A stretch of DNA of 64,000 nucleotides from Pseudomonas graminis (GTDB taxonomy: Bacteria; Pseudomonadota; Gammaproteobacteria; Pseudomonadales; Pseudomonadaceae). The notes under the pieces are model-generated. The model had not been told where the DNA came from. It saw only the letters and a program-made list of their open reading frames with translations, and searched no databases. Both the position numbers and the translations under genes were made by a program. Below, one piece after another: positions 1 to 64,000 of this stretch; position 1 is the first letter of the stretch; each line of letters begins with the position of its first letter. The stretch is taken from the NCBI RefSeq assembly GCF_004364335.1, contig NZ_SOCR01000007.1:124001-188000 (forward strand), in the 5' to 3' direction.

Positions 1-1164
1 CAATTCCCCGAGCAATACCCCGAACGCTCGCACTTCAATGCGCTCCAGCCTGCGTCCCGTGTCTTCATCCGGGTAAAACGCCGCCGCGCCGAAATCCCCC
101 AGCAGGCTATCCCCAGCCTCGTTCCAGAGGATGTTGTGCCCGTACAGGTCACCGTGGTTAATGCCGTGGGCGTGTAAATGGGCGCACGCTGCGGCGATAC
201 CGGCGGCCAGGCGCTTCACGGTCGAAACGCTCAGCCGTGTGCCTGCGTAAGTGTCACGGGTGCAGGATTCCAGGGTCGGCGGGCGGGCGAGGGTGAGGAA
301 AGAGGGAGATATCAGCTCCATCACCAGACCGCGAGCGCCCCGGGGGTGGCCCTGAATCTGGCCGAGCACTGGAATCAGATGCCCATGACGCCCCGCCGCG
401 ATGCAGGCCTGCATCTCGTTCAACGGCGAGCCGTCGCTGGTGACAGCGCCTTTGTACAGCTTCACCGCAACGTCCAGCGCCGAAGCATCGTCATCCACGC
501 GCCACCGTGCCTGCTGAATGACCCCCGAAGCGCCTTCGCCCAGCACCTGTTGCAGCGTCAGCTCATGCCACGGAATCTGCCGGATGGGCTCTTCGGTGTG
601 GATGTCGTTCAACGGATTGCCGGCAAACGCCAGCCACGCCAGCGCTGGCATCTCCAGCAGCCAGCGCGGCAGTTCGTGAAGATCGTTGACCGCGATCCGC
701 ATCAATTCCAGGCGCCCGCAGCGGGCCAGGGATTCGGGCAATTGCCGCAGCCGGTTGCCCGCCAGCATCAGCTTCTGCAGGTGCGCACAGTCGCCGATGG
801 CTTCAGGCAGGGTCTCTATGCGGTTGTCGGTCAGCACCAGCGAGCGCAGCGAAGGCGGCAACGCACTGGCGGGAACATCAATGATCTCGCAGGCCTTGAA
901 GCCAACGAAGAACAGCTGCTCGCATTGACCCAGGCATTCCGGCAGCCGGGTAAACGGATTGTTGGAGCAGAAGAGGATTTTCAGGCGCTTAAGACGGTGC
1001 AGGTCGGCGGGCAATTCCGTCAGCCGGTTGCCGCTGAGGTCCAGCACTTCCAGGGAATCGGCGAGGCTGAAAATCTCCTCGGGGAATTCGCCGAGGTCGG
1101 CGCTGAGATTAAGCCGCGTGATGCCTGCCAGTTTGCCGGCACGCAGGTCTGCAAGGGTGTGCAT
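1..1164 (-). CDS. Leucine-rich repeat protein with protein-kinase-like domain (partial, C-terminus beyond window)
   Basis: The reverse strand reads open from an ATG at 1164 to the window edge, giving 388 residues without a stop. The N-terminal half (about residues 15-190) is a ladder of leucine-rich repeats with spacings such as LEVLDLSGNRLTELP and LVLTDNRIETLP. The C-terminal half resembles a protein kinase. It has a VAVKLY lysine motif (K235), a catalytic loop HGDLYGHN (D339, N344) and a DFG metal-binding motif (D357-G359), so the catalytic residues seem intact. It probably phosphorylates a protein or acts as a signalling adaptor in the cytoplasm, since no signal peptide is visible; the substrate is unknown. 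The N-terminus is poorly fixed: no strong ribosome-binding site precedes the ATG, and an in-frame TTG lies 24 bases upstream. The architecture (LRR then kinase) is known in Pseudomonas. The call is firm; the exact role is not. Confidence 0.85.
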   Translation of the reverse strand, partial: MHTLADLRAGKLAGITRLNLSADLGEFPEEIFSLADSLEVLDLSGNRLTELPADLHRLKRLKILFCSNNPFTRLPECLGQCEQLFFVGFKACEIIDVPASALPPSLRSLVLTDNRIETLPEAIGDCAHLQKLMLAGNRLRQLPESLARCGRLELMRIAVNDLHELPRWLLEMPALAWLAFAGNPLNDIHTEEPIRQIPWHELTLQQVLGEGASGVIQQARWRVDDDASALDVAVKLYKGAVTSDGSPLNEMQACIAAGRHGHLIPVLGQIQGHPRGARGLVMELISPSFLTLARPPTLESCTRDTYAGTRLSVSTVKRLAAGIAAACAHLHAHGINHGDLYGHNILWNEAGDSLLGDFGAAAFYPDEDTGRRLERIEVRAFGVLLGEL

Positions 1165-1221
1165 GGGGGGAAGGGCGCCTGTGATCAATGGACGGCCATG
1201 ATACCCAGTCAACCCGGCCGT

Positions 1222-1240
1222 TGCTCGTTTGGTACGAGCA
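1222..1240. repeat. 7-bp inverted repeat between two same-strand genes
   Basis: TGCTCGT and ACGAGCA flank a 5-base loop. The repeat lies just past the stop of the TetR gene and 58 bases before the LRR-kinase start. No T-run follows on the minus strand, so it could be a weak terminator or an operator for the downstream gene. Confidence 0.35.
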
Positions 1241-1254
1241 TGACAGGCGAGGGA

Positions 1255-1803
1255 TCAACTCAGGCAGCGGTCCAGCAATTGATGCATGCGCTCAAGGGAT
1301 GGCGCCGACTCGGCGTACAGAATGCGGTAGACCATGGGCGCGACGACGGCATCGACCAGCTCGTCCGCTGAAGGACTCTGCTCACCGCGCTCCCGCGCCC
1401 GGTCGATGATGATCTGCAGTTGATCGCGGACCATGTTCAGGCACTTGCCCGAGCACAGCGTCGCGCTGCTGGCGACCACATCGCGCATCATCTCGCGGCC
1501 GGGCGCCGAGTTGGTTTCTTCGAGGTAGACCTCGACCCAAGTGCGCAGGTCGTCGCGCAGGTTGCCGCAATCCACCGGCTCGTCGGGACGCAGGCGCTCG
1601 ACAGCGGCATCCGCCAGCAGCGAGGTCAGGTCGCCCCAGCGCCGGTAGATGGTCGACGGCGTGACACCGGCACGGGCCGCAATCATGGGCACGCTGAGGG
1701 CCGAACGTTCCTGCTCCTGGAGCAGATCGCGAACCGCCGCGTGAATCGATGTCTGCACCCGGGCACTGCGGCCGCCGGTGCGAATGCCTTCTTTGATAGC
1801 CAT
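1255..1803 (-). CDS. TetR/AcrR family transcriptional regulator
   Basis: This 182-residue protein has an N-terminal TetR helix-turn-helix at about residues 20-65; the recognition segment is AARAGVTPSTIYRRWGD. A ligand-binding/dimerisation domain follows. Length is typical of the family (180-220). It is divergent from the MFS transporter gene, with 105 bases between the start codons. That arrangement is typical of a TetR repressor that controls an adjacent efflux or uptake pump and itself. A perfect 11-bp palindrome in the gap is a candidate operator. The inducer cannot be read from the sequence. The start ATG at 1803 is the only start that keeps the complete helix-turn-helix with a normal N-terminal tail. 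Confidence 0.9.
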   Translation of the reverse strand: MAIKEGIRTGGRSARVQTSIHAAVRDLLQEQERSALSVPMIAARAGVTPSTIYRRWGDLTSLLADAAVERLRPDEPVDCGNLRDDLRTWVEVYLEETNSAPGREMMRDVVASSATLCSGKCLNMVRDQLQIIIDRARERGEQSPSADELVDAVVAPMVYRILYAESAPSLERMHQLLDRCLS

Positions 1804-1828
1804 GCTGCGGACCCTAACACAAAATATT

Positions 1829-1839
1829 TGCTTTAAGCA
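1829..1839. promoter_or_regulatory. Candidate TetR operator between the regulator and MFS genes
   Basis: TGCTTTAAGCA is a perfect palindrome around a central T. It sits 26 bases upstream of the tetR-type start and 70 bases upstream of the MFS start. Position and symmetry fit an autoregulatory TetR site, but 11 bp is shorter than most TetR operators, so the assignment is inferred. Confidence 0.4.
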
Positions 1840-1908
1840 GACGTTGCTCGCACACTCTTAACGCTAATTCATAGCTTTTGTGACGTGCTTTTTCGGGAGA
1901 GTGTACTC

Positions 1909-3114
1909 GTGTCTGATTCTTTGCAGAACCCGCAAGTCGATGGTCGGGGGCGGAGCCACTTGGGTTTTCTGGCTTTCGTGCTGCTGTGTTTCTTCGCCGC
2001 GTCCAGTGCGCCGACGCCGCTTTACCATCTCTATCAACAGGCGTGGGGCTTTTCCTCGGCACTGTTGACGGTGATTTTTGCCGTGTACGCCCTGAGCCTG
2101 TTGGCCACGCTGCTGGTGTTCGGCTCGCTGTCGGATTACCTCGGCCGCCGCCCGGTCATCTTTATCGGGCTGCTGCTGGAGATTGTCTCGATGCTGCTGT
2201 TCATCGCCGCCACCGACGTCAGCTGGCTGATCGTCGCGCGAGTACTGCAGGGCGTGGCGACGGGCATTGCGACCAGCGCGCTGGGTGCCGCGATGCTCGA
2301 CAGCGATGCGCAGCAAGGTCCGCTGCTCAACAGCATCACACCCATGTTCGGCATGGCGCTGGGCGCGCTTGGCACCAGTGCGCTGGTGGAGTATGCGCCG
2401 CTGCCCATGGGCCTCGCCTATGGCTTGCTCCTCGCGGCGTTTGTGGGTCAGTCGGTGTATCTGCTGCGGGTCGCTGAAACGGTGACGCCGCAGCCGGGCG
2501 TGCTGAAAACCCTGCGGCCGCGGCTCGCCGTACCTGGGCAGGCGAGGGGGACGTTGTTGCTGGTGCTGCCGGCCGACATCGCCGCCTGGGCGCTGGGCGG
2601 ATTCTTTCTGTCGCTGGCGCCGTCGCTGCTGACTGCCGCGACCGGCTCGACTTCGGTGCTCAACGGCGGCTTTGCCGTGGCGGCGCTGACCCTCAGTGGT
2701 GCGATTTCGATCCATCACCTGCGTTTGCGCGCCCCCCGGCTGGCCTTATTGGTGGGCTGCAGCTTTCTGGCGATCGGGGTTTCGGTGATTCTGGCGGCGG
2801 TGAACCTGGGCTGGTTATGGCTGTTCTTTACCGGTGCCGTGCTGGCGGGCATCGGCTTTGGTGCAAGCTTTCTCGGCGCCCTGCGGCTGTTGCTGCCGCT
2901 GGCCCACGCCCACGAGCGGGGTGCGTTGATGGCGGCGTTCCTGGCCTTGAGTTATCTGGCGTTCTGCATTCCGGCGCTGCTGGCCGGTGTGTCGATCAAA
3001 ACGGCGGGGCTGGTGACCACCACCAATGTCTACGGTGGGGTCGTGGTCTTGCTGGCGGTGTCGGCGCTGGCCGGTCTGCTGATTCAGCAAGCCGGCCGCG
3101 CCAGAGCGGCTTGA
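1909..3114 (+). CDS. Major facilitator superfamily transporter
   Basis: A 401-residue polytopic inner-membrane protein with about 12 hydrophobic segments. It carries the MFS loop 2-3 signature as FGSLSDYLGRRPVIFIG, followed by an RVLQGVATGIATS segment in TM4-5. The GTG at 1909 is preferred because GGGAG lies 9-10 bases upstream; an in-frame GTG at 1885 lacks a ribosome-binding site. The divergent TetR gene suggests drug or metabolite export under substrate-responsive repression. Nothing in the sequence identifies the substrate. It ends 6 bases from the convergent tspO gene. Confidence 0.88.
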   Translation: MSDSLQNPQVDGRGRSHLGFLAFVLLCFFAASSAPTPLYHLYQQAWGFSSALLTVIFAVYALSLLATLLVFGSLSDYLGRRPVIFIGLLLEIVSMLLFIAATDVSWLIVARVLQGVATGIATSALGAAMLDSDAQQGPLLNSITPMFGMALGALGTSALVEYAPLPMGLAYGLLLAAFVGQSVYLLRVAETVTPQPGVLKTLRPRLAVPGQARGTLLLVLPADIAAWALGGFFLSLAPSLLTAATGSTSVLNGGFAVAALTLSGAISIHHLRLRAPRLALLVGCSFLAIGVSVILAAVNLGWLWLFFTGAVLAGIGFGASFLGALRLLLPLAHAHERGALMAAFLALSYLAFCIPALLAGVSIKTAGLVTTTNVYGGVVVLLAVSALAGLLIQQAGRARAA

Positions 3115-3120
3115 TCCGCG

Positions 3121-3561
3121 TTACCGGTTATGACGCAGAATCGAAAAATTCAACGCCGAAGCGACGGTCAGCCAGACCAGATAGGGGAACAGGATCAGCC
3201 CGGTGATGAGGTCCAGCTGGATGCCCAGCACGACCATCGCGGCAACCACCAGCCACAGCAGCAAGATGATGATCATGCCCGCCAGGATGCGATGGGCGCC
3301 GAAGAACACCGGCGTCCACAGCGTATTCAAGGCAATCTGCGCAGCCCACAACGCCAGCACGGTTTCGCTGCCGGGGATCAGGGTCAGGCGATAACCGGCC
3401 CAGGCCAGCAGCAGGTAGATCGTCGTCCAGGCCACCGGAAACAGCCAGTTGGGCGGGGTGAAGCGTGGCTTTTGCAGTGACTCGTACCAGCTGCCGGGTT
3501 TGAAAATGATGCCGGTGCTGGCCGCCGCGCAGCAGGCAATGAGGTAAATGTAGAACGTCAT
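3121..3561 (-). CDS. tspO: TspO/MBR tryptophan-rich sensory protein
   Basis: A 146-residue protein with five predicted membrane helices and the usual TspO length. Diagnostic segments are WYESLQKPRFTPPNWLFPVAWT (residues about 25-46), ALNTLWTPVFFG in the third helix region and PYLVWLTVASALN in the last helix. Bacterial TspO proteins bind porphyrins and are linked to tetrapyrrole and oxidative-stress responses; ligand binding is not provable here. It is convergent with the MFS gene and has no obvious operon partner. Confidence 0.93.
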   Translation of the reverse strand: MTFYIYLIACCAAASTGIIFKPGSWYESLQKPRFTPPNWLFPVAWTTIYLLLAWAGYRLTLIPGSETVLALWAAQIALNTLWTPVFFGAHRILAGMIIILLLWLVVAAMVVLGIQLDLITGLILFPYLVWLTVASALNFSILRHNR

Positions 3562-3656
3562 GTGGAGTCCTTTGCTGAAACCATTCGAAGTGCAGGCCGT
3601 GGGGCCGTCTCGGCATTGGATACGTCTGCGCCGGAAAAATCCTGCGCGTGTGCAGA

Positions 3657-3902
3657 TCAGTCGTGACCCAGTTGGCCAAGGCGTTCCTGCACGGCGTCGT
3701 CGAAGATCATGTACAGCGTTTCGACATCCGCCGGGCGCAGCCGTTTACTGGTCTCCAGGCTAAGGATGAAGCTGATCTCCATGGCGGCCTCGCGTTCGAG
3801 GTCTTCCTTGGTGGTGGCGGCGTTCAACGCGCGCACCAGATCATCGATAGGACCCTGGATGGGTTTGGGTAGCCGAAGTGCAGCGATTCGCTCTTGGGGC
3901 AT
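3657..3902 (-). CDS. Conserved-looking small protein of unknown function
   Basis: An 81-residue soluble, mostly helical, acidic ORF with no signal peptide, cysteine cluster or familiar motif. Codon use matches neighbouring real genes and the frame is uninterrupted. It is not recognised as a named family. It stands alone between tspO and the divergent unknown gene, with a 280-base gap upstream. Confidence 0.6.
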   Translation of the reverse strand: MPQERIAALRLPKPIQGPIDDLVRALNAATTKEDLEREAAMEISFILSLETSKRLRPADVETLYMIFDDAVQERLGQLGHD

Positions 3903-4093
3903 TGCTCAGTCCTGGGGGTGTCGGGTTTGGCGGCGAACCGAGAGGCGTGAAGCCCTGGAGCCTGGGATCGGTGCGTATTGTGGCCGAGTTACGGCGCAGA
4001 TCCCACCAGAGAAACAAAATAGTGAAATCACAGCCTTGCTCTCGCCCTTGCCCTGGGCGGCATCAGTGTTTTCAGGTTTTCACTGTGTCGATC

Positions 4094-4109
4094 TGGCACC
4101 AGCTTTGTA
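4094..4109 (+). promoter_or_regulatory. Weak sigma-54-like promoter candidate
   Basis: TGGCACC then AGCT then TTGTA has the -24 GG element and correct spacing for RpoN. The -12 element has GT where GC is strongly expected, so this is only a candidate. It lies about 75 bases upstream of the following gene. Confidence 0.25.
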
Positions 4110-4139
4110 TCGCTCAAGTTACAAAGGCGCCCGCCGACA

Positions 4140-4175
4140 CCCTGTTCAGGAAGTCTATTACTCACTTGAACAGGG
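4140..4175 (+). promoter_or_regulatory. Inverted repeat overlapping the ribosome-binding site
   Basis: CCCTGTTCA (4140-4148) and TGAACAGGG (4167-4175) form a perfect 9-bp inverted repeat with an 18-base loop. The right arm includes the AGGGAAG purine stretch that should be the ribosome-binding site of the ATG at 4183. In RNA it would partly hide that site; in DNA it could be an operator. Confidence 0.5.
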
Positions 4176-4182
4176 AAGTGCC

Positions 4183-5781
4183 ATGTCAGCGATTGCTTCA
4201 GTCACCTCGTCCGCCCAGTTAATGCCGGTGGTCAAACCGGCGGCCACCGTGGCGCTGAATGACAACGCCGCCGCTGGCAACACCACCAGCGCTACGCCAT
4301 CGTCCGTCGTCATGCTCGGCCAGGACGACAAGGTCAGCGCCTCGTTGGTCTACAACGTCCGCGGCCTGATGCCTGACGCCAACGTACCGCCCGCCTGGGA
4401 GTACACCCGGCAGGACAAGGTCTCGCTGGCGATGATGGGCAATTTCAGCACTTCTGCCACCTCGGGTCGCTTCCAGGGCCTGGGCGCGACGCTGCTCAGT
4501 CAGTTGGCCCAGACCGGCCAGAATATTTCCCAATCGGTGCTGCGTTCCACCACCGGCAAAGCACTGGAGCCTGCAGAGCTCGCTGCCGCCCAGGACCGCC
4601 TGCACAGTAACCCGGCCAACAGCATCAGCCTGACGCTGAAAACCGCCAGCGGCAAAACCATCGAGCTGAGCCTTTCCAGTCAGGACGACGGTCTGGCGGT
4701 GCAGGCTCAGGTGAGCGGCGGCAAGCTCAGCGACGACGAGCTGAACGCGCTGAATGCCATGGCGGACGGTTTTCAGTCAGCCATCGACGGCCTGACCTCC
4801 AAACCGCCGACCCTGAAACTCGACGCCCTGACCCATTTCGACGCCAAGGCCTTTGCTTCCGTTGATTTGAAAAGCAGTTTTAAACTCGAAGACGGCAGCG
4901 CCCAGACCCTTGAACTGCACGCCGACGCCGACCAGCGTTCGGTGCGCATGAGTGGCGCGCTCGGTAATCTCGACCTTTCGGTGGACCTGAAAAACGCCGC
5001 CATTCGGGGTGACAGTGCTCAGCAGGCGAAAGCGCTGGACGGCTATGTCAGCCAGATCGAGGCGGCGCGCAAGCGTGGGGACGGCGACGCACAGTTGCTG
5101 TCGATGTTCGAGGACGCGTTCAAAACCCTGCACTCCAACTACCCGGACACCCGCGTCTCCACGGCGGCGCAGACGGTGAGCTCGATCGAACTGACGGACA
5201 CCGATCACGGCCTGTTGACCGGCCTCGGCGACTTCAGCGCCTCGGTCAGCGAGAAGAGCGTCGAAGGCAACCCGGGCCGCCCCGGCGAGCTCGATTCCTT
5301 TGCCTACACTTTGTCGCAGACCACCCAGTCCAAAGGCCGCGATCAGTTGAACCGGACCATCGTTCAGGACCAGCAATCCCAGCTGATCGCCAGTTATCAC
5401 AAGCCCCTGCCAGGCGGGCAAAACCTGGCGTTGAGCACCGATCCCACAACGCAGAATTACCTGTATTACCAGGTCAGCGATCAGGCGAGCAGCAAAATCA
5501 GCATCGGCTACAAGAAGGGCGAACTGGTGGATGCGACGCTCAGCCAGTCTGCCAGTCAGTCGACGCGCATCGCCAAGTACGTGATGGGCCGTCTGGAGAA
5601 AGAAACCCATACGCCGATCTCCACCTCCAGGACGCAGAGCTTCCTCAGCGTGCTGCAGCAGGCCTTGCAACAGGACAAAGAGGCGAAGCAGGGCCGTGGC
5701 GCGTCGACGCTGCAAGGCACCCTGGCCGGGATTCACGCCAAGGTGCTGCTGCAGAGCGATCCGTCGATGCTGAATGGCTGA
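4183..5781 (+). CDS. Uncharacterised Ser/Ala/Gln-rich 532-residue protein
   Basis: The reading frame is open much further upstream, but the ATG at 4183 is chosen because AGGGAAG lies just before it and the upstream sequence looks non-coding. The 532-residue product is hydrophilic and rich in Ser, Ala, Gln, Thr and Leu. It has no cleavable signal peptide, membrane helix or cysteine. Alternating polar beta-like segments (for example ISLTLKTASGKTIELSLSS near residue 150) are followed by a helical C-terminal third. Composition resembles extracellular or appendage-associated proteins, but no domain is recognised. Pseudomonas proteins of this general look have sometimes carried unrelated enzyme names in databases. 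No enzyme active site is visible here. Confidence 0.75.
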   Translation: MSAIASVTSSAQLMPVVKPAATVALNDNAAAGNTTSATPSSVVMLGQDDKVSASLVYNVRGLMPDANVPPAWEYTRQDKVSLAMMGNFSTSATSGRFQGLGATLLSQLAQTGQNISQSVLRSTTGKALEPAELAAAQDRLHSNPANSISLTLKTASGKTIELSLSSQDDGLAVQAQVSGGKLSDDELNALNAMADGFQSAIDGLTSKPPTLKLDALTHFDAKAFASVDLKSSFKLEDGSAQTLELHADADQRSVRMSGALGNLDLSVDLKNAAIRGDSAQQAKALDGYVSQIEAARKRGDGDAQLLSMFEDAFKTLHSNYPDTRVSTAAQTVSSIELTDTDHGLLTGLGDFSASVSEKSVEGNPGRPGELDSFAYTLSQTTQSKGRDQLNRTIVQDQQSQLIASYHKPLPGGQNLALSTDPTTQNYLYYQVSDQASSKISIGYKKGELVDATLSQSASQSTRIAKYVMGRLEKETHTPISTSRTQSFLSVLQQALQQDKEAKQGRGASTLQGTLAGIHAKVLLQSDPSMLNG

Positions 5782-5821
5782 TAGCGGTACACCCTCGGTT
5801 TTGCGGTGCGACGCCCGACGT

Positions 5822-6137
5822 CTTCCCGGCTGAAGCCGGTCCTACAGTCGAGTTCACACGCAAGCTCACTGACCGCACGCGATGTTCTAGCAGGACCGGC
5901 TTCAGCCGGGAAGAGGCCAGCATGAACACCCCCAGTTTTGCAGCGTGACGCATGACGCCTTCCCGGCTAAAGCCGGTCCTACAGTCGTACGCAGTCGGTT
6001 AGCAGGACCGGCTTCAGCCGGGAAGGGGCCAGCATGAACACCCCCGGTTTTGCAGCGTGACGCATGACGCCTTCCCGGCTAAAGCCGATCCTACAGTCGT
6101 ACGCAGTCGGTTAGCAGGACCGGCTTCAGCCGGGAAG
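5822..6137. repeat. REP cluster with 112-bp tandem repeat
   Basis: Six REP units with a CCGGCT(T/G/A)(C/A)AGCCGG-type core, in alternating orientation, lie at about 5822-5845, 5889-5913, 5959-5982, 6001-6025, 6071-6094 and 6113-6137. Those from 5889 form two full tandem units of 112 bp (5889-6000 and 6001-6112) plus a partial third. The two full units differ at three positions. The 506-base gap 5782-6287 holds no gene; apart from these REPs only the promoter region of the next operon remains. Confidence 0.9.
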
Positions 6138-6287
6138 GGGCCAGTGTGATCAGCCGCAGATTCTGGCCGTGCTCCGGCAGCCAGGCGCTCACAGTCCTCG
6201 ACCTGACAAACCGCAAGCATCCGGCTATAAACAAAGCGTGCCAAGCACCTTGCTGTTCCCAGAGGCTAGACGCCCGGAGTGTTATCG

Positions 6288-7373
6288 ATGATTGACCGTG
6301 AGCCACCGTACCCCCGCAAACCCCCGCTCAGTAATTCCGCAAAACTGGCGCGTCTGGCCGGCATCGGCCTGATCGTACTGGTCGCCGCTGGCGCGTTCGC
6401 CTACGTCAATGGCAGCCTCGACCCACACCGACTGACGCCTGCGCGGGTGGTTGATGTGTTCGAACGCAACAACGGTGTGCACCCCGGTTACCGTCGCAAC
6501 CACCCCAAAGGCATCTGCGTCGCCGGCGTGTTCGAGAGCAACGGTGCTGCTGCCAGCCTGTCCAAAGCCGAAGTCTTCGCCAGCGGGCGCACGCCCGTGA
6601 TCGGTCGTCTGGCCGTGCCCACCGGCAATCCGTATTCCCCCGACAGCGGCGCGCCCCTGCGCAGTTTCGCCGTGCAGTTCACCCAGCCCAACGGCCAGCA
6701 ATGGCGCACCGGCATGAACAGCATGCCGGTGTTTCCCGTCGGCACGCCCGAGGCCTTCATCGATCTGCAAGTCGCCACCGGGCCTGACCCCAAGACCGGC
6801 AAACCCGACCCGGCGAAACCCCCGGTGTTCTTTGCCGCGCACCCGGAAGCCCAGCCGTTTCTGGCCTGGGTCAAAACCGCCAAGCCTTCGGCCAGTTTCG
6901 TCACAGAGACCTACAACAGCGTCAACGCCTTCGTTCTGGTGGATGCCAACGGCAAGCGCCAGCCCGTGCGCTGGAGTCTGGTGCCGGAAGCGACCGATGC
7001 GGCACCGGCGCCGGACGCCAAGGACTATCTGGACAAGGACCTCAGCGAAAGACTCGCCAGCGGCCCCCAACGCTGGAAACTGATCCTGACCCTGGCCAAC
7101 CCTCAGGACCCGACCAACGACGCATCCAAAGCCTGGTCCGGTGAGCACAAGACCGTGGACGCCGGGACCCTGGTGGTCAATTCCGACAGCCCGCAGCTGA
7201 ATGGCGACTGCCGCGACATCAATTACGATCCGCTTATCCTGCCCAGTGGCATCGAGGGCTCGGATGACCCGCTGCTCGCCGCGCGTTCGGCTGCCTACGC
7301 CGCGTCGTACATGCGTCGCACGAGTGAAGTCGATCAGCTCAAAGCCGAGCCCGCCCAGGAGAAACAGCCATGA
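6288..7373 (+). CDS. Catalase-family peroxidase, membrane-anchored (SrpA-like)
   Basis: The 361-residue protein belongs to the short catalase family. An N-terminal hydrophobic segment (about residues 18-38) should export or anchor it to the periplasmic side. The fold signatures are NNGVHPGYRRNHPKGICVAGVF (distal region), a GMNSMPVFPV segment, and a C-terminal heme-region motif DPLILPSGIEGSDDPLLAARSAAYAASY containing the R-x3-Y tyrosine ligand pattern. It is far shorter than monofunctional catalases (about 480 or more). Members of this family are heme peroxidases that use organic or hydrogen peroxide. The ATG at 6288 has CGGAG 8 bases upstream. The gene overlaps the cytochrome b561 gene by 4 bases, so the two are translationally coupled and probably form one electron-transfer unit. 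Confidence 0.87.
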   Translation: MIDREPPYPRKPPLSNSAKLARLAGIGLIVLVAAGAFAYVNGSLDPHRLTPARVVDVFERNNGVHPGYRRNHPKGICVAGVFESNGAAASLSKAEVFASGRTPVIGRLAVPTGNPYSPDSGAPLRSFAVQFTQPNGQQWRTGMNSMPVFPVGTPEAFIDLQVATGPDPKTGKPDPAKPPVFFAAHPEAQPFLAWVKTAKPSASFVTETYNSVNAFVLVDANGKRQPVRWSLVPEATDAAPAPDAKDYLDKDLSERLASGPQRWKLILTLANPQDPTNDASKAWSGEHKTVDAGTLVVNSDSPQLNGDCRDINYDPLILPSGIEGSDDPLLAARSAAYAASYMRRTSEVDQLKAEPAQEKQP

Positions 7374-7915
7374 GTACGCCCGTCAAGCATTTCGCCCCAT
7401 TGGCGCGTCTGCTGCACTGGCTGATGGCGCTGATGGTCATCGCCATGCTGTTCATCGGCGCCGGCATGGTCGCGTCGGTGTCCGAGCGGCACGAGTGGCT
7501 GCTGAACCTGCACAAGCCCCTGGGCATCGCGATTCTGCTGTTGGTCATCGTCAGGATCATTGTTCGTGTGACCACTCAAACGCCGCCGTTACCGGCCGAC
7601 TTGCCGGCCGTGCAGGCGCTGGCGGCGAAGTTGTCCCATTACCTGCTGTATGCGCTGATGCTGGCGATGCCGCTGATTGGCTGGGCAATGATCTCCGCCG
7701 CCGGGGATCCGGTCATGCTCGGCAGTTCGGTGCGCCTGCCGTCCATCGTTGCCGCCAACCCGGAAACCTTTGCGTTTCTGCGCAAGGCCCACGCCTACCT
7801 GGCGTACCTGTTCTTCCTGACGATCCTGGCGCATCTGGCCGCCGCGCTGTTTCACGGCTGGGTGAGGAGGGATGAGGTGCTGGACAGCATGCTGCGGGGT
7901 AAATCGCGGGGTTGA
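7370..7915 (+). CDS. Cytochrome b561 family membrane protein
   Basis: A 181-residue, four-helix inner-membrane protein. Conserved histidines occur in LARLLHWLMAL (helix 1), NLHKPLGI (helix 2), KLSHYLLYALMLAMPLIGW (helix 3) and KAHAYLAYLF plus ILAHLAAALFHGW (helix 4), the expected diheme b561 ligands. It starts inside the last codons of the catalase-like gene (ATGA overlap). The likely role is to pass electrons from quinol to that periplasmic peroxidase, which is inferred from the gene pairing. Confidence 0.92.
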   Translation: MSTPVKHFAPLARLLHWLMALMVIAMLFIGAGMVASVSERHEWLLNLHKPLGIAILLLVIVRIIVRVTTQTPPLPADLPAVQALAAKLSHYLLYALMLAMPLIGWAMISAAGDPVMLGSSVRLPSIVAANPETFAFLRKAHAYLAYLFFLTILAHLAAALFHGWVRRDEVLDSMLRGKSRG

Positions 7916-7951
7916 TCTTGCAGTGATTGTCTGCTGTGAATAAGGCAGACG

Positions 7952-7990
7952 ACATCGCCAGTGGGCTTAACCCCGCTGGCGATGTTGTTT
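7952..7990. terminator. Bidirectional intrinsic terminator
   Basis: ACATCGCCAG (7952-7961) pairs with CTGGCGATGT (7976-7985), with extra G:C pairing closing the loop, and TTGTTT follows. It lies between the convergent cytochrome b561 and M14 peptidase genes. Confidence 0.7.
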
Positions 7991-8027
7991 CCGGGCTCCG
8001 GTCAGCTTATCCGAATCAGGCTGCGAT

Positions 8028-9170
8028 TCAGCGCAAGACGGAAACCATCTGCCCCAGCGTGGTCAGCACATTGCGGGCCAGCTGTTTCGAGCGCTGGCCC
8101 GACCAGCCGGTGACGACATCGGGGGCGTCATCGTTATCCTTGAACGGCATCTCCAGGGTCAGCGACAAGCACCTGTAGCGCTCGCCGACGCTGTTGCACG
8201 CCAGGTTCATGTTGGCCTTGCCCGGCGCCGATTTCGGATAGCCATATCGGGTCTGGAAATCCCGGGTCAAGCCGCTCAACCGCGCGCGGAAATCCGCTTC
8301 CAGTTGGGCCTGCTTGTCGGTGTACCCCGGGTTGCCTTCGCAGGCGGCAGTGAAGACGTAGGGGATTTCTTCATCGCCGTGCACGTCGAGGAACATGTCC
8401 ACGCCGTATTTTTCCATCTGTTCTTTGACGAAGAACACTTCCGGGCTGAGCTCGGGGGTCGCGTCCTGCCATGCGCGGTTGAGGTCCTTGCCCTGGGCGT
8501 TGGTGCGCAGATGGCCGTGGAACGCGCCGTCCGGGTTCATGTGTGGCACCAGATACAGGTCCGCCGAGGCCAGTAAAGCCTGCAATTCAGGGTCGTTTTC
8601 CTGCAGCCGTTCGATGATGCCTTCCATGAACCACTCGGCCATGTGCTCGCCGGGATGCTGTTGCGCGATGATCCAGAGGTTGCGCTTGCCCGCAGCGCCG
8701 TCGCCCTTGCGCAGCAACGGAATGTCACGGCCCTCGACACTTTTGCCGGTGGCCAGCAGCTCCGTGCCGGCCTTGTTCAGCGCCTGATCGACCAGCCAGT
8801 CGTGGCGCTCGCGGCTGTAAGGTTCGAAGTAGGCGAACCACACCTGGGATTCGCTCGGCGTCAGCTCGAAGTTCAACGCCTTGCCGTCGAACTGGCTCGG
8901 CACGCGGAACCAGGTTTTCTGATCGTAGGAGGCGACCGCGTTGTAGCCGGTCCAGGCGCGGTTGTAGCTCGACTCGCCGGCGTTGGTCAGGCTGAAGCCA
9001 TGGGGCTCGCCGATCTGCAGACCGTCAGCCTTGAAGTGAAACCACTGGAAATGCGCGCTGCGGGTGTCGGGGCGTATCGCCAGCTGAACGGCTTTCGGAT
9101 TGCTGGCGTCCAGCACGACGATGTTGCCGCTGTCGAAATCGGCGGAGAGGGTAAGGGCGGTTTGAGTCAC
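8028..9170 (-). CDS. M14 family zinc carboxypeptidase (cytosolic-type)
   Basis: A 380-residue protein of the CCP-like M14 subfamily. It has an N-terminal beta-rich domain (about residues 1-125, including the tryptophan-rich FQWFHFKADG) followed by the catalytic domain. Zinc and substrate residues appear as HPGEH (His and Glu ligands), NPDG, DLNRAW, LDVHGDEEIP (second His) and the catalytic glutamate in SLTLEMPF. No signal peptide is present, so it is cytoplasmic. Bacterial relatives remove C-terminal residues from peptides or proteins; the substrate is unknown. It faces the b561 gene convergently across a terminator. Confidence 0.92.
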   Translation of the reverse strand: MTQTALTLSADFDSGNIVVLDASNPKAVQLAIRPDTRSAHFQWFHFKADGLQIGEPHGFSLTNAGESSYNRAWTGYNAVASYDQKTWFRVPSQFDGKALNFELTPSESQVWFAYFEPYSRERHDWLVDQALNKAGTELLATGKSVEGRDIPLLRKGDGAAGKRNLWIIAQQHPGEHMAEWFMEGIIERLQENDPELQALLASADLYLVPHMNPDGAFHGHLRTNAQGKDLNRAWQDATPELSPEVFFVKEQMEKYGVDMFLDVHGDEEIPYVFTAACEGNPGYTDKQAQLEADFRARLSGLTRDFQTRYGYPKSAPGKANMNLACNSVGERYRCLSLTLEMPFKDNDDAPDVVTGWSGQRSKQLARNVLTTLGQMVSVLR

Positions 9171-9325
9171 GGGAGCGTCCTGAGTACGTGATTGCCAACG
9201 CGATGCCGTCGGGAGGCAATCGAGACAACGCCCGACTGCCGCGCTGGGCTGTTATGACAATTACTTTACACGCAACAGGTTGAAGGACGGCGACAGAATA
9301 GTTCGCCAAAGGGTCAGCTGCGGCC

Positions 9326-9865
9326 TCAGCTGTACGCCTCGGCGGTGACCAGCAGGCCGCACAGCAGCATCGTTACCAGCAACCAGCCGAAATAGACGCG
9401 GGGTTTGCGCCGATGCCACCCGCTGGCCCCCAGAATCGCGGCCGGAGGCTGCAGCGTGCGCCAAAACTGCTCGCTGTGCTGAAACGCCGCCAGGTGTCGC
9501 GGATCGGCGTCGAGCCAGTGACGGAACTCGATACGCTGGCTGGCGGTAGCCTGAGGGCTTTGCAGGTGCACATACCAGCGCAGGGCCTGCAGCAGAATCG
9601 CCCGCGCCGGATCATGTTCGGCGGATTCGCTGACGCAATGCTCAAGCGCAACCGTCATGCAGCGTTCGACGGTGCTGGCGTCCACGTCAAGCAGATGGGC
9701 GATATCAGTATAGGAAAGGTTGTCGAGGCGGCTGAGCAGAAACACTTGCAGAACCCTGCGCGGCAGTCGCTGGAGGCGGCGTCGGTACAGATCGGTTTCG
9801 GCGCTCGCGCCCGGGGCAGGCTGTACGGGGGAGGCGGTGATCAACGAGTCGAGGAGCTGAGTCAT
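9326..9865 (-). CDS. Sigma-region-4 / FecR N-terminal (DUF4880-like) fusion with C-terminal membrane helix
   Basis: The 179-residue product has three parts. Residues about 26-78 resemble ECF sigma-70 region 4 (RLPRRVLQVFLLSRLDNLSYTDIAHLL, then a helix-turn-helix VDASTVERCM). Residues about 88-140 match the cytoplasmic N-terminal domain of FecR-type anti-sigma regulators (ALRWYVHLQSP and HWLDADPRHLAAFQHSEQFW). Residues about 157-175 form one transmembrane helix, and the protein ends four residues later. Sigma region 2 and the FecR periplasmic domain are both absent, and no TonB-receptor gene is adjacent. It may be a membrane-tethered regulator or a degenerate fecI-fecR remnant. The frame is clean, which favours a functional protein. 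Confidence 0.75.
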   Translation of the reverse strand: MTQLLDSLITASPVQPAPGASAETDLYRRRLQRLPRRVLQVFLLSRLDNLSYTDIAHLLDVDASTVERCMTVALEHCVSESAEHDPARAILLQALRWYVHLQSPQATASQRIEFRHWLDADPRHLAAFQHSEQFWRTLQPPAAILGASGWHRRKPRVYFGWLLVTMLLCGLLVTAEAYS

Positions 9866-10093
9866 GGCGTCTTGCTCACTGTTTGAATAGCGGCGGTCGC
9901 GGAAAACAACGTCGTGGTTTCACAGTTTTTATGGGAGCTTTTTACTGAATGTGTCAGTTTTTGACAGCAGTAACGGCCCATCGCTCGATCCATTTGCTAT
10001 GATGCGCGCCATCGAAAAGACAGATCACTGTCAAACCCTCTTCATTAGCCTGAAGACGCAACACCCGACCGAACCCAGACCCGAAAAGGGCAT

Positions 10094-10122
10094 AAAAAAA
10101 AGACCCGGCTATAAGCCGGGTC
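10094..10122 (-). terminator. Intrinsic terminator of prrF
   Basis: A 9-bp stem GACCCGGCT/AGCCGGGTC with a 3-base loop (10102-10122) is followed on the minus strand by eight consecutive T's (10101-10094). The direction of the T-run shows that it serves the minus strand. Confidence 0.9.
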
Positions 10123-10205
10123 AAAAACCGTGATTAGCCTGATGAGGAGATAATCCGGAAGCCGACCTAAGGCTTCTGGGTTACCAACCAGTCTCGCGAC
10201 CGGTT
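10094..10205 (-). ncRNA. prrF: PrrF-family iron-responsive small RNA
   Basis: On the minus strand a roughly 112-nt transcript is predicted. Its middle contains the PrrF core, recognisable as TTATCTCCTCATCAGGCTAA followed by TCACGGTTTTTGACCCGGC, and it ends in a rho-independent hairpin with eight T's. A Fur box and a -35/-10 pair lie directly upstream. PrrF RNAs are Fur-repressed, Hfq-dependent RNAs that, in low iron, repress mRNAs for iron-rich, non-essential proteins. The start near 10205 is inferred from the -10 position. Identity rests on recalled PrrF sequence and the Fur site; no alignment was run. The 451-base gene-free stretch 9866-10316 otherwise holds no convincing ORF. Confidence 0.88.
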
Positions 10206-10208
10206 GCG

Positions 10209-10240
10209 CTCAATAATAATCATTCCCATTTGAGAGTCAA
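10209..10240 (-). promoter_or_regulatory. prrF promoter with overlapping Fur box
   Basis: On the minus strand, TTGACT (-35, 10240-10235) and TATTAT (-10, 10218-10213) are 16 bases apart, and the RNA would start about 7 bases further on. The Fur-box window 10209-10227 matches the GATAATGATAATCATTATC consensus at about 13 of 19 positions, including an unbroken ATAATCATT. It covers the -10 and spacer, so iron-loaded Fur would block transcription. Confidence 0.82.
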
Positions 10241-10316
10241 TGCTTTTTTCGCGCCCCAGTGAAAAGAGTTTTTCCTGTGGGCGGTTTTTGCCTTTGCTTC
10301 CCAGTCGATCGGCAGC

Positions 10317-10784
10317 CTAGTCGATCGGCAATTCTGTCGTGCGCTTCACCACACTCATCGCAATGTTCGAATGCGCTTCCTGCACATGGGGGCTTTGCAG
10401 CAGGTGATCGCGCAGAAAACGCTCGTAGCAGGCGATGTCCTGCACCACCACCTTGAGCAGAAAATCCATGTCGCCGGCCATGGTGTAGCACTCCAGCACT
10501 TCGCGAAATCCGGTGATCGCCTCCTCGAACTCCGTCAGGTACTTGCGCCCGTGGCCGGACAGCTTGACGTCGACGAACACGGTCATGGTCAGCCCGAGCT
10601 TGGCCGGGTTGAGCAGGGCGACCTTGCGCTCGATGACGCCTTCTTCTTCCAGACGATTGATGCGGCGCCAGCACGGCGACTGCGAGAGCTCGACGCGCTC
10701 GGCGATCTCGGCGGCGGAGAGATTGGCATCGTGCTGCAACAGACGGAGGATCTTGCGATCGATGGGGCTGAGCTTGACCTGCAT
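10317..10784 (-). CDS. Lrp/AsnC family transcriptional regulator
   Basis: A 155-residue protein of standard Lrp size. An N-terminal winged helix (LSPIDRKILRLLQHDANLSA, then IAERVELSQSPCWRRINRLEEEGVI) is followed by a C-terminal ligand-binding domain of the AsnC ferredoxin-like (RAM) type. The ATG at 10784 is chosen because the residues beyond it (MQVKLSPID) begin exactly as family members do; the longer frame upstream is non-coding. It is divergent from the indolepyruvate ferredoxin oxidoreductase gene, so it probably regulates that gene in response to an amino acid. The effector is unknown. Confidence 0.92.
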   Translation of the reverse strand: MQVKLSPIDRKILRLLQHDANLSAAEIAERVELSQSPCWRRINRLEEEGVIERKVALLNPAKLGLTMTVFVDVKLSGHGRKYLTEFEEAITGFREVLECYTMAGDMDFLLKVVVQDIACYERFLRDHLLQSPHVQEAHSNIAMSVVKRTTELPID

Positions 10785-10995
10785 GAATTGACCCTTTTTT
10801 ATTCTTGAACGGGAACGGGCATGCACGATATGAGCAGATTCACGCCGATTTAGGAAGAAAAAGCCTGCGCCACGCAGGCAGTATTTTGTCTGTGACCGTC
10901 GGGCTGAACCGTCCTGACGGCGAGGCGCTGGCAAGGCTGCAAACGCCGCTGGCGCCGCATTCAAAACGCACTAATAAAAATAAAGGAGTGCCTGA

Positions 10996-13900
10996 ATGTC
11001 CCTGGCTGATATTCGTCTGGACGATAAGTACCGCCTCGCAACCGGCAATCTGTACCTGACCGGAACCCAGGCGCTGACCCGCCTGCCGATGCTGCAGAAG
11101 CAGCGCGACGAAGCCCGCGGGCTCAACACCGCCGGGTTTATCTCTGGCTATCGCGGCTCGCCGTTGGGCAATCTCGACAAGAGCCTTTGGGACGCCAAGG
11201 AGTATCTCCAGCAGAACGCCATTCATTTCCAGCCCGGCGTCAACGAAGAGCTCGCCGCGACGGCGGTCTGGGGCAGTCAGCAAGTCAATCTGTTCCCCCA
11301 CGGCAAGTACGATGGCGTCTTCGCCCTCTGGTACGGCAAGGGCCCGGGCGTTGACCGCTGCGGCGACGTGTTCAAGCACGGCAACTCCGCCGGCGTCGCC
11401 GAAAATGGGGGCGTACTGATCCTCGCTGGCGACGACCATGGCTGCAAATCTTCGACCATCGCGCACCAGAGCGAGCACGCCTTCATCGCTTCGATGATCC
11501 CGGTACTTAATCCGAGCAACGTCCAGGAAATCCTCGATTACGGCATCATCGGCTGGGAGCTTTCGCGCTACAGCGGGTGCTGGGTGGCAATGAAAACCAT
11601 CGCCGAAAACGTCGATTCCTCGGCCGTGGTCGAAGTCGATCCGCTGCGCATCCAGACGCACATCCCCGAAGACTTCCAGATTCCCGAAGGCGGCCTGCAC
11701 ATTCGCTGGCCCGACCCGCCCCTCGCCCAAGAGGCGCGGCTCAACACCTACAAAATCTACGCCGCCCGTGCGTTTGCCCGGGCCAACAACCTCAACAAAG
11801 TGGTCATCGATTCGCCGCAGCCGCGTCTGGGCATCATTACCACCGGCAAGTCGTACCTCGACGTGCGTCAGGCTCTGGAAGAGCTGGGCATCGACGAGGA
11901 CCTGTGCGCTTCGGTGGGCATTCGCGTGCTCAAGGTCGGCATGAGCTGGCCGCTGGAACCGGTGTCGGTGCACGGCTTTGCTGAGGGGCTGGACGAAATC
12001 CTGGTGGTGGAGGAAAAACGCAGCGTGATCGAGGACCAACTTACCGGTCAGCTGTACAACTGGCCGGTGGATCAGCGCCCTCGTGTCGTCGGTGAATTCG
12101 ATGAAGAAGGCCGCTCGCTGCTGCCCAACCTGGCCGAACTGACGCCGGCGATGATCGCCCGCGTCATCGCCAAACGCCTCGCGCCGATCTACAGCAGCCC
12201 GAAAATCGAGGCGCGCCTGCAGTTTCTGGCCGACAAGGAAAAAGCCCTCGCCGCGCCGCTGTTCAATACCCAGCGCACCCCGCATTTCTGTTCAGGCTGC
12301 CCGCACAACACCTCGACCCGCGTGCCCGAGGGCAGTCGCGCCCTGGCCGGTATCGGCTGCCATTACATGACCATCTGGATGGACCGGGAAACCGAGACGT
12401 TCACCCAGATGGGCGGCGAGGGCGTGACCTGGATCGGCCAGGCGCCGTTTACCGAAACGCCCCACGTGTTCCAGAACCTCGGCGACGGCACTTACTTTCA
12501 TTCCGGTCATCTGGCGTTGAGAGCGGCGGTCGCGTCCAAGGTCAACATCACCTACAAGATTCTCTACAACGACGCCGTCGCCATGACCGGCGGCCAGCCT
12601 ATCGACGGCGTGCTGCGCGTCGATCAGCTCAGCCGGCAGGTGTTCAACGAAGGCGTGCAGCGCATCGCGCTGGTCTCGGACGAGCCGGAGAAATACCCGA
12701 GCCGCGAGCAGTTCGCGCCAATTACTACCTTCCACCATCGCAGCGACCTTGACGCCGTGCAGCGCGAGCTGCGTGAGTTCAAGGGCGTGTCGGTGATCAT
12801 CTACGACCAGACCTGCGCCACGGAAAAACGCCGTCGTCGCAAACGCGGGACGATGGTCGATCTGGACAAGCGCGCGATCATCAACCCGGCCGTGTGCGAA
12901 GGCTGCGGCGATTGCGGCGTCAAGTCGGGTTGCCTGTCGGTCCTGCCGAAGGAAACTCCGGAAGGGCGCAAGCGCGAAATCGACCAGAGCGCGTGCAACA
13001 AAGACTTCAGTTGCGTCGAGGGCTTCTGCCCGAGCTTTGTCACCGTGCATGGCGGCAAGCTGCGCAAGCCGCAATTGCCCAAGCAGGCACAGGCGTTCGC
13101 TGAATTGCCGCAGCCGACACTGCCGAGCCTCGCTCAGCCCTACAACATTCTGTTGCCCGGCGTGGGCGGTACGGGCGTGACCACCGTCGGCGCGATGCTC
13201 GGATACGCGGCCAATCTGGAAGGCAAGGGCTGCAGCGTGCTGGACCAGGCCGGTCTGGCACAGAAGTTCGGCCCGGTGGTCAGCCACATCCGCATCGCCG
13301 CGCGGCAGGAAGATCTGTTCGCCGTGCGCATCGCGGCCGGTGAAGCGCATCTGCTGCTCGGTTGCGACCTGTTGGTGGCGTCGGGTCCCGATGCCATCGC
13401 CAAGCTCAACAGCGCGAAGACCCACGCGGTGATCAACAGTCAGCAGACGCCGACCGCTGAGTTCACCCGCAACCCCGACGCCGAGTTCCCGGCCCAAGCG
13501 ATGATGCAGACCATCCGCGAAGCCGTCGGCGCCGAGAAAACGCACTTTGTGCAGGCGACGGACCTGGCGACCAAGCTGATGGGCGACAGCATTGCCAGCA
13601 ACCTCTTCATGCTGGGTTATGCCTTCCAGTTGGGGTTGATTCCGTTGACCTCTGCGGCCATCGAGAAAGCCATCGAGCTCAACGGCGTGGCGGTCAATCT
13701 GAATCAGCAAGCGTTTCTGTGGGGGCGTCGAGCAGCGTTTGACCTCCCTGCGGTGCAAGCGGCGGCCAATCCGCAAACTCAGCCAACGCCGGACCCTGAG
13801 CACCTGACTCTGGAAGAGCGCGTCACGCGCAACGTCCACGGCTTGATCGCCTATCAGAATGGCGCGTTGAGCGAGCGCTACCTGACGCTGGTCAATCGGG

Positions 13901-14481
13901 TGCGGGATGCCGAAGCGCGGCTGTTCCCGGGCCAGCCGCCTGCGTTGACCGAGGCGGTGGCGTTCAACTACTTCAAGCTCTTGGCCTACAAGGACGAGTA
14001 CGAAGTGGCGCGGCTCTACAGCAACGGGGATTTCACCCGTCAGTTGGAAGCGCAGTTCGAAGGCGATTACCGCATCGAGTTTCATCTGGCGCCGTCCTGG
14101 CTGGCCAAGCGCGACCCGAACAACGGCACCCCGCGCAAACGCAGTTTCGGGCCGTGGATGCTGAAAGCGTTTGACGTGCTGGCGCGTTTCAAATTCCTGC
14201 GCGGCACAGTGCTCGATCCGTTCGGCCGTAGCGTCGAGCGTCGGCAGGAACGCGAGTTGATCGATGCATACGTGGGCGACATCGAGCTGATCCTTGGCCA
14301 CCTGAGCGCAGGCAACCGGCACACCGCGCTGAGTCTTGCGCGACTTCCGGAGCGCATTCGTGGTTACGGTCACATCAAGGAAAGCGCCATGAAGGCAGCG
14401 GCACTGCAGGCGGCGCGCATGCGCCAGAGCCTGGTCAGTGGCGAGGTTGAAGTGCTGAAGTTGTATGAAGTAGCAGCGTAA
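10996..14481 (+). CDS. Indolepyruvate ferredoxin oxidoreductase, fused IorA-IorB type
   Basis: This 1161-residue enzyme oxidatively decarboxylates aryl or branched 2-oxo acids (such as indolepyruvate or phenylpyruvate) to acyl-CoA with thiamine diphosphate and ferredoxin. It carries the pyrimidine-binding and TPP-binding domains of the alpha part (residues about 20-590; HFCSGCPHNTST and GGEGVTWIGQAPF motifs). A cysteine-rich 4Fe-4S region follows (CEGCGDCG from C634, then CNKDFSCVEGFCPSF). A gamma-type/beta domain begins near LPGVGGTGVTTVGAML. AAAGGAG precedes the ATG. The fused layout is known from aerobic proteobacteria, where the gene sits beside an Lrp/AsnC regulator as here. Precise substrate range is inferred. 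Confidence 0.93.
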   Translation: MSLADIRLDDKYRLATGNLYLTGTQALTRLPMLQKQRDEARGLNTAGFISGYRGSPLGNLDKSLWDAKEYLQQNAIHFQPGVNEELAATAVWGSQQVNLFPHGKYDGVFALWYGKGPGVDRCGDVFKHGNSAGVAENGGVLILAGDDHGCKSSTIAHQSEHAFIASMIPVLNPSNVQEILDYGIIGWELSRYSGCWVAMKTIAENVDSSAVVEVDPLRIQTHIPEDFQIPEGGLHIRWPDPPLAQEARLNTYKIYAARAFARANNLNKVVIDSPQPRLGIITTGKSYLDVRQALEELGIDEDLCASVGIRVLKVGMSWPLEPVSVHGFAEGLDEILVVEEKRSVIEDQLTGQLYNWPVDQRPRVVGEFDEEGRSLLPNLAELTPAMIARVIAKRLAPIYSSPKIEARLQFLADKEKALAAPLFNTQRTPHFCSGCPHNTSTRVPEGSRALAGIGCHYMTIWMDRETETFTQMGGEGVTWIGQAPFTETPHVFQNLGDGTYFHSGHLALRAAVASKVNITYKILYNDAVAMTGGQPIDGVLRVDQLSRQVFNEGVQRIALVSDEPEKYPSREQFAPITTFHHRSDLDAVQRELREFKGVSVIIYDQTCATEKRRRRKRGTMVDLDKRAIINPAVCEGCGDCGVKSGCLSVLPKETPEGRKREIDQSACNKDFSCVEGFCPSFVTVHGGKLRKPQLPKQAQAFAELPQPTLPSLAQPYNILLPGVGGTGVTTVGAMLGYAANLEGKGCSVLDQAGLAQKFGPVVSHIRIAARQEDLFAVRIAAGEAHLLLGCDLLVASGPDAIAKLNSAKTHAVINSQQTPTAEFTRNPDAEFPAQAMMQTIREAVGAEKTHFVQATDLATKLMGDSIASNLFMLGYAFQLGLIPLTSAAIEKAIELNGVAVNLNQQAFLWGRRAAFDLPAVQAAANPQTQPTPDPEHLTLEERVTRNVHGLIAYQNGALSERYLTLVNRVRDAEARLFPGQPPALTEAVAFNYFKLLAYKDEYEVARLYSNGDFTRQLEAQFEGDYRIEFHLAPSWLAKRDPNNGTPRKRSFGPWMLKAFDVLARFKFLRGTVLDPFGRSVERRQERELIDAYVGDIELILGHLSAGNRHTALSLARLPERIRGYGHIKESAMKAAALQAARMRQSLVSGEVEVLKLYEVAA

Positions 14482-14529
14482 AGACAAGGAGGAGGTCGTT
14501 CAGGCCTCCATATCACCGGATGCATCGTT

Positions 14530-15226
14530 TAGTAGGACCGGCTTTAGCCGGGAAGAGGCCGGTATTGCCACCCTCGATTTCGTGGTGTCGCGACCGACGC
14601 CTTCCCGGCTGAAGCCGGTCCCACAGTTCGCGTTCACGCTCGATCTCATTGCATGCCCGCGATGCGTGGGTGAAACCACACCCAATCTCACTGGCTGCAC
14701 GCGGTGCAATTGTAGGACTGGCTTTAGCCGGGAAGAGGCCGGTATTGCCACCCTCAATTTCGTGGTGTCGCGACCGACGTCTTCCCGGCTAAAGCCGGTC
14801 CTACATTCGCGTTCACGCCCGATCTCACTGACTGCACGCAATGCTTTTAGTGGGACCGGCTTCAGCCGGGAAAGGGCCAATGTGAACACCATCAATTTCG
14901 CGGCGTGACGACTGACGCTTTCCCGGCTAAAGCCGGTCCCACAATTGGAGTTCACGCCCAATCTCACTGGCTGCACGCGATGCTTTTAGTGGGACCGGCT
15001 TCAGCCGGGAAAGGGCCAATGTGAACACCATCAATTTCGCGGCGTGACGACTGACGCTTTCCCGGCTAAAGCCGGTCCCACAATTGGAGTTCACGCCCAA
15101 TCTCACTGGCTGCACGCGATGCTTTTAGTGGGACCGGCTTCAGCCGGGAATAGGCCAGTTTGTACACCCTCAATGTCGCGGTGTGATGACTGCCGCTTTC
15201 CCGGCTAAAGCCAGTCCTACATTAGA
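14530..15226. repeat. REP array with exact 139-bp tandem duplication
   Basis: About ten REP units with the TTCCCGGCT(A/G)AAGCCGGTCC core or its reverse complement alternate along this 700-base stretch. Positions 14851-14989 and 14990-15128 are identical across 139 bp, and a third copy begins at 15129 before diverging. Short spurious ORFs here come from the repeats. The 766-base gap 14482-15247 contains no gene. Confidence 0.93.
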
Positions 15227-15247
15227 TTGCAGCCAGCCAGCGGCAGA

Positions 15248-17224
15248 TCATTCGCCGTCCGGCACAGCGGCCAGCTCCACCAATACCGTCCCTTCCTGGA
15301 CCATTTCGCCTTCGGCGCAATACAGCGCTGCAACGGTGCCTGCTGTGTTCGCGCGGATGCTGTGTTCCATTTTCATCGCTTCCAGCACCACCAGCGGTGT
15401 GCCGACTTGCACCTGTTCGCCCACGCTGACCAATACCTGAACGATGCTGCCGTTCATGGGCGCGGTGAGACCGCCTTGATGCGCGTGGCTCGAATCCACT
15501 TCCGCAATCGGGTCAACCGGGCGGATCGCGTGCAGGTCGCCCTGCCAGCGCAGGTACAGGGTGTCGGCCCGACGGATCGCAATTGTCTGGTGACGCACGC
15601 CGTCCTGCTCGATCAACAAGCGTTCGCCGTTCAGCCGAACGCCGTGCGGCGGATCACCGCGCATCACAATGCTTCGGCTCTGCGTGCCACACGCCAGGTG
15701 CAACGTCACTTCGCCAGGGCCGCCGAGGCGCAGGCCGTTGGTGGTGGACCAGGGCGAATGGGCATCGTCCGTTCTGGCCGTCATTGGCGCAGTGCTCAGG
15801 TAAGCCTGCGCCGCCAGCTGCCAGAATGCTTCCGTCAATCCCTCGGCCGGCGGGAGCAGCTCGTCCTGATAGCGAGGGATGAATCCGGTGTCCAGCTCCG
15901 CTTCGGCGAAGGCAGGATGCGCAATGATGCGGCGCAGAAACGCGAGATTGGTGCGCAGCCCGCCGATGGCGAACTCATCGAGCATCGACAGCAGCCGCAA
16001 GCGCGCCTCCTCACGGGTTTCGCCCCAGGCAATCAGTTTGCCCAGCATCGGGTCGTAGAACGGCGAAACCTCGTCACCTTCCGCCACGCCGCTATCGACG
16101 CGACGTCCCGGCCCCGGCGACGATTCCCGATACAGCGCCAGCGTCCCCGTGGCGGGCAGAAAATCGTTGGCCGGATCTTCCGCATACAGCCGCACTTCAA
16201 TCGCGTGCCCGTTCAGCGGGACCTCGGCCTGGGTGAGCGGCAGCGGCTCGCCCTGGGCCACGCGAATCTGCCAGGCCACCAGGTCCAGCCCGGTAATCGC
16301 CTCGGTCACCGGGTGCTCGACCTGCAAGCGCGTGTTCATTTCCATGAAGAAGAAATCGCCCCGCGCATCCAGCAGAAACTCCACCGTGCCGGCGCCAACG
16401 TAGCCGATGGCCTGGGCCGCACGCACTGCCGCCTCGCCCATGGCCTGACGCATTTGTGGGGTCAGGCCCGGCGCCGGCGCTTCTTCGACGACCTTCTGGT
16501 GGCGGCGCTGAATCGAACAGTCGCGCTCGTTGAGGTACAGGCAGTGGCCGTGCTGGTCGGCAAACACCTGAATCTCCACGTGGCGCGGCTTGAGCACGTA
16601 CTTTTCGACGAGCATGCGGGAATCGCCAAACGACGACTGCGCCTCACGTTGCGCCGACGCCAGCGCTTCGGCCAGGTCCTCGTCGCGCTCGACCACTTTC
16701 ATGCCCTTGCCGCCACCGCCGGCCGTGGCCTTGAGCAGCACCGGGTAACCGATGCGGGCGGACGCTTCGCGAAAAGTCGCGGCGTCCTGGGCGTCGCCGT
16801 GATAGCCGGGCACCAACGGCACGCCAGCGGTTTCCATCAGCGACTTGGCCGCCGATTTGCTGCCCATGGCGTCAATGGCCGAGGCGGGCGGGCCGAGGAA
16901 AATCAGGCCGGCCTGTTCCACGGCGCGGGCAAAGCCTGCGTTTTCCGAGAGAAAGCCATAGCCGGGGTGGATGGCATGGGCGCCACTGGCCTTGGCGGCC
17001 GCAATCAGCTTGTCGATTTGCAGGTAACTCTCGCTGGCCTTGCTGCCACCCAGATTCACCGCAATGTCAGCCTCACGGACGTGCCGCGCGTGGCTGTCAG
17101 CGGCGCTGTGCACGGCGACGGTGGTCAGGCCCATGGCTTTGGCCGTGCGCATGACCCGGCAGGCGATTTCGCCACGGTTGGCGATCAGCACCGAATTCAG
17201 CGGTGGTGTGTGCGGGACGCTCAT
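15248..17224 (-). CDS. liuD: Methylcrotonyl-CoA carboxylase biotin-containing subunit (LiuD)
   Basis: This 658-residue subunit carboxylates biotin for 3-methylcrotonyl-CoA carboxylase in leucine/isovalerate breakdown. An N-terminal biotin carboxylase domain (IANRGEIACRVMRTAK, GGGGKGMK ATP-grasp loop, EMNTRLQVEHPVTE catalytic segment) spans about residues 8-455. A linker domain follows, then a C-terminal biotinyl domain with the lysine in LEAMKMEHS. The ATG at 17224 shares its first base with the liuC stop (TGATG), so the pair is translationally coupled. Position in the liuABCD order makes methylcrotonyl-CoA a better assignment than acetyl- or propionyl-CoA. Confidence 0.95.
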   Translation of the reverse strand: MSVPHTPPLNSVLIANRGEIACRVMRTAKAMGLTTVAVHSAADSHARHVREADIAVNLGGSKASESYLQIDKLIAAAKASGAHAIHPGYGFLSENAGFARAVEQAGLIFLGPPASAIDAMGSKSAAKSLMETAGVPLVPGYHGDAQDAATFREASARIGYPVLLKATAGGGGKGMKVVERDEDLAEALASAQREAQSSFGDSRMLVEKYVLKPRHVEIQVFADQHGHCLYLNERDCSIQRRHQKVVEEAPAPGLTPQMRQAMGEAAVRAAQAIGYVGAGTVEFLLDARGDFFFMEMNTRLQVEHPVTEAITGLDLVAWQIRVAQGEPLPLTQAEVPLNGHAIEVRLYAEDPANDFLPATGTLALYRESSPGPGRRVDSGVAEGDEVSPFYDPMLGKLIAWGETREEARLRLLSMLDEFAIGGLRTNLAFLRRIIAHPAFAEAELDTGFIPRYQDELLPPAEGLTEAFWQLAAQAYLSTAPMTARTDDAHSPWSTTNGLRLGGPGEVTLHLACGTQSRSIVMRGDPPHGVRLNGERLLIEQDGVRHQTIAIRRADTLYLRWQGDLHAIRPVDPIAEVDSSHAHQGGLTAPMNGSIVQVLVSVGEQVQVGTPLVVLEAMKMEHSIRANTAGTVAALYCAEGEMVQEGTVLVELAAVPDGE

Positions 17225-18045
17225 CAGTGCGACTCTCCTTGTGGAATGCGGGGATCGCCGCGCCAGGCCGGTTCGCGCTTCTGCAGAAACGCGCGCAGAC
17301 CTTCCTGACCTTCGGCGCTGACGCGAATGCGTGCAATGGCGTTCTCGCAATAGCGGCGCAGGGCAGGGGTCAGCTCACCGTCGGCGACTTCACGCAGCAG
17401 GTCTTTGCTGACGCGCATGGCCTGGGGGCTGTTGAGCAGCAGGTTGGCGATCCAGTGTTCCAGTTGCTGTTCCAGCTCGGCGGCGGGGTAACACTCGGCC
17501 AGCAGGCCGATTTCCCGCGCCCGGGTGCCGTCGAAACGTTCGGCGGTCAGCGCATAGCGCCGCGCGTGACGTTCGCCAATCGCTTGCACCACGAACGGGC
17601 TGATCACCGCAGGCGCCAGGCCAATCTTCACTTCCGAGAGGCAGAACTGCGCATCGTCGGCGCCGATGGCCATGTCGCAGCAACTGATCAGGCCCAGCGC
17701 GCCGCCATAGGCCGCGCCTTGCACGACGGCGAGGGTCGGCGCTTTGAATTTGGCGAGGTTGTACATCAACTCGCCCAACTCGCGAGCGTCGCCCAGGTTG
17801 GTGTTGTAGTCGAGGTTGGCCGACTCCTGCATCCACGCGAGATCGGCACCGGCGCTGAAGTGCCGGCCGCGTCCGCGCAACAGCAGGAAGCGCAAGCTGT
17901 CGTCCTTCTGTAGCTGATCCAGGCCGATGATCAGCTCGCGAATCATTTGCGCATTGAAGGCGTTGTTTTTCTCCGGCCGGTTCAGCCACAGCGTGGCGAA
18001 CCCGCGTGGGTCGAGGGCGATGTCGAGGGTGGCGAAATCATTCAT
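17224..18045 (-). CDS. liuC: Methylglutaconyl-CoA hydratase (enoyl-CoA hydratase family, LiuC)
   Basis: A 273-residue crotonase-fold protein. The oxyanion-hole segments are FSAGADLAWMQE and VQGAAYGGALGLISCCD. SEVKIGLAPAVISPFV carries the region with the acid/base residue. It hydrates 3-methylglutaconyl-CoA to HMG-CoA, the fourth step of the pathway. ATG 18045 is preferred over an overlapping GTG at 18066 because a GAGAG site lies just upstream and residues before it are not conserved-looking. It is the third gene of liuABCD; substrate specificity comes from context. Confidence 0.93.
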   Translation of the reverse strand: MNDFATLDIALDPRGFATLWLNRPEKNNAFNAQMIRELIIGLDQLQKDDSLRFLLLRGRGRHFSAGADLAWMQESANLDYNTNLGDARELGELMYNLAKFKAPTLAVVQGAAYGGALGLISCCDMAIGADDAQFCLSEVKIGLAPAVISPFVVQAIGERHARRYALTAERFDGTRAREIGLLAECYPAAELEQQLEHWIANLLLNSPQAMRVSKDLLREVADGELTPALRRYCENAIARIRVSAEGQEGLRAFLQKREPAWRGDPRIPQGESH

Positions 18046-18062
18046 GGGGCGATTCTCTCGGG

Positions 18063-19670
18063 TCACATCCGGAACACGCCGAAGCGGGTCGGTTCGATGG
18101 CGGCGTTGAGCGAGGCGCTGATGGCCAGGCCGAGAATGTCGCGGGTCTGGGCGGGGTCGATGACGCCGTCATCCCACAGCCGGGCGCTGGAATACCAGGG
18201 ATGGCCCTGATGCTCGTACTGATCGAGGATCGGCTGGCGCAACGCGGCTTCTTCCTCGGCGCTGAAGGTCTGGCCGCTGCGTTCGGCCTGTTCGCGCTTG
18301 ACCTGCACCAGCACCCCGGCGGCCTGTTCGCCGCCCATGACGCCGATCCGCGCGTTGGGCCACATCCACAGAAAGCGCGGGTCGTAGGCACGGCCGCACA
18401 TGCCGTAGTTGCCCGCGCCAAAGCTGCCGCCGATGATCACGGTGAACTTCGGCACGTTCGCACAGGCCACGGCGGTGACCAGCTTGGCGCCGTGTTTGGC
18501 GATGCCGCCGGCCTCGTACTTCTGGCCGACCATGAAACCGGTGATGTTTTGCAGGAACAACAGCGGAATGCCGCGCTGGCAGGCCAGTTCGATAAGGTGC
18601 GCGCCTTTCTGCGCTGCCTCGGCGAAGAGGATACCGTTGTTGGCGAGGATGGCGATCGGGTAACCGTGCAGGTGGGAGAAGCCGCAGACCAGCGTGGTGC
18701 CGAACAGCGCCTTGAATTCATCGAAGATCGATCCGTCGACCAGTCGCGCGATGACTTCACGCACGTCGAATGGCTGCTTGGCGTCTGCGGGAACCACGCC
18801 GTACAACTCGTCATCCGCGTACAGCGGCGGCTGGGGCGGGCGGGTCTGTAACTGGCCGAGCTTGCGCCAGTTCAGGTTGGCCACGCAGCGCCGTGCCAGC
18901 GCCAAGGCGTGATCATCGCTGTCGGCATAGTGGTCGGCGACCCCGGAGACCTTGCAGTGCACGTCAGCCCCGCCAAGGTCTTCAGCGCTGACCACTTCGC
19001 CGGTGGCGGCTTTCACCAACGGCGGCCCGGCAAGGAAGATCGTCGCTTGTTCGCGGACCATGATGGTTTCGTCGGCCATGGCCGGCACATAGGCGCCGCC
19101 GGCGGTGCACGAGCCCATGACCACCGCAATCTGGGCGATGCCCTCGGCGCTCATGTTGGCCTGATTGAAGAAGATCCTGCCGAAATGTTCGCGGTCCGGG
19201 AACACTTCGTCCTGGCGGGGCAGGTTGGCGCCACCGGAGTCCACCAGGTAAATGCACGGCAGGCGGTTTTGCTGGGCGATGGTCTGGGCGCGCAGGTGTT
19301 TCTTCACGGTCAGCGGGTAATACGTGCCGCCTTTCACCGTCGCGTCGTTGGCGATGATCATGCATTCGACGCCTTCAACCCGACCGATCCCGGCGATGAG
19401 CCCTGCGGCCGGGACGTCTTCGCCGTACACGTCATGGGCGGCGAGCTGGCTGAGTTCGAGGAAGGGCGAACCGAGGTCGAGCAGGCGATTGATTCGCTCG
19501 CGGGGCAGCAATTTGCCCCGGGAAGTGTGGCGCTCCTGCGCCTTGGCACCGCCGCCGCGCTGGACGTGGTCGAGCAGGCTGTGCAGCGCGTCGAGTTGCT
19601 TGCGCATGGCGTCGCTGTTGGCGGCGAATTCCGGCGAACGCGGGTTGATCTGGGTATGCAGAGTGGTCAT
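18063..19670 (-). CDS. liuB: Methylcrotonyl-CoA carboxylase carboxyltransferase subunit (LiuB)
   Basis: A 535-residue acyl-CoA carboxyltransferase of the usual length. It has the two crotonase-like carboxyltransferase halves; characteristic segments are [36 protein letters not shown] and [19 protein letters not shown]. It transfers the carboxyl group from the LiuD biotin to 3-methylcrotonyl-CoA. GGAGG precedes ATG 19670. It lies 17 bases after liuA and 17 bases before the liuC start, so the genes form one operon. Confidence 0.95.
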
Positions 19671-19686
19671 GGGGCCTCCGGCGCGG

Positions 19687-20850
19687 TCAGCGGGTTTCGT
19701 TGAACAGCTCACGCCCGATCAGCATGCGGCGGATCTCGCTGGTGCCGGCGCCGATCTCGTAGAGCTTGGCGTCGCGCAGCAGTCGTCCGGCCGGGAATTC
19801 GTTGATGTAGCCGTTGCCGCCGAGAATCTGAATGGTCTCCAGGGCAAATTGCGTCGCCCGTTCGGCGGCATAGAGGATCACCCCGGCAGCGTCCTTGCGC
19901 GTGGTCTCGCCGCGCTCGCAGGCCTGGGCCACGGCATACAGATAGGCGCGGCTGGCGTTGAGCTGGGTGTACATGTCGGCAACCTTGCCCTGGATCAGCT
20001 GGAACTCGCCGATGCTCTGGCCGAACTGTTTGCGGTCGTGAATGTACGGCAGGACGACGTCCATGCACGCCTGCATGATCCCGACCGGGCCGCCCGAGAG
20101 CACGACGCGCTCGTAATCCAGGCCGCTCATCAACACCTTCACGCCACCGTTGAGCGCACCGAGCAGGTTTTCTTCCGGCACCTCCACGTCATCGAAGAAC
20201 AGCTCGCAGGTGTTGGAGCCACGCATGCCGAGCTTGTCGAACTTGTTGCCCCGCGAGAAACCGCGCCAGTCGCGCTCGACGATGAACGCGCTGATGCCGT
20301 GGGCGCCTTTTTCCAGGTCGGTCTTGGCGTAGATCACGTAGGTATTGGCATCAGGGCCGTTGGTGATCCAGGTCTTGCTGCCGTTGAGCACGAAGCGGTC
20401 GCCGCGTCGGTCGGCGCGCAGCTTCATTGAGACCACGTCGGAACCGGCGTTGGGTTCGCTCATGGCCAGGGCGCCAACGTGCTCCCCGCTGATCAGCCTG
20501 GGCAGGTAGCGGGCTTTCTGTTCGGGCGTGCCGTTGCGGTTGATCTGGTTGACACAGAGATTGGAGTGGGCGCCGTAAGACAATGCCGCGGAGGCCGAAC
20601 CCCGACTGATTTCTTCCATGGCGATGACATGGGCCAGGTAGCCCAGTCCCGCGCCGCCGTACTCTTCATCGACGGTTATGCCCAGCAGACCCATGTCGCC
20701 GAACTTGCGCCACATGTCGGCGGGGAAGAGGTTGTCTTTGTCGATCTGTGCAGCGCGTGGCGCCAGCTCGGCAGCAACGAAGGCGCGCACCTGATCGCGG
20801 AGCATGTCGAGGGTTTCGCCGAGGCCGAAATTGAGCGTGGGGTAATTCAT
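19687..20850 (-). CDS. liuA: Isovaleryl-CoA dehydrogenase (LiuA)
   Basis: This 387-residue acyl-CoA dehydrogenase begins the liu operon. The FAD and substrate segments are typical, such as [15 protein letters not shown] and [14 protein letters not shown]; a C-terminal [30 protein letters not shown] segment is also present. The catalytic glutamate of isovaleryl-type enzymes fits the [11 protein letters not shown] position. It converts isovaleryl-CoA to 3-methylcrotonyl-CoA and passes electrons to ETF. ATG 20850 gives the usual family N-terminus MNYPTLNF; an in-frame ATG at 20859 is an alternative. A LiuR-like palindrome lies about 60-75 bases upstream. Confidence 0.94.
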
Positions 20851-20909
20851 GGACTGCATCCCGAGTTGTTATTGGAGGGCTGTCAGGGAGGAAGGAGAAT
20901 GTGTCACCT

Positions 20910-20923
20910 TTACGTTAACGTAA
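20910..20923. promoter_or_regulatory. LiuR operator upstream of liuA
   Basis: TTACGTTAACGTAA is a perfect 14-bp palindrome about 60 bases upstream of the liuA start. A minus-strand TTGACA lies at 20946-20941, just upstream. Nearly the same palindrome occurs at the MerR-type liuR gene, which supports its role as the shared operator. LiuR boxes of this type are known from the MerR-family regulators of this pathway. Confidence 0.85.
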
Positions 20924-21010
20924 GCCTGCGGTCGTGTTGATGTCAACGGGGATGAATGGCTGCCGCGGGAATAACGGAAGGGGGAGAGGTCTACAAATGC
21001 CAGATAGCAC

Positions 21011-21034
21011 GAAGGGGAGCCTGGGCTCCCCTTC
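21011..21034 (-). terminator. Hairpin ending crcY
   Basis: GAAGGGGAGCC and GGCTCCCCTTC pair perfectly over 11 bp around two bases. The predicted transcript ends here, although no strong T-run follows, so termination may be partial or factor-assisted. Confidence 0.6.
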
Positions 21035-21368
21035 AAGTTCGATTGCATGCTCGTTTTTATTGTTAGGTGGCCTGTTGTTGTTTTTGGCGACCAGCCTTTT
21101 TTTGCTTTTTTGAGCGACCCCCAAACGGGGCCAAGAGCAAACGTATTTTTTTGAGCGCTGATCCGCTTCGATCTTTCGATCCGACTCGTCTGGTAGCTGC
21201 CTGAACGCAGTCTTGTTGTTCTCAGTCCGGTCGTGAGGCCAAGGCCTCAAGTAGCGCAATCCACTCCAAAAAAATCAGTTAGCTGCGTCTCTGTCCGTGT
21301 TGTTCTTGTTATGTCAGAGCCGATACGTCTTGTTTTTATTGGGTTATCGCATTTGTTATTTTTGTTGT
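21011..21368 (-). ncRNA. crcY: CrcY-type Hfq/Crc-titrating small RNA
   Basis: A roughly 358-nt transcript is predicted on the minus strand, starting near 21368, 12 bases past a sigma-54 -12 element, and ending in an 11-bp hairpin. It contains at least six A-rich CA motifs (AAnAAnAA-type), seen on the plus strand as TTGTT/TTTTATTG runs at 21353-21368, 21329-21341, 21297-21312, 21212-21221, 21072-21085 and 21053-21065. CrcZ/CrcY/CrcX RNAs soak up Hfq-Crc to relieve catabolite repression and are transcribed by RpoN with CbrB. The location beside the HMG-CoA lyase gene matches recalled crcY placement in P. putida KT2440 (between PP_3540 and PP_3541). The gene-free stretch 20851-21541 is otherwise non-coding. 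Confidence 0.85.
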
Positions 21369-21379
21369 ACGTAAGAGAT

Positions 21380-21396
21380 AGCAGAAGCCATGCCAA
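21380..21396 (-). promoter_or_regulatory. Sigma-54 (RpoN) promoter of crcY
   Basis: On the minus strand TTGGCATGGCTTCTGCT follows the YTGGCACGrNNNTTGCW layout exactly in spacing, with two substitutions (C to T in the -24 block, T to C before TGC). The conserved GG and GC dinucleotides are intact. Transcription would begin about 12 bases beyond, near 21368. Confidence 0.82.
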
Positions 21397-21477
21397 CTTC
21401 CAGAAGGTCCCGGTTTACGGGGCTTTGCGGGCTACACCGGCCTGGATTCAGTGCTGAATCTGTGGCCAGGTGTTTCC

Positions 21478-21520
21478 GTGTTACCCGTTTCCCTGAACGC
21501 GATGGCGGGCAGGGTAACAC
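21478..21520. promoter_or_regulatory. Inverted repeat, candidate CbrB enhancer site
   Basis: GTGTTACCC (21478-21486) and GGGTAACAC (21512-21520) are perfect 9-bp inverted arms separated by 25 bases. They lie about 85-125 bases upstream of the sigma-54 promoter, a normal position for an activator of RpoN. The TGTTAC/GTAACA arms agree with the half-sites recalled for CbrB, but the spacing here (29 bases between the 6-mers) is longer than the about 14 recalled. Confidence 0.6.
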
Positions 21521-21541
21521 TGTGTGACAACTTGTCGCACA

Positions 21542-22441
21542 TCAGGCCGACAGACGTGCCTTCGCCACCCGCGAGCCGTTTGCCCGACCCAGCGTGTCGC
21601 TGATGCGTTGGCCGGCTGCGATCAGCTTGTCCAGATCGATACCGGTCTCGATGCCGAGGCCGTTCAGCAGGTAAACCACGTCCTCGCTGGCCACGTTGCC
21701 GGTCGCGCCTTTGGCGTAGGGGCAGCCGCCGAGGCCGGCCACGGAACTGTCGAATACCTGAATGCCTTCCAGCAGGCTGGCGTAGATGTTGGCCAGCGCC
21801 TGGCCGTAAGTGTCGTGGAAATGCCCGGCCAGCTTGCCGCGGGGGATCTGCCCGGCCACCACGTCGAACAGCGTGCGGGTAGCGCCCGGCGTGCCGGTGC
21901 CGATGGTGTCGCCCAGAGAAACCTCGTAGCAGCCCATGGCGTACAGCTCGTTGGCGACCGCCGCCACTTGCTTCGGCGCGATCTCACCTTCATAGGGGCA
22001 ACCCAGCACGCAGGACACGTAGCCGCGAACGCTGATGCCGTGCAGGCGCGCGGCCTCCATGATCGGCAGAAACCGGTCCAGGCTTTCGCTGATCGAGCAA
22101 TTGATGTTGCGCTGGGAGAACGACTCCGATGCGGCGGCGAACACGGCGATTTCCTTAACGCCGGCCGCCAGCGCGTCTTCGAACCCCCGCAGGTTGGGCG
22201 CCAGCGCGGCGTAGGTCACGCCGTCCTTGCGCTGGATGCCGGCGAACAGCTCAGCGGAGCCCGCCATCTGCGGCACCCATTTTGGCGAAACGAAACTGCC
22301 CGCCTCGATATAGCTGACGCCCGCGTCGGCGAGGTCATGCACCAGTTGCAGTTTGTCGGCGACACTGACCGGCCGGGATTCGTTCTGCAGGCCGTCCCGG
22401 GGGCCGACTTCGACCAGACGCACACGCTGAGGGAGAGACAT
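21542..22441 (-). CDS. liuE: Hydroxymethylglutaryl-CoA lyase (LiuE)
   Basis: A 299-residue HMG-CoA lyase of standard length. It has the TIM-barrel start VRLVEVGPRDGLQNE, the SVRGYVSCVLGCPYEG metal/substrate region, GHFHDTYG with the metal-binding histidines and GLGGCPYAKGATGN with the catalytic-loop cysteine. It cleaves HMG-CoA to acetyl-CoA and acetoacetate, the last step of the liu pathway. Here it is 55 bases downstream of liuR, not after liuD, and crcY lies between it and liuA. A separate liuR-liuE unit is therefore likely. Confidence 0.95.
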   Translation of the reverse strand: MSLPQRVRLVEVGPRDGLQNESRPVSVADKLQLVHDLADAGVSYIEAGSFVSPKWVPQMAGSAELFAGIQRKDGVTYAALAPNLRGFEDALAAGVKEIAVFAAASESFSQRNINCSISESLDRFLPIMEAARLHGISVRGYVSCVLGCPYEGEIAPKQVAAVANELYAMGCYEVSLGDTIGTGTPGATRTLFDVVAGQIPRGKLAGHFHDTYGQALANIYASLLEGIQVFDSSVAGLGGCPYAKGATGNVASEDVVYLLNGLGIETGIDLDKLIAAGQRISDTLGRANGSRVAKARLSA

Positions 22442-22495
22442 ATCGGCATCGTTCCTGAAAGGTGTTGCTTTAGGTTGTTTTTATAAAGACTTGAT

Positions 22496-22876
22496 TCAGC
22501 GGGTTATTTCAAGCGCGGCCTTGCAGCGTTCCTCCGCCGTGTCGAGTTCCAGTTGCATCTGCTGAATATCCAGAAGCTGCTGATCCAGCTGGGCGCGACG
22601 CTCGGCGATTTTCTCCAGCATAGTGCTCAATTGTTTGTGATTGCCGCCGGCGGGGTCGTACAGACCGATGAGGTCGCGGCACTCGGCGAGCGAGAAGCCG
22701 ATGCGCTTGCCGCGCAGAATCAGCTTGAGGGTGACCTTGTCTCGGGCCGAATAAACACGCTCCTGCCCACGCCGTTCCGGGCTGAGCATGCCTTGTTCTT
22801 CGTAGAAGCGGATGGTGCGGGTGGTGATGTCCAGCTCGCGGGCAAGGTCGGAAATGCTGTAGGTGGTGGCAGTCAT
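22496..22876 (-). CDS. liuR: MerR family regulator of leucine/isovalerate catabolism (LiuR)
   Basis: This 126-residue MerR protein starts with the winged-helix segment SISDLARELDITTRTIRFYEEQGMLSP and continues through a coiled-coil (about residues 75-115) without the C-terminal cysteines of metal sensors. It represses the liu genes in related bacteria. ATG 22876 is preferred because a LiuR palindrome (22921-22936) lies 45 bases upstream, in the promoter; ATG 22900 would add eight non-conserved-looking residues and place the start much closer to the operator. It neighbours liuE in the same direction. Confidence 0.92.
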   Translation of the reverse strand: MTATTYSISDLARELDITTRTIRFYEEQGMLSPERRGQERVYSARDKVTLKLILRGKRIGFSLAECRDLIGLYDPAGGNHKQLSTMLEKIAERRAQLDQQLLDIQQMQLELDTAEERCKAALEITR

Positions 22877-22920
22877 TGCAGTGCTCGATACGGAAGGCAT
22901 GGGCGTAACGTAAGTTGGGC

Positions 22921-22936
22921 TTTACGTTAACGTCAA
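22921..22936. promoter_or_regulatory. LiuR operator upstream of liuR
   Basis: TTTACGTTAACGTCAA has the same ACGTTAACGT core as the liuA operator and is symmetric at 14 of 16 positions. A second, weaker half-site (AACGTAAG) lies at about 22907-22914. The site allows LiuR to control liuR-liuE and implies autoregulation. Confidence 0.82.
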
Positions 22937-22960
22937 GCGGCGTATCAATACCTTCGCCTT

Positions 22961-23116
22961 CTTCCCGGCTAAAGCCGGTCCTACTTGATCACCGCGTTCT
23001 CACTGGATGATCGCATTCTAATTGTAGGACCGGCTTCAGCCGGGAAGGGGTCAGATGGCAGCACCTCAAAACTGATGGTGTTCACACCGGCCTCTTCCCG
23101 GCTAAAGCCAGTCCTA
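22961..23116. repeat. Three REP elements
   Basis: Units at about 22961-22984, 23024-23046 and 23093-23116 share the CCGGCT-AAAGCC(G/A)G core in alternating orientation. They fill the space between liuR and the LysR gene. Confidence 0.88.
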
Positions 23117-23142
23117 CAAAGACCGCATGCGCCGCTGAACGC

Positions 23143-24090
23143 TTATTTCACCGCCGCCTCAAGGGTCTTGCCCAGCTTGCGTTCCTGCGCCGTCACCAAC
23201 TGGCACAGCTCGATGATCTGCTCGCGCATCCAGCGGTTCGCCGGGTCCTGATCGGTGCTTTCGTGCCAGTAGAGGTGAGTTTCCACGGTCGGCACGTCGT
23301 TCACCGGCAGGTACACGAAATGCAGGTCATTGCGTCGGGCGAAACGCTCGGGAACCGTCATCACCATGTCGGTCTGCTGCAGCACTTGAGAGGCCATCAG
23401 GTAATGCTGCGAACGCAACGCCACCTTGCGCTGGATACCCATTTTCCCCAGGGCCAGATCCACGTAACCCAAGCCGCTACGCCGACTGGAAATATGAATG
23501 TGCGCGACGCCGAGGTAGTCATCAAGACTGATGGCATCCTTGTTAGCCAGTGGGTGACCGCGGCGCATGGCGCACACATAGTGGTCTTCCATCAGCTTGA
23601 CGTGGCGCACCTGCGGGTCAGTGTTCAGCGGCGCATCCACGGCGAAATCCAGTCGGCCCGCCGCCAGTTCCTTGGTCGTCTCCCGGCGTTTGGACAGAAA
23701 GCTTTCAATGGTCACGGCCGGCGCCAGACGCCGTAGCCGCTGGAACAGCGCCGGCAATATCACCGCCTCGGTGAGGTCGGTCATGCTGATGCGGTAATTC
23801 TTGTTGGCCTGCAGCGGATTGAAAATCCGGCTCTCCTGAACTGAAACTCTCAGCAATGACAGGGCGTTGCGGACGGGGCCGATGATGTTCTGCGCCATCG
23901 GCGTGGGCACCATGCCCTGGGCAGTGCGCACGAACAGCGGGTCGTTGAAGGTTTCGCGCAGACGTGACAGGGCATTGGACACGGCAGGCTGGGTGATGCC
24001 GACGATCTGACCGGCGCGGGTCAGGTTGGCTTCGGTGTAAATGGCGTCAAACACAATAAAGAGATTGAGATCGACCTTGCTCAGGTTCAT
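23143..24090 (-). CDS. LysR family transcriptional regulator
   Basis: A 315-residue protein with the LysR winged helix (SKVDLNLFIVFDAIYTEANL, then GITQPAVSNALSRLR) and a C-terminal periplasmic-binding-like effector domain. ATG 24090 gives the normal MNLSKVDLNLF start; a 16-residue longer frame is not supported. It is divergent from the acyl-CoA dehydrogenase gene 157 bases away, so that gene is its likely target. Its N-terminus resembles the NodD/LeuO-like branch, but the effector is unknown. Confidence 0.9.
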   Translation of the reverse strand: MNLSKVDLNLFIVFDAIYTEANLTRAGQIVGITQPAVSNALSRLRETFNDPLFVRTAQGMVPTPMAQNIIGPVRNALSLLRVSVQESRIFNPLQANKNYRISMTDLTEAVILPALFQRLRRLAPAVTIESFLSKRRETTKELAAGRLDFAVDAPLNTDPQVRHVKLMEDHYVCAMRRGHPLANKDAISLDDYLGVAHIHISSRRSGLGYVDLALGKMGIQRKVALRSQHYLMASQVLQQTDMVMTVPERFARRNDLHFVYLPVNDVPTVETHLYWHESTDQDPANRWMREQIIELCQLVTAQERKLGKTLEAAVK

Positions 24091-24247
24091 TGCTGTGCGC
24101 CTCGTGCAGTTCTTGTTGTTTGGAATGCGCCGAATCATATATCGGTTATGAATGTTTATACACGCCGAGAATAGGTTAGATAAATGGGGGGCGCTGTTCT
24201 AGCATCGGATCACGACCTGACACCACCTCACAGAAGGCAGCTGCCCC

Positions 24248-25456
24248 ATGGATTTCGCTTACTCCCCCAAGGTTCAGGCACTGCGCGAGCGCGTGACCGC
24301 CTTCATGGACGCTTACGTGTACCCGGCCGAACCGGTGTTCGAGCGTCAAGTGGCCGAAGGCGAACGCTGGCAACCGACGGCGATCATGGAGGCGCTCAAG
24401 GCGAAGGCAAAGGCCGAGGGGTTATGGAACCTGTTTTTGCCGGAATCCGAACTCGGGGCAGGGCTGTCGAACCTCGAATACGCGCCCCTGGCGGAGATCA
24501 TGGGCCGCTCGCTGCTGGGCCCGGAGCCCTTCAACTGTTCCGCGCCGGACACCGGCAACATGGAAGTGCTGGTGCGCTACGCCAATGACGCGCAGAAGGA
24601 GCGGTGGCTGGAGCCCTTGCTGCGGGGCGAGATTCGCTCGGCCTTCGCCATGACCGAGCCCGACGTGGCATCCTCGGATGCCACCAACATGGCCGCTACG
24701 GCGATGCGCGATGGCGATGAGTGGGTCATTAATGGACGCAAGTGGTGGACGTCCGGGGCCTGCGACCCGCGCTGCAAGATCATGGTTTTCATGGGCCTGA
24801 GTAACCCGGACGGCCCTCGTCACCAGCAGCATTCAATGATTCTGGTGCCGACTGACACGGCCGGGGTAAAAATCGTACGACCGCTGCCAGTGTTCGGCTA
24901 CGACGATGCGCCCCATGGCCACGCCGAAGTGCTGTTTGAAAACGTGCGCGTGCCGTACGAAAACGTCCTGCTGGGTGAAGGACGCGGGTTCGAAATTGCC
25001 CAGGGTCGCCTTGGCCCGGGCAGGATCCACCACTGCATGCGTTCGGTCGGCATGGCGGAACGGGCGCTGGAACTGATGTGCAAACGCTCGGTGCAGCGCA
25101 CGGCGTTTGGTCGCCCGCTGGCCCGACTGGGCGGCAACATCGACAAGATCGCCGACTCGCGGATGGAAATCGACATGGCCCGCCTGTTGACCCTGAAAGC
25201 CGCTTACATGATGGACACGGTGGGCAACAAGGTGGCGAAAAGCGAGATCGCGCAGATCAAAGTGGTTGCCCCGAACGTCGCCTTGCGGGTGATCGATCGG
25301 GCGATCCAGATCCACGGCGGCGCGGGGGTGTCCGGCGATTTCCCGCTGGCGTACATGTACGCCATGCAGCGCACCCTGCGCCTGGCCGACGGCCCGGACG
25401 AAGTGCACCGCGCGGCGATCGGGAAGTTCGAAGTCGGCAAGTACGCAAATCTGTAG
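24248..25456 (+). CDS. Acyl-CoA dehydrogenase (ACAD10/11-like)
   Basis: This 402-residue flavoprotein has an [15 protein letters not shown] nucleotide-binding segment, the [19 protein letters not shown] loop and a C-terminal [34 protein letters not shown] block. The ADGPDEVHR ending is typical of the ACAD10/11-type family that acts on longer or branched acyl-CoAs. It donates electrons to ETF. It is controlled by the divergent LysR gene by inference. Its TAG stop codon lies inside the next REP element. Confidence 0.9.
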
Positions 25457-25535
25457 GAGCCGGCTTGCTGGCGAACCCGGTCAATCAGGGATGAGCATGT
25501 CGACTGACCCAATGCGTTCGCCAGCAAGCCGGCTC
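25453..25535. repeat. Inverted pair of GGAGCCGGCTTGCTGGCGAA-type repeats
   Basis: GTAGGAGCCGGCTTGCTGGC and its mirror CGCCAGCAAGCCGGCTC are paired over this interval. The left arm overlaps the stop codon of the acyl-CoA dehydrogenase. It could act as a strong RNA 3' hairpin or terminator between convergent genes. Confidence 0.88.
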
Positions 25536-25578
25536 AGAGTGTGCGTTCAGTGACCAGGACACAGCGGCTTGAACTGCC

Positions 25579-26934
25579 TCACTCCACCCAGACTTCAACC
25601 CGGCGATTCTTGATCCGGCCTTCATCGCCATCATTGGTCGCCACGGGCATTTCGTCGCCGAAGCCGCGCACGTCACGCAACACCACCTGATGTTTCAGCA
25701 GCTCCCGGCGCACCGCCATGGCGCGCAGTTTGGACAGTAACTGCGCCCGGGCCGGATCGCTCTTGGCGTCGCCAAACCCCACCAGCGTGACCTTCTGCTC
25801 CAGCTTGTCATGGGCCTTCAGGTACTCGACCACGCGCTTGAGATCGAGCATCGCCTTGGTGTCCAGGGTCGCGCTGCCCTGGGCGAAGCGGAAATTCACC
25901 GACAGCCGCTCGGCCTCACGCGCCAGATTCTGATATTCCAGCGGCATCTGTGGCGTCGCGCGCACTTTTACGGCCTGAACCGTCTGCGCGACAAAACCGT
26001 TCTGCGCCACGATGGACTGTCCCTCAGGACTCTGGGCGAAGCGCACCAGCGCCTTGGCCCAGCGCTGCTTCGCATCAGGCGGCAGGTAGAAATACAGGCG
26101 GCGTGACAGCGGATAATCTTCGGTGGCGATCAGGCTGACCGTGGGCAGCATCGGTTTTGACTCGCCATCGATGATCGCCACGGCCTTGGCCTGCCGGACG
26201 TAGGGCAGGCCGATGAAGCCGATGCCCTGGCGGTCCTGGCTGACCTGATCGGACAATTCCTCGCTGGACTCGAAGCGCCTGGCATCCTTCGACAGCGTCT
26301 TGGCGGACTTGGCCAGCACCAGCTCGTTGAAGGTGTCGAACGTGCCGGACTGCTGATCCCGCGCATATAAATGAATGGCCCCGGCAGTGCCGCCCAGTTG
26401 CTCCCAGTCGCGGATTTCTCCTGAAAAGATGTTCGCCAGTTGCGCCGTGCTCAGTTCCCGCAGCGGGTTGCCGGGGTGAATAATGACCACCACGCCGTCA
26501 ATGGCGATGACCTGCTCGGCGCCATGACTGCGCAGATCACCCAAGGCGGCCAGCTCCATGGCCTCGGTGTTTCTGATGGGGCGGGAGGAGGCTGCTACAT
26601 CCGCCAAACCGTCCCTCAGCGCCACGAACCCTGTGCTCGATCCGTGGGCCGCGATGTCGATGCTTACGTTCTGGCCCGAAGGCAACTGAGCGGTTAGGTG
26701 CTTCTCGTTGGGGTGCGCACCGGGTTGTTCCTGAATGGACAATGCGCCTTGCTGCGCCAGCAAGCCTTTGACCAGCGCCGGCCCCAGCTGCGCGTCAATC
26801 GTGTTCGAGCCCTGAATGCGCAGGGCGGGAGAGCCGTCAGTCGGCGCGGGCAGAGCAGCCGCGTTCGTGTCTATTGAAAAGGCGAGGAGTGAAGTGAGCA
26901 AAACCAAAACACGGGTGCGCAGCATGTGCGGCAT
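25579..26934 (-). CDS. PstS-like substrate-binding protein fused to an OmpA domain
   Basis: The 451-residue product starts with a signal peptide (residues about 1-26). A phosphate-binding-protein-like domain (about 35-320) follows, with motifs such as LRIQGSNTIDAQLGPALVKGL, the SRPIRNTEAMEL region and YARDQQSGTFDTFNELV. A C-terminal OmpA/peptidoglycan-binding domain (about 345-451) has GFGDAKSD, an LSKLRAMAVRREL helix and NRRVEVWVE. The OmpA domain should anchor the binding domain to the cell wall. The ligand is not established; PstS-like folds can also bind other molecules. No ABC permease or ATPase is adjacent, so it is not part of a local transporter operon. Confidence 0.88.
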   Translation of the reverse strand: MPHMLRTRVLVLLTSLLAFSIDTNAAALPAPTDGSPALRIQGSNTIDAQLGPALVKGLLAQQGALSIQEQPGAHPNEKHLTAQLPSGQNVSIDIAAHGSSTGFVALRDGLADVAASSRPIRNTEAMELAALGDLRSHGAEQVIAIDGVVVIIHPGNPLRELSTAQLANIFSGEIRDWEQLGGTAGAIHLYARDQQSGTFDTFNELVLAKSAKTLSKDARRFESSEELSDQVSQDRQGIGFIGLPYVRQAKAVAIIDGESKPMLPTVSLIATEDYPLSRRLYFYLPPDAKQRWAKALVRFAQSPEGQSIVAQNGFVAQTVQAVKVRATPQMPLEYQNLAREAERLSVNFRFAQGSATLDTKAMLDLKRVVEYLKAHDKLEQKVTLVGFGDAKSDPARAQLLSKLRAMAVRRELLKHQVVLRDVRGFGDEMPVATNDGDEGRIKNRRVEVWVE

Positions 26935-27011
26935 CTTTATATGAGGTGAGGTGGCCGGAGAGTAAGACAGGCGAATGACGGCCAGATGACAGCCCGCATG
27001 CCACGAACTTC

Positions 27012-27098
27012 GTAGGAGCCGGCTTGCTGGCGAACGCGGTCAGTCTGGCGGGGCGGTGTCGAGTGACGTCAGGGGTTCGCCAGCAAGCCGGCTCCTAC
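27012..27098. repeat. Second copy of the GGAGCCGGCTTGCTGG inverted-repeat pair
   Basis: GTAGGAGCCGGCTTGCTGGC (27012-27034) and its inverse (27074-27098) are of the same family as the pair at 25453-25535, with a different spacer. Confidence 0.88.
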
Positions 27099-27189
27099 AG
27101 CATCGTGTCATTGACGGACGTGTGGGCCGGCCAAGACAACTGTCAGCGCCGTCGTTACCGCCGGCCCACACCGCGAATGGCTGTCCTTA

Positions 27190-28002
27190 TTACTCCAGCT
27201 CAAGCCAGATCGGCGCGTGGTCGGATGGTTTGTCCATCGATCGCAAGTGGTAATCCACGCCCGCCGCCTTGATGCGCGGCTGCAGGCCGTGGGACGCGAG
27301 GATCAAGTCGATGCGCAGCCCGCGCTTGGGCTCGTCTTCAAAGCCGCGACTGCGATAGTCGAACCAGCTGAATTGATCGACCACTTCCGGGTACAGGTGG
27401 CGGAAGCTGTCCACCAGGCCCCAGTTCTTGAGCTTGCCGAGCCACTCGCGCTCTTCCGGTAGGAAGCTGCACTTGCCGGTTTTCAACCAGCGCTTGGCGT
27501 TGTCAGCGCCGATGCCGATGTCGCTGTCTTCCGGGGAAATGTTGACGTCGCCCATCACCACCAGCGGCTGGTCATTGCTAAAGCGCGTCTCCAGCAGGTT
27601 CTGCAGGTCCGCGTAGAAGCGCAGCTTGGCCGGGAACTTGGTCGGGTGATCACGGCTCTCGCCCTGGGGGAAATAGCCGTTCATGACCGTCACCGGATTG
27701 CCATTGCGATCGGCGAATGTGCCCCAGATGAAGCGGCGCTGGGCGTCTTCGTCGTCGTTGTCGAAGCCCTTGTGAATCGACAATGGCGGCTGACGCGAGA
27801 GCAGGGCGACGCCGTAATGGCCTTTCTGCCCGTGGAAATGCACGTGATAGCCCAGCGCCTCGATATCGGCCTGGGGGAATTGCTCGTCGGAGACCTTGGT
27901 TTCCTGCAAACCAATCACGTCGGGCTGATGCTTCTCGATCAACGCCGCCAGCTGATGCGGTCGGGCGCGAAGGCCGTTGATATTAAAAGACACAAGTTTC
28001 AT
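27190..28002 (-). CDS. xthA: Exodeoxyribonuclease III
   Basis: A 270-residue AP endonuclease/3'-exonuclease of the ExoIII family. Catalytic motifs are [20 protein letters not shown] (metal glutamate), [22 protein letters not shown] and [11 protein letters not shown] (Asp-His pair). It repairs abasic sites and blocked 3' ends. ATG 28002 starts the family-standard sequence; the upstream extension is not conserved-looking. The gene is divergent from the GNAT gene with 223 bases between starts. Confidence 0.97.
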
Positions 28003-28225
28003 GGGCGGCGGTCCTGGCAAAAACAAACGGGGATGCTAGCCGACCTGCCCGACGACGGCCAGCACCCGGTTCGCTTGCCGGAATGGCTAGCGGCGGGGGC
28101 GCATTTCCGAAAGGCGGCCCAAGTCGTGGGAACTGCGCTTGCGCGCGGCGACTCGAAGCCTTGAAGACCACCACCCAGAGCGCACCCGAGCGGCCGCCCC
28201 GGGGCTCATCAAAAGGACGAACACC

Positions 28226-28876
28226 ATGCCTGTACTGCCCAGCGAAACGGCGCAGATCCGTCAGCTCGACAGCGGCTACTCCCGCGAAACCCGCGCGCTT
28301 CTCTACCTCGCTTACCGTCAGGAACCGAGCTTCGCCTACCTGTTCGAATCCGGCCGCTCCGGCTATGAGCACCGGGTCAAGGCGACCATCCGTGCGCTCG
28401 TCAAGCAGCATTTTCTTCAGGACATGCCGGCGTTGGGGCTGTTCGTCGCGGACCGTCTGGCCGGCGTTGCCCTGATTGCGCCACCGCAGCGGCGGCTGGG
28501 CATCACCGAAAGCTGGGCCTGGCGCATTCGCATGTTGATGAGCACTGGCCTGCGCGGGACCCAGCGCTATCTGGAGTATTACTACGACGTGCTGGCCTGT
28601 GCGCCGTCGGAAGCGGTTCACGTGCTGCCGTTGTTTGGCGTCCATCCAGATTTTCAGGGCCAGCACTATGCTGAGCAGTTGCTCTTGGCGTTGCATGACT
28701 GGTGTGCGCAGGACAAGAACTCGGAAGGCATCGTCCTTGACACGGGAAATGGCCATTATCTGGATTTCTATAACCGACACGGTTACCAGGAAATCGGCGA
28801 AGTGGAAGTAGGACCCGTCCGAGAACGCATATTTTTCCACCCAAACCCCCAGGTTTCATTGGGTTCGGTGGCTTGA
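28226..28876 (+). CDS. GNAT family N-acetyltransferase
   Basis: A 216-residue protein with a GNAT acetyl-CoA-binding core visible as LPLFGVHPDFQGQHYAEQLL, where the Q/R-x-x-G-x-G/A signature is weakened. A C-terminal strand follows, ending with FYNRHGYQEIGEVE. The acceptor is unknown. AAAAGGACG precedes the ATG at 28226. It precedes tamA in the same direction with 66 bases between, so cotranscription is possible. Confidence 0.82.
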   Translation: MPVLPSETAQIRQLDSGYSRETRALLYLAYRQEPSFAYLFESGRSGYEHRVKATIRALVKQHFLQDMPALGLFVADRLAGVALIAPPQRRLGITESWAWRIRMLMSTGLRGTQRYLEYYYDVLACAPSEAVHVLPLFGVHPDFQGQHYAEQLLLALHDWCAQDKNSEGIVLDTGNGHYLDFYNRHGYQEIGEVEVGPVRERIFFHPNPQVSLGSVA

Positions 28877-28942
28877 GCTGCACCAGCTTGTCAATTCCAG
28901 CGGGTTCCAGCAGCCCGCGTCGCTCGTGTAGCATTCGCGCCT

Positions 28943-30673
28943 ATGAAGTTTCCCCATCGATACACCAGCGGCTTTCTCTTGATGTTGTCCAGCTGTGCGG
29001 CATTCGCCGATGCGCAGCTGGAAGTCCGGATCAAGCCGTCCAATGCCGCGCTCAAATCCAACATCGAAGGGTATGTGGGCAGCCTCGGCGAGCGCGACGA
29101 GCCGGCGCTCGAACGCTTCAGTGTGGGGGCCGTCGAGCAGGCGCAAAAGGCCGCTCAGGCCCTTGGGTATTATCAGGCGCAGATTGACAGCGAAGTCCGT
29201 CATGTCGACAACACCCTGCAACTGCTGCTGAAAGTCCAGGCGGGCGAGCCCGTCCACCTGCGCAATGTGTCTATCCGCGTAACCGGGCAGGCGACCCGGC
29301 TCAAACGCTTCCGGGTGCCAAAAGGCGATGCCCTCAAACCCGGCGCGGTGCTCAATCACGGCGTCTACGAGGACGCCAAACACCTGATCGAAACCCAGGC
29401 GGCACGCTACGGCTTCTTCAATGGCCGGTTCGTGACCCAGCGCCTTTCCGTTGACCCGCGCGCCGGGGTTGCCGACATCGAACTGGTCTACGACAGCGGG
29501 CCTCGTTTCTCCCTTGGCAAAGTGACCTTCAGCGGCGACGCGCCGTTCGACGAAGACCTGCTGCGGCGCATGGTGCCGTTCAAACAAGACACGCCCTACG
29601 ACTCCGAACTGATTGCCGAGCTCAACCAGGCCATGCAGTCGAGCGGCTATTTCGAAGGCGTGCGGGTCAACGCATCGCCCACCGACGCCCAGGCGCAGGT
29701 GATTCCCGTGGACGTGCAGTTGCAGACCCGCAAGCCGCGGACCATGGGGCTGGGCGTCGGCTATTCCACCGACGTCGGCCCACGGGTGAAGGCCAACTGG
29801 ACGCGCCACTGGGTCAATCCCCAGGGCCACAGTTATGGCGCCGAAGCCGAAATCTCCGCCCCTCGACAGAACGTCGGCCTGTTCTATGACATTCCGCTCG
29901 ACCCGCCCCTGACCGACAAGCTGCGTTTCGCCGGCGGCTATCAATATGAAGAAATCGCCGACACCGACAGCCTCAGCAAGCTGCTGACCGTCGGCCCCGA
30001 ATGGCACAGCAAACTGCCCAGTGGCTGGGAGCGGGTGATCTCGCTGAAATGGCAGCGTGAAGAATACCGACTGGGCAACGACGAGGGCCTCAGCACCTTG
30101 CTCATGCCCGGCGTCAGCTATTCGTACCTGCGCAGCGACAACCGCATCGATCCGCACCACGGCTACCGGCTGCAGTTCGACACCCAGGTCGCCAAGGAAG
30201 GTCTCGGCTCTGACGCCAACCTCGTGCACGGCACGGTCATGCTCAAAGGGCTGACTACTGTCGCGCAGAACCACCGCTTCCTCGGGCGGGTGCAGGTCGG
30301 TGGCAGTGCCACCAACGGCTACACCTCGATCCCGCCGTCCCTGCGCTTTTTTGCCGGTGGCGACCAGAGTGTGCGCGGCTATGACTATCAATCGCTGTCC
30401 CCGGAAAACTCCGACGGCGACAAGATCGGCGGCCGCTACATGATCGCCGGCAGCGCCGAGTACCAATACTCGATCGCCGAGAAATGGCGCGTCGCCGCGT
30501 TCGTCGATCAGGGCAACTCGTTCAATTCCCTGAACCTGCCGAGCTTGAAGACGGGCGTCGGCATTGGTGTGCGCTGGGTGTCTCCGGTCGGGCCGCTGCG
30601 CCTTGACCTCGCCCACGCGCTGGATGAAGACGGCGGTATCCGTCTGCACTTCTCGATGGGACCTGAACTGTGA
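28943..30673 (+). CDS. tamA: Translocation and assembly module outer-membrane subunit TamA
   Basis: The 576-residue protein has a signal peptide (about residues 1-23), three POTRA-like domains (about 25-265) and a 16-strand Omp85-type barrel. The barrel contains the conserved FFAGGDQSVRGYDYQSLSP (VRGY/F segment of Omp85 proteins) and ends in an outer-membrane-typical C-terminus. With TamB it helps insert or transport proteins and lipids across the envelope. The TGA stop overlaps the GTG start of tamB by 4 bases. Confidence 0.95.
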   Translation: MKFPHRYTSGFLLMLSSCAAFADAQLEVRIKPSNAALKSNIEGYVGSLGERDEPALERFSVGAVEQAQKAAQALGYYQAQIDSEVRHVDNTLQLLLKVQAGEPVHLRNVSIRVTGQATRLKRFRVPKGDALKPGAVLNHGVYEDAKHLIETQAARYGFFNGRFVTQRLSVDPRAGVADIELVYDSGPRFSLGKVTFSGDAPFDEDLLRRMVPFKQDTPYDSELIAELNQAMQSSGYFEGVRVNASPTDAQAQVIPVDVQLQTRKPRTMGLGVGYSTDVGPRVKANWTRHWVNPQGHSYGAEAEISAPRQNVGLFYDIPLDPPLTDKLRFAGGYQYEEIADTDSLSKLLTVGPEWHSKLPSGWERVISLKWQREEYRLGNDEGLSTLLMPGVSYSYLRSDNRIDPHHGYRLQFDTQVAKEGLGSDANLVHGTVMLKGLTTVAQNHRFLGRVQVGGSATNGYTSIPPSLRFFAGGDQSVRGYDYQSLSPENSDGDKIGGRYMIAGSAEYQYSIAEKWRVAAFVDQGNSFNSLNLPSLKTGVGIGVRWVSPVGPLRLDLAHALDEDGGIRLHFSMGPEL

Positions 30674-33600
30674 CGAAGATGGCTTTGTTGAAACGCACAG
30701 CGGCGATAACGGCCATTACGCTTCTGTCGCTGATCATCCTTGTGGTGCTGACATTGACGCTTCTCCTCGGCACACAAAGTGGCAGCCGATGGACACTCGG
30801 TCTTGTACCGGGCCTTTCGGTCGAGGGCTTTTCCGGTCGTCTGGGCGGCGCATGGCAGGCGGATCAGCTGGTGTGGCAGCAAGGCCTGAGCAAGGTTGAA
30901 GTGGATGCGCCGGTGTTTGAATGGTCCCCGGCGTGCCTGGCGCGCATGACGCTGTGCCTCGACACCCTGCAAACGGGCGACATCAGGCTGCAATTCCCGC
31001 CCTCCGGCAATGAGGCGAACAGCGGCCCGATCACGCTGCCGAATCTCAAGCTGCCGCTGGCCTTGCAGCTGGGGCGCGTGCAGATCGGCAGCCTTCACCT
31101 GGACGGCACGGAGCAGGTTCGCGACGTACAACTGGCAGCGCACTGGACCGCTGAAGGGTTGAAGATCGACTCGCTGCACGCCGGCCGTGATGGCATCGCG
31201 CTGGACCTGGCGGGCCTGCTGAAACCTGAGGGCGACTGGCCGCTGACCGCCGAAGGGCAGTTGAAACTGCCGGACGTGAGCGGTCAGCCGTTGTCACTGG
31301 CGCTGAACATTAAAGGGGACTTGCTGAGGACGCTGACGCTGAGCGCGCAGAGCAAAGGCTATATCGTCGCTCATCTGGTCGGTGAGCTGCAGCCGTTGGT
31401 GGAGAACCTGCCGGCGAACATCGCCATTACCAGCGACGCGTTCAAACCCAGTGCCGATTTGCCAGACACGTTGCAGCTCAATCAGCTGATTCTCAACGCG
31501 AAGGGCGACCTTGCCCAGGGCTATGCCATCACCGGCAGCGCCAGCCTTCCCGCTGAAAAAGGCCCGGTGGCGCTGGCATTACAAGGCCGGGTCGACGCCA
31601 AGGGCGCGGACATTGCGGCGCTTGACCTGACGGCCAGTGACAACCAGCGCCTCAAGGCGAGCGGCAAACTGGACTGGCAGCAAGGCCTGCGCGCCGACGC
31701 GAAAATCGACTGGCTGGATTTTCCCTGGCATCGCCTGTACCCGTTGATCGACGAGCCCCAGGTCAGCGTTCATACGTTCACCGGGGAGGTGTCCTACACC
31801 GATGGCAAATACCTCGGCCATTTCGCCGGCGACTTCAAAGGCCCGGCCGGTCCATTCACGTTGCAGAGCCCGTTCAGCGGGGATCTGCAGGAGATCTTCC
31901 TGCCCCAGCTTGAACTGGTAGCCGGGCAGGGCAAGGCCAGTGGCCACCTGAACCTGCAATTTGCCGACGGCATTGCCTGGGATACAGCGCTGGACCTCAG
32001 CGCCATCGATCCCGCTTATTGGGTCGCGGAATTGCCGGGCTCCCTGGCCGGTCCGCTGCGCAGCAAAGGCTCGCTGCGCAACGAGCAATTGAACCTGAAT
32101 GCCGACCTGGATCTGAAAGGGCGTCTGCGCGGCCAGCCTGCTGTGCTGCAAGCCAAGGCTGATGGCGCCGACGACACATGGAATCTCAACGCCCTGGATA
32201 TCCGCCTGGGCGACAACCGGATTCAAGGCACGGGCAGCCTGCAGCAGAAAATGACCGCACAGCTGGACATCAACCTCCCGCGACTGGGTCAGCTATGGCC
32301 TGGTTTGCAAGGGCAGATGAAAGGGCGTCTCGACGCTGCTGGCACGGTGCAGGCGCCCCAGGGCCAACTCGCCTTGCAGGGCACTCAACTGGCGTTTCAG
32401 GCCAATACGCTGCAAACCCTCACACTGGCGGCCAGGCTCGACCACGCCCAGCGCGCGACGGTTGATCTGAAGACCACCGGCATTCAAGCCGGCGACACCG
32501 CACTGGGCGCGCTGACCGTAAACGGGCAGGGCGACATCAAACGTCAGCAAGTGAAACTCGACCTTCAGGGGCCGCTGCTCAAACTGGCCCTCGCACTGGA
32601 TGGCAATCTGGACAAAGGCAACTGGCGCGGGCGTCTGGCCAGCGGTGATATCCAGAGCGGCGGGCAGGACTGGAAGCTGCAACAGCCGGCCAGACTGGAG
32701 CGTCTGGCCGACGGCAAGGTCAACTTCGGTGCCCATTGCTGGGTGTCGGGACCTGCCAGTCTGTGCGGCGAGGATCAGCGTCTGATGCCTGAACCGCGCC
32801 TGCGCTATCACCTCAAGCGCTTCCCGCTGGAAAGCCTGGCACAGTGGCTGCCCAAGGATTTCGCCTGGAAGGGCGCGTTGAATGCCGACATTCAGCTGGA
32901 TGTCCCGGCAGCTGGCCCAAACGGCCAAGTAGTTATCGACGCCAGTGGCGGGACGCTGCGGGTCAAGGACAAGAATCAGTGGCTGGATTTCCCCTACGAC
33001 ACGCTGAAGCTGACCAGCAGCCTGACCCCGAAGAAGGTCGACACCAGCGTGGATTTTCGTGGCGGCAAGCTCGGTGAGTTGCTGGCCCGATTGAGCATCG
33101 ACCCGATCGCCAGGAACAAACCCGTGACCGGTGACTTCACCCTCAGCGGCCTGGATGTGTCGGTCGCGCGCCCCTTCGTGCCGATGGTGGAAAAGCTCAA
33201 TGGCAAACTCAACGGCAGCGGGCGGATCTCCGGCAGCCTGCTGGCGCCCCAGGTCAACGGCAACGTGACCCTGAATGACGGCGAAGTGTCCGGCCCCGAA
33301 TTGCCGGTCAGTCTGCAGAAACTCAACGTGCAGGCATTGATTGCGGGCGAGCGCTTTGATCTGACCGGCAACTGGCGCAGCGGCCCGACCGGTCAGGGCA
33401 GCATTGGCGGGCATGTGGCATGGGCCGATGCGCTGGATGTCGACGTTGCCCTGAAGGGCACCCACCTGCCGATCACCGTTGAGCCGTACGCCAAGCTGGA
33501 AGCGGCGCCGGACCTCAAGATCACCCTGCAGGGCGACAGGCTCGCGGTGTCGGGCAAGGTCTTGATCCCGAAAGGCGAGATCACTGTGCGTCAGCTGCCG

Positions 33601-34362
33601 CCTTCGACCGTGAAAGTCTCCGATGACACGGTGATCGTCGGTCAGCATACCAAACAGGGCAAAACCCCGCTGGCCATCGCCATGGACGTGAACGTCGAAG
33701 TGGGCCAGGACACCCTGAGTTTTACCGGCTTCGGCCTGACTGCCAATCTCGTCGGTCACGTGCACATCGGCGACAACATGGACACCCGCGGCGAGCTGAA
33801 CCTCAACGACGGACGCTACCGCGCTTACGGCCAGCGCCTGACCATTCGCAAGGCGCGCCTGTTATTCGCAGGGCCGGTTGACCAGCCGTATCTGGACATC
33901 GAAGCCATTCGCCAGACCGACGACGTGATTGCCGGCATTCGCCTGAGCGGCAGCGCCGAGCAACCGACCACCACCGTGTTCTCCGAACCGGCCATGAGTC
34001 AGGAACAGGCGCTGTCGTATCTGGTGCTGGGCCGTCCGCTGAGCACTAACGGCGAAGACAGCAACATGGTCGCCCAGGCGGCGCTGGCATTGGGCCTGGC
34101 CGGCGGTTCTTCGACGGCGGGCAAGCTGGCGTCCGGGCTGGGGATTCAGGATTTCGATCTGGACACCTCGGGCAGCGGCGACAAGACCGCCGTGGTCGCC
34201 AGCGGCAAGATCACCGACAAGCTCAGCCTGCGTTATGGCGTGGGGGTGTTTGAACCGGCCAATACGCTGACCTTGCGCTATCTGCTGAGCAAGAAGGTGT
34301 ACCTGGAGGTCGCGGGCGGTGTGGCGAGTTCGCTGGACATCTTCTACAAGCGGGATTTTTGA
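30670..34362 (+). CDS. tamB: Translocation and assembly module inner-membrane subunit TamB
   Basis: A 1230-residue AsmA-like/TamB protein. An N-terminal signal anchor (about residues 8-35) places the long beta-taco repeat body in the periplasm. The C-terminal DUF490-type domain (about residues 880-1230) has KARLLFAGPVDQPYLDIEAI and ends with YLEVAGGVASSLDIFYKRDF, the standard TamB ending. It starts by GTG overlapping tamA (GTGA); an in-frame ATG is at 30679. It forms the periplasm-spanning partner of TamA and, like AsmA proteins, may carry phospholipid. Confidence 0.95.
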   Translation: MTKMALLKRTAAITAITLLSLIILVVLTLTLLLGTQSGSRWTLGLVPGLSVEGFSGRLGGAWQADQLVWQQGLSKVEVDAPVFEWSPACLARMTLCLDTLQTGDIRLQFPPSGNEANSGPITLPNLKLPLALQLGRVQIGSLHLDGTEQVRDVQLAAHWTAEGLKIDSLHAGRDGIALDLAGLLKPEGDWPLTAEGQLKLPDVSGQPLSLALNIKGDLLRTLTLSAQSKGYIVAHLVGELQPLVENLPANIAITSDAFKPSADLPDTLQLNQLILNAKGDLAQGYAITGSASLPAEKGPVALALQGRVDAKGADIAALDLTASDNQRLKASGKLDWQQGLRADAKIDWLDFPWHRLYPLIDEPQVSVHTFTGEVSYTDGKYLGHFAGDFKGPAGPFTLQSPFSGDLQEIFLPQLELVAGQGKASGHLNLQFADGIAWDTALDLSAIDPAYWVAELPGSLAGPLRSKGSLRNEQLNLNADLDLKGRLRGQPAVLQAKADGADDTWNLNALDIRLGDNRIQGTGSLQQKMTAQLDINLPRLGQLWPGLQGQMKGRLDAAGTVQAPQGQLALQGTQLAFQANTLQTLTLAARLDHAQRATVDLKTTGIQAGDTALGALTVNGQGDIKRQQVKLDLQGPLLKLALALDGNLDKGNWRGRLASGDIQSGGQDWKLQQPARLERLADGKVNFGAHCWVSGPASLCGEDQRLMPEPRLRYHLKRFPLESLAQWLPKDFAWKGALNADIQLDVPAAGPNGQVVIDASGGTLRVKDKNQWLDFPYDTLKLTSSLTPKKVDTSVDFRGGKLGELLARLSIDPIARNKPVTGDFTLSGLDVSVARPFVPMVEKLNGKLNGSGRISGSLLAPQVNGNVTLNDGEVSGPELPVSLQKLNVQALIAGERFDLTGNWRSGPTGQGSIGGHVAWADALDVDVALKGTHLPITVEPYAKLEAAPDLKITLQGDRLAVSGKVLIPKGEITVRQLPPSTVKVSDDTVIVGQHTKQGKTPLAIAMDVNVEVGQDTLSFTGFGLTANLVGHVHIGDNMDTRGELNLNDGRYRAYGQRLTIRKARLLFAGPVDQPYLDIEAIRQTDDVIAGIRLSGSAEQPTTTVFSEPAMSQEQALSYLVLGRPLSTNGEDSNMVAQAALALGLAGGSSTAGKLASGLGIQDFDLDTSGSGDKTAVVASGKITDKLSLRYGVGVFEPANTLTLRYLLSKKVYLEVAGGVASSLDIFYKRDF

Positions 34363-34393
34363 GCAGATGAGGTCAACCGGCTTCCAGGGAAGA

Positions 34394-34432
34394 CGGCTTG
34401 CTCGCGGGACCGCCTTTACGCGAGCGAGCCGG
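34394..34432. repeat. Inverted repeat after tamB
   Basis: A CGGCTTGCTCGCG arm and a CGCGAGCGAGCCGG arm flank a short loop between convergent tamB and the aldo/keto reductase. This is a likely 3' hairpin or terminator. Confidence 0.65.
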
Positions 34433-34485
34433 TTCCAGGAAGTGGCTCAACAGCCGCCATTTGAGCAGCTGTCGAGCAAACCGCT

Positions 34486-35481
<996 letters not shown>

Positions 35482-35607
35482 GATGGATGCCTTGTCGATC
35501 AAGAGGACCACCATTCTTACGCCTCGACAGCGTCGGGATAAACCGGCTAAAAGTGCTTTCACTATTGGTGATTTCTAAACAATCCCTCAGCGGACGCGTG
35601 AAGAACC

Positions 35608-36543
35608 ATGGATAAATTCAATGCGATGCGGGCGTTCACCCGCATCGTCGAACTGGGCGGTTTCGCCAGGGCCGCCGACAGCCTGCACATGCCGCGCGCG
35701 TCGGTGACCATCTTGATCAAACAGCTGGAGGCGCAGCTGGGTGTGCAATTGTTGATGCGCACCACCCGGCAGGTGACGCCCACGCCGGACGGTCAGGCCT
35801 ATTGCCACCGCTGCGTCACTGTGCTGAATGAACTGGAGGCGGCCGAATCGGTGTTCTCTTCGGTCGCCAGGGACCCGGAAGGGGTGCTGCGCGTCGACAT
35901 GCCGTCGGGCATCGGCCGGCTGATCATCATGCCGCTGTTGCCGGAGTTCACCGAACGCTACCCCCGACTGGAAATGGAAGTCGGCATGAACGATCGGCCG
36001 GTTGACTTGATCCGGGAGGGCTACGACTGCGTGATCCGTGGCGGGCAGCCCCTCGATCATTCGCTGGTGGCCCGACCCCTCGCGCACATGCGGCAAGTGG
36101 TGTGCGCCAGTCCAGGCTACCTGCAACGCAGGGGCACGCCGCAGTGTCTGGCCGATCTCCAGCACCACCAGATCATTGAATACTTTTCTTCGACCACGAA
36201 TAAGCGCTACGGGATCGAGTTCGTCATCGATGGCCGGACCCAGGCGTCGGACCTGCCGAAGGCCCTGGCGACCAACAGCGCCGATGGTTACCTCGCCGCG
36301 TGCAGTGCAGGTTACGGTCTGGTGCAGACGCCGTACTACCACGTCGCCGACTTGTTGCGTCGTGGCGAGCTGATCGAAGTGTTGGGCGACCTCGAACAAC
36401 CGCTCTTGCCCCTCACTGCGCTGTACCCGGCACACCGGCAGACGTCACGGCGTGTGAGGGTGTTCGTCGACTGGGTGGTGGATGTGTGCTCGCGTCCGGG
36501 ACTGATGGACAAACCGGTAATGCACCGCGTTTCCCAGGAATAA
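35608..36543 (+). CDS. LysR family transcriptional regulator
   Basis: A 311-residue LysR protein starting MDKFNAMRAFTRIVELGGFARAADSLHMPRASVTILI (winged helix), with a substrate-binding domain that includes RPVDLIREGYDCVIRGG. It is divergent from the aldo/keto reductase, 126 bases apart, a layout that suggests local regulation. The effector is unknown. Confidence 0.93.
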   Translation: MDKFNAMRAFTRIVELGGFARAADSLHMPRASVTILIKQLEAQLGVQLLMRTTRQVTPTPDGQAYCHRCVTVLNELEAAESVFSSVARDPEGVLRVDMPSGIGRLIIMPLLPEFTERYPRLEMEVGMNDRPVDLIREGYDCVIRGGQPLDHSLVARPLAHMRQVVCASPGYLQRRGTPQCLADLQHHQIIEYFSSTTNKRYGIEFVIDGRTQASDLPKALATNSADGYLAACSAGYGLVQTPYYHVADLLRRGELIEVLGDLEQPLLPLTALYPAHRQTSRRVRVFVDWVVDVCSRPGLMDKPVMHRVSQE

Positions 36544-36624
36544 AATCATTTCCGGCGGTAGGTTGCTGCGCTTTTTCATGGTTAACTTCCGCCTTTGCAT
36601 GCTACTCAAACAAGGACTCAGCTC

Positions 36625-37125
36625 ATGCCACAAGTGACTCGTAGAGGCTCCCCGGTACAGATCAGCGGCGAACTCCCAACCGTCGGCAGCAAGGCGCCCG
36701 CCTTCACGCTGGTGGCGGGCGATCTGTCCGACGCTACCCTTGAAACCTTCGCCGGCAAGCGCAAGGTGCTGAACATCTTCCCGAGCGTCGACACACCGAC
36801 CTGCGCCACCTCCGTGCGCAAATTCAACGCCCAGGCCAACGAGCTGAACAACGCCGTTGTGCTGTGCATCTCCGCCGACCTGCCGTTCGCCCAGGCACGC
36901 TTCTGTGGCGCCGAAGGCCTGGAGAACGTGAAGAACCTGTCAACCATGCGCGGCGCGCAGTTCATGCAGGATTACGGCGTCGCCATCGCCGACGGTCCCA
37001 TGAAGGGCCTGACCACCCGTGCGGTGGTCGTGCTGGACGAAAACGACACGGTCCTGCACAGCGAACTGGTACCGGAGATCGGTCAAGAGCCGAACTACGA
37101 AGCGGCTTTGGCCGTATTGAAGTAA
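36625..37125 (+). CDS. tpx: Thiol peroxidase
   Basis: A 166-residue Tpx-type 2-Cys peroxiredoxin. The peroxidatic cysteine is C60 in [16 protein letters not shown], and the resolving cysteine is C94 in [10 protein letters not shown]. It detoxifies peroxides with thioredoxin. ATG 36625 is the family-standard start; the 10-residue upstream extension is not needed. A strong terminator follows. Confidence 0.97.
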
Positions 37126-37179
37126 GCTCGAAAAGGGCCTATTGCCATCATCGCACGGCAATACCCTGCAACACTAAGG

Positions 37180-37206
37180 CGGCCTGACTCTTTCAGGCCG
37201 TTTTTT
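37180..37206 (+). terminator. Intrinsic terminator of tpx
   Basis: CGGCCTGA (37180-37187) pairs with TCAGGCCG (37193-37200) across a five-base loop, followed by TTTTTT. It closes the tpx unit before the mux operon. Confidence 0.93.
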
Positions 37207-37337
37207 ATTGATACGTCAGCACCTTATCCAAAGTAAGCACGAGGTAAATTGCCGGTAAAGGCCCTTTGCCTAGCCGTTATCTATGCTTATTGTTCAGCCT
37301 CCCGAAGACGCTCACGCGCACACTGGTTGATTTATTC

Positions 37338-38663
37338 ATGCAATCGTCTGGCCCCCGTAATTCCCGTCGCTGGCTGATAAGCCTGCTGGTTCTGTTGATC
37401 GTCGCCGGCCTGTGCTGGCGCTTCTGGCCGGGTTCTGCGTCGCAACCGAATGCCACGGCGCAGAAAGGCGATCAGGCCCAGACTAGCGCCAGCCGCAGCC
37501 GCAGCGGCGGCAAGGCGGTGGCGAAACGTCCCGGGTTCGGTGGCTCGACCGTTCCGGTGCCGGTGCGGGTGGCAGCCGCGACCACCGGCGACTTTCCCAT
37601 CTACTACAAAGCCCTCGGCACCGTGACGGCGCTGAACACGATCAACGTGCGCAGCCGTGTGGCGGGCGAATTGATGAAGATCAATTTCCAGGAAGGCCAA
37701 CAGGTCAAGGCCGGTGATCTGCTGGCGGTGATCGACCCGCGCAGCTACCAGATTGCCCTGCAGCAGGCCGAAGGCACGCTGATGCAGAATCAGGCGTTGC
37801 TCAAGAATGCTCAACTCGATGTACAGCGTTATCGGGGCCTGTACAAAGAAGACAGCATCGCCAAGCAAACCCTGGACACCGCGGAATCCCTGGTCGGCCA
37901 GTACCAGGGCACGATCAAGACCAATCAGGCGGCCGTGGGCGATGCGAAGCTTAACCTGGAGTTCTCGCAGATCCGTGCGCCGATCTCGGGCCGCATCGGT
38001 CTGCGCCAGCTGGACGTCGGCAACCTGGTGGCCGCCAATGACACCAACCCGTTGGTCGTCATCACCCAGACCAAGCCGATCACCGTCAACTTCACGCTGC
38101 CGGAAAAGGACCTCGCCGAGGTGCTCAGCCGCTATCGCAGTGGCGGCAAGCTGCCGGTGGAGGCGTGGGATCGCGCAGACCTGAAGCTGCAGGCCACCGG
38201 AGTGCTTGCCAGCATCGACAACCAGATCGACATCACCACCGGCACGCTGAAATTCAAGGCGCGTTTCGATAACGACAACGAAGCGCTGTTTCCCAATCAG
38301 TTCGTCAACGCGCGCCTGCTCGCCAACACCCTGAAAAACGTGGTGCTGGTGCCGTCGGCGGCGGTGCAGTTCGGCGTCAACGGCACCTTCGTGTACGTGA
38401 TGGACGGCGACAAGACCGTGCGCATCCGCCCGCTTAAAACCGGGCCGAGCGACGAGAACTCCACGGTGATTACCGAAGGTCTCGTGGACGGTGACCGTGT
38501 GGTGCTCGAAGGCACCGACCGCCTGAAGGACGGCAGCGCCGTGGACGTGGTCAATGACAGCAAGGACGTTCCGGCCACACCGGGGCAGCAGTTGCAGGGC
38601 AAGCCAGCCAAGGAGCCCGGTGAGTCGGCAGATGCCGAAACGGCGAAGAAAGGCAACGTATGA
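37338..38663 (+). CDS. muxA: RND efflux periplasmic adaptor MuxA (MdtA-like)
   Basis: A 441-residue membrane-fusion protein with an N-terminal signal anchor (about residues 12-32), lipoyl and hairpin domains ([25 protein letters not shown]) and a beta-barrel region. It bridges the two inner-membrane pumps MuxB/MuxC and OpmB. The ATG at 37338 is chosen because it begins the signal-anchor region; ribosome-binding sequence is weak there. It overlaps muxB by 4 bases. Confidence 0.93.
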
Positions 38664-41600
38664 ACCTGTCGCGCCTGTTCATCCTCAGGCCGGTCGCCAC
38701 CACGCTGAGCATGCTTGCCATCGTGCTGTCGGGCCTGATCGCGTACACGCTGCTGCCGGTGTCGGCATTGCCGCAAGTGGATTACCCGACCATTCGGGTG
38801 ATGACGCTGTACCCGGGCGCGAGTCCCCAAGTGATGACCAGTGCCGTGACCGCGCCCCTGGAACGCCAGTTCGGGCAGATGCCGGGCCTGACCCAGATGG
38901 CTTCGACCAGCTCGGGAGGTGCCTCGGTCATCACCCTGCGTTTCAGCCTCGAGATCAACATGGACGTCGCCGAGCAGGAAGTGCAGGCGGCGATCAACGG
39001 CGCGACCAACCTGCTGCCGAACGACTTGCCGGCACCACCGACGTATAACAAGGTCAACCCGGCCGACACGCCGGTGCTGACCCTGGCGATTACCTCGAAA
39101 ACCATGCTGCTGCCCAAGCTCAATGATCTGGTCGACACGCGCATGGCGCAGAAGATCGCGCAGATCAGCGGAGTGGGCATGGTCACCATCGCCGGCGGCC
39201 AGCGTCAGGCGGTGCGGATCAAGGTCAACGCCGAAGCACTGGCGGCCAACGGCCTGAATCTGGCGGACGTGCGCACGCTGGTCAGCGCCTCCAACGTCAA
39301 CACCCCCAAGGGTAATTTCGACGGCCCGACGCGGGTGTCGATGCTCGACGCCAATGACCAGCTCAAATCCCCCGAGGAGTACGCCAACCTGATCCTGGCG
39401 TACAAAAACGGCGGCCCGCTGCGGCTTAAGGACGTCGCCGAAATCGTCGACGGTGCCGAGAACGATCGCCTCGCCGCCTGGGCCAATGAAAATCAGGCCG
39501 TGCTGCTGAACATCCAGCGTCAGCCGGGCGCCAACGTCATCGACGTGGTCGACCGGATCAAGGCGCTGCTGCCCAGCATCACCCAGAACCTGCCCGCCGG
39601 GCTCGACGTCACCGTGCTCACCGACCGCACGCAGACCATTCGTGCCTCGGTCAGCGACGTGCAGCACGAGCTGATGATTTCCATCGCGCTGGTGGTGCTC
39701 GTCACTTTCCTGTTCCTGCGGCGCTTCAGCGCGACGATCATTCCCTCGGTGGCCGTGCCGCTGTCGCTGATCGGCACCTTCGGCGTGATGTACCTGGCCG
39801 GCTTTTCGGTCAACAACCTGACCTTGATGGCGATGACCATTGCCACCGGTTTCGTGGTCGACGATGCCATCGTGATGCTGGAGAACATTTCCCGGCACCT
39901 GGAGGAGGGCGAGACGCCGTTGCAGGCGGCCTTGAAAGGCGCGCGGCAGATTGGTTTCACGCTGATCTCGCTGACCATTTCGCTGATTGCCGTGCTCATT
40001 CCGCTGCTGTTCATGGCCGATGTGGTCGGGCGGCTGTTCCGCGAGTTCGCCATCACCCTGGCCGTGGCGATCCTGATCTCCCTCGTCGTGTCCCTGACCC
40101 TGACGCCGATGATGTGCGCGCGTTTGCTCAAGCGTGAGCCAAAAGAAGAAGAACAGGGTCGTTTTTACCGGGCCAGCGGCGCGTGGATCGACTGGCTGGT
40201 GGCCGCCTACGGGCGCAAGTTGCAGTGGGTGCTCAAGCATCAGCCGCTGACCCTGCTGGTCGCCGTCGCCACCCTCGGGATTACGGTGCTGCTGTATCTG
40301 GCCGTGCCCAAGGGCTTCTTTCCGGTGCAGGACACTGGCGTGATTCAGGGGATTTCCGAAGCGCCACAGTCAGTGTCGTTCGCCTCCATGGGCCAGCGTC
40401 AGCAAGCGCTGGCGAAAATCATCCTCAAGGACCCGGCGGTCGCCAGTCTGTCGTCGTACATTGGCGTCGACGGCGACAACGCGACACTCAACAGCGGCCG
40501 CATGCTGATCAACCTCAAGCCCCATGGCGAGCGGGATGTCACAGCCTCCGAAGTGATCCAGCGCTTGCAGCCCGAGGTCGATCAGCTGTCGGACATCCGC
40601 CTGTTCATGCAGCCGGTGCAGGACCTGACCATTGAAGACCGGGTCAGTCGCACCCAGTACCAGTTCAGCATGTCCTCGCCGGACGCCGAGCTGCTCAATC
40701 TGTGGAGCGGCAAGCTGGTGGAGGCGCTGGTTCAGCGACCGGAACTCACCGATGTCGCCAGCGACCTGCAGGACAAGGGTTTGCAGGTGTTCCTCAATAT
40801 CGACCGCGATGCTGCCAGCCGTCTGGGCGTGACCGTCGCCAACATCACCGACGCGCTGTATGACGCTTTCGGGCAGCGGCAGATTTCCACCATCTACACC
40901 CAGGCCAGTCAGTACCGCGTGGTGCTGCAGGCCGACTCGCGCAGTGAGCTGGGCCCCGAGGCGCTGGAGCAGATTCACGTCAAGACCACCGACGGCGGGC
41001 AAGTCAAACTGTCGAGTCTGGCCCGGGTCGAACAGCGTCAGGCGCAGTTGGCGATTGCCCATATCGGCCAGTTTCCGGCGGTGATGATGTCGTTCAACCT
41101 GGCGCCCGGCGTCGCGCTGGGCAAGGCCGTGGAAGTCATCGAGCAGGTGCAGAAAGACATCGGCATGCCGATCGGCGTGCAGACGGAATTTCAGGGCGCG
41201 GCGGAGGCCTTCCAGGCGTCGCTGTCCAGCACACTGCTGCTGGTGCTGGCGGCGGTGATCACCATGTACATCGTGCTGGGCGTGCTCTATGAGAGCTACA
41301 TCCACCCGATCACCATTCTCTCGACCCTGCCGTCGGCGGCCATTGGTGCGCTGTTGGCGCTGCTCATCAGTGGCAATGATCTGGGCATGATCGCCATCAT
41401 CGGCATCATCCTGCTGATCGGCATCGTCAAGAAAAACGCGATCATGATGATCGACTTCGCCCTCGACGCCGAACGCAACCGCGGCATCGACCCGCAGACC
41501 GCCATCTACGAAGCGGCACTGCTGCGTTTCCGCCCCATCCTCATGACTACGCTGGCGGCACTGTTCGGCGCGATCCCGCTGATGTTTGCCTCAGGTTCCG

Positions 41601-41755
41601 GCGCCGAACTGCGCCAGCCCCTGGGTCTCGTGATGGTCGGCGGCTTGCTGGTCAGCCAGGTTCTGACGCTGTTCACCACGCCGGTCATCTATCTGTATTT
41701 TGATCGGTTGGGGCGTCGGTTTGCGCGGCAGCCCAAGACCGAGGCGGCGCTATGA
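38660..41755 (+). CDS. muxB: RND multidrug efflux permease MuxB (MdtB-like)
   Basis: This 1031-residue RND pump has 12 membrane helices and two large periplasmic loops. In the central helices, [17 protein letters not shown] carries the conserved aspartate pair for proton relay. [21 protein letters not shown] and [12 protein letters not shown] are typical porter-domain and C-terminal markers. With MuxC it forms a heterotrimeric-type pump. The stop is followed by a 112-base gap to muxC that contains an inverted repeat. Confidence 0.95.
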
Positions 41756-41762
41756 CCGGCCA

Positions 41763-41852
41763 GCGGCAAGCCTCAAACTTCAAGCTGCAAGCTAGAAGCA
41801 GCACTGCGCAGGCCGGGGCTGGTGCGTTCACTTGCAGCTTGAAGCTTGCCGC
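41763..41852. repeat. Imperfect inverted repeat inside the mux operon
   Basis: GCGGCAAG...CAAGCTGCAAG (41763-41791) and CTTGCAGCTTGAAGCTTGCC (41831-41850) are near-mirror arms with a six-base insertion in the left arm. This REP/BIME-like element sits in the only large gap of the operon. Confidence 0.78.
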
Positions 41853-41867
41853 CTGGAGCTCCCACCC

Positions 41868-44800
41868 ATGAACCTCTCCGGCCCCTTCATCAAACGCCCC
41901 GTGGCGACCATGCTCCTGAGCCTGGCGATCATGCTACTGGGCGGGATGAGTTTCGGTCTGCTGCCGGTGTCGCCGCTGCCGAACATGGATTTTCCGGTGA
42001 TCGTGGTCAGCGCCTCGTTGCCCGGCGCCAGCCCGGAAATCATGGCATCCAGTGTTGCGACGCCGCTGGAGCGCTCTCTCGGAGTGATCGCCGGGGTCAA
42101 CACCATGAGCAGTCGCTCCAGTCAGGGCTCGACGCGGATCATTCTGCAGTTCGACATGGACCGCGACATCAACGGTGCTGCGCGGGAAGTGCAGGCGGCT
42201 ATCAATGCCGCGCGCAACCTGCTGCCCAGCGGGATGCGCAGCATGCCGACCTACAAGAAGGTCAACCCGTCACAGGCGCCGATCATGGTGTTGTCGCTGA
42301 CCTCCGACGTGCTGGCCAAGGGCGAGCTGTACGACATGGCCTCGACGATCCTGTCCCAGAGCCTGTCCCAGGTGAACGGCGTCGGCGAGGTGCAGATCGG
42401 CGGCAGTTCGCTGCCTGCCGTGCGCGTGGAGCTGGAGCCCAAGCTGCTGTCGCAGTACGGCGTGTCACTGGACGAAGTCCGCACCACCATTTCCAATGCC
42501 AACGTGCGCCGGCCGAAAGGCTCGGTGGAGAACAGCGAGCACAACTGGCAGGTGCAGGCCAACGACCAGCTGGAGAAGGCCAAGGATTACGAATCGCTAA
42601 TCATCCATTACGCCAACGGCGCGGCGCTGCGGCTCAAGGATGTGGCCAAGGTCAAGGATTCTGTGGAGGACCGTTACAACAGCGGCTTCTTTAATGACAA
42701 GGCCGCCGTGCTGCTGGTGATCAACCGTCAGGCCGGCGCCAACATCATCGAAACCGTGGCGGCGATCAAGGCGCAGTTGCCGGCGTTGCAGGCCGTGCTG
42801 CCGGCCAGCGTCAAGCTCGACCTGGCCATGGACCGCTCGCCGGTGATCAAGGCCACGCTGCACGAAGCCGAAATGACGCTGCTGATTGCCGTGGTTCTGG
42901 TGATTCTGGTGGTGTTCCTGTTTCTGGGGAATTCCCGCGCCTCGCTGATCCCGACCCTGGCGGTGCCGGTGTCGCTGGTGGGCACCTTCGCGATCATGTA
43001 CCTGTACGGCTTCTCCCTGAACAACCTGTCGCTGATGGCGCTGATTCTTGCCACCGGCCTGGTGGTTGACGATGCCATTGTGGTGCTGGAAAACATCTCT
43101 CGGCACATCGACCAAGGCGTGCCGCCCATGGAAGCGGCTTATCTCGGCGCCAAAGAAGTTGGCTTCACCCTGCTGTCGATGAACGTCTCGCTGGTGGCGG
43201 TGTTTGTCTCGATCCTGTTTATGGGCGGGTTGGTGGAGAGCCTGTTCCGCGAGTTTTCCATCACCTTGTCGGTGTCCATCGTCGTTTCCCTGGTGGTGTC
43301 GCTGACCCTGACACCGATGCTCTGCGCGCGGTGGCTCAAGCCCCACGTGCCGGGCTCGGAAAACCGCCTGCAGCGCTGGAGCCAGCGGGTCAACGACCGC
43401 ATGGTCGCAGGCTACGACCGCAGCCTGCGCTGGGTGCTGCGTCATCGGCGCCTGACCCTGCTGACGCTGCTGTTGACCATCGTCGGCAACGTCGCGTTGT
43501 ATGTTGTGGTGCCAAAGACCTTCCTGCCGCAGCAGGACACGGGCCAGTTGATGGGTTTTATGCGCGGCGATGACGGTCTGTCGTTCTCGGTGATGCAGCC
43601 GAAGATGGACACGTTCCGCTCGGCGATTCTCAAGGACCCGGCCGTGGAAAGCGTCGCCGGCTTCATTGGCGGCAACGGCGGCACCGGCAACGCGTTCATC
43701 ATCGTGCGCCTGAAACCGATCAAGGAACGCAACATCGGCGCCATGGAGGTGGTCGAGCGGCTGCGCAAGGAAATGCCCCTGGTGCCGGGCGGGCGCCTGT
43801 TCCTGCAACCCGACCAGGACCTGCAACTGGGCGGCGGCCGCGAGCAGACCACCTCGCAATACCAGTACATCCTGCAAAGCGGCGACCTGGAAACCCTGCG
43901 CCTGTGGTACCCGAAGATCGTCGCGGCACTGAAGTCGCTCAAGGAATTGACCGCCATCGACGCCAACGACGGCGGCGGCACCCAACAGGTGACGCTGATC
44001 GTCGACCGCGATGCGGCCAAGCGCCTGGGCATCGACATGAACATGGTCACCACCGTGCTGAACAACGCCTACAGTCAGCGGCAGGTGTCGACCATCTATG
44101 ACCCGCTGAACCAGTATCAGGTGGTCATGGAGGTCAACCCGAAATACGCCCTCGACCCGACCACCCTGGAGCAGGTCCAGGTGATCACTGCCGATGGCGC
44201 GCGGGTGCCGCTGTCGACCATCGCCCGTTACGAGCGCAGCCTGGAAGACGACCGGGTCAGCCACGACGGCCAGTTCGCCTCGGAAAACATCTCCTTCGAC
44301 CTGGCCGATGGCGTCACCCTCGACCAGGCCAACGCCGCCATCGAACGAGCGGTTGCGGCAGTGGGCCTGCCCGAGGACGTGATCGCCAAGATGGCCGGGA
44401 CCTCCGACGCCTTCGCCGCCACCCAGAAGAGCCAGCCGTGGATGATTCTCGGCGCGCTGGTGGCGGTGTACCTGGTGCTGGGCATTCTCTACGAAAGCTA
44501 CATTCACCCGCTGACCATCCTCTCGACGCTGCCGTCGGCGGGGGTCGGCGCGCTGTTGAGCATCTACCTCACGGGCGGGCAGTTCAGCCTGATCTCGTTG
44601 CTGGGGCTGTTCCTGCTGATCGGCGTGGTGAAAAAGAACGCGATCCTGATGATCGACCTCGCCTTGCAGCTCGAGCGTCAGGGCGGCATGACCCCGGTGG
44701 AATCCATTCGCAATGCCTGCCTGCAACGGCTGCGGCCGATTCTGATGACCACGCTGGCGGCGATTCTCGGCGCCGTGCCCTTGCTGCTGAGCAGCGCCGA

Positions 44801-44975
44801 AGGGGCGGAAATGCGTCGGCCGCTGGGCCTGACCATCATCGGCGGCCTGATCCTCAGTCAGATCCTCACGCTGTACACCACGCCCGTGGTTTACCTTTAT
44901 CTCGACCGTCTGCGCCACCGTTTCAACCAATGGCGCGGTGTGCAGACGGATGCTGCCCTGGACACTCCGCTATGA
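41868..44975 (+). CDS. muxC: RND multidrug efflux permease MuxC (MdtC-like)
   Basis: A 1035-residue RND permease, paralogue of MuxB. Relay residues are in ATGLVVDDAIVVLENISRHI; KRPVATMLLSLAIMLLGGMS and KKNAILMIDLALQLER are typical. ATG 41868 is used; a 12-residue upstream extension is not conserved-looking, and GGAG lies about 10 bases upstream. It overlaps opmB by 4 bases. Confidence 0.95.
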   Translation: MNLSGPFIKRPVATMLLSLAIMLLGGMSFGLLPVSPLPNMDFPVIVVSASLPGASPEIMASSVATPLERSLGVIAGVNTMSSRSSQGSTRIILQFDMDRDINGAAREVQAAINAARNLLPSGMRSMPTYKKVNPSQAPIMVLSLTSDVLAKGELYDMASTILSQSLSQVNGVGEVQIGGSSLPAVRVELEPKLLSQYGVSLDEVRTTISNANVRRPKGSVENSEHNWQVQANDQLEKAKDYESLIIHYANGAALRLKDVAKVKDSVEDRYNSGFFNDKAAVLLVINRQAGANIIETVAAIKAQLPALQAVLPASVKLDLAMDRSPVIKATLHEAEMTLLIAVVLVILVVFLFLGNSRASLIPTLAVPVSLVGTFAIMYLYGFSLNNLSLMALILATGLVVDDAIVVLENISRHIDQGVPPMEAAYLGAKEVGFTLLSMNVSLVAVFVSILFMGGLVESLFREFSITLSVSIVVSLVVSLTLTPMLCARWLKPHVPGSENRLQRWSQRVNDRMVAGYDRSLRWVLRHRRLTLLTLLLTIVGNVALYVVVPKTFLPQQDTGQLMGFMRGDDGLSFSVMQPKMDTFRSAILKDPAVESVAGFIGGNGGTGNAFIIVRLKPIKERNIGAMEVVERLRKEMPLVPGGRLFLQPDQDLQLGGGREQTTSQYQYILQSGDLETLRLWYPKIVAALKSLKELTAIDANDGGGTQQVTLIVDRDAAKRLGIDMNMVTTVLNNAYSQRQVSTIYDPLNQYQVVMEVNPKYALDPTTLEQVQVITADGARVPLSTIARYERSLEDDRVSHDGQFASENISFDLADGVTLDQANAAIERAVAAVGLPEDVIAKMAGTSDAFAATQKSQPWMILGALVAVYLVLGILYESYIHPLTILSTLPSAGVGALLSIYLTGGQFSLISLLGLFLLIGVVKKNAILMIDLALQLERQGGMTPVESIRNACLQRLRPILMTTLAAILGAVPLLLSSAEGAEMRRPLGLTIIGGLILSQILTLYTTPVVYLYLDRLRHRFNQWRGVQTDAALDTPL

Positions 44976-46462
44976 ACGACTCGATGAAAGCGCCTGGCCC
45001 ACAGCGGACGTTGCCGTTTCACAGGACCTTTGCCGTGGCCTTGGGTGCGCTGCTGCTCAGTGCCTGTGCCGTCGGCCCGGATTACAAGACCCCGGACATG
45101 CCGACCCCGGCGCACTTCAAGCAGGCCGAAGGCTGGACCCAGGCCAACCCGAGTGACGCGATGGCGCGCGGCGCGTGGTGGGAGATCTATGGCGATGCTC
45201 AGCTCAACGCGCTGGTGGAAAAGCTCAACACGTCCAATCAGACTGTGGCGCAGTACGAGGCGCAGTACCGCCAGGCCGCCGCGTTGGTGCGCAGTGCCCG
45301 GGGCGCGTTCTTCCCGACGCTGGACCTGACCACCAGCAAGAACCGTTCGAGCCAGGGCACCGGCAGCAGCAGTTCGAGCCTGAGCAGTTCCAGCAGCGGC
45401 ATTCGTGACACCTACAACGCGCAATTGGGCGTCAGCTGGGAAGCCGATGTGTGGGGCAAGTTGCGCCGCGGACTGGAAGCCGACAAGGCCAGCGCCCAGG
45501 CGAGCCTTGCCGATCTGGCGTCGATGCGCCTGAGCCTGCAATCGCAGCTGGTACAGAACTACCTGCAACTGCGGGTGATCGACGAGCAGAAGCGCCTGCT
45601 CGAGGCGACCGTCGATGCCTATCAGCGCTCGCTGACCATGACCCGGAACCAGTACCGCGCCGGGATTTCCGGTCGCGATGCCACTGCCCAGGCGCAGACG
45701 CAACTCAAAAGCACTCAGGCTGACCTGATCGACCTGCAATGGCAGCGCGCCCAGTTCGAAAACGCGATTGCCGTGCTGATGGGCCAGGCGCCGGCGGATT
45801 TCAGCCTCGCGGCGACCACCTCGATTCCGGCGGTACCGCAGATCCCGGCGCAGCTGCCCTCGCAATTGCTTGAGCGCCGCCCGGACATCGCCGCCGCCGA
45901 GCGATCGGTGATGACCGCCAACGCCAATATCGGCGTGGCCAAGGCCGCCTATTACCCGGACCTGACCCTGAGCATGAGCGGCGGTTACAGCAGCAGCACC
46001 GTCAGCAACTGGATTTCGCTGCCCAATCGCTTCTGGTCGGTCGGCCCGCAACTGGCGATGACCCTGTTCGATGGCGGCCAGCGCTCGGCCGAAGTGGACC
46101 GCACCGAAGCGGTGTACGACCAGACCGTTGCGCAGTACCGCCAGACCGTCCTCGACGGCTTCAAGGAAGTCGAGGACTACATGGCCCAGTTGCGCGTGTA
46201 TGAGCAGGAGGCCGGGGTGCGCGACGAAGCGCTGCAATCGGCCCGTGATTCCCTGCGCCTCACCAACAACCAGTACAAAGCCGGTCTGATCGGCTACCTG
46301 GACGTGGTCAACGTGCAGACCACGGCATTGAGCAACGAACGCAGCGTGCTGAACGTGCTGGAGAGCCGATTGGTCGCCAGCGCCCAGTTGATTGCCGCGT
46401 TGGGCGGCGGTTGGGACGCCGCCACCGGACTGACAGCGGGCGCCGAAGTCACCGACCGTTGA
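44972..46462 (+). CDS. opmB: RND efflux outer-membrane lipoprotein OpmB (NodT family)
   Basis: A 496-residue TolC-like outer-membrane factor. A signal peptide precedes the lipobox LLLSAC at about residues 28-33, so the mature protein is a lipoprotein. The two helical/strand repeats are visible (YEAQYRQAAALVRSARGAFFPTLDL and, later, RTEAVYDQTVAQYRQTVLDGFKEVEDYMA). It starts in the muxC stop (ATGA) and completes the MuxABC-OpmB efflux system. Confidence 0.95.
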   Translation: MNDSMKAPGPQRTLPFHRTFAVALGALLLSACAVGPDYKTPDMPTPAHFKQAEGWTQANPSDAMARGAWWEIYGDAQLNALVEKLNTSNQTVAQYEAQYRQAAALVRSARGAFFPTLDLTTSKNRSSQGTGSSSSSLSSSSSGIRDTYNAQLGVSWEADVWGKLRRGLEADKASAQASLADLASMRLSLQSQLVQNYLQLRVIDEQKRLLEATVDAYQRSLTMTRNQYRAGISGRDATAQAQTQLKSTQADLIDLQWQRAQFENAIAVLMGQAPADFSLAATTSIPAVPQIPAQLPSQLLERRPDIAAAERSVMTANANIGVAKAAYYPDLTLSMSGGYSSSTVSNWISLPNRFWSVGPQLAMTLFDGGQRSAEVDRTEAVYDQTVAQYRQTVLDGFKEVEDYMAQLRVYEQEAGVRDEALQSARDSLRLTNNQYKAGLIGYLDVVNVQTTALSNERSVLNVLESRLVASAQLIAALGGGWDAATGLTAGAEVTDR

Positions 46463-46588
46463 TTCTCCTGGCTAGCGATGTGCCATCTTTGCGACGGAGT
46501 GACGGGACTTTCGCGGGAATTTCGGTACAATCGCCGCCGAATTGATCAGGGCTGAAAGGCCGTAATCCGTTGAGCTTAGAGCCAGCCC

Positions 46589-48679
46589 ATGTTGATCGGC
46601 CATTACACCTATTCGCTGGTTTTGATTTCGTTCCTGGTCGCGATACTCGCGTCCTATACAACCCTTGATCTGGCCGGGCGCATTGCTTCGGCCAGCGGGC
46701 GTGCCCGTGGCCTGTGGATGGGCGGTGGCGCGTTGTCCATGGGCGTGGGCATCTGGTCCATGCACTTTATCGGCATGTTGGCGTTCAACCTGCCGATCCA
46801 GTTGGCGTACGACATCCCGCTGACGGCGCTCTCGCTGGTCATCGCCATCTTTTCCTCGGGCTTCGCCCTGTGGCTGGTCAGTCACGAGCGCGTGCCGCTG
46901 CTGCACCTGCTGTTGGGTGCCGTGGTCATGGGCCTCGGCACCAGCGCCATGCACTACACCGGCATGGCGGCAATGCGCATGCAGCCCGGGATCGATTACG
47001 ACCCCGCACTGTTTGGCCTCTCGCTGTTGATCGCCGTCAGTGCGTCGGCCGTAGCGCTGGCCATTGCGGTGCGGTTGCGCCGGCAGACGCCTTACGTTCG
47101 GCTGGCCCGCGCGGGTGCGGCGGTGATCATGGGGTTCGCCATTCTCGGCATGCATTTCACCGGCATGAGCGCGGCAAACTTCGCTGATGGCAGCTTTTGC
47201 GGCGCCACGCTCAACGGCCTGCACACCAACGGTCTGGACAAGCTGGTGCTGGTCACCAGCATGGCGGTGCTAGGCATCACACTGCTGACCTCCGTGCTCG
47301 ACGCTCGCCTGGAGGCGCGCACCGCTCAGTTGTCGCTGTCGCTGAAGGAGGCCAATCGCGAGCTGACCCAACTGGCCCTGCACGACAACCTCACAGGGCT
47401 GCCGAACCGCATTCTGCTGGCGGATCGCATCGATCAGGCCATGCGCAAGGCCGACGCCCAGGGTGGCGCGTTCGCCCTGATGTTTCTGGATCTGGACGGT
47501 TTCAAACCGGTCAACGACGCGTTCGGCCACCACGTCGGTGACCAGCTCCTGCGTGCAGTCGCCGTGCGTATGCGAGAGAACTTCCATCGCCATGACACCC
47601 TGGCGCGCATCGGCGGTGATGAGTTCGTCCTCCTGGTCGAGCTGGAGGACGCCGAAGAGGCGGTCAGCGTCGCCTCGCGCCAGGTGTCGCTGGTGAGCCA
47701 GCCGTTCAGCGTGCAGGAACATGATCTGCAGGTGACGGTGAGCATTGGCATCAGCCTGTACCCCGGCAACGGCCGCACCCAGCAGGAATTGCTGATGAAC
47801 GCCGACGCCGCGATGTACCACGCCAAGAACGCCGGCAAGAACGGCTACAGCTTCTTCGATGCCTCGATGAACACCAATGCGCGCAATCAGTTGCAACTGC
47901 TGCAGGACCTGCGCCTTGCGCTGCGGGAAGGGCAGTTCTGCCTGCATTACCAGCCGAAATTCTCCGCGGGCACCCATCTGCCGGTCGGCGCCGAAGCGCT
48001 GGTGCGCTGGAATCACCCGCAGCACGGGCTGCTGATGCCGGACAAGTTCATTGCCCTGGCGGAAAAAACCGGCCTGATCATCCCCATCGGGGAGTGGGTG
48101 CTGAACGAGGCCTGCCGGCAGATGAAGCGCTGGTACGACAGCGGCTTTACCGACTGGCGCATCGCGGTGAACCTCTCGGCGTTGCAGTTCAGCCATGTCG
48201 GGCTGGTCGAGACGGTCGCGCACGCGCTGGCGACCCACGGTTTGCCGGCCAACTGCCTGACCCTGGAAATCACCGAAACCACTGCCATGAGCGACGCCGA
48301 CGCGAGCATGACCGTGCTGCAGAAGCTCTCGGACATGCACGTCGACCTGTCCATCGATGACTTCGGTACCGGCTACTCCAGCCTCATGTACCTCAAGCGT
48401 CTCCCAGCCAACGAATTGAAGATCGACCGCGGTTTTGTCCGCGACCTGGAGCACGACAGCGACGACGCGGCCATTGTCTCGGCCATCGTGGCGCTGGGCC
48501 AGGCGCTGAACCTGCGCATTGTCGCCGAAGGTGTCGAGACCGCCAGCCAGCGAAGTTTCCTGACACGACTGGGCTGCGACTCGTTGCAGGGTTACCTGCT
48601 GGGTTATCCGCTGCCGGCCGAGCGGTTCATGGCTGACATCGAAGCCGCGCGGCGTCGTGTCAGCGAGATCACGGATTGA
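46589..48679 (+). CDS. MHYT-GGDEF-EAL cyclic-di-GMP signalling protein (MucR/NbdA type)
   Basis: A 696-residue membrane protein. The N-terminal MHYT domain (about residues 5-230) has seven helices and the repeated MHFIGM, MHYTGM and MHFTGM motifs thought to bind copper or sense gases. GGDEF follows (about 255-425) with an intact RIGGDEFVLL, then EAL (about 435-690) with an intact EALVRW and the DDFGTGYSSL loop. Both halves could therefore act, making or breaking c-di-GMP. In P. aeruginosa the related MucR and NbdA influence alginate and biofilm dispersal; which paralogue this matches is not resolved. Confidence 0.93.
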   Translation: MLIGHYTYSLVLISFLVAILASYTTLDLAGRIASASGRARGLWMGGGALSMGVGIWSMHFIGMLAFNLPIQLAYDIPLTALSLVIAIFSSGFALWLVSHERVPLLHLLLGAVVMGLGTSAMHYTGMAAMRMQPGIDYDPALFGLSLLIAVSASAVALAIAVRLRRQTPYVRLARAGAAVIMGFAILGMHFTGMSAANFADGSFCGATLNGLHTNGLDKLVLVTSMAVLGITLLTSVLDARLEARTAQLSLSLKEANRELTQLALHDNLTGLPNRILLADRIDQAMRKADAQGGAFALMFLDLDGFKPVNDAFGHHVGDQLLRAVAVRMRENFHRHDTLARIGGDEFVLLVELEDAEEAVSVASRQVSLVSQPFSVQEHDLQVTVSIGISLYPGNGRTQQELLMNADAAMYHAKNAGKNGYSFFDASMNTNARNQLQLLQDLRLALREGQFCLHYQPKFSAGTHLPVGAEALVRWNHPQHGLLMPDKFIALAEKTGLIIPIGEWVLNEACRQMKRWYDSGFTDWRIAVNLSALQFSHVGLVETVAHALATHGLPANCLTLEITETTAMSDADASMTVLQKLSDMHVDLSIDDFGTGYSSLMYLKRLPANELKIDRGFVRDLEHDSDDAAIVSAIVALGQALNLRIVAEGVETASQRSFLTRLGCDSLQGYLLGYPLPAERFMADIEAARRRVSEITD

Positions 48680-48727
48680 ACAGGTATGCCCACTCCACCT
48701 TCACGCATTGATCGACCGGGAACATTT

Positions 48728-49474
48728 ATGGATAAAAATCTCCTCATCACCGGCGGCTCCCGGGGTATCGGGGCCGCCACGGCGGTTCTGGCCGCAGCGC
48801 AGGGTTATCGCGTGTGCATCAACTATCTCTCCGATCACGCTTCGGCGGAGCGGCTGTGCGGGCAGATTCGCGAAACGGGCGGGCATGCCATTGCGGTGCA
48901 GGCTGACGTCAGCAACGAAGACGAAATCATTCGGCTTTTTGCCCGGATCGATGCCGAGATGGGACGGATCACCGCGCTGGTCAACAACGCCGGCACGGTG
49001 GGCGAGGCCTCGCGGCTGGACACGATGTCCGAGTTTCGGCTGCTGAAAATCATGATGAGTAACGTCGTCGGGCCGATGCTGTGCAGCAAGCACGCACTGC
49101 TGCGCATGTTGCCCCGCCACGGTGGGCGCGGCGGCAGCATCGTCAATGTGTCGTCGGTCGCCGCCCGGCTCGGATCACCCGGCGAGTACGTCGACTATGC
49201 GGCGTCCAAGGGCGCACTGGACACCTTCACGGTCGGACTGGCCAAGGAAGTGGCGGGTGAGGGCGTGCGGGTCAACGCCGTGCGCCCCGGTTACATCTTC
49301 ACCGAATTCCACGCCCTGAGCGGCGACCCCCATCGCGTCAGCAAGCTGGAACCGACCATTCCCATGGGCCGTGGCGGACTGGCCGATGAGGTGGCGGAAG
49401 CGATTCTTTGGCTGCTGTCCGACAAGGCGTCGTATTCGACGGGTTCGTTCATTGATCTGGGCGGCGGGCGATAG
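48728..49474 (+). CDS. Short-chain dehydrogenase/reductase
   Basis: A 248-residue classical SDR. The nucleotide motif TGGSRGIG, the NNAG strand motif, the catalytic YAASKG tyrosine-lysine pair and VRPGYIFTEF are visible. It reduces or oxidises a carbonyl/hydroxyl substrate that cannot be inferred. ATG 48728 follows a GGGAA; an earlier in-frame ATG at 48686 would add 14 residues of poor family fit. Confidence 0.93.
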   Translation: MDKNLLITGGSRGIGAATAVLAAAQGYRVCINYLSDHASAERLCGQIRETGGHAIAVQADVSNEDEIIRLFARIDAEMGRITALVNNAGTVGEASRLDTMSEFRLLKIMMSNVVGPMLCSKHALLRMLPRHGGRGGSIVNVSSVAARLGSPGEYVDYAASKGALDTFTVGLAKEVAGEGVRVNAVRPGYIFTEFHALSGDPHRVSKLEPTIPMGRGGLADEVAEAILWLLSDKASYSTGSFIDLGGGR

Positions 49475-49567
49475 CGATACCGCTGATGCTGCGAGGTGGG
49501 GAGGTCTTGCGATTGTCGCGGGACCTTGCTGACTGCACGCGACCTCCCTGCTGAAACGCAATCCCCT

Positions 49568-49658
49568 GTAGGAGCGCGCTTGCCCGCGAAAGAGCAGGTA
49601 CATCCGCCACTTTTCTCGGGTCCGTACTGACGCCTTCGCGGGCAAGCGCGCTCCTACG
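49568..49658. repeat. Inverted pair of GTAGGAGCGCGCTTGCCCGC repeats
   Basis: GTAGGAGCGCGCTTGCCCGC (49568-49590) and its mirror at 49634-49658 define a third repeat family of this chromosome, located between convergent genes. Confidence 0.88.
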
Positions 49659-49740
49659 GCCTTCGGCCAGAATCAAAAACCATCACCGCGGCGCCACCAC
49701 GTTCCTGCCCTGATCCTGTCGCGATCCTTATGTCGATGTC

Positions 49741-51180
49741 CTAACCAGCCATCATCGACCGAATGATCTTCCCCAGCGTCTCCATCGCCCGTTCAGACGT
49801 TTCACCCCAGGGGCTGCCGTAGTTCAGGCGGATGAAGGGCTTGAAGCGTCGCGTCGGTGAGAACATCGGCCCGGGCGCGATGCTGATGCCCTGGGCGAGG
49901 GCCGCATGGAACACTTTCAGCGAGTCGATCTGTTCCGGCAGTTCAACCCAGAGAAAGTACCCGCCGGTAGGCTGGCTGACGCGGGTCTGCGCGGGGAAAT
50001 ACCGAGCGATGGCGCCGAGCATGGCGCGCTGCTGATCTTCCAGGCTGTGGCGCAGCTTGCGCAGGTGTCGGTCATAACCGCCGTGTTGCAGGTAATCGGC
50101 GATGGCGGCCTGGGCGGGCATCGAGGCGCACAGCGAGGTCATGATTTTCAGCCGCTCAACCTTCTGCGCATAGCGCCCGGCAGCGACCCAGCCCACCCGA
50201 TAACCCGGCGCGAGGCTTTTGGCGAACGAGCCGCAGTGCAGGACCAGGCCCTCGGTGTCGAACGCCTTCGCCGGTTTCGGCGCGTGCTGGCCGTAATACA
50301 GCTCGGCGTACACGTCATCCTCGATCAGCGGCACCTCATGCTTGCGCAGCAACTCCACCAGTTCCCGTTTGCGCGCCTCAGGCACCGTTGCGCCGGTGGG
50401 GTTCTGGAAACTGGTCATGCTCCAGCAGGCCTTGATCGGGTATCGCTCAAGCGCCTGTTCAAGCACCGCCAGGTCAATGCCCTGTTGCGGGTGCACCGGG
50501 ATTTCCACCGCCTTGAGCTTGAGCCGTTCAAGCACCTGCAGGCAGGCGTAAAACGCCGGCGCCTCAATGGCCACCAGATCGCCGGGCTCGGTCACCGCTT
50601 GCAGGCACAGATTCAAGGCTTCAAGGGCACCGTTGGTGATCAGCAGTTCGTCCATGGGCAACATCTGCCCGGCGACCATGTAGCGCAGCGCAATTTGCCG
50701 GCGCAGGGCCGGATTGCCAGGCGACAGGTCGCTGACCACCATACGCGGGTCCATGTCGCGGGTGGCACTGGCGAGGGAGCGGGCCAGGCGCTGCAAGGGG
50801 AACAGCCCGGCGCTGGGGAACGCGGAGCCGAATGACACGATGTTCGGGTCCTTGATCGATTCCAGCACCGAGAACACCAGGTCGCTGACGTCGACTTCGG
50901 TGGATTCGCTCAGTTGGGGGGCGGGACCCGCATCCCGGGCTGTTCCGTCGTCACTCAGGCCTTGCAGGCGGATGCTGTCGTTGACGAAGTAGCCGGAACG
51001 CGGGCGCGCGCGGATCAGGCCTCGACGTTCCAGCAAGTAGTACGCCTGGAATACGGTGGAGGGGCTGATGCCGTGGGTCTGGCTGGCATAGCGCACGGAC
51101 GGCACACGCTGGCCCGCAGCCAGCACCCCGGTGCGAATCAGTTCGGCAATGTCATCGGCAAACTTTTCATAACGCTTCAT
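49741..51180 (-). CDS. MocR-type GntR regulator with aminotransferase domain
   Basis: A 479-residue fusion. The N-terminal GntR winged helix (residues about 1-75; VPSVRYASQTHGISPSTVFQAY) is followed by a fold-type I aminotransferase-like domain with the PLP lysine in CGSFAKSLAPGYRVGW. Such proteins sense PLP-linked metabolites and regulate vitamin B6 or amino-acid genes rather than acting as aminotransferases. ATG 51180 is the first start that preserves the winged helix; the longer frame upstream lies in non-coding DNA. Target genes are not evident. The divergent MgtC gene is the nearest. Confidence 0.92.
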   Translation of the reverse strand: MKRYEKFADDIAELIRTGVLAAGQRVPSVRYASQTHGISPSTVFQAYYLLERRGLIRARPRSGYFVNDSIRLQGLSDDGTARDAGPAPQLSESTEVDVSDLVFSVLESIKDPNIVSFGSAFPSAGLFPLQRLARSLASATRDMDPRMVVSDLSPGNPALRRQIALRYMVAGQMLPMDELLITNGALEALNLCLQAVTEPGDLVAIEAPAFYACLQVLERLKLKAVEIPVHPQQGIDLAVLEQALERYPIKACWSMTSFQNPTGATVPEARKRELVELLRKHEVPLIEDDVYAELYYGQHAPKPAKAFDTEGLVLHCGSFAKSLAPGYRVGWVAAGRYAQKVERLKIMTSLCASMPAQAAIADYLQHGGYDRHLRKLRHSLEDQQRAMLGAIARYFPAQTRVSQPTGGYFLWVELPEQIDSLKVFHAALAQGISIAPGPMFSPTRRFKPFIRLNYGSPWGETSERAMETLGKIIRSMMAG

Positions 51181-51418
51181 GGTGGACTCGCGGTGAATGG
51201 CTTGCGGGGTACAGCAGCCATGGGGTGCCGGCCGGCGGTAAGAAAGGCAGAAGGGTCCGGCTGCAGGGTCGGAATATGCCCGCAGCCTGGGGATTAGTAC
51301 AGATGCAGATTGGCAGCGAACAACCGGATCAGCCGCTGATTGTCGATGCGGGTCTCTCGCACTCTCGGCCCCCGGTGCGGTCCATACCGCACTGACGCAC
51401 ATTGAGGGGAATGCACTG

Positions 51419-51964
51419 ATGAATGCCTGGTGGGAAGAAGTCGTGGACACACTGCAGGCCGAGTTCTCCGATATCACGGATGCCGGGCAGATCACCCGCG
51501 TGACCATACGCCTGGTCATCGCGGCGCTGCTGGGCGGCATTCTGGGGTTCGAGCGGGAACACAAGGGCAAAGCGGCCGGGGTTCGAACGCACATGCTGGT
51601 GTGCATGGGCGCTGCGCTGTTTGTGCTGGTACCGCGCATGGCCGGTGCCGACGACGCTGCATTGAGTCGGGTGGTGCAGGGCATTGTGGCGGGGATCGGC
51701 TTTCTCGGCGCCGGGACCATCCTCAAGGGTGACGCGCTCAATGCCACTCAGGTGAAAGGCCTGACCACGGCCGCGGGTTTGTGGATGACGGCGGCCATTG
51801 GTATCGCTGCGGGGATGGGCAGGGAGATGACGGCGGTGCTGAGTACCTTGCTGGCGCTGGGCATTTTCAGTCTGATGCCGCGGATTGTGAGGCGCTTTGA
51901 ATCGGCGGAAGAACGTGCCAAGGACCCGGCCCGCAGCACGGGTGGCGATGCGCAGGAGCCGTAA
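51419..51964 (+). CDS. MgtC/SapB family membrane protein
   Basis: A 181-residue inner-membrane protein with four or five helices in its N-terminal part; the GGILGFEREHKGKAAGVRTHMLVCMGAALF segment is the MgtC family signature. It lacks the C-terminal ACT-like domain of Salmonella MgtC, as many SapB-type members do. Family members influence Mg2+/ATP synthase and virulence in some hosts. Its role here is inferred only from family. Confidence 0.9.
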   Translation: MNAWWEEVVDTLQAEFSDITDAGQITRVTIRLVIAALLGGILGFEREHKGKAAGVRTHMLVCMGAALFVLVPRMAGADDAALSRVVQGIVAGIGFLGAGTILKGDALNATQVKGLTTAAGLWMTAAIGIAAGMGREMTAVLSTLLALGIFSLMPRIVRRFESAEERAKDPARSTGGDAQEP

Positions 51965-52007
51965 ACCGGCGGTTATTCAGGGGTATTGAGGGTGCCGCTG
52001 CTGACGC

Positions 52008-52223
52008 CTTCCCGGCTGAAGCCGGTCCCACAAAACCGCGTTGCGTCATTGGGATTGGTCCCGCTCTCGCTGGACGCATACGGTTAAATTGTAGGACCGG
52101 ATTTAGCCGGGAAGAGGCCTATAAGCTCACCCTCAACCTCGCGGCATGCCGTCCAAAAGCTTCCCGGCTGAAGCCGGTCCTACAATACGCGTCGGGTCAG
52201 TGGGACCGGCTTCAGCCGGGAAG
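52008..52223. repeat. Four REP elements
   Basis: REP units at about 52008-52031, 52091-52114, 52160-52184 and 52200-52223 alternate in orientation with the CCGGCT-GAAGCCGG core, one with an A substitution. They lie between mgtC and the 58-residue ORF. Confidence 0.9.
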
Positions 52224-52233
52224 AGTGGATCAA

Positions 52234-52410
52234 TCACTCTGGAAACTTATCATCCAGTATCGCTGGCGGCTCACTGCTCGGCGGATCCCCCACTGGCGGC
52301 TCGATCACAGGCGGCATGAGCGGGGAAGGTGGCTCCTCGGGCCTGGGCACCGGCAATTCGGGATCGTCTATGTTCGGATCGGGCGTTTCTGCGGGAACGG
52401 GAATGCTCAT
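52234..52410 (-). CDS. Small proline-rich acidic protein (58 residues)
   Basis: The ORF codes for 58 residues, of which about one third are proline, with repeated PP, PEEP and PS motifs and several Asp/Glu. AAGGAAG lies 8 bases before ATG 52410, a good ribosome-binding site. It has no signal, cysteine or membrane segment, so it is probably an unstructured protein. The family is not recognised. It is divergent from the glgE operon, in the gap where no other gene fits. Confidence 0.65.
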   Translation of the reverse strand: MSIPVPAETPDPNIDDPELPVPRPEEPPSPLMPPVIEPPVGDPPSSEPPAILDDKFPE

Positions 52411-52603
52411 GGTTTTCGCTTCCTTGGGTTCGTCGAGAGGGGCGTGTCAGGTGACGTTGCATCACACTCGCCATCACGCGACTGTTTCGACCGCAGCGCC
52501 GTGACAATGATTCACTCAATCCGCCTGGACACCGCGTTACGCCGCAGGCCATGGCCTGCCATTATCCGCGCGGTGACTTGATCAAACGTCATGCAAGCTG
52601 TTT

Positions 52604-52631
52604 GAACTTTTGCCTGAGGCTGGCGTTCGGA
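52604..52631 (+). promoter_or_regulatory. Candidate AlgU (sigma-E type) promoter of the glgE operon
   Basis: GAACTT (-35) and TCGGA (-10, consensus TCtgA) are separated by 17 bases. Position is about 120 bases upstream of glgE. It implies envelope or osmotic stress control. The rest of the gap 52411-52750 shows no ORF. Confidence 0.6.
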
Positions 52632-52750
52632 ACCTATGCTGCCACGTCCGGATGCGTTGATCCCGTGGCTCTCTCTTATGTTATGGACAAAGACGCTGAA
52701 GCAATGGGCGCCCCACGGTGGGCGTCCCTGGGCGTGAGGAGTGATGCTCG

Positions 52751-54787
52751 ATGAATGATACTGCTGATCAGCCGTACGGCCCGGATTCCCTGGCCAACGA
52801 TGTTCTCCACTCTATCCACCCTATCCCCCTGACCCAAGCCTTGCAGCTGCCGCGGATCGTGATCGAGGACACCCTGCCGGTGATCGATAACGGTCAGCTG
52901 GCCGCCAAGGCCATTGTGGGTCAGCCGGTTACGGTCACCAGCAAAATCTACGCAGACGGCCACGACAAGATGGCGGTGCGCATTGTCTACCGTGCCGTTG
53001 ATGAAGACCAATGGCAGTCCGTGCCCATGCGCGAGTTGGGCAACGACAGCTGGATCGGCGAGTTCACCCCGCCGACCTTCACCCGCTACATCTACCGTCT
53101 TGAAGCCTGGATCGATCAGTTCGGCAGCTACCGCTACGAGCTGGAAAAGAAATACGCCGCCGGTGTGACCATCGATCTGGAGCTGGAAGAAGGGCGCCTG
53201 CACCTGGTGCACGCCGCCGAGCGCAGCAAACTGGAAGTGCGCGGCCAGCTCGACAGCCTGATCAAGCGCTTCGGCGAGGCCGGGGACAACGAGGACAAAG
53301 TCGCATTGCTGCTGAACAGCGAAACCGCCGCCATCATGGCCAAGGCCGACAATCACGCGTTCCTTAGCCGCAGCCTTGAGTTCCCGCTGGACGTCGAGCG
53401 TGAGCTCGCTCAGTTCGCCAGCTGGTACGAGCTGTTTCCACGCTCGATCACCGACGACAAAAAGCGCCACGGCACGTTTAAGGACGTTCACACGCGCCTG
53501 CCGATGATCCGCGACATGGGCTTCGACGTGCTGTACTTCCCGCCGATCCACCCGATTGGTCGCGCCCATCGCAAAGGCCCGAACAATTCCCTCACCGCTG
53601 GGCCGGATGACGTGGGCAGCCCCTACGCCATCGGCAGCGCCGAAGGGGGCCATGACGCCATTCACCCTCAGCTCGGCACCCGCGAAGACTTCCGTGAACT
53701 GGTTACCGCTGCGGCTGAGCATGGTCTGGAAATCGCGCTGGACTTCGCCATCCAGTGCTCCCAGGACCACCTGTGGCTCAAGGAACACCCGGGCTGGTTC
53801 TCGTGGCGTCCGGACGGCACCATCCGTTACGCGGAAAATCCACCGAAGAAATACCAGGACATCGTCAACGTCGATTTTTATGCGCCGGATGCCATTCCGA
53901 GCCTGTGGACCGAGCTGCGTGACGTGATCCTCGGCTGGGTGAAGGAGGGCGTGAAGATCTTCCGCGTCGACAACCCGCACACCAAGCCGCTGCCGTTCTG
54001 GCAGTGGATGATCGCGGATGTGCGCAGCCAGCATCCGGAAGTCATGTTCCTGGCCGAGGCATTCACTAAGCCGGCGATGATGGCGCGTCTGGGCAAGGTC
54101 GGTTATTCCCAGAGCTACACCTACTTCACCTGGCGCAACACCAAGGCCGAGCTGAGCGAGTATTTCACCCAGCTCAACGAGTCGCCGTGGCGTGAATGTT
54201 ACCGGCCGAACTTCTTCGTCAACACGCCGGACATCAACCCGCCGTTCCTGCATGACTCGGGTCGTCCGGGCTTCCTGATCCGCGCCGCGCTGGCGACCAT
54301 GGGTTCGGGCTTGTGGGGCATGTACTCGGGCTTCGAACTGTGCGAAGCGGCGCCAGTGCCGGGCAAAGAGGAATACCTGGATTCGGAGAAGTACGAGATC
54401 CGTCCTCGCGACTTCACGGCGCCCGGTAACATCATTGCCGAGATCGCCCAGCTCAACCGCATCCGTCGTCAGAACCCGGCGCTGCAGACCCACCTGGGCC
54501 TGAAAATTTACACCGCGTACAACGACAACATCCTGTACTTCGGCAAGCGTACGGCAGATGGCAGCAACTTCATTCTGGTTGCCGTGAACCTTGATCCGCG
54601 CAACGCGCAGGAAGCGACGTTCGAACTGCCGCTGTGGGAAATGGGCCTGTCGGACGACGCCGCCACCCTGGGCGAAGATTTGATGACCGGGCATTCATGG
54701 ACCTGGTACGGCAAGTACCAGTTCATGCGTCTGGACCCGGCCTATCAGCCTTTCGGCATCTGGCGCATCAAAGCCACAAACCAATAA
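52751..54787 (+). CDS. glgE: Alpha-1,4-glucan:maltose-1-phosphate maltosyltransferase GlgE
   Basis: This 678-residue GH13 enzyme transfers maltose from maltose-1-phosphate to growing alpha-1,4-glucan. The N-terminal immunoglobulin-like and carbohydrate-binding region (residues 1-200) precedes the GH13 barrel. D407 in the IFRVDNPHTKPLP motif is the nucleophile, E436 in FLAEAF is the acid/base and D494 lies in TPDINPPF. It is first in the glgE-treS-glgB operon. GGAGTG precedes the ATG. Confidence 0.95.
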   Translation: MNDTADQPYGPDSLANDVLHSIHPIPLTQALQLPRIVIEDTLPVIDNGQLAAKAIVGQPVTVTSKIYADGHDKMAVRIVYRAVDEDQWQSVPMRELGNDSWIGEFTPPTFTRYIYRLEAWIDQFGSYRYELEKKYAAGVTIDLELEEGRLHLVHAAERSKLEVRGQLDSLIKRFGEAGDNEDKVALLLNSETAAIMAKADNHAFLSRSLEFPLDVERELAQFASWYELFPRSITDDKKRHGTFKDVHTRLPMIRDMGFDVLYFPPIHPIGRAHRKGPNNSLTAGPDDVGSPYAIGSAEGGHDAIHPQLGTREDFRELVTAAAEHGLEIALDFAIQCSQDHLWLKEHPGWFSWRPDGTIRYAENPPKKYQDIVNVDFYAPDAIPSLWTELRDVILGWVKEGVKIFRVDNPHTKPLPFWQWMIADVRSQHPEVMFLAEAFTKPAMMARLGKVGYSQSYTYFTWRNTKAELSEYFTQLNESPWRECYRPNFFVNTPDINPPFLHDSGRPGFLIRAALATMGSGLWGMYSGFELCEAAPVPGKEEYLDSEKYEIRPRDFTAPGNIIAEIAQLNRIRRQNPALQTHLGLKIYTAYNDNILYFGKRTADGSNFILVAVNLDPRNAQEATFELPLWEMGLSDDAATLGEDLMTGHSWTWYGKYQFMRLDPAYQPFGIWRIKATNQ

Positions 54788-54803
54788 TTCAAAGGATGTG
54801 GTC

Positions 54804-58126
<3,323 letters not shown>

Positions 58127-58130
<4 letters not shown>

Positions 58131-60376
58131 GTGCCTCTGACCCATTCGGTAACGGCAATCACGCAATATTGCCCAGCGCTGTCGATCTGGACGCGTTGAT
58201 CCGTGCGGAGCACCGCGACCCGTTCTCGATGCTCGGTCCCCACAGCGATGGCGCTGAAGGCCAGGTGATCCGTGCCTATCTGCCCAATGCGCTGGCGGTG
58301 CGCGTGCTCTCCCGCGACGGCGAGCGTGACCTCGGCGAGCTGAGCATGACCGATAAGCCGGGGTTCTTTGCCGGGCACTTTGCGGTGCGCGAACCCTATC
58401 TGCTGAAAATCTCCTGGGCCACGGGTGAGCAAATCACCGAAGACCCGTATAGCTTCGGCGAGCAGCTGGGCGAGATGGACTTGTACCTGTTCGCCGAGGG
58501 CAACCACCGCGACCTGAGCAGCGCGTTGGGCGCACAGGTGAAAAACGTCGACGGCGTCGACGGCGTGCGCTTCTCGGTGTGGGCACCCAACGCCCGCCGC
58601 GTCTCGGTCGTCGGCGACTTCAACAGCTGGGACGGCCGTCGTCACCCGATGCGCCTGCGTCACCCGACGGGTGTGTGGGAAATCTTCATCCCGCGCATCG
58701 GCCCGGGCGAGGCTTACAAGTACGAGATCCTCGGTCAGCACGGTGTGCTGCCGCTGAAAGCCGACCCGATGGCCTTGGCGACCCAACTGCCGCCTGCTAC
58801 GGCGTCCAAAGTCGCTGCGCCGCTTGCCTTTGACTGGCAGGACAATGACTGGATGCAGTCCCGGGGCGACAAGCACGACATCCACCAGCCGCTGTCGATC
58901 TACGAACTGCACGCCGGCTCGTGGAAGTGGCATCACGGTGGCGATGACGAGCCCGACCGTCCGTACAACTGGCGCGAGTTGGCCGATCATCTGATCCCTT
59001 ACATCAAGGAAACGGGCTTCACCCACATCGAACTGATGCCGATCATGGAACACCCATTCGGCGGGTCGTGGGGGTATCAGGTACTGTCGCAGTTCGCGCC
59101 GAGTGCGCGTTACGGCAAACCCGAGGACTTCGCCGCTTTTGTCGATGCCTGCCACCGCAACGACATCGGCGTGATTCTTGACTGGGTGCCTGCGCACTTC
59201 CCGACCGATGCACACGGTCTGGCCCAGTTCGACGGGACTGCACTGTACGAATACGCCAACCCCCATGAAGGTTTCCATCAAGACTGGAACACGCTGATCT
59301 ACAACCTGGGCCGCACCGAAGTTCATGGCTTCATGATCGCGTCCGGGTTGCATTGGCTGAAGCACTTCCACGTCGATGCGTTGCGCGTGGACGCGGTGGC
59401 TTCCATGTTGTATCGCGACTATTCCCGCAACGCCGGCGAATGGGTGCCGAACCGTTACGGCGGCCGCGAAAACCTGGAGGCCATCGACTTCCTGCGTCAC
59501 CTCAATGACGTGGTGGCGATCGAAGCGCCGGGCGCGCTGGTCATCGCCGAGGAATCGACCTCGTGGCCGGGCGTTTCCCAGCCGACCCAACAGGGCGGTC
59601 TGGGCTTCTCCTACAAATGGAACATGGGCTGGATGCACGACACGCTCAAGTACATTGAGCAGGACCCGGTCCATCGCCAGCACCACCATTCTCAGCTGAG
59701 TTTTGGTTTGGTCTACGCGTGGTCCGAACGATTCGTGCTGCCGATTTCCCACGATGAAGTGGTGCACGGCAAACATTCTTTGATCGACAAGATGCCCGGC
59801 GACCGCTGGCAGAAATTTGCCAACCTGCGCGCGTACTTGTCGTTCATGTGGACGCACCCGGGCAAGAAGCTGCTGTTCATGGGCTGCGAGTTCGGCCAGT
59901 GGCGCGAATGGAACCACGACACCGAACTGGACTGGCATTTCCTCCAGTACGCCGACCACAAGGGCGTGCACACGCTGGTCAGCGATCTCAACCGGCTGTA
60001 TCGCACGGAAAAGGCGCTGCACGAGCAGGACTGCCAGCCACAGGGTTTCCAGTGGGTCATCGGCGACGACGCCGGCAACAGCGTTTATGCGTACCTGCGC
60101 TGGAGCAAAGAGGGCGAGCCGTTGCTGGTGGTCGCCAACCTCACGCCAGTGCCCCGTGAAGCCTATCGTGTCGGCGTGCCGTTCAGTGGCAAGTGGGCCG
60201 AGCTGTTCAACAGCGACGCCGATATCTACGCCGGTTCCAACTTTGGTAATGGCGGCGGTGTGCGCACTGACGACCTCAAGAGTCATGGCCAGGCGTTCTC
60301 GCTGTCCTTGAACCTGCCGCCGTTGGGCGTGGTGATCCTCAAGCCGACGGTGGAGCAATTGCAACAGGAGGGGTGA
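58127..60376 (+). CDS. glgB: 1,4-alpha-glucan branching enzyme GlgB
   Basis: This 749-residue GH13 branching enzyme forms alpha-1,6 branches. N-terminal CBM48 ([20 protein letters not shown]) is followed by the barrel with D422 (RVDAVASML), E475 ([10 protein letters not shown]) and D543 ([10 protein letters not shown]). Its ATG overlaps the treS stop (ATGA), so it is translationally coupled. It finishes the GlgE-pathway operon. Confidence 0.97.
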
Positions 60377-60403
60377 TTCCCCCCGCCAGACTGTTGTGAA
60401 CCT

Positions 60404-60488
60404 TGTGGGAGCGAGCTTGCTCGCGAATCGTCTTTATCCGCCGGCTCTGTCAGCGGATAGGGGCATTCGCTGGCAGACTCGCTCCCAC
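60404..60488. repeat. Inverted pair GTGGGAGCGAGCTTGCTCGC
   Basis: GTGGGAGCGAGCTTGCTCGC (60404-60426) and GACTCGCTCCCAC at the right end face each other, a fourth repeat family. The gap 60377-60760 otherwise holds no gene. Confidence 0.82.
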
Positions 60489-60760
60489 ATTCATTTCAGG
60501 CCTTCCTACAAGCGCTGTGGGACGCTTCCCGGACGAATGTCATCCCTCGCCACTGAACCTGACACCTTTTGAATGGTCTGTTGACCACTGCGCGCGCAGT
60601 ACGCCCGGGGCACAACCATGGGCGTGCGGCTGAATTCCGCCCGCGCCAGATGCCTTTTCCAGCCGTTACAGCCCGTTGTTCGTCGCTGTCCCGATCAGGC
60701 GTTATTCCCTTGCATGCGGCCCGTCCATCGGCCTTCTTTTCAATTTGTCGAAGATTATCC

Positions 60761-61444
60761 ATGCCTATCTCTCCCTCCAATGCCTCCCTTCGCTTTACCC
60801 CTGTGCCGGGCGTTCGACGCCGCTTGCTCAACGCCGGCCTGCTGACCACGTTATTGACCGCTGCCGTTGCCAGCCCATTGGCGCTCGCCGAAACACAGAG
60901 CAAAGACCGCTGGGTCAGTGACACCCTCAGCACCTACGTACGCAGCGGCCCCACCGACGGCTATCGCATCGTGGGCACGCTGAAATCCGGGCAGAAAGTC
61001 GAGCTGATCAACACCCAGGGCGACTACAGCCAAGTGCGCGGCAGCGCCGGCGACAACGTGTGGATTCCCACCGCTGACCTGCAGGAAGTGCCGGGTCAGG
61101 CCGAGCGCTTGCCGCAACTGACGCAAAAAGCTGCCGACCTCAGCGCGCAACTGAAGACCATCGACGATGACTGGAAAACCAAGGTTCAGGGCATGCAGGA
61201 AACCCTGGAGTCGCGCAAGAAACTGGTCGACGAGCTCGAAGCCCGAACCAAGGATCTGAACGCGCAGTTGGCCAGCGCCCAGTCGGACTTGCGCACCACC
61301 CAGGCGAAACTGGGTGACGAGAACAATCAGGTGTTGATGCGTTACATGGTCTACGGCGGGAGCATCGCCGGCGCTGGCCTGCTGCTGGGCCTGATCCTCC
61401 CGTCCCTGACCAAGGGCCGCAAGCGTAACGATCGGTGGTTCTGA
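60761..61444 (+). CDS. SH3-domain periplasmic protein of TIGR04211 type
   Basis: A 227-residue protein. A signal peptide (about residues 20-42) precedes an SH3b domain (about 50-105; STYVRSGPTDGYRIVGTLKSGQ). A coiled coil (about 110-185; LTQKAADLSAQLKTIDDDW) follows, then a C-terminal membrane helix (YGGSIAGAGLLLGLILPSL) and a basic tail. The TIGR04211 pattern fits. It may bind peptidoglycan or another envelope ligand; its specific role is unknown. Confidence 0.9.
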   Translation: MPISPSNASLRFTPVPGVRRRLLNAGLLTTLLTAAVASPLALAETQSKDRWVSDTLSTYVRSGPTDGYRIVGTLKSGQKVELINTQGDYSQVRGSAGDNVWIPTADLQEVPGQAERLPQLTQKAADLSAQLKTIDDDWKTKVQGMQETLESRKKLVDELEARTKDLNAQLASAQSDLRTTQAKLGDENNQVLMRYMVYGGSIAGAGLLLGLILPSLTKGRKRNDRWF

Positions 61445-61505
61445 GTAGCCCCGGCTGAGCCAGTTGGAGGCTGAATCGGCTCCCACTGCTGAATCGGCTA
61501 TGACT

Positions 61506-61660
61506 GTAGGAGCGCGCTTGCCCGCGAAGACGGTCTCACATTCGATCTGTTTCCGCCTGACACACCGCGCCTTCTCCAGGCGCCGGCTTGCTGGCGAACG
61601 TGGTGAGTCAGTTGCTCATGCGTTAATTGACACACCGTATTCGCCAGCAACGGAGCTCCT
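61506..61660. repeat. Mixed REP-like elements before ggt
   Basis: GTAGGAGCGCGCTTGCCCGC at 61506-61528 matches the repeat at 49568. CGGCTTGCTGGCGAAC at about 61583-61600 and TATTCGCCAGCAACGGAGC at about 61638-61656 are a decayed pair of the 25453 family. The gap 61445-61809 holds no gene. Confidence 0.78.
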
Positions 61661-61809
61661 GACGGATGAAGGGCGAACACACCGAGCGTGCCATTCCTCA
61701 GGCCTGGATTCCTCGGCAATTACTGGCAACTTTCCCCCCATGCGCTAGTTTTGTGCGGGGCACCCTCTGCCCACGCTGTCTTCCGTCACAAGAAAAAGAG
61801 AAACCGCCC

Positions 61810-63537
61810 ATGAAGTTCGAACCCTTTGCCCAGTCGCTCGTTGCGACGGCGCTTATCCTTGGCCTGTCCTGTGCTCACGCCGCTTCCGTGGCCCCGGCCG
61901 CCGCCGAAAACGGCATGGTCGTCACCGCGCAGCATCTGGCCACCCACGTGGGTGTCGACGTGCTCAAATCCGGCGGCAACGCGGTGGATGCGGCCGTTGC
62001 CGTGGGCTACGCGCTGGCGGTGGTCTATCCCGCCGCCGGCAACCTCGGCGGAGGCGGTTTCATGACCATTCAACTGGCGGACGGGCGCAAGACCTTCCTC
62101 GACTTCCGCGAGAAAGCCCCGCTGGCGGCCAGCGCCAACATGTACTTGGACAAGGACGGCAACGTCGTGCCGGACCTGAGTTCCAAGGGTCACCTGGCCG
62201 TCGGCGTGCCCGGCACGGTGTCCGGGATGGAAATGGCGCTCAGCAAATACGGCACCAAAAAGCGCGCCGACGTCATTGCGCCAGCGATCAAACTCGCTGA
62301 AAACGGCTTCGCGCTGGAGCAAGGGGATGTCGACCTGCTCGGCACCGCCACCGACGAATTCAAAGCCGACGCCAAGGACCTGGGCACGATCTTTCTGAAC
62401 AAGGGCCAACCGCTGCAAGTCGGCGACACCCTCGTGCAGAAAGACCTCGCCAAAACCCTCAAGGAGATCTCCGCCAAAGGCAGCGACGGTTTCTACAAGG
62501 GCTGGGTGGCCAAGGCCATCGTCGATTCCAGCCAGGCGGGGAAGGGCATCATCACCCAGGCGGATCTGGACAAATACGCGACCCGCGAACTGGCGCCGAT
62601 CGAGTGTGATTACCGCGGCTACCACGTGGTGTCGGCGCCGCCACCGAGCTCCGGCGGCGTGGTCATCTGCGAGATCATGAACATCCTCGAAGGCTACCCG
62701 ATGCAGGAACTGGGTTATCACTCCGCCCAGGGGCTGCATTATCAGATAGAGGCCATGCGTCACGCCTACGTCGACCGCAACAGCTACCTCGGCGACCCGG
62801 ATTTCGTCAAAAACCCCATCAGCCATCTGCTCGACCGCGACTACGCCGCCAAGCTGCGCGCCGCCATCGAACCGCAAAAAGCCGGGATCTCCCAGAACAT
62901 CAAACCCGGCGTCGCGCCCCACGAAGGCAACAACACCACGCACTATTCCATCGTCGACAAATGGGGCAACGCGGTGTCCGTCACCTACACGCTTAACGAC
63001 TGGTTCGGCGCAGGCGTGATGGCGAGCAGCACCGGCGTGATCCTCAACGACGAGATGGACGACTTCACCTCCAAGGTCGGCGTGCCGAACATGTACGGCC
63101 TGATTCAGGGCGAAGCCAACGCCATCGCGCCGGGCAAGTCGCCGTTGTCATCGATGAGCCCGACCATCGTTACCAGAGACGGCAAGACCGTGATGGTGGT
63201 TGGCACCCCGGGCGGCAGCCGCATCATCACCGCGACCTTGCTGACCATGCTCAACGTCATCGACTACGGCATGAACATTCAGGAGGCGGTCGATGCGCCA
63301 CGCTTCCACCAACAGTGGATGCCGGAAACCACCAACCTGGAGGCCTTCGCGGTCAGCCCGGACACCCAGAAGATCCTCGAAAGCTGGGGCCATGAGTTTG
63401 CCGGTCCCCAGGACGCCAACCACTTGGCCGCCATCCTCGTCGGCGCGCCGTCGCTGGGCGGCAAACCCGTGGGTAACAACCGTTTCTACGGCGCCAACGA
63501 CCCACGGCGCAGCACCGGGTTGTCGCTGGGCTATTGA
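61810..63537 (+). CDS. ggt: Gamma-glutamyltransferase
   Basis: This 575-residue periplasmic enzyme has a signal peptide (residues about 1-25) and is a self-cleaving proenzyme. The catalytic threonine T377 begins the small subunit in NNTTHYSIVDKWGNAVSVT, equivalent to E. coli T391. The oxyanion and substrate-binding motifs SPLSSMSPTIV and GTPGGSRIITATL are present. It hydrolyses or transfers gamma-glutamyl groups from glutathione. ATG 61810 starts the signal peptide. No partner gene is adjacent in this window. Confidence 0.97.
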   Translation: MKFEPFAQSLVATALILGLSCAHAASVAPAAAENGMVVTAQHLATHVGVDVLKSGGNAVDAAVAVGYALAVVYPAAGNLGGGGFMTIQLADGRKTFLDFREKAPLAASANMYLDKDGNVVPDLSSKGHLAVGVPGTVSGMEMALSKYGTKKRADVIAPAIKLAENGFALEQGDVDLLGTATDEFKADAKDLGTIFLNKGQPLQVGDTLVQKDLAKTLKEISAKGSDGFYKGWVAKAIVDSSQAGKGIITQADLDKYATRELAPIECDYRGYHVVSAPPPSSGGVVICEIMNILEGYPMQELGYHSAQGLHYQIEAMRHAYVDRNSYLGDPDFVKNPISHLLDRDYAAKLRAAIEPQKAGISQNIKPGVAPHEGNNTTHYSIVDKWGNAVSVTYTLNDWFGAGVMASSTGVILNDEMDDFTSKVGVPNMYGLIQGEANAIAPGKSPLSSMSPTIVTRDGKTVMVVGTPGGSRIITATLLTMLNVIDYGMNIQEAVDAPRFHQQWMPETTNLEAFAVSPDTQKILESWGHEFAGPQDANHLAAILVGAPSLGGKPVGNNRFYGANDPRRSTGLSLGY

Positions 63538-63728
63538 TCTAATCGGCATCTGATTCGCCGGACGGGGCAGGGTGCCTTTGTTCGGTGACCGGGGGCTGTC
63601 CTTCGCCCAAGGCAAGGCCTGCGCGTGATTTTGGTTGCGCGCCGGGTGCGCTGAAGTGTTATGTTATAACCCGTTTTGCAGGCCGCTGAAGGGCCTGTCG
63701 GTTATCGCGCTTCGAGAGTCCACCGCGT

Positions 63729-64000
63729 ATGCAAACCCTGTCTATCCCTCTGCAATCTCCCGCTACGGCCATCGCCCATCCCGGCCGCCTGCAATCGATC
63801 GATGCCCTGCGTGGGCTGATCATCATCTTCATGCTGCTGGATCACGTGCGCGAGACCTTCTTTCTGCACCATCAGGTCAGCGACCCGATGGACGTCGCTC
63901 ACACCAGTGTAGACCTGTTCATCAGCCGCACCCTGGCGCATTTCTGCGCGCCGTTGTTCGTGTTTCTCACCGGGCTTTCGGCCTGGCTGTACGGCGAACG
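63729..64000 (+). CDS. DUF1624-type (heparan-alpha-glucosaminide N-acetyltransferase-like) membrane protein, partial
   Basis: The first 90 residues of a protein that runs past the window. It contains the RLQSIDALRGLIIIFMLLDHVRE segment, the typical start of the DUF1624 / acyltransferase-like membrane family. Further helices follow (ISRTLAHFCAPLFVFLTGLSAWLYG). The rest is outside the window, so function and length are unresolved. Confidence 0.8.
   Translation, partial: MQTLSIPLQSPATAIAHPGRLQSIDALRGLIIIFMLLDHVRETFFLHHQVSDPMDVAHTSVDLFISRTLAHFCAPLFVFLTGLSAWLYGE

Follow-up and report, generated by a model that had tools for sequence, protein, structure and literature searches.

The closest described system is crcY of Pseudomonas putida, whose expression is reported to depend on CbrB and IHF (PMC6296734), and the same source gives IHF as a requirement for CbrB activation of crcZ, crcY and PP2810. 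In its account of the P. putida crcY promoter, F1 is the most important subsite, substitution of R' or R1 is without effect on expression, CbrB binding is not significantly changed by altering R' or R2, and the authors argue that binding takes place on a single DNA face (PMC6296734). The published CbrB consensus, TGTTAC-N12-14-GTAACA-N15-19-GTAACA, pools several targets and organisms, and the orthologous RNAs that have been studied are described as relieving repression by Hfq/Crc (PMC8871633). RpoN dependence is reported in Azotobacter (PMC6292655), and a review, in the portion of its text cited here, gives crcZ and crcX alone as activated by RpoN in P. syringae (PMC8657755).

We analysed a window of 64,000 nucleotides of Pseudomonas graminis (the term denotes this whole stretch of DNA) and consider it highly probable that it contains crcY with a CbrB-driven RpoN promoter, making an RNA that titrates Hfq/Crc. 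The RNA family, promoter anatomy, conservation and synteny of the locus are established here. The locus resembles crcY of P. putida in its RNA family, its RpoN box, the positions of F1, R' and R2, and the N29 gap, and in P. putida strain 31753 (L013) crcY likewise adjoins the gene for HMG-CoA lyase, an arrangement that presumably also holds in P. putida KT2440. The two differ in that strain 31753 has an IHF site at -58 with 0 mismatches, compared to 4 here, and a -24 box TGGCACG instead of TGGCATG; moreover, liuA is adjacent here, whereas it is not found within the approximately 4.8 kb fetched downstream in strain 31753. The gene is an ordinary one: its sRNA family is known, it is well preserved as a member, and its promoter carries a change specific to the lineage. 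The features of the RNA, with the basis of each assignment, are the following:

20979-21368, minus strand: CrcY small RNA, CrcZ family RF01675 (cmscan and fold z-score; ends predicted)
21353-21363, minus strand: A-rich Hfq/Crc-type cluster 1, two overlapping AANAAYAA (motif scan)
21330-21337, minus strand: A-rich motif 2 (motif scan)
21300-21307, minus strand: A-rich motif 3 (motif scan)
21213-21220, minus strand: A-rich motif 4 (motif scan)
21075-21085, minus strand: A-rich cluster 5, two overlapping motifs (motif scan)
21057-21064, minus strand: A-rich motif 6 (motif scan)
21011-21034, minus strand: terminal hairpin with an 11-bp stem and a 2-nt loop (read from the sequence)

An earlier sequence-only reading had proposed a CrcY sRNA locus at this place, and comparison with Rfam agrees: RF01675 matches 20979-21368 on the minus strand with 301.1 bits (gathering cut-off 95 bits; E 2.2e-83) over the full model (1-398), and among the three copies in the genome this one occupies the crcY place. 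The predicted fold has a minimum free energy of -116.6 kcal/mol (z -3.65), and none of 100 shuffles folded as low. Inside the RNA, eight minus-strand matches to AANAAYAA, which we take to be the Hfq/Crc-type A-rich motif, form six non-overlapping clusters, as many as the minimum that had been claimed; over the whole window and both strands the motif occurs 18 times against 3.97 expected. The 5' end likely lies at 21368/21369, 12 nt past the GC of the RpoN box, and the 3' end likely at the 11-bp hairpin, which is present as described and whose counterpart is included in the RF01675 consensus; since the U run is absent downstream of this hairpin, the 3' end is uncertain. Neither a T-tailed terminator on the crcY strand nor a sigma-70-like promoter on either strand was found in 20700-21560. 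A 114-aa open reading frame overlapping CrcY (20915-21259, minus strand) is unsupported as a gene, with no Pfam match at E 0.001.

RF01675 exceeds the cut-off at three places in the genome (6.03 Mb in 27 contigs): crcZ (L001) beside cbrB and pcnB, crcY in the window, and a third copy (L003) next to a gene of glycoside hydrolase family 17. We name this third copy crcX from copy number and synteny, the name coming from no annotation. It also encodes Hfq, RpoN and a CbrB open reading frame with a sigma-54 activator domain. CrcX scores 282.8 bits, below CrcY, and carries five A-rich clusters. Its RNA is 78.6% identical to CrcY, and its promoter shares the F1-N29-R'-R2 site, which is almost equally far from the start; unlike crcY, it keeps the IHF site (1 mismatch versus 4) and the TGGCACG box, and it adjoins the glycoside hydrolase gene. 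CrcZ shares with CrcY the RNA family, six A-rich clusters and a CbrB/RpoN-type promoter, but differs in its F1-N15-R1 arrangement with a further GTAACG downstream, in its place beside cbrB and pcnB, and in an RNA that is 74.6% identical. Across the genus, RF01675 occurs in 149 of 149 genomes, with one match in 19, two in 114, three in 15 and four in one (G082, in which two are fragments below the cut-off), and in 395 of the 398 genomes of a larger run that overlaps the first; the strict filters may lose weak copies, and it is from copy number under these filters that crcX is taken to be absent from two-copy genomes.

The promoter elements, with positions relative to the likely start, are:

21514-21519, minus strand: CbrB subsite F1, TGTTAC, starting at -150 (pattern and crcY survey)
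21479-21484, minus strand: CbrB-type subsite GTAACA, starting at -115, equated with R' by position
21471-21476, minus strand: GAAACA, probable R2 from its spacing, 2 bp downstream of R'
21415-21427, minus strand: place of the IHF site of other crcY promoters, -58 to -46 (4 mismatches to WATCAANNNNTTR, chance level)
21410-21423, minus strand: GC-rich dyad GCC-N-CG-N5-CGG, covering the former position of the IHF core (11 of 11 aligned subclade members)
21380-21396, minus strand: sigma-54 (RpoN) -24/-12 element, with TGGCATGGCTTCTGCT at 21380-21395 (GG-N10-GC intact; conservation)

An RpoN pattern with one mismatch is expected 2.13 times per window, so that the bare pattern is not significant, and the weight of the box comes from its position and its conservation in relatives: 17 of its 17 positions are unchanged between the window and the five relatives closest to it on the tree. 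The near-consensus RpoN promoter that had been predicted at 21380-21396 is present as a sequence element, with GG-N10-GC intact. Its -24 box, TGGCATG, departs from the TGGCACG of 104 of the 117 crcY promoters surveyed, a variant common to 10 of the 11 members of the subclade to which the window belongs. This box is one of the points against the crcY reading, together with the absence of an IHF site at a gene whose P. putida counterpart depends on IHF, the listing of crcZ and crcX alone in the P. syringae review (PMC8657755) and the missing U run of the hairpin.

Upstream of the promoter, the perfect 9-bp inverted repeat that had been claimed is found as GTGTTACCC (21478-21486) and GGGTAACAC (21512-21520), with N25 between the 9-mers and N29 between the TGTTAC and GTAACA cores; it is the only match in the window, and 100 shuffles gave none. 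Genome-wide, TGTTAC-N12..30-GTAACA occurs at three places, with gaps of N15, N29 and N29, which by their coordinates lie upstream of crcZ, crcY and crcX, respectively. The reversed control pattern has 4 genome matches, so the number of palindromes alone is not above chance, and the evidence lies in their positions. R1 (GTAACA at N12-14 after F1), which the consensus would place there, is absent at this crcY. By position, we equate the GTAACA near -114 with R', whose published centre is -112, and the GAAACA that follows it with R2, and TGTTAC-N29-GTAACA-N2-GAAACA fits the CbrB-type site predicted upstream of the RpoN promoter of crcY.

To compare arm spacings we used the fetched loci with duplicates removed (117 crcY, 34 crcX and 65 crcZ promoters), classed by neighbour: mvaB upstream for crcY, cbrB upstream for crcZ, and the crcX neighbours for crcX. 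The counts exclude 18 duplicates among the crcY promoters, 9 copies left unclassed, 3 that were doubtful, and a single match each of crcY, crcX and crcZ in which no RpoN box was recognisable. The crcY sample, which combines high-scoring matches with 80 loci kept by the mvaB search and is non-random, has F1-to-R gaps of N29 in 67 promoters, N28 in 19, N30 in 11, N27 in one, N18/19 in 8 and N40 in one, and 10 promoters have no perfect F1-R pair. In crcX the gap is N29 in 28, N28 and N30 in one each, and N19 in two; one promoter has both N19 and N29, and one has no perfect pair. In crcZ it is N14 in 49, N15 in 12, N13 in two and N16 in one (N13-16 in 64 of 65), with no pair in the remaining one. 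A gap of N27-30 is therefore found in 98 of 117 crcY and 31 of 34 crcX promoters. The long arm spacing noticed in the sequence-only reading is real (N29), but as a peculiarity of this locus it is rejected, being the rule in crcY and crcX; the short spacing belongs to crcZ. The gap class has changed at least five times on the mvaB tree.

The half-sites move in steps. Within the stretches counted (F from -170 to -130, R from -131 to -100), F1 of crcY starts only at -147 to -152, -137 to -139 and -160/-161, and R only at -113 to -116 and -125/-126; crcX has additional R starts at -104 and -123/-124, and in the crcZ of some genomes F and R are shifted jointly to about -161 and -140. In classed promoters the larger departures of F1 and R are all of about one helical turn, and the predicted 10-12-bp steps were borne out in the held-out set by those crcY and crcX copies that were classed and showed larger shifts, namely G176, G256 and G391 as well as the tandem copies in G308 and G408. 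Two unclassed copies outside the counts go against this rule: in L264 F lies at -210 and R at -175, and L258 has R at -147 and -114 and lacks F. Steps of a helical turn fit CbrB binding on one DNA face, as the P. putida authors argue (PMC6296734).

R' is present near -114 in 112 of 117 crcY and 33 of 34 crcX promoters, and GAAACA or GGAACA comes next in 112 of 112 and 31 of 33 of these, respectively. This conservation argues for a function missed by single substitutions; our guess is that R' is redundant with the adjacent R2.

The loss of the IHF site at crcY is less usual than the arm spacing and represents the lineage-specific change. Over -105 to -26, WATCAANNNNTTR, which we take to be the IHF consensus and used for scoring, is matched with zero mismatches in 64 of 91 crcY promoters and with at most one in 77, usually at -58 to -46. 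The crcY of the window, with 4 mismatches, is the worst of the 91, a score that 75% of random 28-mers of its spacer composition reach or exceed, and the A+T content of its -66 to -29 region (39%; mean 73%) is the lowest, shared with L116. An IHF site between enhancer and promoter, as in P. putida crcY, is thus not found here, from which we infer that activation is weaker or IHF-independent.

On an mvaB tree of 115 rows, with IHF counts read from the drawn tree and one copy per locus, the 32 rows from genomes with a recognised crcX form one set of 34 (SH-aLRT 99) together with P. asturiensis (L005) and P. alliivorans (L010); two genomes with a crcX-like copy and none recognised beside mvaB (G170 and G202) were left off. 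The window lies inside this set and so probably belongs to the P. syringae group. Three or more IHF mismatches at -66 to -38 are found in 27 of the 34 crcY rows of this P. syringae-like clade and in one of the 81 outside it (L253, a tandem copy), 79 of which have at most one. The minimum number of changes on the tree is at least one for crcX and at least four for IHF loss, and since crcX arose once, the tie between them is an association only.

The crcX copies of the clade keep the IHF site. Among the 12 genomes with crcX that were compared first, the IHF match was worse at crcY than at crcX in 10, equal in two (G026 and G115) and better in none. The prediction was set beforehand for 28 further multi-copy genomes, 20 of which had both crcY and crcX recognised; there the crcY match was worse in 16, equal in two (G176 and G271) and better in two (G126 and G320), and the A+T content of the spacer was lower at crcY in all 20, as in all 12 of the first set, the paired genomes being related and the counts not independent. 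The other 8 of the 28 were unpaired: G308 and G408 have tandem crcY; the unclassed copies of G170 and G202 have 2 and 3 mismatches; in G172 crcX was not recognised, crcY has 0 mismatches and one extra copy lacks a recognisable RpoN box; G225 has 0 at crcY and at an extra copy; G273 has 0 at crcY and 3 at an extra copy; and the two unclassed copies of G402 both have 0. In the 27 paired genomes with crcZ scored, crcZ has at least 2 mismatches in all 27 and at least 3 in 25.

By analogy with the studied orthologues, we would expect the following of CbrB binding, the start site and titration at this crcY. When the preferred carbon is exhausted, the response regulator CbrB would bind the split site TGTTAC-N29-GTAACA-cg-GAAACA and drive RpoN polymerase at 21380-21396, producing an RNA of about 358 nt whose six A-rich stretches would bind Hfq/Crc and pull the complex off repressed catabolic mRNAs. 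This crcY would share the work with crcZ and crcX, and the site for IHF-assisted looping, retained at crcX, has gone from its promoter.

Another reading is that crcY here is a decaying duplicate, its RNA intact and its promoter barely used, with crcX and crcZ doing the work. An IHF site at chance level and the variant -24 box in 10 of 11 subclade members speak for it, as does the naming of only crcZ and crcX in the cited part of the P. syringae review, which would fit a weaker crcY in that species (PMC8657755). We nevertheless regard decay as unlikely, because a comparison of six close relatives suggests constraint on the enhancer and promoter boxes, and the crcY RNA scores higher than that of crcX. 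Between the window and the five relatives nearest to it, R' and R2 are invariant at 17 of 17 positions and the F1 arm at 8 of 9, compared to 49 of 74 positions in the spacer, and in the 11 aligned subclade members the enhancer and promoter boxes are kept while the spacer, apart from the dyad at 21410-21423, is mostly variable. Invariant boxes beside a variable spacer speak against simple decay.

A division of inputs between the copies seems to us possible, and we put it forward tentatively: a single copying event in the ancestor of the P. syringae-like clade would have given rise to crcX from crcY, after which crcX kept IHF-assisted CbrB activation and crcY lost its IHF site, and the dyad of the subclade of the window may be a site for some other protein, architectural or regulatory, with crcY answering another signal. 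The dyad could also be a weak hairpin of the mvaB transcript. A similar split is seen in four other genomes with crcY in tandem (G051, G086, G308 and G408), where one copy of the pair has 0 IHF mismatches and the other 3 or 4. These pairs follow mvaB (L162, L152, L253 and L281, respectively); the copy with the intact IHF site has R' replaced by GTATCA or GTATCG, and the other keeps R', has TGTCAC as F1 and shows 3-4 mismatches at the IHF place. A further 7-bp inverted repeat in the spacer of the window, GATTCAGCACTGAATC (21445-21460, minus strand), is only partly kept in near relatives.

The surroundings of crcY comprise:

21542-22441, minus strand: mvaB/liuE, hydroxymethylglutaryl-CoA lyase, the next gene upstream (NF004283, 484.7 bits, cut-off 246)
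22496-22900, minus strand: MerR-family regulator, probable LiuR (PF13411; LiuR by position and the palindrome at 22921-22933)
20908-20925, no strand assigned: LiuR-type operator CTTTACGTTAACGTAAGC between crcY and liuA (ACGT pair)
19687-20859, minus strand: acyl-CoA dehydrogenase, probable isovaleryl-CoA dehydrogenase LiuA (Pfam domains; LiuA by position)

The NF004283 match directly upstream confirms the expected synteny with HMG-CoA lyase. The downstream neighbours, named from their position and similarity, resemble liuA, liuB, liuC and liuD, which puts crcY within the leucine (liu) cluster. The palindrome before the MerR gene, TTTACGTTAACGT (22921-22933), is of the LiuR type, a motif that we take to be the LiuR operator, and ACGT-N2..4-ACGT is present in the crcY-liuA gap of 35 of the 35 loci examined. 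The IHF-site loss, the position in the liu cluster and the two paralogues are absent from the sequence-only reading. Among the literature titles searched, none was found on IHF-site loss at crcY, the spacing rule or the liu position, and we do not claim that these are unpublished.

This position suggests that polymerase from the crcY promoter might read through the U-less hairpin into liuABCD and make liu expression CbrB-dependent: crcY is codirectional with liuA, the hairpin lies about 150 bp before it, and 20700-21560 contains no T-run terminator on the crcY strand. LiuD of P. aeruginosa needs CbrB by a route that the source, in its part cited here, gives as still to be established (PMC8871633). 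Read-through is nonetheless improbable in our judgment, as the LiuR-type operator before liuA in all 35 loci points to a promoter of its own, and P. putida strain 31753 is without liuA in the downstream DNA fetched. P. aeruginosa, moreover, has no crcY to our knowledge. The nearness of liuA is also unsupported as a cause of IHF loss; two genomes with only two copies (L139 and L210) have liuA at less than 600 nt and an intact site.

That the upstream palindrome serves another enhancer-binding protein, such as NtrC, is very improbable: the subsites bound by CbrB are described as non-palindromic (PMC6296734) and its assignment to this DNA is a prediction, but the half-sites are the published CbrB hexamers TGTTAC and GTAACA, and all three genome places of the pair precede the three Crc RNAs.

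For the CbrB-driven crcY that we favour, the survey provides testable handles on which does what among two or three near-identical sponge RNAs: a conserved R' that was called dispensable in P. putida, half-sites that move by about whole helical turns, and a clade whose crcY has mostly lost the IHF site kept by crcX. If the loss of IHF matters, crcY and crcX should respond differently despite the same CbrB site.

In the crcZ promoters of L087 and L089 a GC-rich inverted repeat with T7 after it holds the downstream GTAACG subsite in its loop. This repeat resembles the cbrB terminator, in which case enhancer and terminator would overlap. Two copies in G405 look interrupted: crcZ (C1:5720446-5722033) is split in two, with about 1.2 kb between the pieces, and crcX (C1:3095683-3096307) spans 625 nt, compared to about 400. 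The crcY of G031 (L144) matches the window copy in two adjoining pieces with about 95 query bases skipped, which looks like an internal deletion. Elsewhere in the window, a PrrF-family sRNA, a family of the iron response, is found at 10094-10240 on the minus strand as the sole RF00444 match (155.8 bits, cut-off 90).
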